Positions 1 to 39,889 of a stretch of DNA of 39,889 bases are shown here, piece after piece. Positions within the stretch are counted from its first letter, which is position 1. Each line of letters opens with the position of its first letter. The DNA is taken from assembly GCA_028279045.1 (NCBI GenBank), contig JANQSZ010000010.1, forward strand, positions 1 through 39,889. Direction: 5' to 3'. The notes beneath the pieces are model-generated. The model worked only from the letters and a program-made list of their open reading frames with translations, did no database searches and was not told the origin of the DNA. Made by a program: the position numbers and the translations under genes. Source of the stretch: Candidatus Nanoarchaeia archaeon. Lineage in GTDB: Archaea; Nanobdellota; Nanobdellia; Woesearchaeales; UBA10216.

Positions 1-453
1 CACGGCAAGAAAACCATCGCGTCGTATTCTCTTCACGCTTGCATCCAAAAAAGGGCCTGGATACCCAAACGGATCAATATCAATGTAGTCAAAATCTCCT
101 GAAGACAAGATAGCTTTAGTCGCTTCGGTATTCATCACCGTCGCCTTTACTTTGTTCTTCCGCAAATTTTTTTTTAAAACAGAAACAGTGGTAGGAGACG
201 CATCATTAACAAACAGTTCTCCGATTTTTCCTTTCTCTAATTCTTTTGCAAACCGTACCGCGCGTACACCAGATCCTGCAAGAGGATCAGCAATCCGCAT
301 TTTCTTGTTCGGCAGCGCATTCAACAACAGCACACTCAACGTTCGATTCCGTTCCATCGCAGGATTGTAGAAAACCTCGAGCTCACGAGAAATCTTCCCT
401 GTCGCAGCAAAAAAGCGTGCTTTTCCTTCTTGAATTTCTTCCATAATCCCCAA
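1..453 (-). CDS. trm1: tRNA (guanine-26-N2) dimethyltransferase Trm1, 5' part only
   Basis: N-terminal part of the SAM-dependent enzyme that methylates G26 of tRNAs; the window edge cuts off the rest. The reverse-strand reading begins EEIQEGKARFF and contains the SAM-binding segment ADPLAGSGVRAVRF and the catalytic stretch DIDPFGYPGPFLDA, which are hallmarks of Trm1. The frame is open up to an ATG at 492, but that ATG lies inside the TATA box at 491-500. A TTG at 453 follows a good ribosome binding site (AACCTCCC in forward sense at 457-464), so I chose it; ATG at 444 is the other option. It is divergent from aIF5B and shares its promoter region. Confidence 0.88.
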   Translation of the reverse strand, partial: MGIMEEIQEGKARFFAATGKISRELEVFYNPAMERNRTLSVLLLNALPNKKMRIADPLAGSGVRAVRFAKELEKGKIGELFVNDASPTTVSVLKKNLRKNKVKATVMNTEATKAILSSGDFDYIDIDPFGYPGPFLDASVKRIRRDGFLAV

Positions 454-490
454 TGGAACCTCCCAATTTATATCTCTTCTGGACGCGAAC

Positions 491-500
491 ATTTAAAAAC
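491..500. promoter_or_regulatory. Shared TATA box between trm1 and aIF5B
   Basis: The A/T box ATTTAAAAAC lies about 35 nt before the aIF5B ATG at 532 and, read on the other strand, about 40 nt before the trm1 start at 453. It is the only TATA-like sequence in the short divergent spacer, so it probably serves both genes. Confidence 0.5.
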
Positions 501-531
501 GACCCCCTATTCCAAAATAGTGTGATTTTCT

Positions 532-2292
532 ATGAAAAAAACGCGGTCAGTGATATGTGCAGTGATGGGTCATGTCGACCACGGCAAGTCCTCCATCCTC
601 GATAAGATTAGAGGGACCGCTATTGTTAAGGCAGAAGCAGGCAATATTACACAAGCAATCGGCGCAAGTATCATCCCGCTCAAGGTGATCGAGAAAGCAG
701 CCGGCCATCTTCTGAAAGCAATGGGAACAGATTTCACAATCCCAGGCCTTTTGTTCATCGATACGCCAGGCCACGCAGCCTTCACCAATCTAAGACGTCG
801 CGGTGGTAACTTGGCAGATATCGCAATTCTTGTTGTTGATATTAATGAAGGTCCAAAACCGCAAACTCTTGAAGCAATCGACATTCTCAAGCAATACAAA
901 ACACCGTTTATCGTTGCAGCAAACAAAATCGACATCATTGGCGGTTGGAAAGCAGCAGATCCTATGATTCTCAAGAACATCGAGAAGCAAAGCGATGGTG
1001 TGAAAACAATTCTTGATACAAAATTGTACGAACTTGTTGGTAAATTCTCAGAACTTGGTTTCGAATCAGAGCGGTTCGACAGAGTTGACGATTTCCAGAA
1101 GCAAGTTGCAATCATTCCATGCTCTGCCAAATCTGGCGAAGGTATTCCAGAAGTGCTTGCAGTAATGGCAGGACTTGCACAAAAATACTTGGAAGAATCT
1201 CTTTCATACAAAACAGAAGGACCTGCGATCGGCACCGTGCTAGAGGTCAAAAAAGAAAAAGGGCTCGGCACAACTCTTGACGTCATCATCTACGACGGAA
1301 CGCTAAGAGTAGGCGATACACTTGTCATCGGCGGCATTAATGAACCAATAGTTACGAAAGTCAAAGCACTTCTCGAACCAGCACAGCTCGCAGAAATGCG
1401 CGACAAAAAAGCAAAATTCATCCCAGTAAAAGAAGTTGTAGCCGCAACAGGGGTTAAGATTTCTGCTCTCAACATCGAAGAAGCTGTTGCAGGTATGCCG
1501 CTTCGTGTAGCAGTAAACAACGTCGAAAAAGCAAAGGAAGATGTTCAGAACGAAGTCGGCGAAGTTATGCTCGAAACACAAAAGGAAGGCGTTGTTGTCA
1601 AAGCAGACTCTCTCGGCGGTTTGGAAGCACTCACTCTTCTCCTGAAAGAAAAAAACATTCCTGTGCGAACCGCAGCAATTGGCGACGTAACACGCAAAGA
1701 TATTGCTGACGCTCAGTCAAGCAAAGAAAAGAATCCTCTTCTTTCCGCAGTTCTCGGATTTAGCGTGAAAGACACGTTAACAAAAGACGACAAGAAAGAT
1801 GTCGAAGTCATCACAGCAGATGTCATCTACGCAATCATTGATCGATTCGAGCTCTGGCAAGAATCGGTTAAGAAGCGTATGGAGTCAAAAGAACTCGATA
1901 CCATAAATAGACCGTGCAAGATCGAACTCATGAACGGCTATGTATTCCGACAAAGCAATCCCGCTATCGTCGGTGTCTCCGTGGTATCCGGAACCCTAAA
2001 GACAGGCATGCCGATGATGAAAGATGGCAAAGCAATTACAACAGTAAAAGGTATTCAGCACGAAAAAGAAAATAAAACAGAAGCAAAGAAAGGCATGCAA
2101 GTCGCCGCTTCCCTGGACAAAGTGATGGTCGGCCGTCAAATAGCAGAAGGAGACTTTCTTTACTCCGCACTAACAGAGAACGAATTCAGAATTCTAAAGA
2201 AACTCAAGCAGTATCTTGATCAAGATGAAATTGAAGTTGTACGAGAAATTGCAAACATTATGCGTAAGAACGACACAATGTGGGGCGTATAA
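532..2292 (+). CDS. infB: Translation initiation factor aIF5B (IF2 family GTPase)
   Basis: GTPase that promotes ribosomal subunit joining and stabilises initiator tRNA. The 586 residues match the usual length of archaeal aIF5B (about 600). The G domain is at the N-terminus: G1 GHVDHGKS at residues 13-20, G3 DTPGH at 77-81, G4 NKID at 131-134, then SAKSGEG. The beta-barrel, linker and C-terminal barrel follow, including the EGVVVKADSLGGLEAL segment typical of eIF5B. A weak TATA box at 491-500 is the only promoter candidate. The stop codon overlaps the ATG of the next gene by one base (TAATG), so the two are probably co-translated. Confidence 0.97.
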   Translation: MKKTRSVICAVMGHVDHGKSSILDKIRGTAIVKAEAGNITQAIGASIIPLKVIEKAAGHLLKAMGTDFTIPGLLFIDTPGHAAFTNLRRRGGNLADIAILVVDINEGPKPQTLEAIDILKQYKTPFIVAANKIDIIGGWKAADPMILKNIEKQSDGVKTILDTKLYELVGKFSELGFESERFDRVDDFQKQVAIIPCSAKSGEGIPEVLAVMAGLAQKYLEESLSYKTEGPAIGTVLEVKKEKGLGTTLDVIIYDGTLRVGDTLVIGGINEPIVTKVKALLEPAQLAEMRDKKAKFIPVKEVVAATGVKISALNIEEAVAGMPLRVAVNNVEKAKEDVQNEVGEVMLETQKEGVVVKADSLGGLEALTLLLKEKNIPVRTAAIGDVTRKDIADAQSSKEKNPLLSAVLGFSVKDTLTKDDKKDVEVITADVIYAIIDRFELWQESVKKRMESKELDTINRPCKIELMNGYVFRQSNPAIVGVSVVSGTLKTGMPMMKDGKAITTVKGIQHEKENKTEAKKGMQVAASLDKVMVGRQIAEGDFLYSALTENEFRILKKLKQYLDQDEIEVVREIANIMRKNDTMWGV

Positions 2293-2732
2293 TGGAATTC
2301 AATTTTCTTAACACTAAACAAATGAAGGAAATTCGTGCTTCTATTAAGGAACAGTTCGACGCAGATGTGTTGAAAGGAGAGGTCCTTCTCCAGAACAACA
2401 GCGATGACGTCTTTCTAATCAATCGTGATGTCGATGTCATTCCTCTAGAAAATCTCCGCATTAACAACCTCGGTCTATATATCGGCGAATTCAAAAACAA
2501 AAAGTTTCGCCCGAGTATTGAAGGAGCTCAATTAATCGGCCCACATGCAAAGAAAGGCATTGTCGATGTTTCAATCGAAGAACGCGACCGCTGGATGAAA
2601 GGCGAAGACCTTAAAAGTGATGCAAAAGGTTACGTACTGCTACGCAGCAACGATCAGTTCATTGGTTGCGGCGCAGCAAAAGAAGGATCAATAAAGAATT
2701 TTGTTCCTAAGGCACGGAGAATTTCAGATTGA
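2292..2732 (+). CDS. Stand-alone PUA-like RNA-binding protein (RsmF/NSUN C-terminal type)
   Basis: A 146-residue protein. Its pattern, GLYIGEFKNKKFRPS followed by KGEDL, GYVLLRSNDQFIGCG and IKNFVPKARR, matches the PUA-like domain normally found at the C-terminus of RsmF/NOL1-NOP2-sun rRNA m5C methyltransferases. The methyltransferase domain itself is absent, so this should be an RNA-binding module acting alone or in trans. Start at 2292 because its ATG overlaps the aIF5B stop; an upstream TTG in frame is less likely. Translational coupling to aIF5B suggests a role at the ribosome or in rRNA modification, which is inference. The 3' end overlaps the convergent DUF371 gene by 9 nt. Confidence 0.75.
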   Translation: MEFNFLNTKQMKEIRASIKEQFDADVLKGEVLLQNNSDDVFLINRDVDVIPLENLRINNLGLYIGEFKNKKFRPSIEGAQLIGPHAKKGIVDVSIEERDRWMKGEDLKSDAKGYVLLRSNDQFIGCGAAKEGSIKNFVPKARRISD

Positions 2733-3110
2733 TTCAATTGTTACTTTCGTCTCCCCACCTTTCTGCATTACTTCAACCATATCTCGAGGAATATCTTTCG
2801 CAGCCGCGCTCGCATGCGTCGCAAATGTTCTCTTTGAAGTAAATTCACTTAACCGTATAACCATTTCTTCTTCATCATCAAACTCAGGATTCGGTGTAGC
2901 TTGCAATCTAAATTGCCCAGCACTATTCTCAAGTGTAATCCCAACCTTTTCTACACTCAACAACTTTTGTAACTCTCGAACATCAAAATCAGAACTAACT
3001 CCTACGATACAGTCTCCTGCTTCACTCACTTCACTGTCCCGTGTAAATTCAAGTGTTGTCTTATGCGTCGCAAGAATGTTCTTGTGCCCAGCAACCGTAA
3101 ATTCAACCAT
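2724..3110 (-). CDS. DUF371 family archaeal protein
   Basis: Conserved archaeal protein of unknown function. The N-terminal signature FTVAGHKNILATHKTTLEFT plus GDCIVGVSSDFD is characteristic of DUF371. I chose ATG 3110 (128 residues, MVEFTVAGH) rather than ATG 3122, because 3110 lies 26 nt from the centre of the palindromic TATA box at 3131-3142, the leaderless spacing seen throughout this window. It is divergent from the asparagine-synthase-like gene and converges on the PUA-like gene. Confidence 0.85.
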   Translation of the reverse strand: MVEFTVAGHKNILATHKTTLEFTRDSEVSEAGDCIVGVSSDFDVRELQKLLSVEKVGITLENSAGQFRLQATPNPEFDDEEEMVIRLSEFTSKRTFATHASAAAKDIPRDMVEVMQKGGETKVTIESI

Positions 3111-3130
3111 AAGCAACTTCACATCCCACC

Positions 3131-3142
3131 ATATTTAAATAT
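3131..3142. promoter_or_regulatory. Palindromic TATA box driving two divergent genes
   Basis: ATATTTAAATAT reads identically on both strands. Its centre (3136) is 26 nt from the DUF371 ATG (3110, minus) and 28 nt from the ATG at 3164 (plus), so one TBP site can serve two leaderless transcripts. Confidence 0.7.
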
Positions 3143-3163
3143 TTGCGACCAACCCGTCATACA

Positions 3164-4045
3164 ATGGAACTTGCTCATGTTGTTGAGAATGGAAATCTAG
3201 TATCTGCCGAGCAGTGGAAACAGCACATCGAATCGCTACACGTTCCTGTAAACAAAAAATCCAGAAAAGATTCAGCACAACTAATCCTTGACTCATTAAC
3301 TAAAGCAGTACAACGCCGTGTTAAAAAGAAATCTGCAATTCTCCTTTCCGGCGGTTTAGACAGCACTATGATCGCTGCTATCGCACCTCTTCCAAGCGTT
3401 GTTGTCGGTACAGAAACCTCACCAGACCTTGCTATGGCCAGAAAAGCAGCGAAGCACTACGGCATCGACTTAATTGAACTCATCCTCACAAAAGAGTCCA
3501 TAACTGATTACGTCGCAAGAACCGCAACAATAATCAATGAAACAGAAGACATGGTTAAACTCGACATCGGCGCAACTGGCCTCGCTGCACTAGAAACCGC
3601 AAAGCAAAACAATTTCAAAAGTGTCTTCACCGGCTTGGGTGCAGAAGAAATTTTTGCAGGATACCAAAGACACACAACCGCATCTGACATTAACGAAGAA
3701 TGCTGGCGCGGATTGGCAGATGATTTGTGGCGCCGCGATTTTTCCCGCGACATCCCAATCGCCAATCATGTCGGCATTGAAGCACTCACTCCATTCCTCG
3801 ATCAAGATCTCATCAAAGTAGCGATGTCCATTCCTGGCAGCTACAAATTAAACGACCATTACAGAAAAGTTATTCTGCGCGAAGCAGCGCTCCTTGCAAA
3901 AGTTCCAGAGGAGTTTGCATGGCGAAGAAAATTAGCAATGCAGTATGGCTCCCGGGTCAATCCTTTATTCACAAAAGTTGCCTCTGCTCAAGGACTAAAA
4001 AAGACGGAATTGGTCAAACGCCTCGTCGAAAATAAAAAGGTATAA
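3164..4045 (+). CDS. Asparagine-synthase-like ATP pyrophosphatase
   Basis: The 293-residue protein has the synthetase half of asparagine synthase (N-type ATP pyrophosphatase) but no glutamine amidotransferase domain. The PP-loop SGGLDS is at residues 62-67, and the second signature GLGAEEIFAGYQRH is at about 162-175, with LTPFLDQDLI and WRRKLAMQYGS downstream. Family members adenylate a carboxylate and transfer an amine; here the nitrogen donor would have to be free ammonia or a partner protein, and the substrate is unknown. Start is the leaderless ATG 3164; the frame is open upstream to TTG 3143. C-terminal lysine-rich tail. Confidence 0.8.
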   Translation: MELAHVVENGNLVSAEQWKQHIESLHVPVNKKSRKDSAQLILDSLTKAVQRRVKKKSAILLSGGLDSTMIAAIAPLPSVVVGTETSPDLAMARKAAKHYGIDLIELILTKESITDYVARTATIINETEDMVKLDIGATGLAALETAKQNNFKSVFTGLGAEEIFAGYQRHTTASDINEECWRGLADDLWRRDFSRDIPIANHVGIEALTPFLDQDLIKVAMSIPGSYKLNDHYRKVILREAALLAKVPEEFAWRRKLAMQYGSRVNPLFTKVASAQGLKKTELVKRLVENKKV

Positions 4046-4080
4046 GTAGATTTATTTCTCGTTTATGTCAGGTGTTGTAA

Positions 4081-4755
4081 ATGAAATGGCATAGCGCACT
4101 TGGTTTCGCAGAAGATCCCTTTCTTATAGGAGCGATCGCTGGAACAGAAGAGATGCTTGACGACATTACTTATTTCGTCCGCTCCGGTAGCATGATCTTC
4201 ATCGAAGAGCCAAACGGCTGGATGATCCACAAAATTCTCGAACGTTTTAGCGGAAGAAAGAAGGCTATCTTTGTTGATGCAGAAGATCAAAAAGTAATTC
4301 CAATTGAAGAACTTTTGATTGGCAGCAACGGAATAATCGGCCGAGCCCTGAACAAACTCCCGAAAGACATGATGCTATTTGTTGAAAACACACCCATATT
4401 AACAAAACGCAACGCCGAAAAACTCAAGCATTATTATGACAATGGAAACATTCATTCAATAATTTTCTCCGGAACAAGCTACGAAAAAGCAAATCTTCCG
4501 GAGAGTATGCGCGACCGCATCGGTTCCCGTGTATTTTCTCTCCCGCGTTTTACCGAGCAGCTCGCTATCAATTCTGTCCAACACATGCTTGATTCAACAG
4601 TATTCTTCCCCGCACAACTCATTAGAATGGTGCACAAACGTTATTCAGAACCAACAGAATTCTTCGAAATGTGTTCGCGTATTTGCGAGCATACAGTACG
4701 AGCAAAAGCAGAGAAGGTAAATGCAATTCATCTACAGGTGATGCACGCTGAGTGA
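4081..4755 (+). CDS. AAA+ ATPase-like protein with degenerate ATP site
   Basis: 224 residues that align along their length with the next gene product: a W-x-x-x-x-G-F-x-E-x-P start, a core FI..P, KAIF, VIPIEELL, MMLF, IIFSGTSYEKANLP, and a helical C-terminus. The Walker A position (residues 42-50, EEPNGWMIH) has no GKT/S, and the Walker B position (97-103, MMLFVEN) lacks the Asp-Glu pair. It keeps SMRDRIGSR (142-150), which looks like an arginine-finger region that the partner lacks. I infer a non-hydrolysing subunit of a heteromer. SD-like AGGTG lies 8 nt before ATG; TATA-like GTATAAG at about 4040. The last codons overlap the start of the next gene. Confidence 0.7.
   Translation: MKWHSALGFAEDPFLIGAIAGTEEMLDDITYFVRSGSMIFIEEPNGWMIHKILERFSGRKKAIFVDAEDQKVIPIEELLIGSNGIIGRALNKLPKDMMLFVENTPILTKRNAEKLKHYYDNGNIHSIIFSGTSYEKANLPESMRDRIGSRVFSLPRFTEQLAINSVQHMLDSTVFFPAQLIRMVHKRYSEPTEFFEMCSRICEHTVRAKAEKVNAIHLQVMHAE
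4736..4742 (+). promoter_or_regulatory. Strong Shine-Dalgarno in front of a CTG start
   Basis: AGGTGAT is a full seven-base match to the 3' end of archaeal 16S rRNA. It lies inside the end of the first AAA+ gene, five bases before CTG 4748-4750, the only plausible start codon in the frame of the second AAA+ gene. Confidence 0.6.
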
Positions 4756-5494
4756 CTGGTTCAAGATAGCAGGATTCAAGGAAAATCCCCTAACAAGCAA
4801 GCCTCTTGCAGAGGATGCACAAACAAAGGAAACAGAGCAAGTACTCGAATACATCGAGAACAATCAGTGTATTTTCGTCCAGGCAAAATACGGAAGAGGA
4901 AAAACAGCACTACTCAAGAACATCATCAACAAATTTGGCGGTAAACGCAAAATCATTTACTATGCCAACGTTCCAAACGAAGTTATTCCCCTCGACATTC
5001 TAATCAAGCAATCTTCCCGTATCAAGAAATACTTCGGCCACATGCCTCGTGATCTCATTTTACTATACGATGAAGCACAAGACATCAGCCGCGAAAACGC
5101 TGCGGTTGTTGCTGGTTTTTTTAACGCAGGAAACATCCGTGCAATTGTTTTCTTTGGTACAGAGTATCAAAAATCTCATTTCCCTCTACCGCTACGAAAC
5201 TTAATGGCAAAGAACACAATCCAACTTTCAGATTTGAACGACACTCAAGCACTTAAACTCATCAAGAGTCGCGTTGACAATCTCATTTCAGATCAAGCAA
5301 TTAAAGAACTGAACTTCCTTTCCGACGGCAATCCTCGCAGACTACTCGAACTCTGCGAACAAGCTTGCTATCTCTTCATCCACAAAGAAGGCGACAAGAT
5401 TTCTATCGCAGAGGCAGAAAAGATGGCAAAAGAACTCAAACCAAAGCGTTCTGGCGTGTACGACTTAACAGCACTTCACAAATTAGAAAATTAG
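4748..5494 (+). CDS. AAA+ ATPase, ExeA/TniB/Orc-like, probable CTG start
   Basis: 248 residues. Walker A AKYGRGKT at 46-53, Walker B LILLYDEAQ at 103-111, sensor-1 region FFGTEYQ at 135-141 and the sensor-2 motif GNPRR at 194-198, followed by a small helical domain; DEAQ and GNPRR are typical of ExeA/TniB and Orc/Cdc6-type AAA+ proteins. Canonical starts are absent until ATG 5042, which lies after Walker A. CTG 4748 gives MSDWFKIAGFKENP, aligning with MKWHSALGFAEDP of the upstream paralogue, and has a perfect SD 5 nt upstream. Target (DNA, membrane or protein) unknown. Converges on the DRG GTPase with a 4-nt overlap. Confidence 0.72.
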   Translation: MSDWFKIAGFKENPLTSKPLAEDAQTKETEQVLEYIENNQCIFVQAKYGRGKTALLKNIINKFGGKRKIIYYANVPNEVIPLDILIKQSSRIKKYFGHMPRDLILLYDEAQDISRENAAVVAGFFNAGNIRAIVFFGTEYQKSHFPLPLRNLMAKNTIQLSDLNDTQALKLIKSRVDNLISDQAIKELNFLSDGNPRRLLELCEQACYLFIHKEGDKISIAEAEKMAKELKPKRSGVYDLTALHKLEN

Positions 5495-6582
5495 CGCAAG
5501 AACACTTGCAATACATCTTTATCTTTCAATACATGCTTGGCCTGGAATCGCTGCCCTGGGAATTTCGCAGAAGGACCCCACACTTTTCCAAATCGGAATC
5601 GTTTCAAGAAATCTCTGTGTAGTTTATTACACACATCCCCAATAGTGCTCCCTTCCCGCATGATGAGCGGTTCTTTCAAATCTGCTTTTTTGTTCTGTTC
5701 TTTCAAGAATACCCTCATCAATCGCAAATTCCTGTATATCGCATCCTTTACAGGCCGCAGGTTATCCTTCTGCGCAGACAAGATGATTGCTTTCGGATAT
5801 TTTTTCTTTGCAGCAGCACGAACAGATGCACTCGCAAGATCTGCTTTATTCAGCAATAACATCGACGGTAAATACACTTTATTCTTCTCTATGACATCGA
5901 TAAGCTGGTCCACACTAATATCTTCCCGAATAATGATGTGTGCATTACTCATTTTGAATTCTTTCATGACAGCAACAATTGTCTCCTTGTCCAGTTTCGT
6001 CAATTTGCACGTTGTTGCAATTTTAATTCCACCACTTGCCGATTTAACAATCTTGACATCTGGAAATTCTTGATCAAGTCGAATCCCTGAGTCGTACAAT
6101 TCTTTTTCCAACGCCGCAAGTTGTTTAAGATCAGAAATATCAATAACAAACAAAACCAAGTCAGAGCCTCGTACAACAGAGATAACTTCTCTTCCCCTGC
6201 CTGCACCGCGCGCTGCCCCTCTAATTAGCCCAGGCACATCCAAAATTTGAATCTTCGCATCTTTATATTCCAACAATCCCGGAATACAATCAAGCGTTGT
6301 AAACGCATATCCTGCTGCTTTTGATTCCGCATTCGTCAATCTATTCAACAGCGTAGATTTTCCCACTGATGGAAACCCAACCAGCACTGCAGTGCCGTCC
6401 CCTGTCTTTCGAACAGAGTATCCTGTTGTTTTTCCTTTCGAAGAACTTCGTGTTTCTTGCGTTTCCCGCAATCGAGCTATTTTAGCCTTGACCAAGCCTA
6501 CATGATGCTGCGTGCGCTTATTGTACTTGGTTTTCTTGAGCTCATCTTCAAGCTCCTTTATCTGTGTTCCATAGTCAGGCAT
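5491..6582 (-). CDS. drg: DRG-type GTPase with C-terminal TGS domain
   Basis: A 363-residue member of the OBG/DRG GTPases, which associate with translating ribosomes. An N-terminal basic coiled region (KELEDELKKTKYNKRTQHH) precedes G1 GFPSVGKST (69-77), G2 GYAFTTL, G3 DVPGLIRGAARG (115-126) and G4 NKAD (245-248). A TGS domain (about 295-363) starts at GSTIGDVCNKLH and ends at the C-terminus. Length and order match archaeal/eukaryotic DRG. A weak A/T-rich box (ATTTATA) lies upstream on the minus strand near 6605. No DFRP-like partner gene is seen. Confidence 0.95.
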   Translation of the reverse strand: MPDYGTQIKELEDELKKTKYNKRTQHHVGLVKAKIARLRETQETRSSSKGKTTGYSVRKTGDGTAVLVGFPSVGKSTLLNRLTNAESKAAGYAFTTLDCIPGLLEYKDAKIQILDVPGLIRGAARGAGRGREVISVVRGSDLVLFVIDISDLKQLAALEKELYDSGIRLDQEFPDVKIVKSASGGIKIATTCKLTKLDKETIVAVMKEFKMSNAHIIIREDISVDQLIDVIEKNKVYLPSMLLLNKADLASASVRAAAKKKYPKAIILSAQKDNLRPVKDAIYRNLRLMRVFLKEQNKKADLKEPLIMREGSTIGDVCNKLHRDFLKRFRFGKVWGPSAKFPGQRFQAKHVLKDKDVLQVFLR

Positions 6583-6660
6583 ACTCTAGCTCACTCATCA
6601 CGATTTATATTCCTTTCGCCGTCGCAAATTTTATAAACGTCGTCCCGCCCTGAAAAGGTA

Positions 6661-7230
6661 ATGGCAGATCCTGTAATTCCTCTTGCATCTGGAGCTGAAT
6701 TGCTCAAGCAAGCGCTTTCTTCAGTAGTCAATAGACTCCTTCTTGCTGCTATTGTGCTCTTAGTAGGGTTCATCGCAGGTCGCTTGGCAGGGAAGTTCGT
6801 TGAGCATGTTGTTCGCGCTATGGAGCTCAACAGAGCGGTTCACGCTGCAACGCGTGTTACACTGGAAATCGACGAAATCCTTGGTAGAATTGTTTCTTAC
6901 GGTATTTACTTTCTTGTTGTGGTGGCTGCACTCGATGTACTTGGTGTGGGAAGCATTTTCTTCACGCTCATTGCAGCAGGTATTATCATCGCGCTAATTA
7001 TTTCATTCGTCCTCGCCATTAGAGACATGATCCCAAATCTACTTGCCGGCTGGCACATCAAACGCCGGAAACTTGTCAAGAAAGGCGATACAATCAAAGT
7101 AGATACAGCAGAGGGCAAAGTAGTGAAGGTTGAAATGATGGAAACCCTACTTGTTACATCAAAAGGAGATGACTTATTCATTCCTAACGCTACACTTATC
7201 AAAAACGAATTAGTAAGAAAACGTCGTTAA
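6661..7230 (+). CDS. mscS: Small MscS-family mechanosensitive channel
   Basis: 189 residues. Three hydrophobic segments (about 23-45, 75-95, 97-118) are followed by the MscS beta domain (KKGDTIKVDTAEGKVVKVEMM, then FIPNATLIKNELV). The third helix FTLIAAGIIIALIISFVLAIRDM fits the pore-lining TM3 and its kink. The protein stops right after the beta domain and lacks the alpha/beta C-terminal cage of E. coli MscS (286 aa). TATA box TTTTATAAA at about 6629-6637, with ATG about 28 nt after its centre, so leaderless. Role: release of osmolytes during hypo-osmotic stress. Confidence 0.88.
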   Translation: MADPVIPLASGAELLKQALSSVVNRLLLAAIVLLVGFIAGRLAGKFVEHVVRAMELNRAVHAATRVTLEIDEILGRIVSYGIYFLVVVAALDVLGVGSIFFTLIAAGIIIALIISFVLAIRDMIPNLLAGWHIKRRKLVKKGDTIKVDTAEGKVVKVEMMETLLVTSKGDDLFIPNATLIKNELVRKRR

Positions 7231-7487
7231 AGCTGTTTCTTTTCAAGCATACTGACAATACTCCAAATCTGAGTTCTTGTATACGCTTGTAGGTTTGATT
7301 CTTCAGAAATCTCGTCGAGCTCTTGCAAAGCTCTATCGATTCGCATGCTTACTTCACAATTGTCTTGCAAACAATTGATCGTTGCCAAAATTCTTTCCTT
7401 AACATTCTTAGGAACAGTTGTATCGTCTTGCAACTCTCCTAGTGCTTCAACAATCAGGTTTACGCTGTCTTCATTGTGAACGCTCAT
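7227..7487 (-). CDS. UPF0147 family protein
   Basis: 86 residues, MSVHNEDSVNLIVEALGEL..., with the conserved archaeal UPF0147 core (TTVPKNVKERI, then SMRIDRALQELDEIS). All-helical; function unknown. Start is ATG 7487, inside the 3' end of the prefoldin gene (overlap 17 nt), so it is the last cistron of the eL43-RpoP-Pcc1-prefoldin operon. Its 3' end overlaps the mscS stop by 4 nt. Confidence 0.88.
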   Translation of the reverse strand: MSVHNEDSVNLIVEALGELQDDTTVPKNVKERILATINCLQDNCEVSMRIDRALQELDEISEESNLQAYTRTQIWSIVSMLEKKQL

Positions 7488-7800
7488 TTTGCATGTCCTC
7501 AACCACTTCTTTTTGTAACGCTTCAGCTTTTTCTTTAACATCAGCTTCCTGCTTGTCCAGTGTGCCAATTCGCAGCTCAACAAGTTCTTTCTTACTTTCA
7601 AGCTCTGTAACAATTTCAGGAGTAGGAGTTGCAACCATGATGTTGCCGATAATTTTGTACGCAGAATCTTTTCCTTGAATTTCCTTTAGTGCAGATTCAA
7701 CTTCTGCAAGCTGAACTTGCATTGTTTGTTTTTGTTGTAGAAGACTTTGTAAGCTTTGCTCGAACATCTGAAGCTGTTGGATCTTTTCTTGTGCACTCAT
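7471..7800 (-). CDS. pfdB: Prefoldin beta subunit
   Basis: 109 residues forming two long coiled-coil helices around a short beta hairpin (DSAYKIIGNIMVATPTPEI), the standard beta-prefoldin plan. Six subunits (two alpha, four beta) form a jellyfish-shaped chaperone that passes unfolded proteins to the thermosome. The ATG overlaps the Pcc1 stop by 4 nt, indicating translational coupling. No alpha subunit is in the window. Confidence 0.93.
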   Translation of the reverse strand: MSAQEKIQQLQMFEQSLQSLLQQKQTMQVQLAEVESALKEIQGKDSAYKIIGNIMVATPTPEIVTELESKKELVELRIGTLDKQEADVKEKAEALQKEVVEDMQNERSQ

Positions 7801-8021
7801 TTGACACGCTCCATGCTTTCGATTACGGTTAACATCTTTGTGATTGTTGTTAGGTGAGCACGCAATGCTGTACTGTCCTGTGCTTCAACAGAAAACACAA
7901 CACCCTTTTTATCTTTTTTGACTGTGTATTCCGAGCGCGATGCCATTTTTTTGTCTTCTGACGCAAAACTTTTCAAAATGACATCCGCATCTCCATCCGC
8001 GTGAATGGTTGCACGATACAT
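7797..8021 (-). CDS. pcc1: KEOPS complex subunit Pcc1
   Basis: 74 residues. Pcc1 is the small dimerising subunit of KEOPS, which makes N6-threonylcarbamoyladenosine at tRNA position 37. The pattern is typical: short beta strand YRATIHADGDAD, then SRSEYTVKKDKKGVVFSVEAQDSTALRAHL, then a C-terminal helix with MLTVIESM. It sits directly after RpoP (no gap) and overlaps prefoldin beta, an arrangement common in archaea. The protein is slightly shorter than most homologues (80-90 aa). Confidence 0.88.
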   Translation of the reverse strand: MYRATIHADGDADVILKSFASEDKKMASRSEYTVKKDKKGVVFSVEAQDSTALRAHLTTITKMLTVIESMERVK

Positions 8022-8159
8022 CTAGCGAGCTTTAATTTTTGTTGTTGTCGTTCGAGGTTTGTACAAAATCTTACTACCGCAGTATGGGCAGCGAATCTTT
8101 GTACGGAGATATTCTGTAGAAACTTTCTTGTTACAATCAAAGCACTTGTACTCAACCAT
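8022..8159 (-). CDS. rpoP: RNA polymerase subunit P (Rpb12-like)
   Basis: 45 residues: MVEYKCFDCNKKV, then IRCPYCGSKILYKPRT. The two Cys pairs CxxC and CxxC form the zinc ribbon of archaeal RpoP/eukaryotic Rpb12, which stabilises the D-L assembly platform of RNA polymerase. Length and C-terminal basic tail are normal. The ATG overlaps the eL43 stop by one base. Confidence 0.93.
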   Translation of the reverse strand: MVEYKCFDCNKKVSTEYLRTKIRCPYCGSKILYKPRTTTTKIKAR

Positions 8160-8521
8160 TATTCCTGTTCCTCTCCTTGGTCAGGCTTCGGTACGTGTTT
8201 GTACGATGTTGGAGCAGGAACAGCTTTTTCAAGCTCTTCATCCTTTTCTGGCTCAACATCATCAACAATTTCCATCTCAACCTGTTCTTTTGCAGCTTGA
8301 GCAGTTTTTCCAATGACATACGCTCTACCAGTGAACTTGTTATCACACTTGGTGCATTCCCAAATTCCTGTAGAAATTCTTCGTGCTTTGTCCTTCAAGC
8401 AGTATGGGCAGGCAGTAGACTGACGTCTTTCTTCTTCAACTTTACCAACCTTGTACTTGACCCGTCTTCCATATCTCGCTCCAAAGCGCTTAATAGAAGG
8501 ATATCGTGTTAGCGTTGCCAT
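8159..8521 (-). CDS. rpl37ae: Ribosomal protein eL43 (L37Ae)
   Basis: 120 residues. The first ~80 are the eL43 core: RFGARYGRRVKYKVGKVEEE followed by zinc-finger pairs CPYC and CTKC and FTGRAYV. Residues ~85-120 form an acidic, proline-containing tail (EIVDDVEPEKDEELEKAV and beyond) not present in the usual ~90-residue protein. First gene of the five-gene operon. The palindromic TATA box CTTTATAAAG (8554-8563) predicts a leader of about 11 nt that contains GAGG. Confidence 0.93.
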   Translation of the reverse strand: MATLTRYPSIKRFGARYGRRVKYKVGKVEEERRQSTACPYCLKDKARRISTGIWECTKCDNKFTGRAYVIGKTAQAAKEQVEMEIVDDVEPEKDEELEKAVPAPTSYKHVPKPDQGEEQE

Positions 8522-8651
8522 ATTGAACCTCGATGTTCTCGGAACTAGAAGGGCTTTATAAAGCTTATGGCCATATCCCTCGTTAAACTCCAACAGCAAT
8601 GTTTAAATATCATTTTTACCAGAATCCCCTTATAAACACAAGGTGATGCCC

Positions 8652-8837
8652 ATGGCAAACAAGGTAATAGCAATCTTATTGAGTATTATCATACCAGGGA
8701 CCGGCCTTCTCTATCTTGGCGGCTCCAAATATATGGTCAAATTCCTAGTCAGTTTCTTGCTATCCTGGCTCTTTGTTCCATACATTCTCGGAATCTACTG
8801 GACTATAACAGCACCAGAATTCGGTTCAGCAGAATAG
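8652..8837 (+). CDS. Small two-helix membrane protein, TM2-like
   Basis: 61 residues from ATG 8652, which follows the SD AAGGTGAT; GTG and ATG codons just upstream lie within the SD. Two hydrophobic segments (IAILLSIIIPGTGLLYLG and the region KFLVSFLLSWLFVPYILGIY). The PGTGLLYLG turn resembles the PGxGxxYxG motif of TM2-domain and related small membrane proteins. Function unknown. TATA TTTAAATA at 8602-8609. Confidence 0.6.
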   Translation: MANKVIAILLSIIIPGTGLLYLGGSKYMVKFLVSFLLSWLFVPYILGIYWTITAPEFGSAE

Positions 8838-8845
8838 AAAAAAAT

Positions 8846-8918
8846 GGGGCTACCCGGATTCGAACCGGGGTCCTCTGGCCCCAAACCAGAGATGATAGCC
8901 AAGCTACACTATAACCCC
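8846..8918 (-). tRNA. tRNA-Pro (TGG)
   Basis: Complete intronless cloverleaf on the minus strand: acceptor GGGGTTA/TAGCCCC, D-arm with GG pair, anticodon arm TCTGG-TTTGGGG-CCAGA giving anticodon TGG, T-arm CCCGG-TTCGAAT-CCGGG, discriminator A. No encoded CCA. A minus-strand A/T box (GTTTAAAAAG) lies about 30 nt upstream, in the spacer shared with aRF1. Confidence 0.95.
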
Positions 8919-9000
8919 AATGTACAGTCCGAACTCTCGAGACCTTTTTAAACGTATCGCCACCAAACTCTTATATATCCTTCTCAAGCACATTTAACCC

Positions 9001-10101
9001 ATGGCAATGAGCGCTGTTGAGCGGCACCATCTGAAGAAGTTGGTGAAGGAGTTAGAATCTCATTTAGGTAGGCATACCGAGCTTGTTTCAGTCTATATTC
9101 CAGCTGGTTACGACATCAACAAAGTTGTCGCGCAATTGTCAAGCGAACAAGGAACAGCTACCAACATCAAATCTTCAGCAACGCGAAAGAATGTGATCGA
9201 TTCTCTAGAGCGCATGATCCAGCATCTGCGTTTGTTCAACAAAACACCAACAAACGGTTTAGCTGTCTTTTCAGGAAACGTAGCAGAAAGAGAAGGCCAG
9301 CAAGATCTCCAAGTTTGGTCTGTTGAACCACCAAACCCGCTCAAAACAAGAATTTATCGTTGCGATAAACGTTTCGTTACCGAACCATTACGAGACATGA
9401 CCGAAACAAAAGAAATTTACGGTCTTGTTGTCATGGACAGACGCGAAGGAACTATCGCATTGCTCAAAGGAAAATCAATCATTCCTGTTGCACGTTCAAC
9501 ATCAAACGTTCCCGGCAAAACAAGAGCAGGCGGTCAGTCAGCTCAGCGTTTCGAACGATTAAGAGAAGGTGCTGCAAAAGATTTCTACAATCGTTTAGGT
9601 GAACACATGAAGGACTCTTTTTTCGACATGCGTGAAAACTTAAAAGGAATCTTAGTTGGCGGTCCAGGGCCGACAAAGAATGATTTTGTTGAAGGAAATT
9701 TCATCACCAATGAACTCAAACAAAAAATTATCACAATCAAGGATTTGTCATACACAGATGATTTCGGCCTGCAAGAACTTGTTGACAAAAGTCAAGACGT
9801 TCTCGCTTCAGAAGAGATCGCTGGCGAAAAGAAACTCGTAGGAAAATTCTTACAATCACTCGCAACCAATTCCAAAATGGTTGAATACGGAAAAGCTCCA
9901 GTCCTAAAAGCGCTCGAGCTAGGCGCAATCGACGTCCTCTTACTTTCAGAAAGTCTCGATGACAAAGAACTCGAAGAGCTAGAAGAAAAAGCAAAAGAAC
10001 TCGGTACAGAAACACAAATCATTTCTACTGAAACCCGGGAAGGAGCCCAACTCGCTGAGATGGGCGGCATCGGCGCACTCTTGCGTTATGAATTGTCATG
10101 A
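9001..10101 (+). CDS. prf1: Peptide chain release factor aRF1
   Basis: Recognises all three stop codons and triggers peptide release. NIKS motif at residues 55-58 (domain 1) and GGQ at 177-179 (domain 2) are intact; domain 3 closes with AQLAEMGGIGALLRYELS. At 366 residues it is about 50 shorter than typical archaeal aRF1 (about 410-425). The shortage is in domain 3, where the minidomain would be: after LLLSESLDD the sequence runs straight to ELEELEEKAKELGTETQIIS. Start 9001 or ATG 9007; TATATATCC-type box 26 nt upstream suggests leaderless. Overlaps the next gene by 4 nt. Confidence 0.96.
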   Translation: MAMSAVERHHLKKLVKELESHLGRHTELVSVYIPAGYDINKVVAQLSSEQGTATNIKSSATRKNVIDSLERMIQHLRLFNKTPTNGLAVFSGNVAEREGQQDLQVWSVEPPNPLKTRIYRCDKRFVTEPLRDMTETKEIYGLVVMDRREGTIALLKGKSIIPVARSTSNVPGKTRAGGQSAQRFERLREGAAKDFYNRLGEHMKDSFFDMRENLKGILVGGPGPTKNDFVEGNFITNELKQKIITIKDLSYTDDFGLQELVDKSQDVLASEEIAGEKKLVGKFLQSLATNSKMVEYGKAPVLKALELGAIDVLLLSESLDDKELEELEEKAKELGTETQIISTETREGAQLAEMGGIGALLRYELS

Positions 10102-10766
10102 TAGCGGAAACAGCATTCCAACGTCTTTATCCAAGCAAGGATAGCAAATACAATTTCTCCATAAAATACTCAGGACAATTTGCTGATTACAACGCAAACG
10201 TCCGTAAGTACTACAACGACATTTCCTTTTCCCTTAGCAAGAAGTGGAAAAACGTCAACGATGAAATCGTCATCGGTTTACTCCAAGATTTACTCGTTAA
10301 GATTCTCCGCGATAAAAAAATACAAAAGACAATGAACATGGACATGTATCATAGTTTTGTAAAGAACTTGCACCGTGCAGCGCCAGTTGCAGAAGCTCCA
10401 CCAATCTTGGAACTCTCATTCAATCGTGTTAACGATGACTTCTTTGGCGGTTTGATGGAAATGCCAACTATCAAGTGGGGCGAACCAGCAACCCACAAGC
10501 TCGCGCATTACGATTACCAAATTGACACCATCATCGTAAGTTCTCATTTCAAATCTGCTCCAGAACGCATTCTGGATTACTTGATGTACCACGAACTCCT
10601 TCATAAGAAACACAAGTACACCGGAACAGCTCATCGCACTCTCCATCACTCAGCTGCATTCCGCAAGGATGAAAAGAAATATCCCTATTTTGAAACCATC
10701 GAAAAGGAAATCAATCACTTTCTGAAAGGCAAGAAACGCTTCGCTTTCTGGCAAAAAAATTTATAG
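10098..10766 (+). CDS. SprT/YgjP-like zinc metallopeptidase-domain protein
   Basis: 222 residues. The zinc-binding motif HELLH is at 165-169 in YLMYHELLHKKH, with HH at 183-184 as the likely third ligand, and HSAAFRKDEKKYP resembling the SprT/YgjP follow-up helix. N-terminal ~90 residues are helical and unassigned. SprT relatives (SPRTN) cleave DNA-protein crosslinks; YgjP-type proteins are uncharacterised. The ATG overlaps the aRF1 stop (ATGA), so it is co-translated with the release factor, a link that is observed but not explained. Confidence 0.72.
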   Translation: MIAETAFQRLYPSKDSKYNFSIKYSGQFADYNANVRKYYNDISFSLSKKWKNVNDEIVIGLLQDLLVKILRDKKIQKTMNMDMYHSFVKNLHRAAPVAEAPPILELSFNRVNDDFFGGLMEMPTIKWGEPATHKLAHYDYQIDTIIVSSHFKSAPERILDYLMYHELLHKKHKYTGTAHRTLHHSAAFRKDEKKYPYFETIEKEINHFLKGKKRFAFWQKNL

Positions 10767-10787
10767 GAATAACGGTTAGCTAAGGGC

Positions 10788-11150
10788 ATGGAACTTAGGG
10801 TTGCGAGTAAAACAATAGATACGGTTGTAATTGGTAGAGACTCCCGTAGCGTGGATTTACCAAGAAGAATCACTGTACCTGTTCTAGAACTTCAAATTCC
10901 AGAGGATGACAACACAATCGTTAACAGTTCTGGTCGTAGGTCTCTTGTTGTAGAAGTTTCTGCAATAGACTACAGCAGACACCAAATTAACTCCCGATAC
11001 CCTTTAACAGTTTACTCTGTTGATGACACGATTTGGTACACTACAGAAGACCGAGCCGTAATGGGGTATGTTCAGCGAAAACGTCAAGAAAGGATACAGG
11101 AACAGGAAAGACTCAGAGCTTCCAATAGTCAAAGTCACTCTCATTCTTGA
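10788..11150 (+). CDS. Orphan 120-residue arginine-rich protein
   Basis: Not recognised. MELRVASKTIDTVVIGRDSR..., predicted mostly beta in the first 90 residues, then a charged helix (QRKRQERIQEQERL) and a Ser/His tail. Arg far exceeds Lys (about 15 to 2), unlike neighbouring genes. No membrane helix or signal peptide. ATG 10788 lies about 22 nt after the stop of the SprT-like gene, close to TTTATAGG, so own promotion or read-through are both possible. Confidence 0.6.
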   Translation: MELRVASKTIDTVVIGRDSRSVDLPRRITVPVLELQIPEDDNTIVNSSGRRSLVVEVSAIDYSRHQINSRYPLTVYSVDDTIWYTTEDRAVMGYVQRKRQERIQEQERLRASNSQSHSHS

Positions 11151-11185
11151 AAAGATTTATAAATGACCCCTCTGCTCTTCTGGGT

Positions 11186-11584
11186 ATGACTACGAAGGTA
11201 GCAAGTGTAGGATCATTGAAAGTGGGCAGCTATGTCATGATTGAAGGTGTAGCATGCAAAGTATCCAGTTTACAAGTATCCAGACCAGGTAAGCACGGTC
11301 ACGCTAAGGTCCGTATGGAGGCCTCAGGCATTCTTGATGGGAAGAAGCGTGTAACAGTGATGCCAGGTCACGACAGCGTTGACGTTCCTGTGATTGAGAA
11401 AAAGACCGCTCAGGTTCTTTCGATTTCAGGAAACACAGCAAATGTCATGGAAACAGAAACGTATGAAACGTTCGATCTTGAAATTCCTAGCGAACTTCAA
11501 AGCCAAGTTGTCGATGGCGCTACTGTGTTGTATTGGCAAGTGCTTGAAGATCGCGTGATGAAACAAGTAAAGGGTGCTGAATAA
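11186..11584 (+). CDS. eif5a: Translation factor aIF5A
   Basis: 132 residues. Stimulates peptide-bond formation at difficult sequences such as proline runs. The hypusine/deoxyhypusine loop is SRPGKHGHAK with the modified Lys at about residue 36; the C-terminal OB fold follows (VMPGHDSVDVPVIEKKTAQVLS). Start chosen at ATG 11186, 26 nt after the centre of TTTATAAA (11156-11163); codons upstream in frame are non-conserved. The deoxyhypusine synthase gene is not in the window. Confidence 0.95.
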   Translation: MTTKVASVGSLKVGSYVMIEGVACKVSSLQVSRPGKHGHAKVRMEASGILDGKKRVTVMPGHDSVDVPVIEKKTAQVLSISGNTANVMETETYETFDLEIPSELQSQVVDGATVLYWQVLEDRVMKQVKGAE

Positions 11585-11588
11585 TTAA

Positions 11589-11750
11589 ATGGCAAGATTT
11601 CCAGAAGCAGAAGCTCGTAAGTTGCGAGGTATTTACGTTTGCCATAGTTGCAAGAGCAAAATTCGCGCACCAAGCTTGAAAGTTATTCAAGGCAAAGTGT
11701 CATGCCGTAAGTGCAGAAACGACACACTACGTCCAGCACGTAAAAAGTAA
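11589..11750 (+). CDS. rpl40e: Ribosomal protein eL40 (L40e)
   Basis: 53 residues: MARFPEAEARKLRGIYVCHSC, then SCRKCRNDTLRPARKK. The start ARFPEAEAR and the end LRPxxKK with two Cys pairs (CHSC, CRKC) match archaeal eL40; the spacer between the pairs is longer and more diverged than usual. It begins four bases after the aIF5A stop, so the two translation genes form one operon, and the M50 protease follows after 5 nt. Confidence 0.85.
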   Translation: MARFPEAEARKLRGIYVCHSCKSKIRAPSLKVIQGKVSCRKCRNDTLRPARKK

Positions 11751-11755
11751 TATTC

Positions 11756-12931
11756 ATGCCTCTTGATTTTATTCTTGAACATTGGCCAGTGTTATTATTC
11801 TACTTGGTAGTGTTTTCTTTAGCATTCTATTACCGCAAGCATAAGAGCGTTACAATCCAGGGAAACATCATTGTACTTTGGCGAACTAAATTCGGTATTT
11901 CTGCTATGGATAAAATCGCAAGAAAGATGCGCGAGTTCATGAAACTACTCGGCTACATTGGTATTGGTGTGGGTTTCCTTAGCATGGCTGCAATGGTCGG
12001 TTTCATCTTCTTCGGCTTGTACAATTTATTCTTCAAACCAGATGCACCACCAGTAATTGCGCCAATCATTCCCGGCGTACAAGTGCCAGGCATTCCATTT
12101 GCAACTCCGTTCGTAGAAACTGTGCTTGTTATTTTCATCGTTGCAATTGTTCATGAATTCGCACACGGCGTTATTGCCCGAGCTCACAGAATTCGCGTTA
12201 AGAGTTCAGGTCCTGCATTGTTCGGTCCATTCTTAGCTGCATTTGTCGAACCCGATGAAAAAGAACTCAAGAAACAACCCGACACGGTAAATTATTCAAT
12301 CTTCGCTGCAGGAACGTTTTCAAATTTACTTTTAGCAGCACTCCTTGTTCCAGTAATCATGTTATCTGGCGCAGTAAGTACTTCTCTCTATCCAGCCGCA
12401 GGTTTATCTTTTGGCGAAGTACAAGAGAACTTCCCTGCACAAGACGCAGGCATTCAACCAGATACGATTTACACTTCAATTAACGATAAAGAACTCAATT
12501 CCTATGCAGACTTGCGCGCAGAACTTGCACTTACACGACCTGGCGACACGATAACACTCGGCACGAGCTCTGCATCTTCAACAATAACCCTTGGTGAACA
12601 TCCTGATGGATCAGGTCGCGGCTATATGGGCGTGGTCGGTCTAGAAAATCATTTCGAGAATGAAGAATCAACAGGATTCTCTATTTTCAACTGGTGGAAC
12701 TTCTTTGTTATGTACTTAGCAATCATTAGCGTTGGTATTGGAACTGCAAATATGATCCCTGTAGGCCCAATTGACGGTGGCCGTATGTTTTTACTCGCTG
12801 CGACGAGAATTTTCGGAGAACGAAAAGGTCAGAAAGTATGGCTATACTTTAGCTTGATTCTCTTTGTCATTGTTCTTGTACAATTACTCAAGGTTCTCCT
12901 GACAATTGTGCAAGGTGCGTTTAGTGGTTAA
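11756..12931 (+). CDS. M50 family intramembrane metalloprotease (site-2 protease/RseP-like) with PDZ domain
   Basis: 391 residues. Zinc site HEFAH at 133-137 inside a membrane helix, second motif NMIPVGPIDGGRM near 340-352, and a PDZ-like domain (about 215-290: FSGEVQ-like region, DAGIQPDTIYTSINDKEL, GDTITL) between. About six hydrophobic segments. Members cut transmembrane anchors of regulators or signal peptides. Five bases after eL40 and overlapping the TrmJ-like gene by 8 nt. Natural substrate unknown. Confidence 0.88.
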   Translation: MPLDFILEHWPVLLFYLVVFSLAFYYRKHKSVTIQGNIIVLWRTKFGISAMDKIARKMREFMKLLGYIGIGVGFLSMAAMVGFIFFGLYNLFFKPDAPPVIAPIIPGVQVPGIPFATPFVETVLVIFIVAIVHEFAHGVIARAHRIRVKSSGPALFGPFLAAFVEPDEKELKKQPDTVNYSIFAAGTFSNLLLAALLVPVIMLSGAVSTSLYPAAGLSFGEVQENFPAQDAGIQPDTIYTSINDKELNSYADLRAELALTRPGDTITLGTSSASSTITLGEHPDGSGRGYMGVVGLENHFENEESTGFSIFNWWNFFVMYLAIISVGIGTANMIPVGPIDGGRMFLLAATRIFGERKGQKVWLYFSLILFVIVLVQLLKVLLTIVQGAFSG

Positions 12932-13601
12932 CGTTATTCTTGTTGAGCCGCAGTCTGCAGGTAATATTGGCAGCATTGCAAGGGCTATGAAGAATTTCGG
13001 CGCAAAGCAACTCTATCTTATCAACCCGGCCGCAAATCACAAATCAATTACAGCAAAGAAGTTTGCTATGCATGGTGCAGACATTCTAGCAAAAGCAAAG
13101 AAAATCTCTTGGCAAGAAGCACTCAAGCATGACATTGTCATCGCTACCACAGCCAAAATAGGCAGCGACTACAACATTCCTCGTTCGCCCTTAACACCAA
13201 AACAAGCAGCAGCAAAGCTTGCTGGTGTAAAAAATCGCAAAGTAGCTCTTGTTTTAGGAAGAGAAGACCGTGGTCTTCTTTCATCTGAAATTCGCGATTG
13301 CGACTATCTGGTTACGATTCCAACTGCCAAGTACGCAGCACTAAATATCGCACAAGCAGCTACAATTCTGCTTTACGAACTCCATAACACAAAATCAAAA
13401 GAATTCTTCACTCCTATTTCTGCGAAAGAAAAGAAAGTACTTCTCGAGCTCATAAACAAAGACATTGCTTCTCTGCAATTCTCCACCAAAGAAAAGCGCG
13501 AAACTCAAAGAAGAGTCTGGAAGCGTGTTATCGGTAAATCATTACTAACAAAGCGAGAAGCATTTGCATTACTTGGATTCTTCCGCAAGCGGCGCATCTA
13601 G
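12924..13601 (+). CDS. trmJ: TrmJ-like SPOUT tRNA 2'-O-methyltransferase
   Basis: 225 residues. SPOUT/TrmH family: motif 1 QSAGNIGSIARAMKNFG, motif 2 ALVLGREDRGLLSSE, motif 3 ALNIAQAATILLYEL, which form the trefoil knot that binds SAM. Archaeal TrmJ modifies the 2'-OH of nucleotide 32 of tRNAs. The C-terminal ~65 residues are helical and basic. Start GTG 12924 (MVNVILVEPQ) with AAGGTG 6 nt upstream; GTG 12915 is possible. Overlaps the M50 gene, so coupled. The last 33 nt overlap the convergent regulator gene. Confidence 0.85.
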   Translation: MVNVILVEPQSAGNIGSIARAMKNFGAKQLYLINPAANHKSITAKKFAMHGADILAKAKKISWQEALKHDIVIATTAKIGSDYNIPRSPLTPKQAAAKLAGVKNRKVALVLGREDRGLLSSEIRDCDYLVTIPTAKYAALNIAQAATILLYELHNTKSKEFFTPISAKEKKVLLELINKDIASLQFSTKEKRETQRRVWKRVIGKSLLTKREAFALLGFFRKRRI

Positions 13602-13931
13602 TGCATTCGATTTAATCAATTTCCGTTCTACAAGATATTTTTCTATTCGTTCTAGCCCAACAGGTTGTGCTTGGTCTCCAAGTGCGTAGTACGTATGCTG
13701 CACTTGTCCTCCCCAACTGTAGTCTCCTTTCTCACTCTCTACTTTCAACACCCGAAATTCCCCTGTTTGCAATCCACGTTTCAAGTTGTAATAGATACTC
13801 CGCAACGTAGTCTTCGGAAACAGCTCAAGATAGATCTTATACACTTCGTAACCGTGTCCATGCCCAAGAAAATGCAAGAGTTCAACCAGGTTCTGGCGAA
13901 TGACGCTGTGAACGGGTCTACCTCTTGGCAT
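13569..13931 (-). CDS. Small winged-helix-like putative DNA-binding protein with RGRP motif
   Basis: 120 residues. Starts MPRGRPVHSVIRQNLVELL: an AT-hook-like RGRP followed by a helix-rich segment and YEVYKIYLELFPKTTLRSIY, which looks like a winged helix, then beta-rich YSWGGQVQHTYYALG. I recognise the general form of small archaeal wHTH proteins but no named family. Start ATG 13931; the frame is open to GTG 13958. An A/T-rich box with TATTTAAG lies upstream near 13960-13975. It overlaps trmJ by 33 nt at the 3' end. Confidence 0.6.
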   Translation of the reverse strand: MPRGRPVHSVIRQNLVELLHFLGHGHGYEVYKIYLELFPKTTLRSIYYNLKRGLQTGEFRVLKVESEKGDYSWGGQVQHTYYALGDQAQPVGLERIEKYLVERKLIKSNALDAPLAEESK

Positions 13932-13991
13932 AATACATGATTTTCTGGTAAATACCACTTAAATAATTTACTATATTGTAATTATTTCAAA

Positions 13992-14019
13992 GAAAAAAAA
14001 AGAAACTCACTTGAGTTTC
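13992..14019 (-). terminator. Hairpin plus T-run terminator
   Basis: On the minus strand GAAACTC-AAGT-GAGTTTC (14002-14019) is followed by nine T (13993-14001). The hairpin includes the stop codon of the 56-residue gene it follows. On the plus strand no T-run follows, so it acts in the minus direction. Confidence 0.7.
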
Positions 14020-14177
14020 TCTGCTTGAACTTTAGAAAGTACTCGCCAGCATTCATGCGGGCCACTTTGACTCTTGGTTACCGCAAAAAATCTACCATTC
14101 TTTTCTCTAACGTCGTACTCTGAGGATTTGAATTTTTTCTTTGATTTCACATCATAAAACTCGAGTTCTTCTGCCAT
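14007..14177 (-). CDS. Conserved-looking small archaeal protein, 56 residues
   Basis: MAEELEFYDVKSKKKFKSSE, then YDVREKNGRFFAVTKSQSG and a short helix ending KVQAEKLK. Small basic beta-rich fold, no Cys pairs. I recall similar short 'EFYDVK' proteins in archaea but know no function. The SD AGGTGATG lies 8 nt before the ATG; TATA (TTTATAAA in 14223-14235) is further upstream, so it has a leader of about 30 nt. It ends in a T-run terminator. Confidence 0.7.
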   Translation of the reverse strand: MAEELEFYDVKSKKKFKSSEYDVREKNGRFFAVTKSQSGPHECWRVLSKVQAEKLK

Positions 14178-14322
14178 TTTTGGTCATCACCTGTATGGAT
14201 TGTATTCATTCCAGAGTACCAGTGCTTTATAAATATTTCCCAGATTTAGCAAAAAGCTTTATATAGGCTGCTCCCGAAAACATGAGTAAGCTATATATGA
14301 AAATAAGTGCGAGGTGCGTGAT

Positions 14323-14469
14323 ATGGCCGAAGGTCGATGTATGAAGTGTAAGGCACAGGTGGAGATTAAGGATCCAGAAGAAGTGACCATGAAGAATGGC
14401 ATGAAAGCTATGAAAGGTGTCTGCCCAACATGCGGAACAAAGGTTTTCAGAATATTGGGTAAGGCGTAA
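14323..14469 (+). CDS. DUF5679 zinc-ribbon protein
   Basis: 48 residues: MAEGRCMKCKAQVEIKDPEE, then KGVCPTCGTKVFRILG. Two CxxC pairs form a single zinc ribbon; the spacing and the EIKDPEEVTMKNG linker match DUF5679. Unknown function. SD GAGGTG 6-7 nt upstream. TATA CTTTATATA at 14257-14265, leaving a leader of about 35 nt; a 20-codon ORF starting ATG 14282 overlaps the start in another frame and is probably not used. Confidence 0.85.
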   Translation: MAEGRCMKCKAQVEIKDPEEVTMKNGMKAMKGVCPTCGTKVFRILGKA

Positions 14470-14490
14470 AGCCTCCCTTTTCTTCTTTTT

Positions 14491-15417
14491 ATGTTCATTG
14501 TAATTCTTAGCGCAGAGCATCCGAAACTAGCGAAAGCAGAAGTACAATCACTCTTCCCGTTCGCTTCTTTTTCAAAAAATCTCGCGTTTGTCTCTACAAG
14601 CAAGCACATTCCACGCTTAGCTTCTGCAAAAGCAGCCTACAAGCTCTTGTTCAAGACCACTGTAAGCAATCTTAACAAAAGCGTGGCAGCGTATAACTGG
14701 CAGCAGCACTACAAGAAAAGTTTCTCTGTTACCTATCTCGATCCCAAACAGCGTATTTCAAAAGAAAAACAACTCGCTGCAATAATTCATTCCTCTCTCC
14801 GCAATCCAAATGTTTCCCTTACAAATCCAACAACTCAGTTCACATTCATACAGAACAAAAACACAGTCTACGCAACCATCCCTCTTAAAATTCCAAACCC
14901 GAACTACGCCACCAGATTTCCTCACAAACAACCTGGCTTCAAACCCATTTCACTCAAGCCTCGCCTTGCTCGCTTACTCGTAAACTTAACAGGCAGCACA
15001 ACGTCAATCTACGATCCTATGTGCGGCATTGGCGGTTTTCTTATTGAAGCAGGGCTCATGAAGCTAGACGTAAAAGGCAACGACATCAACAAACACGCAA
15101 TTACCGCTACGAAAAAGAACCTCGCAAAATACAAAATTAAAGCAACGCTCACAAATGCCGACGCTTTCTCCCTCAAAAGAAAACATCCGTATCTCATTAC
15201 AGACATTCCTTACGGTAGAAACACGGCTCCTGTTTCAAAGGAATTCATCAACAACGTTCTCAATCACATCGCAACCACAGTTACAAAACGAGCAGTTATC
15301 ATTCTCCCATCCACAGCTAAATACTCACTACCTAAAAAACTCGCCTTAGAAGGCAACTTCACTTATTACATCCATAAATCTCTCTCGAAGCGGATTCTCA
15401 TCGTTAGAATTAAATAA
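14491..15417 (+). CDS. trmG10: tRNA G10 N2-methyltransferase (Trm-G10/Trm11 type, THUMP)
   Basis: 308 residues. N-terminal ferredoxin-like and THUMP regions (about 1-150), then a Rossmann methyltransferase: SAM motif YDPMCGIGGFLIEAG at about 172-186, acidic motif GNDINKHA, and the catalytic motif TDIPYGRNT at about 231-239. Trm-G10 usually has DPPYG; here the second residue is Ile. Makes m2G/m2,2G at position 10 of tRNAs. Starts 21 nt after the zinc ribbon gene without its own TATA box, so probably the same transcript. Confidence 0.87.
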   Translation: MFIVILSAEHPKLAKAEVQSLFPFASFSKNLAFVSTSKHIPRLASAKAAYKLLFKTTVSNLNKSVAAYNWQQHYKKSFSVTYLDPKQRISKEKQLAAIIHSSLRNPNVSLTNPTTQFTFIQNKNTVYATIPLKIPNPNYATRFPHKQPGFKPISLKPRLARLLVNLTGSTTSIYDPMCGIGGFLIEAGLMKLDVKGNDINKHAITATKKNLAKYKIKATLTNADAFSLKRKHPYLITDIPYGRNTAPVSKEFINNVLNHIATTVTKRAVIILPSTAKYSLPKKLALEGNFTYYIHKSLSKRILIVRIK

Positions 15418-15438
15418 ATCCCACCTCTCCTGCTTGGT

Positions 15439-16161
15439 ATGGAAGCTGAGCTTAAAGAAGCACTTCAGAAGAACAAAGCGATATCTCTCTTTGCAAACTG
15501 TTCTGTGCGCTACTCAGGTCGCGCAGAAAGCTATCTCGGTGCAGGGGACCGTTTTATAATCATCAAGAGCGATGGTACTCTTCTAGTCCATCAACCGCAG
15601 GGCAGCGCTCCTGTGAATTACATGAAAGACGGTTCTGCACACGATGTTATTTTAGAAAATGGCGAAATGCAACTGAAAAGCCAAAACCTCGCGCTCAAAG
15701 AATATCTTGACATCACACTCCATACAATTCACTCGTTCCACACCGCAGAACTTACTGATGGCGAAAAAATCCAACTTATGGGTTCTGAAAAAGATATGTC
15801 TGATATGATTTACAACAATCCTGAACTTATTTCAGCAGACTTCAAACCTATTAGCAGAGAAGAACAAACAAAGTACGGCTTCCTTGACGTGTTCGGCTAC
15901 GATAAAGACAACAACCTCGTCATCATTGAATGCAAACGCTACATTGCAGATCTAAAAGCAGTTGACCAGCTAGAACGCTACGTCAAAAAGATGAAAGAGC
16001 TTCGCGGCATCAACAATATTCGCGGCATCATTGCTGCTCCTAAGATAACACCCAATGCAAAAGACATGTTAAACAATCGCGGATTCGAGTTCTGCAGTCT
16101 CGCACCCCCAAACAATTTCGAACGTTACGATAAAGATCAGAAGAAATTAGGCGAGTATTAA
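15439..16161 (+). CDS. nucS: Mismatch-specific endonuclease NucS/EndoMS
   Basis: 240 residues. Cleaves both strands at mismatches and processes branched DNA. N-terminal dimerisation/DNA-binding domain (SVRYSGRAESYLGAGDRFIIIK, DGTLLVHQPQG) and C-terminal RecB-like nuclease: GFLDVFGYD and LVIIECKRY supply the D and ExK catalytic residues. The last seven residues QKKLGEY fit a PCNA-binding PIP box. ATG lies about 20 nt after the trm-G10 stop near TTAAATAAA. Its stop overlaps the convergent NurA-like gene by 4 nt. Confidence 0.93.
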   Translation: MEAELKEALQKNKAISLFANCSVRYSGRAESYLGAGDRFIIIKSDGTLLVHQPQGSAPVNYMKDGSAHDVILENGEMQLKSQNLALKEYLDITLHTIHSFHTAELTDGEKIQLMGSEKDMSDMIYNNPELISADFKPISREEQTKYGFLDVFGYDKDNNLVIIECKRYIADLKAVDQLERYVKKMKELRGINNIRGIIAAPKITPNAKDMLNNRGFEFCSLAPPNNFERYDKDQKKLGEY

Positions 16162-17081
16162 GCACTATCCAGTATTCTATGTGCATCTGAACTACTTAAC
16201 TGCCGTTCTACAGCTTTCCCTGTTCGCGCCAATAATTTAGCCCGCAACAACTCTTGTTCGCGATTACTTACACGCGCCACACGATCAACAAGAACCAGTC
16301 CGTATGGATACCCAGGAAAAATAACATCTCTGCTATTCTCTACTAAAACATCCAAACCAATTTCCCGAAAAGAATCAACGCGGAAAATATGCTTGCTTGC
16401 TTCGTGAAATTTACAAAATCGCATAAAAAAAGGACCGTTAGCAACAGGATAATATTCCCAGATTCCAGCCGGCGCGTGATGCGCAAGCAGTGCAGTAAAC
16501 AACGTTCCTGCATCGGTAAGCAACGTACTTGTTTTTGCAACCGCAACAACATCTTTTCCCGATAATATTTGCAATCGCTCCTCCTCTCCTTTAAACCGCG
16601 CTTCTAATGTTCCATCAAGCACAACAAGTCCATTCTGGTTAAGTGCAAGATCAAGCTCACTTAACCGCCGCACCATTTCGCCTACTGTTTCGATCGGCAC
16701 CGTGCTTCCATTCTCAACAGCATCAAACACAAACGCAGTATCCCACTCTCCTTCTACTGGATACACGTTCGCAACATATCGTAGTTTGTCCTGCATCTCA
16801 GCGCGCACAACAAGATAGCACTCTTTTCTCTGTATTCCAGCTCGTTTCCCATTCTCAAACTGTACAGCAGCTACCCGAATATACTGTACACTCAGTGCGC
16901 CACTATTGATCAAAACAGCGTTCCCCCCATCTATATAGGAGGCATTCCCTGCTTTTCCAGTCAATTGCCTATAGTATTCTTGAGAAAAAGGCACTGATTC
17001 GAGGTTTTTATTCACAAAATACGCTTTCGTTCCCTCTACTTTCTGCCCTTCTTGAGCGATTTGATCAATAAAATCGTCCAT
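16158..17081 (-). CDS. nurA: NurA-like nuclease domain protein
   Basis: 307 residues. The pattern SYIDGGNAVLINSGALSVQY..., VLDGTLEARF and a C-terminal YPYGLVLVDRVARVSNREQ fits NurA, the 5'-3' nuclease that works with the HerA ATPase in end resection; the Asp residues of IDGG and LDGTL would be the metal ligands. HerA is not in the window. Divergent from the DUF1461 gene; a weak A/T box (TTATTAA) lies in the shared 50-nt spacer. Less conserved than Rad50/PolB, so the family call is moderate. Confidence 0.68.
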   Translation of the reverse strand: MDDFIDQIAQEGQKVEGTKAYFVNKNLESVPFSQEYYRQLTGKAGNASYIDGGNAVLINSGALSVQYIRVAAVQFENGKRAGIQRKECYLVVRAEMQDKLRYVANVYPVEGEWDTAFVFDAVENGSTVPIETVGEMVRRLSELDLALNQNGLVVLDGTLEARFKGEEERLQILSGKDVVAVAKTSTLLTDAGTLFTALLAHHAPAGIWEYYPVANGPFFMRFCKFHEASKHIFRVDSFREIGLDVLVENSRDVIFPGYPYGLVLVDRVARVSNREQELLRAKLLARTGKAVERQLSSSDAHRILDSA

Positions 17082-17132
17082 ATTCAGAGCGTAAAAGGAA
17101 CGTTAATAAATGTTTGTAGCAGCAAAAACACC

Positions 17133-17741
17133 ATGAAAATCCTGAGAATTGCAGTAATTACACTCATTCCGTTACTTTTTATTGTAACAAATAGCCTAAG
17201 TTTGTTGTACGATGCAGATTTTCTTGTTAATATTTCTACAAATCCCGATCAAGCAGCTCCAATCGTTTCTTTTGTGCAATTCGGAACAGATCTTCCAAGT
17301 TTGACGCAATCTGAATCAGATCACATGCAAGATGTGCGTTCGCTTGTTATCAAAACACAATTGTTCTTTATTGCACTTCTAGCAATCGTAACAACGCTTC
17401 TCTATTTTATTTGGAAAGATGACAAACATCTCTTTTTCCGTCGGTGCGAATCAATGCTATTGCGCGGATCTGCAATTGCTTTAGGAATCATTATTGCTCT
17501 CTTTGTCGCTCTTCTAAATTTTTCTTCTTCATTTAACACATTCCACGAATTATTTTTCAAGCCAGGAACGTTTTCATTCCCTCCAACTTCAACATTAGTC
17601 ACACTTTTTCCAGAAGTTTTCTTCCAAACAACAGCATTTCACGTAATTATCGCAACAACTTTGCAATCAATTGTAATTATTACACTTTTGTGGTACGATC
17701 AGTTGCAAATGTTTGCAAAATTCGCAAAAATGCGAAAATAA
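17133..17741 (+). CDS. DUF1461 integral membrane protein
   Basis: 202 residues. Four membrane segments (about 3-23, 76-96, 113-135, 171-192). LYDADFLV, then HMQDVRSLV and FNTFHELFFKPGTFSFPPTSTLVTLFPEVFF are DUF1461/TIGR01906 hallmarks. Function unknown. Start ATG 17133 (leaderless, TATA about 26 nt upstream at 17104-17112); the frame is open further upstream but into the divergent gene. Confidence 0.8.
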   Translation: MKILRIAVITLIPLLFIVTNSLSLLYDADFLVNISTNPDQAAPIVSFVQFGTDLPSLTQSESDHMQDVRSLVIKTQLFFIALLAIVTTLLYFIWKDDKHLFFRRCESMLLRGSAIALGIIIALFVALLNFSSSFNTFHELFFKPGTFSFPPTSTLVTLFPEVFFQTTAFHVIIATTLQSIVIITLLWYDQLQMFAKFAKMRK

Positions 17742-17852
17742 ACGCAAAATTACGTGTAAAAGATACTGAACCTCTGACTAAAAGCAGAAATGTTTATAAA
17801 CGAAAAATGCCATTTTTAAGCTAAATTTAATCTACCTTGAGGTGATTATTTC

Positions 17853-18197
17853 ATGGCTGCAAGACGCAAAAAACGTGCGGCAAAGAAGAGGACGACGCGA
17901 AAGCGGACTACGAAGCGTAAAGCTACGAAGAAGCGCGCAACAAAGCGACGTGCTAAGAAAAAGGCTGCACCAAAGAAGCGCAGGCGAAAGGCTGCGAAGA
18001 AGGCTGCTCCTAAGCGACGAAAGAAGCGAGCTACTAAAAAGAAAGCTGCTCCTAAGAGACGCAAACGGAAAGCAACCAAAAAGAAGGCGCCAAAGCGACG
18101 TAAAAAGCGAGCTGCTAAGAAGAAGCCTGCTAAGCGACGCAAGAAGCGAGCTGCAAAGAAGAAGCCTGCAAAGCGCCGAAGAAGACGAAAGAAGTAA
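17853..18197 (+). CDS. Lys/Arg/Ala-rich histone-H1-like protein
   Basis: 114 residues made almost only of K, R, A, T and P. From about residue 48 it is a tandem array of a 13-14-residue unit (PKRRKKRATKKKAA type, five copies), the last two nearly identical. It resembles bacterial Hc1/eukaryotic H1 C-terminal tails; it should bind nucleic acid without a fold. SD GAGGTGAT 8 nt before ATG, TATA GTTTATAAAC about 60 nt upstream. RNA binding is an alternative role. A T-rich tract follows. Confidence 0.7.
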   Translation: MAARRKKRAAKKRTTRKRTTKRKATKKRATKRRAKKKAAPKKRRRKAAKKAAPKRRKKRATKKKAAPKRRKRKATKKKAPKRRKKRAAKKKPAKRRKKRAAKKKPAKRRRRRKK

Positions 18198-18206
18198 CTG
18201 ACGTCT

Positions 18207-18229
18207 AATTTTTTATTTTTTTTATTTTT
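18207..18229 (+). terminator. T-tract terminator after the H1-like gene
   Basis: Three T-runs (6, 8 and 5 T) separated by single A, 10 nt after the stop codon and ending at the stop of the convergent endoQ gene. Poly-T tracts without a hairpin are the usual archaeal termination signal. Confidence 0.6.
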
Positions 18230-19466
18230 AAAATTCTCCCAAATTTTTCTGAACTGGTTTGAACTCTTCTTGACTTTCTTCTTCAGAAACAATTTCCCCA
18301 TACACACCGTCATAGCCAGGCTTCACTTTTATCTTCCCAGCTCGATTTGCAAGAATCATCTCTCCCACTTCAGGGTGAATTTTTTTCAACGCATCTCCAT
18401 CTGCGTTAAGCAATATAGAATATTCATCTCCCCACTCTTTCAGCATATCATTGTAGATCGCCCATACTTTCTTGGTTGCAATTCCTGCTTGCAACACACT
18501 AGCAATTAACTCGGATAGCGGAATAAGCGTTTTGAACGGCACTGCATCTTCTGGCTTGTACCCTTCAGGTCGCTTCGCAAGTTCTTCAACTCTATTCAGC
18601 ACACCAATAGTTAGCTTCTTCCCACACTTCGGGCAAATTCCATTCAATTTCTTCGTTTGCTCAGGTTCAAATGAAACATCGCAGTTCCGATGCCCATCAA
18701 CATGATATTTTCCATAGCCAGGGTCAACTTCAATAGTCTCACTCAGCCCTTTGCGTGTTCGTATCGCATCAACAACAGCATCGTACGTTAAATCTTTCAA
18801 ATCAAACACGTTACATTCTCGTCCCATTCTCCACGGCCAGTAACTGTGGGCATCAGAATTCGACAGCAACGTTATCCCATCCAAACTCGGTACTCTCCAG
18901 TTCATTTCAGGATCAGAAGACATTCCTGTTTCAATCGCATGAACATGCTTGGCCTGATCTTGAAAGCATTCTTGCAAAGAATCAAACCCCGACATGCTTC
19001 CTAGCGCACCAAACCACGGTGTCCACAAGTGTGCAGGCACAACTTCTATTTTCTCATGAATATCCTGCATCGCTTCAACAAGTTCGATGCTGCTAAATCC
19101 AAAAATAGGTCGACCGTCATAATCCAATCTTCCTTTACTTCCAAGAAATTCTTGAATGCGAACCGCTGCTTCTTTGTTCGGCGCGTAAAGCAAGTGATGT
19201 ATTCTCCTTCCTTTCCCACCTTGCGTGTAAATCAACGCAATCTCTGTCTGCCAAATAAACGGATACCCTGTCTTGCTCCTCAGTATTCCATTTTCCTCAG
19301 TTAGCTTGCTCTGCAATTCTTTCATCCAAATAGGATGTTGAAAATCACCAGTACCCAGCACGTGCAACCCTTTCATTTTACCGTACTGCTCTAAATTTTC
19401 CAAGTTCAATTGCCCGGTCGCTCTACTGTAGTGCGAATGCATGTGCAGATCAATGAAATACTTCAT
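18228..19466 (-). CDS. endoQ: Endonuclease Q (PHP-family DNA repair nuclease)
   Basis: 412 residues. EndoQ nicks DNA 5' of deaminated bases (hypoxanthine, uracil) and abasic sites. PHP metal ligands at the N-terminus HMHSH (8-12), TGDFQHP (39-45), and SNSDAHS at 202-208; then a Cys zinc element around HRNC (259-262) and CPKC (278-281), and a helical C-terminus. Length and layout match the Pyrococcus enzyme (about 424). The last residues QKNLGEF (406-412) form a PIP box. Start ATG overlaps the PolB stop (ATGA). Confidence 0.9.
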   Translation of the reverse strand: MKYFIDLHMHSHYSRATGQLNLENLEQYGKMKGLHVLGTGDFQHPIWMKELQSKLTEENGILRSKTGYPFIWQTEIALIYTQGGKGRRIHHLLYAPNKEAAVRIQEFLGSKGRLDYDGRPIFGFSSIELVEAMQDIHEKIEVVPAHLWTPWFGALGSMSGFDSLQECFQDQAKHVHAIETGMSSDPEMNWRVPSLDGITLLSNSDAHSYWPWRMGRECNVFDLKDLTYDAVVDAIRTRKGLSETIEVDPGYGKYHVDGHRNCDVSFEPEQTKKLNGICPKCGKKLTIGVLNRVEELAKRPEGYKPEDAVPFKTLIPLSELIASVLQAGIATKKVWAIYNDMLKEWGDEYSILLNADGDALKKIHPEVGEMILANRAGKIKVKPGYDGVYGEIVSEEESQEEFKPVQKNLGEF

Positions 19467-21880
19467 AGAAAACTCCCCAGCGTACTCTGCTTTTTGTCTT
19501 CAACTTCCTCCACAATAGAGACGTGCATCGTATCAAACAAACTCTCCACAGCAGGAAGTACTTGATTGTTAATGTAATACTCTGAATCGTAAACATGATT
19601 TGCAACCTCATCGGGTAACTTAACTCTATCCCGTATCCTTCCTTTTCCTGCCGTCACAATATATTGAACAATCATCCCCGGATACACTTCCTTCCCTTGT
19701 TCCTGCATACGCTTCGCAGCAGCAACGTGCGGACCAATTGCTTCATACTGACTCGGGTCGCGTTGCAGTTGCGTCTGTATCACCAATTCTTCTGCTGGCA
19801 AGGTATGATTTTTCAGCTCGGTAACAATTTTCTTAACATACGCTGTCGCTTTTTCTGCATCGTGTTCTTTAAGCAGTATACGCAACACTTCTTTCTGCGT
19901 ACTCCGCGCAATTTTGGACGCATTCCTTCGAACAGTTTCAAATCCTTTGATTTTCAGTTCTCCTTTCTCAGTGAGCAGTGCATATCGCTTCTTCGCTCCC
20001 CCACCGCCTTTGGCTGCAACAAATATCCCAGAGGAATAATACCCATCAAATTCTAATTCCATCAACCCAGGAAGTGATTCATTAATAACATCAACAAACT
20101 TTTCTGCTTCTTCCCGCTTTTTACTTCCAAGCCCCAGAAAAATACTGTCTGTATCCGAATACAATACTTCAAAGCCCGCTTCCTTTGATTTCTCTATAAC
20201 GTCATGAATGTGATGTCTTCCAAACGCTGTAATGATCCTTGCTGCTTCTACAGAGTACCAGCGCGCCCCGACAAACCCTAGGTAGCCGTACGTTGCGTTT
20301 GCAACAAGTTTCAACGCTAGTTGCCGCGCTTGCAACATTTTGTTATCAGGATCTTTTTTGATTTCTTCCTTGACTTTCAATCGAGTTCGAATAATGTTCT
20401 CTATCATCTCCGAGATAAATCCACGCGGTTCTTTGCACACCCAGTACTCCTCGCTCAGTTCCGGAACAGCCTCTGAATTTTCTTTGCATTCCTTCACATT
20501 CACTGTTTCCGGCGAGATGTTGTGCGCAGAAATAATCGTAGGATACAGGCTCAAGAAATCAAAAACAATGATGTCCTTGTAAATTCCCGGTTTCGGCTCA
20601 AAAACAAACGCCCCTTCGAATCGTTCTCGAACCCGGCTAATACTTTCATTCTCTCCTGGCCTGCTCGGCGCAATTCGATTACTTTGGAACGCTTCCCGCA
20701 ATAAGTACCATTCAACCAGCTGCGAATAACTTAGCGAGTACACATGACTCAGCGGCAATCCAATAAGCTTGGCCATTCCCATGATGTTTGGTAAAAACAA
20801 TTCTGCTAACCGGTACGTAAGATCTGTATCCTGCAAATTATAATCCGCAAACTTGCTCAACTGTTCTTTATCTCCGTTCTCCCACGCCCGGAACACTTCT
20901 TGAAAGTCAACCTCTATTTTGCCGTCCCCCAAAAGTTCTTTTGCAACACTATCAAGAGTAAACACAGGAGTTTCCAAAGAAAATCGCACACTTTTACGAA
21001 CATAAGTCAACAAATCAATGTTTGCAATTCCCGTGATCAACACATCTGTGGTTCGATTCTTCCGCAGCCCAGTGTAATCAGTTCCAATATCAAAAGCAGC
21101 GCCCAGTTTCTCAGCGCGCTCTTTGATAAACGGCAAATCATATCCGTCGCTATTATACCCTGTCAGCACATCCGGTCCGTATTCAACAATCGCATCCCGA
21201 ACAGCTTCGATCAACTCTTTCTCATCTTTTACAACAACAAGATCATCATGCTCGCAGTCCTTCCACGTTATCACACGCCGAAATCCGTCACCAATCAGCG
21301 CCACCATGATAATAGGATCGCGATGCGCCACTGGTAGTTTTCCTGTGCTGCTATAGGTCTCAATATCAAACGCAAGTATCCGTACTGTATCGAGTGAATC
21401 ACTTTCATGTGTAATACTCTTAACAGCATAGGTCGGCGTCCGATATTTTTCTTGTACTTCTTCACATTCAACCTTGTGCTTCGTCAAGGGCCGTATATCG
21501 TGATCCAAAAAATATCTCCGCGAAAAAAGAATGTCTGCCTCAAGAACAGTTCCAATGCTTTTTGCTGCATCCCGCAACAACGGTACATCTGCAGGCCGTT
21601 CTACAAATGCTTTCAGCACCTCAACGGTTTTTCCCTTGTATGTCATGTTTGCTTTTTCAACAGAGACAACACCCACCGTCCGTTCGCGCTCAACATGCAA
21701 ATTCATCAGTTGTTTTTCCGCAATATCGTTATCTTTCGCAAGCACTTTAAAATGCGGAGTATATCGATCATCCAGCAAAGTAACTTGCTTTCCAGTTTCA
21801 TCTCTCCCAAAGATCTGTACAACAGGCTTCCCGTTTTTCAGCGTGTAGCTAACCTCGACGGGGTAGAAAGTTTTCTCCAT
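19463..21880 (-). CDS. polB: DNA polymerase B (family B, proofreading)
   Basis: 805 residues, the usual archaeal PolB size. Exonuclease motifs: DIE (172-174), YNSDGYD (242-248) and YNLQDTD (347-353) intact. Polymerase motifs: A DFLSLYPTII (441-450), B region LKLVANATYGYLGF (523-536), C YSDTDSIF (574-581). C-terminus ends QSTLGSFL, a classical PIP box for PCNA. Leaderless: ATG 21880 is 26 nt from the centre of TATTTAAA (21902-21909). Translationally coupled to endoQ. No intein is present. Confidence 0.97.
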   Translation of the reverse strand: MEKTFYPVEVSYTLKNGKPVVQIFGRDETGKQVTLLDDRYTPHFKVLAKDNDIAEKQLMNLHVERERTVGVVSVEKANMTYKGKTVEVLKAFVERPADVPLLRDAAKSIGTVLEADILFSRRYFLDHDIRPLTKHKVECEEVQEKYRTPTYAVKSITHESDSLDTVRILAFDIETYSSTGKLPVAHRDPIIMVALIGDGFRRVITWKDCEHDDLVVVKDEKELIEAVRDAIVEYGPDVLTGYNSDGYDLPFIKERAEKLGAAFDIGTDYTGLRKNRTTDVLITGIANIDLLTYVRKSVRFSLETPVFTLDSVAKELLGDGKIEVDFQEVFRAWENGDKEQLSKFADYNLQDTDLTYRLAELFLPNIMGMAKLIGLPLSHVYSLSYSQLVEWYLLREAFQSNRIAPSRPGENESISRVRERFEGAFVFEPKPGIYKDIIVFDFLSLYPTIISAHNISPETVNVKECKENSEAVPELSEEYWVCKEPRGFISEMIENIIRTRLKVKEEIKKDPDNKMLQARQLALKLVANATYGYLGFVGARWYSVEAARIITAFGRHHIHDVIEKSKEAGFEVLYSDTDSIFLGLGSKKREEAEKFVDVINESLPGLMELEFDGYYSSGIFVAAKGGGGAKKRYALLTEKGELKIKGFETVRRNASKIARSTQKEVLRILLKEHDAEKATAYVKKIVTELKNHTLPAEELVIQTQLQRDPSQYEAIGPHVAAAKRMQEQGKEVYPGMIVQYIVTAGKGRIRDRVKLPDEVANHVYDSEYYINNQVLPAVESLFDTMHVSIVEEVEDKKQSTLGSFL

Positions 21881-21901
21881 ATGTTTTGAATTTGTAGGCG
21901 G

Positions 21902-21930
21902 TATTTAAACATTGCCAACAGATTTAAATA
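21902..21930. promoter_or_regulatory. Back-to-back TATA boxes for polB and the malic enzyme gene
   Basis: TTTAAATA read on the minus strand (21902-21909) is 26 nt from the polB ATG; TTTAAATA on the plus strand (21923-21930) is 27 nt from ATG 21953. Two separate boxes lie in a 72-nt spacer. Confidence 0.75.
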
Positions 21931-21952
21931 TTCACACTTGTTTATCCCTGAA

Positions 21953-23104
21953 ATGTCCAAGGACAAGGAAGCCCTGAAGCTTCATGCAAAGCTTCGCGGT
22001 AAAGTGGTTGCGAGATCAAAGATACCTCTTCGTTCTCCTGATGATTTATCTCTGTTGTATACGCCAGGCGTTGCAGCAGTAAGTATGGCCGTTGCCAGAA
22101 ATAAGGCCGACGCCTACAAATATACGATGAAAGGCAATACAGTTGGTATTGTCAGCGATGGTTCTGCTGTTCTCGGCCTTGGTAATATCGGTCCTGAAGG
22201 TGCTCTTCCGGTCATGGAAGGAAAAGCACTCCTCTTCTCCGAACTAGCTGGCCTTGATGCATTTCCCATTTGTTTAAACACGCAAGATCCTAAAGAAATT
22301 ATCAAGAACGTCATGGATATTGCTCCTGTGTTCGGCGGCATTAATCTCGAAGACATCGCCGCCCCTCAGTGTTTCGAGATTGAAGACACACTCAAAAAGA
22401 AACTAGACATCCCTGTGATGCACGACGACCAACATGGTACGGCGGTTGTTGTACTAGCAGGAATGATCAACGCATTCAAACTTTCTAAGAAACCAAAGAA
22501 CTCAAAGATTGTTATCGCTGGTGCCGGCGCTGCTGGTGTTGCTTGTGCAAAAATTCTTCTCAACTATGGTATGAAAAACATTGTTCTTACCGACCGTACC
22601 GGTGCTATCTACAAAGGTCGAAAAAACCTCAACCCGATCAAGAAAAAAATGGCACTCATTACAAATCACGATCGCGAACAAGGAACGCTTGCCGATGTTT
22701 TAAACAACGCAGATGTTTTCATCGGCGTGTCTGGCCCTGGTATATTAAACAGCCAAATGGTTAAGACCATGAACAATCCGCTTATTTTCGCTATGGCAAA
22801 TCCTACGCCAGAAATCTTCCCTGCAGATGCAATTAAAGCGGGTGCAAAGATTGTAGCAACAGGCCGTTCTGATTTCCCAAATCAAATTAACAACGTGCTC
22901 GGGTTCCCTGGTATTTTCCGCGGTGCATTAGACAGCAGAGCTTCTGAGATTAACGAGCCTATGAAACTAGCCGCAGCAGAAGCAATTGCCAAGCTTGTCA
23001 AGCCTACTCCGAAGACAATCATCCCTTCTCCGCTCGATAGACGCGTAGTCCCCGCTGTTGCAAAAGCAGTGACAAAGGCAGCCAAGAAAACTGGCGTCGC
23101 ATAA
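21953..23104 (+). CDS. mae: NAD(P)-dependent malic enzyme
   Basis: 383 residues, the short (bacterial/archaeal) form without the PTA domain. Oxidative decarboxylation of malate to pyruvate. Motifs: LLYTPGVAAVS (N-terminal domain), GKALLFSELAGLDAFPI, HDDQHGTAVVVLAGMINA (metal-binding DD), and the Rossmann motif IAGAGAAGVACAKIL, then MANPTPEI. Start ATG 21953, not the upstream in-frame 21938. Cofactor preference cannot be told from sequence. Links C4 and C3 metabolism; other TCA enzymes are absent from the window. Confidence 0.93.
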   Translation: MSKDKEALKLHAKLRGKVVARSKIPLRSPDDLSLLYTPGVAAVSMAVARNKADAYKYTMKGNTVGIVSDGSAVLGLGNIGPEGALPVMEGKALLFSELAGLDAFPICLNTQDPKEIIKNVMDIAPVFGGINLEDIAAPQCFEIEDTLKKKLDIPVMHDDQHGTAVVVLAGMINAFKLSKKPKNSKIVIAGAGAAGVACAKILLNYGMKNIVLTDRTGAIYKGRKNLNPIKKKMALITNHDREQGTLADVLNNADVFIGVSGPGILNSQMVKTMNNPLIFAMANPTPEIFPADAIKAGAKIVATGRSDFPNQINNVLGFPGIFRGALDSRASEINEPMKLAAAEAIAKLVKPTPKTIIPSPLDRRVVPAVAKAVTKAAKKTGVA

Positions 23105-23159
23105 ACTTTTTATACTAGCAAATTAGCATTTTTCTATCTGAATTTGTGGTTTATTCGAC

Positions 23160-23233
23160 CGTTATTCATTGATCCGAATTGCGTTTTTAAGCGTTATTCA
23201 TTGATCCCACAATATTCCGATATTTAGTGATCC
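23160..23233 (+). repeat. Three direct repeats of a 16-nt motif before a membrane-protein gene
   Basis: CGTTATTCATTGATCC occurs exactly at 23160-23175 and 23192-23207, and as CGATATTTAGTGATCC (13 of 16 the same) at 23218-23233. Spacings are 32 and 26 nt. A TATA-like TTTTTAAG (about 23184-23190) lies between the first and second copies, and the third copy ends two bases before ATG 23236. Possible operators or an RNA-level signal. Confidence 0.75.
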
Positions 23234-23235
23234 CT

Positions 23236-23514
23236 ATGGTGTACCAAATAATGCCACTGCTGGACTTGGTGTCCGCAATTGTAATCCTCTTTTCCGGCAT
23301 TTTGCCCGGAAACGTGCTCTTTTACATTGCAGGCTATCTCTTGCTCAAAGGAGGACTCTTTTTCTTGATGAGTAAAGACTTCGCCAGCGCAGTAGATATC
23401 GCTATCGGCATCTACGTAATTTTTATTGTAATAGGCTTATCGCACTTTATGGCAAATACGCTAGCATCATTATTCCTTGCACAGAAAGGGTTACTTGGAC
23501 TTGTTGCGTTGTAG
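23236..23514 (+). CDS. Small membrane protein, three or four helices
   Basis: 92 residues, almost all hydrophobic, with helices at about 5-25, 27-43, 52-73 and 75-91. Two charged residues interrupt the middle (KGGLFFLMSKDF). No family recognised. ATG 23236 was chosen over GTG 23227 because the repeat runs up to it. It is preceded by three copies of a 16-nt repeat. Its 3' end overlaps the next, opposite-strand membrane gene by 24 nt. Confidence 0.65.
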   Translation: MVYQIMPLLDLVSAIVILFSGILPGNVLFYIAGYLLLKGGLFFLMSKDFASAVDIAIGIYVIFIVIGLSHFMANTLASLFLAQKGLLGLVAL

Positions 23515-24045
23515 CGGATTCTTTCTCATACCAATAAAAATTAACAATACCAACACTAATCCGAGAAGTAAGAATCTCAATATGTCTCCAATTTCCGACC
23601 AGGATCGTAGTGTTCCGATTATGATCGTCAATATTCCGCCCAGCAACAATCCAGAACTCACAGAGACTTCTGCTACAAACATTCCGCCGATCAACACAGC
23701 AATTCCAACAATCACAAAGATGAAGAAAATATTTTTGTTGTAATTATCTCGTTGCGTATCAAAGTCTGCACTGCAAGTATTACAACTCACAGACTGCTGA
23801 CATCCTTCTGCGTCATATTCGTAATCAAGCATTCCGCCGGAACTAAAACATTGTTCTTGGAAAACAGGATCAACATCAAGAGGTTCACATACTTCTTTGT
23901 TCACCGGAAAGAACGGTCTTTCCCCACAAAAGTCCTCATACTCCGGTCCTGGATAGAAAGTTTGCACTCCATAAAACACGAAAAGTACAAAGATGATTCC
24001 GATGCCTATGGCTAGAAACCAGTTCTTAATGTTGCTTGTGTTCAT
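23491..24045 (-). CDS. Cys-rich membrane protein, DPANN-type
   Basis: 184 residues: one N-terminal helix (8-29), then a loop of ~70 residues with seven Cys (YEDFCGERP, VCEPL, QCFSSGG, GCQQSVSCNTCSA), then three C-terminal helices. The loop is on one side of the membrane and could form disulfides or a metal site (CNTC). I remember similar proteins with YPSPKYEDFC in small archaeal genomes; function unknown. Its start (ATG 24045) overlaps the upstream gene stop by 4 nt. Confidence 0.7.
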   Translation of the reverse strand: MNTSNIKNWFLAIGIGIIFVLFVFYGVQTFYPGPEYEDFCGERPFFPVNKEVCEPLDVDPVFQEQCFSSGGMLDYEYDAEGCQQSVSCNTCSADFDTQRDNYNKNIFFIFVIVGIAVLIGGMFVAEVSVSSGLLLGGILTIIIGTLRSWSEIGDILRFLLLGLVLVLLIFIGMRKNPLQRNKSK

Positions 24046-24452
24046 AATTCGACTTCCGATCCGTTGACCGCACGAACAAGATCAAGATATCCGTCAGCAT
24101 CTTTGGAATGCTGCACGCGTTCTATGCGTCGTTTAAGCGTATCAAAAAATTGTACTAAAGAATCTTTCACAATGTCTTGTTCTTGAATAATAACTCGTGG
24201 TTTCCCAGAAAATTGCGCACCGTTAAAATCCGTATTGATGTTTTCTTCTAATTTAATCAATTCATCGAATACCAACTGCGCAGTCTCTTCCGGATTATCA
24301 ACCGTAACTGTTTGATAGATCTGTTTCTCCGCACTATCTTCGAACGAAATCTCCAAAACAATCTGATTTGTCTGTGCAGAATATGAGGTGACTCGTACTC
24401 GTAGCAGTTTAACAGATATGAGCTTCACAACGTCAGCATCGTATTGGTACAC
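24042..24452 (-). CDS. Uncharacterised 136-residue protein
   Basis: GTG start (MYQYDADVV) with SD AGGTGA 6 nt upstream. Beta-rich N-terminus (VRVTSYSAQTNQIVLEISF), then helices; C-terminal DTLKRRIERVQHSKDADGYLDLVRAV. No membrane helix. Family unknown. Operon partner of the Cys-rich membrane protein by overlapping ATGA. A minus TATA candidate (TTTAAATAAG) lies near 24490. Confidence 0.65.
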   Translation of the reverse strand: MYQYDADVVKLISVKLLRVRVTSYSAQTNQIVLEISFEDSAEKQIYQTVTVDNPEETAQLVFDELIKLEENINTDFNGAQFSGKPRVIIQEQDIVKDSLVQFFDTLKRRIERVQHSKDADGYLDLVRAVNGSEVEL

Positions 24453-24541
24453 CCTACTTCACCTAGTAATTGTGGTGATTTTCCGCTTTAAATAAGTTTG
24501 GTATAGAAGCCCTTTTAAACCCCCTTCGACCCTCTTTAAAT

Positions 24542-25513
24542 ATGAACTTTCAAGGACTCGGCCAAGTAGACTCGCCAAAGCTGCTTCTAGACGTTGGCTT
24601 CACCGCTGCACGTAAAAAAGCAGACAATGAGCGCGCGAAGAAGCACACGGACTCAACAAAGAAAGCGCGAGCAGTAGAGTCCATGCGCATCCGTACTTCT
24701 AGCGAAGTGATCATCAAGCGTCTCAACACAATAGTTCTCGCATTCCCAAACATCGATGATCTGGATCCGTTCTACAACGAACTTATCAAAAGCACAATAG
24801 ACTATGTTCTCCTCAAAAAAGCGTTCGGCGCACTAGTCTGGGCTCAACAACAACTCAGAAAATTCTCAGAAATGTATACACTTCGCGTACACCGTTCCGG
24901 CAGTGTTAAAGATATGGGCGCGATCCGTCGTGAATATTACGGCAGAATCAGTTCTGTCATCAACCAGATAGAAAAACAACTCAAGTTTCTAGAAGAATCC
25001 AGAAAAATTATGCGCTCTTATCCTTCAATTAAAACAAAAATGCCAACCATTGCGATCGCTGGCTACCCGAACGTTGGCAAAACAAGTTTACTTCGCACAT
25101 TAACAACAGCCGACCCAAAAATTGCTTCCTATCCTTTTACAACCCAACAATTAATGATTGGTTATGCAAAACATGACGATCAAAAGTTTCAATTCATCGA
25201 CACACCCGGTTTGCTTGACCGCCCATTATCGCAACGCAATAAAATTGAAAAGCAATCCATCCTCGCACTAAAGCACGTAACAACAAAAATCCTCTTCCTT
25301 ATCGACCCGTCGGAAAGCTGCGGCTACCCAATTACAAAACAACTCACCCTCCTTAACCAAATCAAGAAAGACTTCAAACTCCCTGTTGTTGTCATCCTAA
25401 CCAAGTCCGACTTAGATGCAGTAAAGGAAGTAAAAACCCCAGACAAACAATTTACAATTTCTATAGAAAAGAAACAAGGCATTAAAGAATTGAAAGAATA
25501 TTTGTTCAATTAA
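24542..25513 (+). CDS. nog1: Nog1-family GTPase
   Basis: 323 residues. N-terminal ~160-residue helical domain (Nog1 N), then a G domain: G1 AGYPNVGKTS (173-182), G2 YPFTTQQL, G3 DTPGLLDRPLSQRN (about 222-235), G4 TKSD. The RPLSQRN stretch is specific to Nog1, which acts in large-subunit maturation; eukaryotic Nog1 has longer C-terminal parts, archaeal ones end here. TATA (CTTTTAAA, centre about 24515) to ATG 24542 gives a leaderless start. Converges on L10e with 8-nt overlap. Confidence 0.93.
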   Translation: MNFQGLGQVDSPKLLLDVGFTAARKKADNERAKKHTDSTKKARAVESMRIRTSSEVIIKRLNTIVLAFPNIDDLDPFYNELIKSTIDYVLLKKAFGALVWAQQQLRKFSEMYTLRVHRSGSVKDMGAIRREYYGRISSVINQIEKQLKFLEESRKIMRSYPSIKTKMPTIAIAGYPNVGKTSLLRTLTTADPKIASYPFTTQQLMIGYAKHDDQKFQFIDTPGLLDRPLSQRNKIEKQSILALKHVTTKILFLIDPSESCGYPITKQLTLLNQIKKDFKLPVVVILTKSDLDAVKEVKTPDKQFTISIEKKQGIKELKEYLFN

Positions 25514-26015
25514 TCGTACAAGAACACGGTAATTTCATTTGTGCGCGCTTCAAAGCTAAGCGTGCAGTTGCTTCGTGCTGCTTCGGAACACGAACAGTAA
25601 ACAGTTTCTCTCCTTCTTTAATCTGCAGCGAAACACCAATTGGCTTACCGAATGACTTCTTCATTCCTGTACTCATACGGTCTGCTCCTGCTCCTGCTGC
25701 TAGTGGATTTTCTCGAAGAATGTGAAATGGATATTTGCGAATTTTCAAGTGAAAGCCAGTCTTTCCTAGAGTCCGTTCCAACGCTCGAACCATGGTCTGC
25801 CGCGCAGCTTCGATCGCTTCTTGCCGAATCTGTAAGCTTGCTTTCGGAGACAGGCTAAATTCAGAATCAAAAGTGCCTTTAGCATCGCCCATATCGAACC
25901 GCACGATCTTCTTTGGCGGGTTCATACGGATGTAGCTCTTGCTCTTGTACTTGGACGTACGAGTATACGGTCTCTCAATCTTCCTATACGCCACAGATCT
26001 ACGCATCTTTGCCAT
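25506..26015 (-). CDS. rpl10e: Ribosomal protein L10e (uL16)
   Basis: 169 residues, MAKMRRSVAYRKIERPYTR, then a typical L10e end with RVPKQHEATARLALKRAQMKLP. Central segment RKYPFHILREN plus GAGADRMSTGMKKSFGKPIG lies near the peptidyl-transferase/5S region in known ribosomes. The C-terminus CSCTIN contains two Cys, unusual for the protein. Start ATG 26015, 26 nt from the centre of the minus TATA box TTTAAATA at 26037-26044. Confidence 0.95.
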   Translation of the reverse strand: MAKMRRSVAYRKIERPYTRTSKYKSKSYIRMNPPKKIVRFDMGDAKGTFDSEFSLSPKASLQIRQEAIEAARQTMVRALERTLGKTGFHLKIRKYPFHILRENPLAAGAGADRMSTGMKKSFGKPIGVSLQIKEGEKLFTVRVPKQHEATARLALKRAQMKLPCSCTIN

Positions 26016-26048
26016 AGAAGTCAAGAACTAGTTGGCTATTTAAAAAGG

Positions 26049-26582
26049 TTACGGCCATCCAAGCATATTCTTGATCCAATTCCAGGGTTGGAGTCTGCCT
26101 ACATGAAGAACCCACTCTTGAACGAGTTTTGGGCCAAGCAGCACGAGTAGGATCACAAAAAGCCGTTTTCGCGTTATAGTAAACCCTGGAAACCACTTCT
26201 GGCGGCCTGCCTCAAACAGCCAGTAGTGCAGAAACAGGTTGGGGAACACGAACAGTATCCAGTTCTGCCCAGTTATCTCAAACAGCACAAATCCAATAGT
26301 CCGCCAGCCAAATAGGCCGTATGCAGCATATCTCTGTAATCGTTCCCACGATCGCGATTTCCATAGGAGGAAAACCAGAAAGTACATGTCAAGTACTTTG
26401 TCCGTTTTGTCATACGATATGAAGTCGCCCTGCCCAATTATGGTAACAAGCGCAACATCCAGTGCATCAGCCACTGAAGCCGCAAGTCCTCCCCAAAACG
26501 GCCAGCGCAGGATAGCAAAAGGAACAATCAGTCTTACAAGGATGGCGATAAACGGACCCAATCCTCCAACGAATTCGATCAT
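26049..26582 (-). CDS. Integral membrane protein, Trp-rich
   Basis: 177 residues. About four or five hydrophobic segments; many Trp/Phe (RWPFWGG, LLWKSRSWERL, GQNWILFVFPNLFLHYWLFE). The motifs DALDVALVTIIG and DKTDKVLDMYF resemble a CDP-alcohol or CAAX-type region but no signature is complete, so I leave it unassigned. Lies just upstream of L10e on the same strand and is divergent from the ribL-like gene. Confidence 0.6.
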   Translation of the reverse strand: MIEFVGGLGPFIAILVRLIVPFAILRWPFWGGLAASVADALDVALVTIIGQGDFISYDKTDKVLDMYFLVFLLWKSRSWERLQRYAAYGLFGWRTIGFVLFEITGQNWILFVFPNLFLHYWLFEAGRQKWFPGFTITRKRLFVILLVLLGPKLVQEWVLHVGRLQPWNWIKNMLGWP

Positions 26583-26655
26583 ACCCTCTCTGTGTTTCCG
26601 ATTCTTTTAAGGTTTCTCAACGAAATTTATAAACCACCCAAAAATCCTCTCAATC

Positions 26656-27054
26656 ATGACCAAAGTACTCACATTCGGCACCTTTGACATTCTGCATGAA
26701 GGCCACAAGCACTACTTGGAGGAAGCCAAATCCTACGGAACAGAGCTTATTGTAGTAATCGCTCTTGATGAAACAGTCCAGCAAGTCAAGAATCACCCTC
26801 CAAAGCATGATCAGAACACCAGAAAACAGCAAGTTGAGCAGCTCGGCATCGCTAGCCAAGTACTTCTAGGCCATTCTGGTGATAAACACAAGATCATCGA
26901 AGAAGTCAACCCAGATATCATTGCACTAGGCTACGACCAAAAAGCTTTTACAGAGAACCTGCTTGATGACTTAACATCACGAAATTTGCATGCTAAAATT
27001 ATCCGTATGCATTCATTTCACCCGGACAAGTACAAAAGTTCGTTGTTACGATGA
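26656..27054 (+). CDS. ribL: RibL-like FAD synthetase / cytidylyltransferase family
   Basis: 132 residues. HxGH-family nucleotidyltransferase: GTFDILHEGH at 7-16, ATP-binding. The archaeal RibL features EEAK, VVIALDETV and PDIIALGYDQK are present, so FAD synthesis from FMN and ATP is most likely; the C-terminal Cys pair reported in some RibL is missing. TATA TTTATAAAC lies 26 nt upstream. Its stop overlaps the serine hydrolase start by 4 nt. Confidence 0.78.
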   Translation: MTKVLTFGTFDILHEGHKHYLEEAKSYGTELIVVIALDETVQQVKNHPPKHDQNTRKQQVEQLGIASQVLLGHSGDKHKIIEEVNPDIIALGYDQKAFTENLLDDLTSRNLHAKIIRMHSFHPDKYKSSLLR

Positions 27055-27593
27055 AAGTGTTTATCCTGCATGGATACCGCGCAAATCCAGAAGCAAATTG
27101 GTTTCCATGGCTTGCAAAACAATTGAAAGATTTAGGTCACGAAGTTACCGTGCCCGAATTTCCCACACCAGCTACATTTTCTGACTGGCAAAAAGTTCTT
27201 ACAAGCGAAACGTTTGATGAAAAAACAGTGTTGATCGGCCATTCTCTTGGCGGCACATACTCACTTCGCCTCCTTGAAAACTCTCCACTAATACACGCTG
27301 CAATTTTGGTAGCACCGCCTATCAGAAAACTTGGTATGGAAGAACTCGATCATCACAACGCTTCGTTTTACGATCACGAGTTTGTCTGGGACGCAATCCA
27401 CAATAACTGCGACAACATCATTGTCTACCATTCCGACAATGATCCGTACGTTCCATTAGAACAAGCAAAAGTTATCACAGAAAAACTTGACGCAGAATTA
27501 GAAATGATTCCCAATTCAGGCCATCTTAACGCCGACGCTGGTTTCACAGAGTTCCCTCAGCTTCTCGACAAATTACGTTCGCTGCAAGAATAA
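27051..27593 (+). CDS. Serine hydrolase, RBBP9/YdeN-type alpha/beta fold
   Basis: 180 residues. HGYRANPEANWFPWLAKQL is the oxyanion region, GHSLGG (63-68) carries the nucleophile, DNDPYVP (about 129-135) the acid and SGHLNADAGF (about 156-165) the histidine; this is the Ser_hydrolase (PF06821) pattern. Small soluble esterases or peptidases of unknown substrate. Coupled to RibL, so perhaps a cofactor-related role (inference). Converges on the Nudix gene with a 21-nt overlap. Confidence 0.85.
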   Translation: MKVFILHGYRANPEANWFPWLAKQLKDLGHEVTVPEFPTPATFSDWQKVLTSETFDEKTVLIGHSLGGTYSLRLLENSPLIHAAILVAPPIRKLGMEELDHHNASFYDHEFVWDAIHNNCDNIIVYHSDNDPYVPLEQAKVITEKLDAELEMIPNSGHLNADAGFTEFPQLLDKLRSLQE

Positions 27594-27980
27594 ATCTGTT
27601 TTCTTCAATAGCTCTTTCGCATTCTTGAACGTCAATCGTTCAACAGCTTTCAAATACGGCATCCATTCTCCGCCGACATGTTCATGTGACAACTCAAGAT
27701 CTTCCGCATTTGTTTTCCCAACAAAATAAATTACTTCTTTGTAAATAGACTTTCCATCTCTTGTGTAGAAATAACTTATCTTCTCTCGAAATCCTTTATC
27801 AATCTCAACATCAGTAATTCCGGTTTCCTCTTTTGTCTCGCGAAGCGCAGTATCTATTTCTGTTTCGCCTTCCTCAACATGTCCTTTTGGAAAATCCCAG
27901 TGTCCTTCAGGATAGTGCAGTAGCAAATACTGCCGAGGATCTCCCTCTTTATACAACACAACGCCGCAGCTTTTTTCCAT
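27573..27980 (-). CDS. Nudix hydrolase (Ap4A hydrolase-like)
   Basis: 135 residues. Complete Nudix box starting G33: GHVEEGETEIDTAL then RETKEETGI, matching Gx5Ex7REUxEExGU. The preceding HWDFPKGH and the short length (about 135) are typical of archaeal diadenosine tetraphosphate pyrophosphatase (MutT/Ap4A). C-terminal helix FKNAKELLKKTD. No TATA is clear; the start (MEKSCGVVLY) matches homologues. Confidence 0.87.
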   Translation of the reverse strand: MEKSCGVVLYKEGDPRQYLLLHYPEGHWDFPKGHVEEGETEIDTALRETKEETGITDVEIDKGFREKISYFYTRDGKSIYKEVIYFVGKTNAEDLELSHEHVGGEWMPYLKAVERLTFKNAKELLKKTDLFLQRT

Positions 27981-28002
27981 AGTACTGCAATACGCTTGAG
28001 AA

Positions 28003-28740
28003 TTATAAACTTGCTGCTAATTTTTCACAAACATGATCTGCAATCGGTTTCAAATTCACAACATCTTGCTCATTGTACTCAATAAGAATATTCAAGAACT
28101 CATCATCGCCCGTCGCTAAATATTTCCGCCACAACAAATACACGTCTCCGCCATACATATCCTTTACTTGCTGCGGCCGTTCAATACCAAGCTGTTTCTC
28201 AATATCTTTCAATCCACCACTCAACCCAATGCGTTTGCACGCAAACCGCAAATCAAGATGAGGCATGTTCGGTATCGCTTTCGGATACCGTTTCCGCAGA
28301 AAAGGAACGTCAAACACACTCCCGTTAAAACTCACTAGTAATTTGTGCCGCATCAATTCCCGTCGCAGTCCGTCCATATCAAGATTGCCGCGCACTAATG
28401 TCTTAACATCCTCGCCATCATACAGCCCAACCATCAACAGATCTCCACTAATACTATCAATTTCAATATCCAAAAAAACCGCATCGTCCCGAAAATGTTC
28501 GTACAGCCGCCAATGTTCGCGCAATGGCAAGTGTTGCAAAAAGTAACTCATATCCTCACATCGCAACGCTTGCTGCGCCCGCATCAATTGTCGATCAAAA
28601 TACTTCTTCGATTTGCTACTCAATCCTTTAACATGCTCTGCTTGAATAAAATCATACCAGTCAGAAATCCCTTGATTCCGTATGCGTTGCTCTTTCCTTT
28701 CTCCGACGCGATCAAGCAACACAAAACTCTGCTGTATCAT
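28003..28740 (-). CDS. DEDD-family exonuclease, RNase H-like (YprB type)
   Basis: 245 residues. After an N-terminal ~85-residue helical region: Exo I FLDIEID (about 89-95), Exo II SFNGSVFDVPFL (about 137-148) and Exo III YNEQDVVNL (about 223-231), typical of RNase_H_2/YprB and 3'-5' exonucleases. Likely digests single-stranded DNA or RNA. ATG 28740 is 26 nt from the centre of the palindromic CTTTAAAG (28763-28770), a box that also fits the tRNA-like RNA on the other strand. Confidence 0.82.
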   Translation of the reverse strand: MIQQSFVLLDRVGERKEQRIRNQGISDWYDFIQAEHVKGLSSKSKKYFDRQLMRAQQALRCEDMSYFLQHLPLREHWRLYEHFRDDAVFLDIEIDSISGDLLMVGLYDGEDVKTLVRGNLDMDGLRRELMRHKLLVSFNGSVFDVPFLRKRYPKAIPNMPHLDLRFACKRIGLSGGLKDIEKQLGIERPQQVKDMYGGDVYLLWRKYLATGDDEFLNILIEYNEQDVVNLKPIADHVCEKLAASL

Positions 28741-28762
28741 ACAACTAGCATGTAAAATTCTC

Positions 28763-28770
28763 CTTTAAAG
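28763..28770. promoter_or_regulatory. Palindromic TATA box between exonuclease and tRNA-like RNA
   Basis: CTTTAAAG centre 28766: minus start codon 28740 is 26 nt away, and the plus-strand RNA 5' end predicted at about 28790-28795 is 24-29 nt away, so it can promote both transcripts. Confidence 0.6.
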
Positions 28771-28789
28771 AATTACGGACGCGTGACCA

Positions 28790-28888
28790 GTGCGTCCAGT
28801 GATAAAAACGACAATGGCTAATCGCGCCTGTTTGATAAGCAGGCAGTTTCCCAAACTTTCTGGGTTCAAGTCCCAGCGGCGGCGCACA
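28790..28888 (+). tRNA. Atypical class II-like tRNA gene (loop reads GAT, or TGA)
   Basis: D-arm CGA-CAATGGCTAA-TCG (28809-28824) with G18G19, anticodon arm GCCTG-TTTGATAAG-CAGGC, long variable stem AGTTT-CCC-AAACT (28845-28857) and a perfect T-arm CTGGG-TTCAAGT-CCCAG (28860-28876). Anticodon is GAT if the 7-nt loop TTGATAA is used, but long variable arms belong to Leu/Ser; a 9-nt loop could show TGA (Ser). The acceptor is odd: GTGCGTC (28790) pairs with GGCGCAC (28881-28887), leaving CAGTGATAAAAA and CGGC unpaired, while CGGCGGC-G after the T-arm would suit a Ser acceptor that has no 5' partner nearby. Pseudogene, split half or unusual intron possible. Confidence 0.42.
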
Positions 28889-29602
28889 CTAATCATGCAA
28901 TTTGAAATACGCACGCCGATTATTCTTTCCTTTGTTCTCCGCCTTGTAAATCTCTATCTTGCCAATCTCTTCGGTATTCTGCACGTGCGTTCCTCCGCAC
29001 GCTTGCCGATCAAATTCACCAATAATAATGAGCCGTATTTCTTTTTCTCCTTCCATCACACCTTTTGCCAGCCTGGTGAGTTGCGGTTCCTTTTCCGCTT
29101 CTTCAGGTGTCAAGAATTCAATCGTAACCGGAACCTTCTGTTTGACTATTTCATTCGCCTTGTCTTCATACTCTTTCAATTTACTTTTATCAAATTCTTC
29201 CAAACTAAAATCAATGCGTGATTTGTTTTCATCACCACTAATTTGCTTCCCTGTAATCATCGCACCGGTTTCTTTGTTAACAACCCCAGATAAAATATGA
29301 CTTGCAGTATGATGCCGCATGACGCGGTGCCGTTTCTCCCAATCGATTACACCGTGCACTTTATCTCCAACCGTCAACCCTTCCCGATCTACTTGGTGCG
29401 AAATCTTGTCAGGAAGCAGTTTCACATGCACTACAGTGTATTCATCTCCTTCTTCTGAAACAATTGTCCCTGAATCAGCAGGCTGCCCACCTGCTTCTGC
29501 GTAGAATCCGGTCTGGTCCAATACCACGTACGGCCCATCTACTGCAACAACAGTAGCGTCAAACTCCTTTGCGTACGCATCCTTCCAGCACAGACTTTGC
29601 AT
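28889..29602 (-). CDS. alaX: Alanyl-tRNA editing protein AlaX
   Basis: 237 residues, the medium form (AlaX-M). Hydrolyses Ser-tRNA(Ala). Zinc ligands HHTASH (97-102) and CGGTH (202-206); the Gly-rich GFYAEAGGQPADSG (32-45) is the AlaRS editing linker motif. C-terminal ...NNRRAYFKLHD. Start ATG 29602 (MQSLCWKDAY), shorter than TTG 29614. Its stop lies directly beside the tRNA-like gene on the opposite strand. Shares a TATA-rich spacer with the DUF1385 gene. Confidence 0.92.
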   Translation of the reverse strand: MQSLCWKDAYAKEFDATVVAVDGPYVVLDQTGFYAEAGGQPADSGTIVSEEGDEYTVVHVKLLPDKISHQVDREGLTVGDKVHGVIDWEKRHRVMRHHTASHILSGVVNKETGAMITGKQISGDENKSRIDFSLEEFDKSKLKEYEDKANEIVKQKVPVTIEFLTPEEAEKEPQLTRLAKGVMEGEKEIRLIIIGEFDRQACGGTHVQNTEEIGKIEIYKAENKGKNNRRAYFKLHD

Positions 29603-29643
29603 ACCATCTCGCAAACAGACTATCTATTTATTGTTTTGCAAAG

Positions 29644-29653
29644 TTTTAAATAA
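29644..29653. promoter_or_regulatory. TATA box for alaX and the yqhQ-like gene
   Basis: TTTTAAATAA centre 29648: 28 nt before ATG 29676 (plus, leaderless) and, on the minus strand, about 46 nt from the alaX ATG, which gives a ~20-nt leader. Confidence 0.6.
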
Positions 29654-29675
29654 AGTGTAACTCAGTGTCTGCAAC

Positions 29676-30536
29676 ATGCCTCGTCCGTTAATAGGTGGCC
29701 AAGCTGTGTTTGAAGGGGTGATGATGCGTTCTCCTAAGCATGTTGCCGTTGCAGTCCGCACTCCTAAGGGAAAGATAGAAGTCGAGCACGAAAAACTTAG
29801 CCCGCTCGGCGATCGGTATCCAATTTTCAAAAAACCATTTCTGCGCGGTGTCATTGCGCTCTGGGAAAACTTAGCAATCGGCTTCAAAGCAATGATTACA
29901 TCAACAAACGCCGCAGCCGATGAAGACGAACAACTAACGAAAAAAGAACTCTTTTTCACTATTGCGTTCGCTGTTGGTTTGTCAGTTTCACTTTTCATCA
30001 TTCTCCCTTTGGTAATCTCAAATTTCCTCACTCAAGACCGCGGTATTATCTTCAACATCATTGACGGTGTATTGCGTATCGTTATCTTCCTCGCATATCT
30101 ACTCTTCATTTCTTTGTTCAAAGACGTGCGTCGTATTTTCCAGTACCACGGCGCAGAACATATGTCCGTGCATGCATATGAAGCCGGCAAGAAACTAACA
30201 GTAAAAGCAGTCAAACCATTCACAACTCTTCATCCGCGGTGCGGCACCAGCTTCCTCTTAATCGTAGTAATCCTCAGTATCGCAGTATTCTCAATTATCC
30301 AAACAGAAAACATTGTGCAGAAATTCCTCTGGCGTCTCGTACTCATCCCAGTAATCGCAGGTATTTCTTTCGAACTTCTCCGCTATGGTGCAAAGTTCAG
30401 CAACAACATGTTTGTCAAACCATTTCTAGCTCCTGGCTTAATGTTGCAAATGATAACAACAAAGCGTCCAGACAACGGCCAGATTGAAGTTGCTATCGCT
30501 GCGCTCAAAGAAGTTGACAAAAGAGAAGCTCACTGA
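29676..30536 (+). CDS. DUF1385 (YqhQ-like) membrane protein
   Basis: 286 residues. N-terminal IGGQAVFEGVMMRSP, middle YHGAEHMSVHAYE (His-rich, metal-binding like), then LHPRCGTSFL, all conserved in YqhQ/DUF1385. Four to five membrane helices at about 88-112, 129-150, 190-210 and 217-237. A metal-dependent role is suspected for the family, but its reaction is not known. Leaderless start at ATG 29676. Its stop overlaps the convergent zinc-ribbon gene. Confidence 0.87.
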   Translation: MPRPLIGGQAVFEGVMMRSPKHVAVAVRTPKGKIEVEHEKLSPLGDRYPIFKKPFLRGVIALWENLAIGFKAMITSTNAAADEDEQLTKKELFFTIAFAVGLSVSLFIILPLVISNFLTQDRGIIFNIIDGVLRIVIFLAYLLFISLFKDVRRIFQYHGAEHMSVHAYEAGKKLTVKAVKPFTTLHPRCGTSFLLIVVILSIAVFSIIQTENIVQKFLWRLVLIPVIAGISFELLRYGAKFSNNMFVKPFLAPGLMLQMITTKRPDNGQIEVAIAALKEVDKREAH

Positions 30537-30703
30537 CTAAAATTATCGCGCTGTTCTTGTTCTACAGAAACTTCATCCAACCAGTCCTGCGCACTCTTGT
30601 TCTTTTCAAGAACACCGGTCTTGCTACAGTACGGACACATCTCTGGAACTTTCTCTGCCTTCGGCTCGAAAAGGTAATTGCAGGATGTACAGTGCCATTT
30701 CAT
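30530..30703 (-). CDS. Zinc-ribbon (rubredoxin-like) protein, 57 residues
   Basis: MKWHCTSCNYLFEPKAEK, then VPEMCPYCSKTGVL and a charged acidic tail ending DNFSQ. CxxC pairs 16 apart form one zinc ribbon; this small fold is common as a partner module of archaeal enzymes. Leaderless: ATG 30703 is 26 nt from TTTAAATA (30724-30733). Overlaps the DUF1385 gene by 7 nt at the 3' end. Confidence 0.78.
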   Translation of the reverse strand: MKWHCTSCNYLFEPKAEKVPEMCPYCSKTGVLEKNKSAQDWLDEVSVEQEQRDNFSQ

Positions 30704-30778
30704 AATAGTGCTTATTCGTCATAATTATTTAAACCTTTTCCAAGGCAAATTTAAATAGATCAAAACCTTACATCATTT

Positions 30779-31150
30779 ATGGGACTTCGAGAGCTTATAC
30801 AGACTGCTGGCGATATAACTCGTTTACGTTCTTCAATATCTGATGTCCACCTTGATGTTAATGAGCAGGAGCTGCGTGCAGCTGTTCAAAGCCAGGAACA
30901 AGGCAATCGCACAGAAGTAGGCTATACCATCACAGCGAGGCTGGGGAACAAAACAATAGATAGAGATTATCTCGCAGAGTCAGGCCCTAAAACAGGGGCA
31001 TTGCCAAGGAAATTGACGCCAAGTCAACTACTTCAACTTTGGTTCGACACAGTAGAAGAACCTAAGGTAATTAGCGACTGGACAGGAATCCTCCCGCGTG
31101 GACTATCAGCTGAATTCCCGTATAACTTGTACAACGCGTACCGACACTAG
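30779..31150 (+). CDS. Orphan 123-residue protein
   Basis: Not recognised. MGLRELIQTAGDITRLRSSISDV..., helix, then a central beta segment (EVGYTITARLGNKTIDRDYL), then helix QLLQLWFDTVEEPKVISDWTG. Arg 10 versus Lys 4. No membrane helix. Leaderless ATG 30779, 26 nt after the centre of TTTAAATA (30750-30757). Overlaps eL15 by 4 nt at the 3' end. Confidence 0.62.
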   Translation: MGLRELIQTAGDITRLRSSISDVHLDVNEQELRAAVQSQEQGNRTEVGYTITARLGNKTIDRDYLAESGPKTGALPRKLTPSQLLQLWFDTVEEPKVISDWTGILPRGLSAEFPYNLYNAYRH

Positions 31151-31722
31151 TTACCAGTTCCTTTTCGCGCATTTATGGAAGGTCGGATCTTTTCAGCACC
31201 TTTTCCTTTATGGCGGAGTCCTCTTCCCTTCCTACCAGCACTTGTCAATCCGCGTGCAGCGCGTCCTTTTTGCGTTCGCTTTGCAATCCATTTAAGGTTG
31301 CCAGCTCGCGTTACAGGATGTGCTTTATCCACAAGGATAACTTCGTACCAAACGTAGTGTCCATCTTTGCCAACATAGTAGCTGTTCAACACTTCACAGT
31401 TTGGGTATTTTCTGTCTGCACGTTCTTCAGCAACTTGCTGATAGTTCTTGCCGAGAATTTTTACTTGTCCAGCGTGCTTGCTTCGTCTACCTTTCTTGAT
31501 ATCAGGTCGCTGTCGTCCTCCTCGTCCAAGTCTTTGCCGTACAACAATAATGCCAGGCTTTGCCTTGTATCCAAGAGATCGCGCTCTATCAAGTCGTGTA
31601 GGTCGCTCAATACGGTGTGTCACTGGATCTTTTCTCCATTGAACAAACCGTGCACGCTGTTCAGAAAGTAGCGTTTCGCTGGGTTTCTTCCAAACCCGTC
31701 TTACATATTTGTACATACTCAT
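31147..31722 (-). CDS. rpl15e: Ribosomal protein eL15 (L15e)
   Basis: 191 residues. MYKYVRRVWKKPSETLL, LGYKAKPGIIVVRQRLGRGG, RKYPNCEVLNSYYVGKDGHYVWYEVILVD and GLRHKGKGAEKIRPS follow the universal eL15 order. Contacts 23S/28S rRNA near the tunnel. The ATG has a GGAGG SD 7 nt upstream, and the TATA box CATTTAAA (31801-31808) is ~80 nt upstream, so the mRNA should have a ~57-nt leader, unlike most genes here. ATG 31722 used; ATG 31716 is possible. Confidence 0.96.
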   Translation of the reverse strand: MSMYKYVRRVWKKPSETLLSEQRARFVQWRKDPVTHRIERPTRLDRARSLGYKAKPGIIVVRQRLGRGGRQRPDIKKGRRSKHAGQVKILGKNYQQVAEERADRKYPNCEVLNSYYVGKDGHYVWYEVILVDKAHPVTRAGNLKWIAKRTQKGRAARGLTSAGRKGRGLRHKGKGAEKIRPSINARKGTGN

Positions 31723-31746
31723 TTTTGGGCCTCCATTGTTAGGTAT

Positions 31747-31776
31747 TTACGGATTCAGGCAAGCCATCGCCCACAT
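31747..31776 (-). promoter_or_regulatory. Putative leader peptide (9 codons) of eL15
   Basis: In the predicted ~57-nt leader, an ORF MWAMACLNP ends in TAA 24 nt before the eL15 ATG. Its ATG (31776) is 29 nt from the TATA centre, the distance at which leaderless translation starts in this window. Could be translated as a regulatory leader; equally could be chance. Confidence 0.3.
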
Positions 31777-31856
31777 CTCCAGTACTCAGAATCCCGAGTT
31801 CATTTAAAAAGGTTATGTTCGCAATCCTTATATATCAGCCCTACCGCAGCTCAGCT

Positions 31857-32834
31857 ATGGAACCTGAAGAATACTTGTCCCAGATCGAATCGCTACCAAA
31901 GCAAATCCTTGATGGCTACGAGCTAGGCGCTACCGTAAAGCTCTCAGGCAAGTTCGATCGCATCGTAATCGGTGGCATGGGCGGTTCCGGCATCCCTGGC
32001 AAGCTTCTCAAGAGCTACATCGGCAATAAAATTCCTGTTGAAGTCATTCCTGATTACACTCTTCCTGAATATTACAATTCCAAAACTCTTTACTTCGCAA
32101 TTTCTTATTCTGGCAATACAGAAGAATCCATAGAAGCAGCAAAGGATGCACACCGCCAAGGGTGTAAGATTGTTGCATTAACAACCGGCGGCAAGCTACG
32201 CAAGCAAGCTGAAAAGAATAACTGGCATCTTATCCTTGTTCCGTCTGGCATGCAGCCACGCGCCGGCCTTCCATATTTGTTCTTCGCTTTAATCCGCGTT
32301 CTCGAAAACGCTAAGATTCTAAAAAACGCAAAAGCACAAGTAAAACGAACATCAGAAGCAATGAAAAATCCTGCATTAGCAAAACAAGCTGAGAAACTTG
32401 CTGACCAACTCGAAGGAAAAATTCCTCTCATCTACGCTTCCGAGCGATTAAGCTCTGTTGCATACCGTTGGCAAACTCAATTGAATGAGAACGCCAAGAT
32501 TCACGCATTTCATCATTCCTTTCCTGAATTAAACCACAACCAAATGGTCGGCTTCACCAAATTAAACGGCGACTACCACGTCATTATCCTCGAAGATCAA
32601 GGAGATCACCGCCGGATTAAGAAACGCATGGCGATCTCTCGCAAATTAATCAAGAAAGCAGGCGTCGGCAGCACTCTGATTGATTTCACCGATGTTTCTC
32701 CGTTAGTCCGAATGTTTTCCATGATTCACATCGGCGATTTAACCAGTTTCTTTTTATCCGAGCATTACGGAATTGATCCCGTACAAGTGGCGATTGTTGA
32801 GAACCTTAAAAAGGACATGGGCCCGTACGCGTAA
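31857..32834 (+). CDS. pgi/pmi: Bifunctional phosphoglucose/phosphomannose isomerase
   Basis: 325 residues with two SIS domains. IGGMGGSGIPGKLLKSYIG (38-56) and AISYSGNTEES (about 83-93) bind the sugar phosphate; the C-terminal half contains SVAYRWQTQLNENAK and LNHNQMVGF typical of archaeal PGI/PMI. Converts glucose-6-P, mannose-6-P and fructose-6-P. ATG 31857 is 26 nt after TTATATAT; the upstream in-frame ATG 31815 lies before that TATA box. Links glycolysis and glycan precursors. Confidence 0.9.
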   Translation: MEPEEYLSQIESLPKQILDGYELGATVKLSGKFDRIVIGGMGGSGIPGKLLKSYIGNKIPVEVIPDYTLPEYYNSKTLYFAISYSGNTEESIEAAKDAHRQGCKIVALTTGGKLRKQAEKNNWHLILVPSGMQPRAGLPYLFFALIRVLENAKILKNAKAQVKRTSEAMKNPALAKQAEKLADQLEGKIPLIYASERLSSVAYRWQTQLNENAKIHAFHHSFPELNHNQMVGFTKLNGDYHVIILEDQGDHRRIKKRMAISRKLIKKAGVGSTLIDFTDVSPLVRMFSMIHIGDLTSFFLSEHYGIDPVQVAIVENLKKDMGPYA

Positions 32835-32865
32835 CCTTTTTCTACATTGAAATTATCCCACGATT

Positions 32866-35061
32866 ATGCGCTTAATTTCTATAACCCTCAACAATATTCG
32901 TAGCTATCGAGAGGCAACAATAACATTCCCCGAAGGCTCCACATTGCTGAGCGGTGACATCGGTGCTGGTAAAAGCACAGTTCTCCTCGCAATAGAATTC
33001 GCTCTCTTCGGTGTCATCCGCGGTTCTGTTGACGGCGCATCATTGCTCCGTCATGGAGAAACATCAGGATTCGTCGAACTCCAGTTTGAAATGGACAATA
33101 AGCAAACCACCATCCGCCGCAATCTCAAACGCAACAAAACTGGTGTCAAACAAGAAGCTGGATACATTGTTAGCGATCAAGGCCGTGTTGACTGCACTCC
33201 TGTCGAACTCAAAAGCAGAATTCTCGAACAACTTGGCTATCCGCAACAACTCCTCACCAAATCAAAAGAACTCATCTACCGGTACACCGTCTATACACCA
33301 CAAGAATCCATGAAACACATTCTTTCTGAAAATTCCACAGAACGTCTGAACACATTACGTCGCGTGTTCCAAATTGAAAAGTACAAAGTCATTAGAGAAA
33401 ATACACAATTTTTCTCCCGTCAAGTTCGCCAAGAGCACGCCGTCGCGTCCGAATCAATCAAAGATCTCCCTCTCAGACAACAAGAAAAAGCAACCCTTCA
33501 ACAGCAAATCAAAGAAGCAACAATCCTCCAAAGTTCTATAACTCCTCAATTAACCGACATGCAGAACGCTTTGCAACTAAAAATAAAAACAATTGAGGAA
33601 AAAGAAAAAGAGCTTGAATCCCTCAATCAAGCACAAGCAAAGCTTAACGTTCTCGATGCACAGCTAGCAGAAAAGCAACGCACAACATCTCAGCTCTCTC
33701 AAGAACTAGCGCGAGACGAACAAACACTCAAAGAACTCTCTCCACTTTCACTAGACGAAAAACAAAAGTGCGCTGGCATGCACGCTCATGTGCTTACCGT
33801 GAAAGAACAGTTGCAACAGTTAACAACAACCCCAATTGACCAAGAGCTCAAACAACTTCAAGACGAACTCAACCCAATCTCTCTCAAATTGCAAGAACGC
33901 ACCATTCTCCTCAATCAATCACAGCAATTGGTAAACTCCATTGCATCTCTACAAGAGTGCACCGTCTGCAAGCAATCCGTTACCGAGGAACATAAGCATT
34001 CTATCAAAAGCATGGAAGAAAAAAAGCAAGAAGCAGCTCGCACTCAACTAACAAGCCTAGAAACATCAAAGAAAGAAATCGAAACAAAAATTCTCGCCAG
34101 TCAAGAACGCGCACAAAAAATTCAACAAGCCCGAATCGATCTCGCACAACTAACTCCGCTCCTCGACCGCGCAGCATCGCTCAACATCGGCACTTCTTCT
34201 CCGATAGAAACAACGCAGTCTGAATTCTCCCTCGCTGTTCAAAAGTTCGAACAAAACAAATCCCAAGAGCAATTGCGGGCAGAAAAAGAAAAATCTCTTC
34301 TCCTCAAAAAGCAGCAACTCGATCAAGTCATGCAAGAATCAGTTAAGATCGCTGCTGAAAAAGCCCAGATCACCATTTCTCCAACAGAGGAAAAGAAACA
34401 GCAACTCACTCAACTAAAACGAGAACTCGACGTCATTCGCGAGCACGAAAAAGAACTGTTAACAAAGAAAGCATCCGTTTCGAAGGAAATAGAATCAACC
34501 CAAACCCAATTAACAAACATCGAAACGATCATTCAAGAAAAGGAAAAAGGCAAAGAAAAGATTTCCAAGCTTGCAACTACTCAAAATTGGCTCCAACAAT
34601 ATTACACTCCACTAATGGAACTCATCGAGAAGCAAGTCATGCTCAAAATTTACCATCAATTCAATGAATTCTTCCAAACCTGGTTCGACATTCTAATGGA
34701 AGACGACACCATCTCAGCACGTCTAGACGATACATTCTCTCCTATTGTTGAACAAAACGGCTACGAAACAACTATAGACCAATTGTCTGGCGGAGAAAAA
34801 ACAAGTTGTGCCCTTGCTTACCGTCTTGCACTCAACAAAGTCATCAACGATCTCGTTGAAGGCATTAGAACAAAAGATATTCTCATCCTTGACGAACCAA
34901 CAGATGGCTTCTCCAACCAGCAACTCGAAAAGATCCGCGATGTCCTCGATCAGCTACAAATGAAACAAACCCTGATAGTGAGCCACGAACCGCAAGTAGA
35001 AAGTTTCGTTGACCACGTTCTCCGCATTCACAAGCAGGGCGGCGCAAGCACAATAATATAA
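32866..35061 (+). CDS. rad50: Rad50-like SMC-family ATPase
   Basis: 731 residues. Walker A GDIGAGKSTV (30-39), coiled coil of about 200-630, zinc hook with CTVC at 365-368, signature LSGGEKTS at about 640, Walker B ILILDEPTDGF at about 671, then SHE. Length is shorter than usual Rad50 (about 880), so its coils are short. It works with Mre11 in double-strand break processing, but no Mre11 gene adjoins it; it starts 31 nt after PGI/PMI. The SbcC family is an alternative. Confidence 0.87.
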   Translation: MRLISITLNNIRSYREATITFPEGSTLLSGDIGAGKSTVLLAIEFALFGVIRGSVDGASLLRHGETSGFVELQFEMDNKQTTIRRNLKRNKTGVKQEAGYIVSDQGRVDCTPVELKSRILEQLGYPQQLLTKSKELIYRYTVYTPQESMKHILSENSTERLNTLRRVFQIEKYKVIRENTQFFSRQVRQEHAVASESIKDLPLRQQEKATLQQQIKEATILQSSITPQLTDMQNALQLKIKTIEEKEKELESLNQAQAKLNVLDAQLAEKQRTTSQLSQELARDEQTLKELSPLSLDEKQKCAGMHAHVLTVKEQLQQLTTTPIDQELKQLQDELNPISLKLQERTILLNQSQQLVNSIASLQECTVCKQSVTEEHKHSIKSMEEKKQEAARTQLTSLETSKKEIETKILASQERAQKIQQARIDLAQLTPLLDRAASLNIGTSSPIETTQSEFSLAVQKFEQNKSQEQLRAEKEKSLLLKKQQLDQVMQESVKIAAEKAQITISPTEEKKQQLTQLKRELDVIREHEKELLTKKASVSKEIESTQTQLTNIETIIQEKEKGKEKISKLATTQNWLQQYYTPLMELIEKQVMLKIYHQFNEFFQTWFDILMEDDTISARLDDTFSPIVEQNGYETTIDQLSGGEKTSCALAYRLALNKVINDLVEGIRTKDILILDEPTDGFSNQQLEKIRDVLDQLQMKQTLIVSHEPQVESFVDHVLRIHKQGGASTII

Positions 35062-35085
35062 ACTCAAACCCATTACCTTTTTCTT

Positions 35086-35463
35086 ATGCAAATGAGTAGC
35101 GTAATTGCCGGAGCGATCTCATTCAATCCTCGCTTGACAGCAAGAGTAACTGGGGCAGGGTATGATCGAGCTACACTCGAAGAAGTCCTTGAAGAAAAGA
35201 GAGGTCATCCTGCAATGCAAGCTGCATTCGATGATCCACAAAGTTTGCTTGATGAAGTTGGTGAGATTCCTTATGCTCTCAATCAATTGCACCAGCGCGG
35301 TGTTCTGGTTGAAGGCCCTAGTCAGCGGTTGCGCTGGCGCTCGCCTGTTCCAGCAGAGCGTTACGCAGCAACACTCAACCTTCGCCCTGAAGATGAAGCA
35401 AAGGTTCGGGATTTAGCAGAACAACTCGATAACTATAAGATCGGCACTCTTCTTACAGTTTAA
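35086..35463 (+). CDS. Orphan 125-residue protein
   Basis: Not recognised. MQMSSVIAGAISFNPRLTARVTG..., mostly helical: two helices (YDRATLEEVLEEKRG, PYALNQLHQRG) and a basic stretch SQRLRWRSPVPAERY. Arg 11 versus Lys 3. Could be a small helical regulator with a winged-helix-like core, which I cannot prove. ATG 35086 or ATG 35092; 24 nt after rad50. Followed closely by tRNA-Pro. Confidence 0.58.
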   Translation: MQMSSVIAGAISFNPRLTARVTGAGYDRATLEEVLEEKRGHPAMQAAFDDPQSLLDEVGEIPYALNQLHQRGVLVEGPSQRLRWRSPVPAERYAATLNLRPEDEAKVRDLAEQLDNYKIGTLLTV

Positions 35464-35468
35464 GCAAC

Positions 35469-35584
35469 GGGGCCGTAGTGTAGCTTGGACTATCACACTA
35501 GCTCGGGGTTGTTGAGTAAGTGCTCGCAAGCACTATCAAGGAGACGGTCAGCTAGTAACCCGTGTTCAAATCACGGCGGTCCCA
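35469..35584 (+). tRNA. tRNA-Pro with intron (GGG by position count, CGG possible)
   Basis: Acceptor GGGGCCG/CGGTCCC, D-arm like the other tRNA-Pro, T-arm CCGTG-TTCAAAT-CACGG, discriminator A. Anticodon-stem CTAGC/GCTAG leaves TCGGGG; counting from the 5' end puts GGG at 34-36 (with C33, which is rare), while CGG is obtained if the stem slides by one base (ACTAG/CTAGT, U33 restored). The intron follows position 37: about 41 nt (35509-35549), with its own hairpin GTGCT-CGCA-AGCAC. Confidence 0.85.
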
Positions 35585-35648
35585 TTTTTATATGCTAGTA
35601 TAGAATAACGAAACATTTAAAAATCTAAAATGCCGGGACTATCTTTAG

Positions 35649-37094
35649 GTGATAACGATTTCCAGTGGCAGGGGCCTCTTATTAGGGCTAGTATTTCTCA
35701 TCAGTATTGCAGCTGTTGCAGCTCAGGATTTCGATGTCGAACAGCGCGAAATCGATCGTAATTTCCAAACAGGAAAACAAGCAGTATTCGAGCTCGACAT
35801 CACCAATAACGGTGAAGATGACACGTTCCGATTCTCTACGGTAGATGTACTCTGGAACATTCAATCACAACCTCTCTTTCATTATTTCAGCGGTATTGAT
35901 ATTGCAGCTGGCGAAACAGAAACAGTCCGCCTACTACTCAATCCATCAACTCCACCGCCTCCAGGTTTATACGAAGTAAAAATTACAGTCCGTTCTGAAG
36001 AAACTGATGCAACGCAAATAGTACCTATCGTTGTGTTCGTTCGTTCTGACGCACCAGCGTTACGAGATTACTTAGCAGCCGTAACTAGAATTGTTGAGAT
36101 CCCACCAGAGATCGATCCGCGCGATGCAAACCAAGTTAAAATTAATTTGGAAAACAGAAATCCAAAGATTATCGATGAGATGGAAATCATTCTTTCAAGC
36201 AATCTCATCAACGGTGTAATAAAGACTGATTTGCAATCATTACAACAAAAAACAGTTGTCGCAGATATTGAACTCGATCCGTTAACTCCACCGCAAGAAG
36301 ATACGCTTGTCGTTACTCTTGTGTTCGAAAATAAAACATTACAACCAATTATTAAGGAGAAGTTTGAGATCGTCGCCTACGGCGGTGTAGAACCAGTTAA
36401 CGTCAAGAAGCGTAACATTTTTTTCAAGCTTGTTGATGAAACAACATTTGTCAACGATGGGAACGCTCCTGCATCTGCTACAATCGAAAAGAAGATTAAT
36501 TTCTTAACAAAACTATTCACCTCTTCTTCAACACCAGGAAGTTACACAATAACCCGTGAAGAAGGAAGTTATCTTGCATGGGACGTCGAGCTTGACCCGC
36601 AAGAAGAACTCGTTCACATAGTATCAACCGATTACCGCCCGGTAATTTTCGTAATCATAGTAGCAATCCTCGCGTACATCGCATACATTTTGCTACGCAG
36701 CCCGGTTATCGTTCGCAAGGAAGCAACGGTTGTCGGTTTCCGCGAGAACGGCATTTCAGAATTAAAAGTACTCATTCATATCAAGAACCGTTCCAACAGA
36801 AGTTTTGAACGCATTACAGTTTCTGATCGCTTACCACATATTGCTGATGTGCATGAAGACATCGAAGTTGGCACGCTAAAACCAACAAAGATCCATCAAG
36901 GTAACCGCGGTACAATCGTAACCTGGAACATCGAGAACCTCGACAAGCTCGAAGAACGCGTCCTCTCATACAGAATGCGTTCCAAACTCAGCATCCTCGG
37001 CGGATTCACACTCCCAATCGCAAGCGTCAAGTTCTTCGACTCCGCCGGCAGAAGATTCCGTTCCAAGTCCAAGAAGTACAAGATTCGTGCGTAG
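35649..37094 (+). CDS. Secreted/anchored protein with Ig-like domains and one TM helix
   Basis: 481 residues. Signal peptide (GLLLGLVFLISIAAVAAQ, about 10-27), an extracytoplasmic beta-rich part of about 300 residues with NGEDDTF-type and PPGLYEVKITV repeats (NEW3/COG1470-like), one TM helix (about 330-350), and a cytoplasmic beta domain of about 120 residues (RSNRSFERITVSDRLPHI) resembling DUF11-type. GTG start 35649 lies within AGGTGAT (35647-35653); ATT 35658 would be the SD-spaced start. TATA TTTAAAAA at 35616-35623. Confidence 0.72.
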   Translation: MITISSGRGLLLGLVFLISIAAVAAQDFDVEQREIDRNFQTGKQAVFELDITNNGEDDTFRFSTVDVLWNIQSQPLFHYFSGIDIAAGETETVRLLLNPSTPPPPGLYEVKITVRSEETDATQIVPIVVFVRSDAPALRDYLAAVTRIVEIPPEIDPRDANQVKINLENRNPKIIDEMEIILSSNLINGVIKTDLQSLQQKTVVADIELDPLTPPQEDTLVVTLVFENKTLQPIIKEKFEIVAYGGVEPVNVKKRNIFFKLVDETTFVNDGNAPASATIEKKINFLTKLFTSSSTPGSYTITREEGSYLAWDVELDPQEELVHIVSTDYRPVIFVIIVAILAYIAYILLRSPVIVRKEATVVGFRENGISELKVLIHIKNRSNRSFERITVSDRLPHIADVHEDIEVGTLKPTKIHQGNRGTIVTWNIENLDKLEERVLSYRMRSKLSILGGFTLPIASVKFFDSAGRRFRSKSKKYKIRA

Positions 37095-37126
37095 TATTTT
37101 AAACACATTCTCACTACTTTTTCTGC

Positions 37127-37813
37127 ATGTTGCGAGAACGAATTTTTGAACTAGGTGCATTTGTCTCAGGCATCGCTGTAGCAGCAGGTGTCGCAGGTGT
37201 AGTTCACGAAACAGCACCAAGTGATCCACTTAACATGCAGGCATCATTGCCACTCGAAGCAACAGTCGCAGCAACATATTCACCAACACCTGAGCAAACA
37301 ATCGAACCAACTCCAGAAGCACAATGGATCTACCCGTCTCTTTTTGCATGCACAATGTACACGCAGTTTCCAATGAATAGAGAACCATTATCATTCCAAC
37401 GATACGTAACATCAAGTTCTGATGATCCTCATCTTGCTGAAGCAGAGCTGCGAGGATGGAGTACACTTGTTGATCCTTATTTAACGCATGAGCATCCAAA
37501 CCTCACATACATTCAATCTACGTTAACCGCACAAGATCAAGAAACAATCGATCGGTTCGATGAACTCAAACAACTTCTCAGACAAAACGATTACAGTATT
37601 GCTGAATTTGATAACCAGGCAACACCGGACGGAACTGGTTTGACGCTTGGAGTGTATGTCGGAACTTGCAATCCAACAAATCCGCTAGAAGATTTCTCAA
37701 TCTTAACAAATTTACTGGATTGGGTACTACAAGGCGGCGACCAACCAGTCATACCAGAAGCAACACTGCCTGCTTCCCGATACCAGATCGGCACACCAGC
37801 CCAATCCGCGTAA
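37127..37813 (+). CDS. Secreted or anchored orphan protein
   Basis: 228 residues. N-terminal hydrophobic helix (ELGAFVSGIAVAAGVAGVV) behind RER, then a Thr/Pro/Glu-rich linker (SPTPEQTIEPTPEAQWI) and a globular part with Cys at about 74 and 188 (LFACTM, GTCNP), perhaps a disulfide. No recognised family. Follows the anchored Ig-like protein on the same strand by 32 nt, with a weak TATTTTAAAC box between, so they may be functionally linked at the cell surface. Confidence 0.62.
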   Translation: MLRERIFELGAFVSGIAVAAGVAGVVHETAPSDPLNMQASLPLEATVAATYSPTPEQTIEPTPEAQWIYPSLFACTMYTQFPMNREPLSFQRYVTSSSDDPHLAEAELRGWSTLVDPYLTHEHPNLTYIQSTLTAQDQETIDRFDELKQLLRQNDYSIAEFDNQATPDGTGLTLGVYVGTCNPTNPLEDFSILTNLLDWVLQGGDQPVIPEATLPASRYQIGTPAQSA

Positions 37814-37845
37814 TCTTTTTAATAAAATTCTGAATCGCTAGCAGT

Positions 37846-38124
37846 ATGGTAAACTTGGAGCAAATTACAGAGCAAGCAGATAGCAAGCGCAGAGCTGTTT
37901 TCAAAAGTGTTTTGAGAGCTGCAGGTGGTGTTGGCGTTACACTTGCCGCAATCGCATACGCAACAGTATCTGAGGATCATGAAGGCCCTGCGAAAGTAGC
38001 AGCAGTAGCTGGCGGGACGTGGGCACTCATAGAGGGGATCTATGTTGCCCCTCGCAACCTCATTCAGTATCACAAGCTCCGCAGGCAACTACCAAAAGAC
38101 CCCAAATCCTACCGTTCTCTATAG
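37846..38124 (+). CDS. Small membrane protein with two helices
   Basis: 92 residues. Hydrophobic segments at about 24-40 (RAAGGVGVTLAAIAYA) and 50-69 (VAAVAGGTWALIEGIYVAP), a basic C-terminus (QYHKLRRQLPKDPKSYRSL). No family recognised. ATG 37846 is about 28 nt after the TATA-like CTTTTTAAT near 37816. Confidence 0.6.
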   Translation: MVNLEQITEQADSKRRAVFKSVLRAAGGVGVTLAAIAYATVSEDHEGPAKVAAVAGGTWALIEGIYVAPRNLIQYHKLRRQLPKDPKSYRSL

Positions 38125-38162
38125 CAACCTTTTTAAGCAAAACCCAGCCCTTTCTTGATTAA

Positions 38163-38284
38163 CCCCGCATAGCTCAACGGCAGAGTGCTCGGCTGTAGAT
38201 GGCGCGTCGAGTTGCAATTATTGCTGAGATGACACGTGCCCAGCCGTTCCCGAGAGGTTCCCGGTTCAAATCCGGGTGCGGGGA
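38163..38284 (+). tRNA. tRNA-Tyr (GTA) with intron
   Basis: Acceptor CCCCGCA/TGCGGGG with the archaeal Tyr C1-G72 pair, D-arm GCTC/GAGT, anticodon stem CTCGG/CCGAG, anticodon GTA at 38195-38197, T-arm CCCGG-TTCAAAT-CCGGG, discriminator A. Intron 38199-38248 (50 nt) sits after position 37; the anticodon side CGGCTG pairs with intron CAGCCG, as expected for archaeal splicing substrates. TATA TTTTAAGC at about 38131 lies 29 nt upstream. Confidence 0.92.
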
Positions 38285-38329
38285 TCATTCTCAATTAATT
38301 TTATAAGCCAAGTAAGGTTACCGTATTCT

Positions 38330-38686
38330 ATGGCAGACGTAACTATTGTTGACGTGAACACTGGCGATACCACCCAGCAATCAGTAGAAGGGATTGGCGG
38401 TCATCTGTATAGGGATGAGGGTACACGTGCTCTAGATGAGAAATATGCCGCTGCTCTGAAAGACGGATATAATCCTCTACCTTTTGGTTTTCCTGATGTT
38501 GAAACTCAGCGTCTTATGACCTTGTTTGTTACATTTGGACCCCGAGTTGGTTTCTATTATGGTGCTCAGAGAGCAGCTGTAGAAGAAATTGTTCCTGGTG
38601 AAGTTGAGCTGGCTGAAGAAAAGGGTTTGGTAACTGTCCTTGTGCACGACGATCAAGAGTTCGTTATGCCGCGTAAGTTTCAGTAA
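38330..38686 (+). CDS. Orphan 118-residue protein
   Basis: Not recognised. MADVTIVDVNTGDTTQQSVEG..., beta-rich N-terminus, a central FPDVETQRLMTLFVTFGPRVG, and a C-terminal beta stretch (LVTVLVHDDQEFVMPRKF). No Cys, no TM helix. Leaderless: ATG 38330 follows TTTTATAAG by about 27 nt, so the in-frame extension to 38276 (which would enter tRNA-Tyr) is rejected. Confidence 0.6.
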   Translation: MADVTIVDVNTGDTTQQSVEGIGGHLYRDEGTRALDEKYAAALKDGYNPLPFGFPDVETQRLMTLFVTFGPRVGFYYGAQRAAVEEIVPGEVELAEEKGLVTVLVHDDQEFVMPRKFQ

Positions 38687-38757
38687 TTCTGTTCATTTTA
38701 TTCTCCTCGATTCTATTGATAAGAAAACCTTATTAACGAACAACCCTAAATCACACC

Positions 38758-39441
38758 ATGCCTGTCGGATTCTCAACCGATGACATTCAAGACATGTCGC
38801 TAAATGAAAAAATAAAATTCTTCTCAGAGTTCGGCGACGCAATGGAGCTCTGGTTCGACTCGCAAGAAGAGCTTAAAAATTTTGAGCCAACGCAAGAAAG
38901 CATCGACATTCTAAACAACTTCAATTATGTCAGCATACACGCACCAACAAACATAACGTATGACGACAACGAACAAACCAATGAAATTCTAAAGAAACTA
39001 GAAATTCTCTGCAATAAACTCCCAATTAAAGGAATTGTTGTGCATCCAAACGATGTTGCTGACTTCTCAATTCTAAATTCCTTACCAATTCTATTAGAAA
39101 ACATGGATGCTGAAAAAAACACAGGAACAACGCTTACCCATTTTGAAGAATACAAAAAATACAATTTCAACTTTGTACTAGACCTCCAACATGTGTACGA
39201 ACATGATCCAACAATGCAACTCGCAAAGGATTTCATCCAACTCATGGGAGACAGACTCCAACACCTCCAAGTCAGCGGCTGCACCAAAGACAGCAACCAC
39301 CACCCAGTTTTCTCAGCAGACAACAAAGAAGCCATCACTAAAATCCTAGAACTCAAACTCCCTGTTCCCATCATCCTTGAAGGATTGTTCACAAACAAAG
39401 AGGATGTTGCGCAGGAATTGAGATTTATACAAATTATATAG
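38758..39441 (+). CDS. TIM-barrel sugar-phosphate isomerase/endonuclease IV-like protein
   Basis: 227 residues. Xylose-isomerase-like TIM barrel: YVSIHAPTNI (strand 2), IKGIVVHPND, PILLENMD, FVLDLQHVYEH (strand with D and H), QHLQVSGCT and PIILEGLF. Glu, Asp and His at strand ends suit a divalent metal site. It is close to sugar phosphate isomerases/epimerases and not clearly AP endonuclease IV; substrate unknown. TATA region (TTATTAAC) near 38733. Confidence 0.72.
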   Translation: MPVGFSTDDIQDMSLNEKIKFFSEFGDAMELWFDSQEELKNFEPTQESIDILNNFNYVSIHAPTNITYDDNEQTNEILKKLEILCNKLPIKGIVVHPNDVADFSILNSLPILLENMDAEKNTGTTLTHFEEYKKYNFNFVLDLQHVYEHDPTMQLAKDFIQLMGDRLQHLQVSGCTKDSNHHPVFSADNKEAITKILELKLPVPIILEGLFTNKEDVAQELRFIQII

Positions 39442-39674
39442 GCAATCTATTTAATAGACGCCTCCTTAGCGTTTTCACATTGGTAACGGCAAATACCTCT
39501 AGATGAAGAGTATACCGCTTATTCTACACGTACGAGTGTCACACCTCGAAAGGTTTATAAATGAGTATCTATTCCGAAGCAGAATGGCAAAACTGTTTTT
39601 CTAAGGCAAATAAACCCTGGTTAGGGGATTTTACGCCAAAAGAAGCTCAGTTTAGGCTGCAGCCGGCCGATACT
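39442..39674. other. Non-coding stretch before tRNA-Asp, with a promoter and hairpin
   Basis: No convincing gene. A TATA box GTTTATAAA (39553-39561) lies 115 nt before tRNA-Asp, so a transcript of about 90 nt would precede the tRNA. In it, GGC-AAAT-AAA-CCCT-GGTT-AGGG ... ATTT-TAC-GCC (about 39604-39634) folds as an interrupted hairpin, and GGCTGCAGCC is a palindrome just before the tRNA. A 33-codon ORF from 39503 overlaps the TATA box and looks spurious. May hold a small RNA. Confidence 0.4.
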
Positions 39675-39749
39675 GCCTAGGTAGTGTAGTCCGGCCTATC
39701 ATGAAGCCCTGTCGCGGCTTCGACCCGGGTTCGAATCCCGGCCTGGGCG
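39675..39749 (+). tRNA. tRNA-Asp (GTC)
   Basis: Acceptor GCCTAGG/CCTGGGC, anticodon arm AAGCC-CTGTCGC-GGCTT giving GTC, T-arm CCGGG-TTCGAAT-CCCGG, discriminator G (archaeal Asp identity). No intron, no encoded CCA. It shares a transcript with tRNA-Lys, 13 nt downstream. Confidence 0.96.
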
Positions 39750-39762
39750 TACGCTATAGTGC

Positions 39763-39836
39763 GGGCCGGTGGCGCAGCCTGGTAGCGCACCTGCCTTTTA
39801 AGCAGGTTGTCGCGGGTTCAAATCCCGTCCGGCCCA
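39763..39836 (+). tRNA. tRNA-Lys (TTT)
   Basis: Acceptor GGGCCGG/CCGGCCC, D-arm GGCGCAGCCTGGTAGCGCA, anticodon arm CCTGC-CTTTTAA-GCAGG giving TTT, T-arm CGGG-TTCAAAT-CCCG core, discriminator A. No intron, no CCA. Confidence 0.96.
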
Positions 39837-39889
39837 TAGCCATATCACCTCAAATGAAGAAAGCCGTTACACAAGTCAGCCATGCTCTG

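Follow-up and report, generated by a model that had tools for sequence, protein, structure and literature searches.

Analysis of the window, the whole 39,889-nucleotide stretch studied here (contig JANQSZ010000010.1 of a Candidatus Nanoarchaeia archaeon), revealed two adjacent genes encoding AAA+ paralogues, A and B. Gene A (positions 4081 to 4755, forward strand) starts with ATG and encodes a protein of 224 amino acids in which the ATP site is missing and an arginine-finger segment is retained. Gene B (4748 to 5494, forward strand) encodes an AAA+ ATPase subunit of 248 amino acids that carries Walker A, Walker B (D-E), and the sensor-2 arginine and has no finger. The two open reading frames lie head to tail on the same strand and share 8 bases. 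Neither frame is interrupted, and the codon-position GC of both resembles that of the neighboring genes. The gene in front of A (3143 to 4045) encodes an asparagine-synthase-like protein of 300 amino acids, whose match to AsnB (TIGR01536, E = 2.6e-36) is confined to the synthetase half, the glutaminase half being absent; it also adjoins the A-B module in several relatives from the same taxonomic family.

Upstream of Walker A, the frame of B contains no ATG, GTG, or TTG, and the listing of open reading frames gives only an internal ATG at 5042. The start of B is probably the overlapping CTG at 4748, since a Shine-Dalgarno-like AGGTGAT (4736 to 4742, forward strand) lies in front of it and the initiator methionine of homologues aligns there. 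Gene callers restricted to ATG, GTG, and TTG would cut B back to 5042 and drop Walker A.

The similar layout of the two proteins, noticed in an earlier sequence-only reading of this DNA, reflects homology: A and B share 22% identity (E = 8e-24) along their length, and a search of the whole genome (1.0 Mb, about 90% complete) identified them as the sole members of the family (E = 5.6e-20). That reading had also assigned Walker A, Walker B, and sensor 2 to B, their loss to A, and the finger to A only, and the alignment gave the same result. In B, Walker A is AKYGRGKT (residues 46 to 53; 4883 to 4906), Walker B is LLYDEA (residues 105 to 110; 5060 to 5077), and sensor 2 is GNPRR (residues 194 to 198, with R197 invariant; 5327 to 5341), all on the forward strand. 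The corresponding columns of A read EPNG----, LFVENT, and SEPTE. The P-loop of A is deleted at EEPNGW (residues 42 to 47; 4204 to 4221, forward strand), where homologues carry GxxGxGKT. At the Walker B position of A (4375 to 4392, forward strand), Asn103 replaces the catalytic glutamate and D102 is changed to glutamate. The arginine-finger segment of A is SMRDRIGSR (residues 142 to 150; 4504 to 4530, forward strand), and B reads PLRNLMAKN opposite this segment. The full AAA+ set is present in the A-B pair but not in A alone: B carries the two Walker motifs and sensor 2, and A carries the finger.

Conservation of the divided site among relatives

Family matches were detected in 41 of 193 genomes of the window's order, mostly as two adjacent genes, in 16 of 19 genomes of its taxonomic family, and in 81 of 371 genomes of a phylum sample, all from the same class and some of them single-gene relatives. 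The named records with family matches belonged almost throughout to Woesearchaeota/Nanoarchaeota. The genome samples were drawn rather than exhaustive, and the sequences came mostly from metagenome-assembled genomes. The conserved pairing that the earlier reading had proposed to look for in archaeal genomes was found: across the class, A and B are always neighbors and form separate paralogue clades. In the tree, A and B are reciprocally monophyletic (support of 0.999 and 0.789, respectively), which indicates that the duplication is old.

Residues were compared in an alignment of 80 distinct A and 79 distinct B homologues. The finger arginine (R146) is present in all 80 A homologues and Walker A (GK/R[TS]) in 77 of the 80. 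The catalytic Walker B glutamate was found in only 5 of 80 and is replaced in the other 75 (by Asn in 58, Asp in 15, and Ser in 1, with E-N in the window), and the sensor-2 arginine is present in 9 of 80. Three residues, Y31, D120, and R146, are invariant among A homologues, and all of them are retained in the window. The B homologues carry Walker A (79/79), D-E (78/78), and the sensor-2 arginine (76/76); at the finger column, arginine occurs in 6 of the 75 that have a letter there (6 of 79), and 69 of the 75 carry another residue. Fisher tests of 80 A versus 79 B sequences gave p values of about 1e-39 for the glutamate split and about 2e-37 for the arginine split, which ignore shared ancestry and so overstate independence. 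The five A homologues with D-E and the six B homologues with arginine at the finger column count as evidence against a strict division. Compensatory pairing, in which a D-E-bearing A would accompany a finger-bearing B, was considered and rejected, with no coupling among the 79 pairs.

The complementary halves proposed from the window extend across the class for the catalytic glutamate, the finger arginine, and mostly the sensor-2 arginine. The part that did not hold is the loss of Walker A: the sequence-only reading had named A homologues with Walker motifs as evidence against itself, and for Walker A such homologues are the rule. Walker A loss was dropped as the defining split for this reason. 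The missing P-loop and ATP pocket of A are a trait of the window lineage, not of the family; the window A is the only complete A without a P-loop among the 80 and lies on a long branch of the tree. Judged from the conserved residues, the general division would be that A binds ATP without a catalytic glutamate and gives the finger, and that B hydrolyzes ATP.

At the loci where a single AAA gene lies beside the gene for the membrane protein T described below, the full site (GxxGxGK[ST], D-E, ERIG, and NPRR) is found in one chain in four of four cases, as subfunctionalization predicts. These cassettes (L128:4190-5828, L130, L144, and L147) consist of the hairpin-tailed membrane protein followed by one complete-site AAA protein. 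Seven single-gene relatives with a C-terminal winged helix (wHTH) likewise carry the complete site in one chain. Proteins of this winged-helix class have 357 to 409 amino acids (L046:7105-8331, L047-L051, and L065:150-1289) and read GLTGSGK[TS], DEF, ERLGNR, and NPRR. The position of the single-gene form in the tree depends on the root, being beside A with midpoint rooting versus beside B with the wHTH outgroup.

Structure models and family assignment

The AF2 models generated from family alignments were confident, with a mean pLDDT of 92.7 for A and 88.7 for B. Foldseek comparison with the PDB revealed ORC1, RFC, and Cdc6 as best matches of A and ORC1, Cdc6, and RFC, together with TnsC, as those of B (probability of 1.00 for ORC1/RFC/Cdc6). 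With a profile of the C-terminal half of A, R146 fell opposite the SRF arginine in DnaA from Aquifex in an ungapped but weak match (E = 0.23). The arginine finger of Escherichia coli DnaA is Arg285 (PMC5742627). The hhalign results for archaeal RFC and for Orc1 pointed to the same region with the residue shifted (R150, or R144 with gaps) and were not adopted for placing the finger. As these alignments disagree, R146 was taken as the exact finger because of its invariance and the DnaA alignment.

Of the relatives first named, ExeA-type ATPases proved near; Orc/Cdc6, together with RFC and TnsC, is a structural neighbor. The nearest named family for the single-gene form is the ExeA/GspA and PEP-CTERM-associated ATPase family (TIGR03015; E = 1.9e-6), with a score of 27.5 bits that is far under the curated cutoff of 324.5 bits. 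The window A and B had no match to TIGR03015 at an E value of 0.01. For Orc1/Cdc6 (TIGR02928), the B-type and single-type relatives scored 20.3 and 15.1 bits versus a cutoff of 181.3, and a search of the window genome with this family led to loci other than A and B. In Pfam, NCBIfam, and PADLOC, the window proteins were below every cutoff, B having weak generic P-loop matches only and A none. The PADLOC matches Nhi, mad8, and AbiO were set aside, as they look like shared P-loop similarity and a defense context is absent.

The upstream membrane protein T and its loss from the window

The sequence-only reading had stated that nothing next to the pair shows its target. This is correct for the window and does not hold for the relatives: 59 of 79 unique pairs have, immediately upstream and in the same orientation, a gene for a surface protein anchored in the membrane, T. 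The other 20 pairs have no upstream T gene, which indicates that T is not obligatory in cis. T has an ectodomain, a single transmembrane helix, and, at its C terminus, a cytosolic hairpin of about 45 amino acids with the consensus NxRKARxxHKKAExxHxxGxxxxAxxxYxxAxxYREKA; a signal peptide is often present. The ectodomain ranges from near zero to more than 2,000 amino acids, and in L071 it contains Ig, PKD, and cadherin-like domains. A profile of the hairpin matched the MIT domains of VPS4B/SKD1 (E = 0.003 to 0.006) and consensus TPRs; in Pfam, the T proteins of relatives stayed below cutoff, with 13.2 bits for MIT (PF04212) versus a gathering cutoff of 30. All 83 hairpin matches in the fetched loci adjoin an AAA gene of the A/B family. 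Strong hairpin matches (E ≤ 1e-9) were present in 19 of 193 genomes of the order, all of them within the 41 with a family match (p = 3e-15 for co-occurrence, before correction for relatedness).

In the 79 pairs, zinc ribbons at the C terminus of A hardly ever occur together with a long tail on B (ribbons only in 19, tail only in 38, both in 1, and neither in 21), which suggests two alternative modes of docking onto T. Ribbon-bearing pairs accompany the largest T proteins (340 to 2303 amino acids, several clipped by contig ends), and the other pairs mostly accompany short ones. The long B tails are mostly basic and finish with short motifs that are specific to a lineage, contain many aromatic and acidic residues, and resemble binding peptides, for example, SYWGEFMGMQK (L099-L104), IRTYEEE (L054/L059/L060), and EYKVFVF (L055/L061).

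Several other features of these loci were recorded. Giant surface proteins of 1,668 to 2,295 amino acids are encoded directly upstream of the pair in L045, L032, L034, L036, and L071 and, where scanned, contain Ig/PKD/cadherin-like or Listeria-Bacteroides repeats. The T proteins of the window's family mostly have a conserved Cys-rich ectodomain (DC..ECR..F.F.C.YD...C.C..G..S.C) that has no Pfam name (L096-L104, L052, and L053). In one family, the pairs are followed by a retropepsin-like gene (RIDTGAS) and a RimK/ATP-grasp-like gene (L058:9795-11320, L062, and related loci). The pairs of another family have a multi-pass antiporter-like gene close by (L065:11554-13269 and L067:5909-7600), and a T gene was not found there.

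In the window's taxonomic family, T is present in 15 of 15 other T-A-B loci fetched and, where the asparagine-synthase-like gene occurs, lies between this gene and A. In the window, the same two genes are 35 bases apart (gap at 4046 to 4080, forward strand), and T is missing from its syntenic place. A profile search of the window genome found no hairpin protein (best E value, 0.07). The candidates for a tail-bearing membrane protein elsewhere in this genome (best E values, 0.07 to 0.25) were rejected, the top one being a secreted TPR protein. Since the genome is about 90% complete, the T gene may lie elsewhere. The tail of B in the window is about 19 amino acids long versus at least 57 in the same-family relatives compared. 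The loss of T from its syntenic place and the short B tail suggest that the window pair is a reduced form of a T-A-B module.

Proposed mechanism, rival explanations, and known systems

These findings make it rather likely that A and B form a heteromeric AAA+ ATPase in which A supplies an arginine finger in trans and which acts on the surface protein T. The trans-finger heteromer is suggested by residue conservation and by precedent (LAP1-Torsin [PMC4358337] and clamp loaders), and the action on T is suggested by genomic linkage and by resemblance to ExeA-type ATPases. An old duplication would have shared the two halves of one complete site between A and B. B would bind and hydrolyze ATP, and A would dock beside it so that R146 (SMRDR146IG) enters the ATP pocket of B. 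In most relatives, A would still bind nucleotide, with poor or no hydrolysis owing to Asn, Asp, or Ser in place of Glu; in the window, A without a P-loop would have only an activator or stator role, as LAP1 has for Torsin. The pair and the upstream-encoded, membrane-anchored T would constitute one module throughout the class. The cytosolic MIT/TPR-like hairpin of T is the likely docking site, which would be engaged by the zinc ribbons of A in some lineages or by the long C-terminal tail of B in others, and ATP turnover may cluster, assemble, or reset T. More tentatively, and with less confidence than in the reading above, we consider it possible that Woesearchaeota/Nanoarchaeota and relatives share a three-part envelope machine, composed of a hairpin-bearing surface or adhesin protein and an obligate A-B ATPase with one site per A-B interface, and that in the window lineage only its motor is left, with an activator that no longer binds ATP.

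The main rival to a reduced functional pair is decay, in which T was lost, selection relaxed, and the P-loop of A disappeared without specialization. This is rather unlikely. In its favor, T was found neither at the syntenic place nor elsewhere in the window genome, the B tail is short, the CTG start of B is weak, and the window A is the sole complete one of 80 to lack the P-loop and has a long branch. However, the two overlapping frames are uninterrupted, their codon-position GC resembles that of the genes around them, A retains Y31, D120, R146, and Asn103, B retains the whole catalytic set, and what A has lost are parts dispensable for a pure activator.

A quite improbable explanation is that A gives no finger and regulates or inhibits B by capping or diluting its homomers, so that B alone is the working oligomer. 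The six B homologues with arginine at the finger column, and the fact that some AAA+ proteins can dispense with a canonical finger, would fit this role; the residue is nevertheless not arginine in 69 of 75 B sequences and is arginine in every A, and the single-gene versions hold the finger in the same chain. Least probable is a function on DNA as an Orc/Cdc6-, TniB-, or TnsC-like initiator or transposition ATPase, with the link to T incidental. The fold neighbors ORC1, Cdc6, RFC, and TnsC and the C-terminal winged helix of the related single-gene class are consistent with such a function, but A and B contain no winged helix or other recognized DNA-binding domain, and the genuine Orc1/Cdc6 of the window genome is encoded at another locus (L165). 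Moreover, no transposase or transposon genes were noticed near the fetched pairs, whose neighbors are annotated only in part, and the commonest neighbor is a membrane protein whose cytosolic tail is specific to these pairs. Gene adjacency is no proof of interaction, and operon inheritance alone could keep the genes together.

The trans-finger heteromer acting on T would place in small archaea, many of them thought to be host-attached, a candidate for split-site AAA+ heteromers, most known examples of which come from eukaryotes or from replication. The duplication behind the system is ancient, the single-gene forms serve as natural controls, and in one lineage the presumed activator has lost the nucleotide pocket. 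The linked surface proteins may contribute to cell contact, and some of them are longer than 2,000 residues and carry Ig-, PKD-, and cadherin-like domains; the cassette therefore gives testable access to DPANN surface proteins from the cytosolic side. If the three-part machine exists, it may control the surface proteins by which the cells hold their hosts. In the papers searched, no DPANN AAA/MIT or surface-protein/AAA system is described. In nanohaloarchaea, giant DPANN surface proteins have a different, VirB4/TraG-type ATPase encoded directly downstream (PMC10266531).

Clamp loaders (RFC and bacterial delta-prime) and ORC share the fold neighborhood of A and B. In clamp loaders, noncatalytic subunits such as delta-prime act on the neighboring site via an arginine finger. 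Unlike clamp loaders and ORC, the A-B system has two subunit types, has a surface protein as its commonest neighbor, and has no known clamp or DNA target. ExeA works with a membrane partner in the assembly of an envelope structure (PMC4098917). In contrast to ExeA and TIGR03015 proteins, A and B are two complementary subunits, and neither is fused to a transmembrane or peptidoglycan-binding part. The T hairpin, whose profile matches MIT (VPS4 and SKD1; SKD1/VPS4B at E = 0.003) and TPR, differs from MIT in being shorter and in lying in the tail of the membrane protein, not on the AAA ATPase.

A close parallel is Torsin, to which LAP1 and LULL1, themselves without nucleotide motifs, supply an arginine finger (PMC4358337). 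In both systems, a subunit with the ATP site lacks a finger, a motif-less partner supplies, or in the case of A would supply, a conserved one, and a membrane protein is, or for A-B would be, part of the machine. Torsin and LAP1 belong to a different AAA clade, and in their case the membrane protein is LAP1, the finger supplier. A and B are plainly paralogous in sequence, and their membrane protein is encoded by a third gene. Complementary loss of ATP-site and finger residues of the LAP1-Torsin kind is present in the paired A and B proteins of this uncultured DPANN archaeon and its relatives, as seen in motifs, alignment, and tree.
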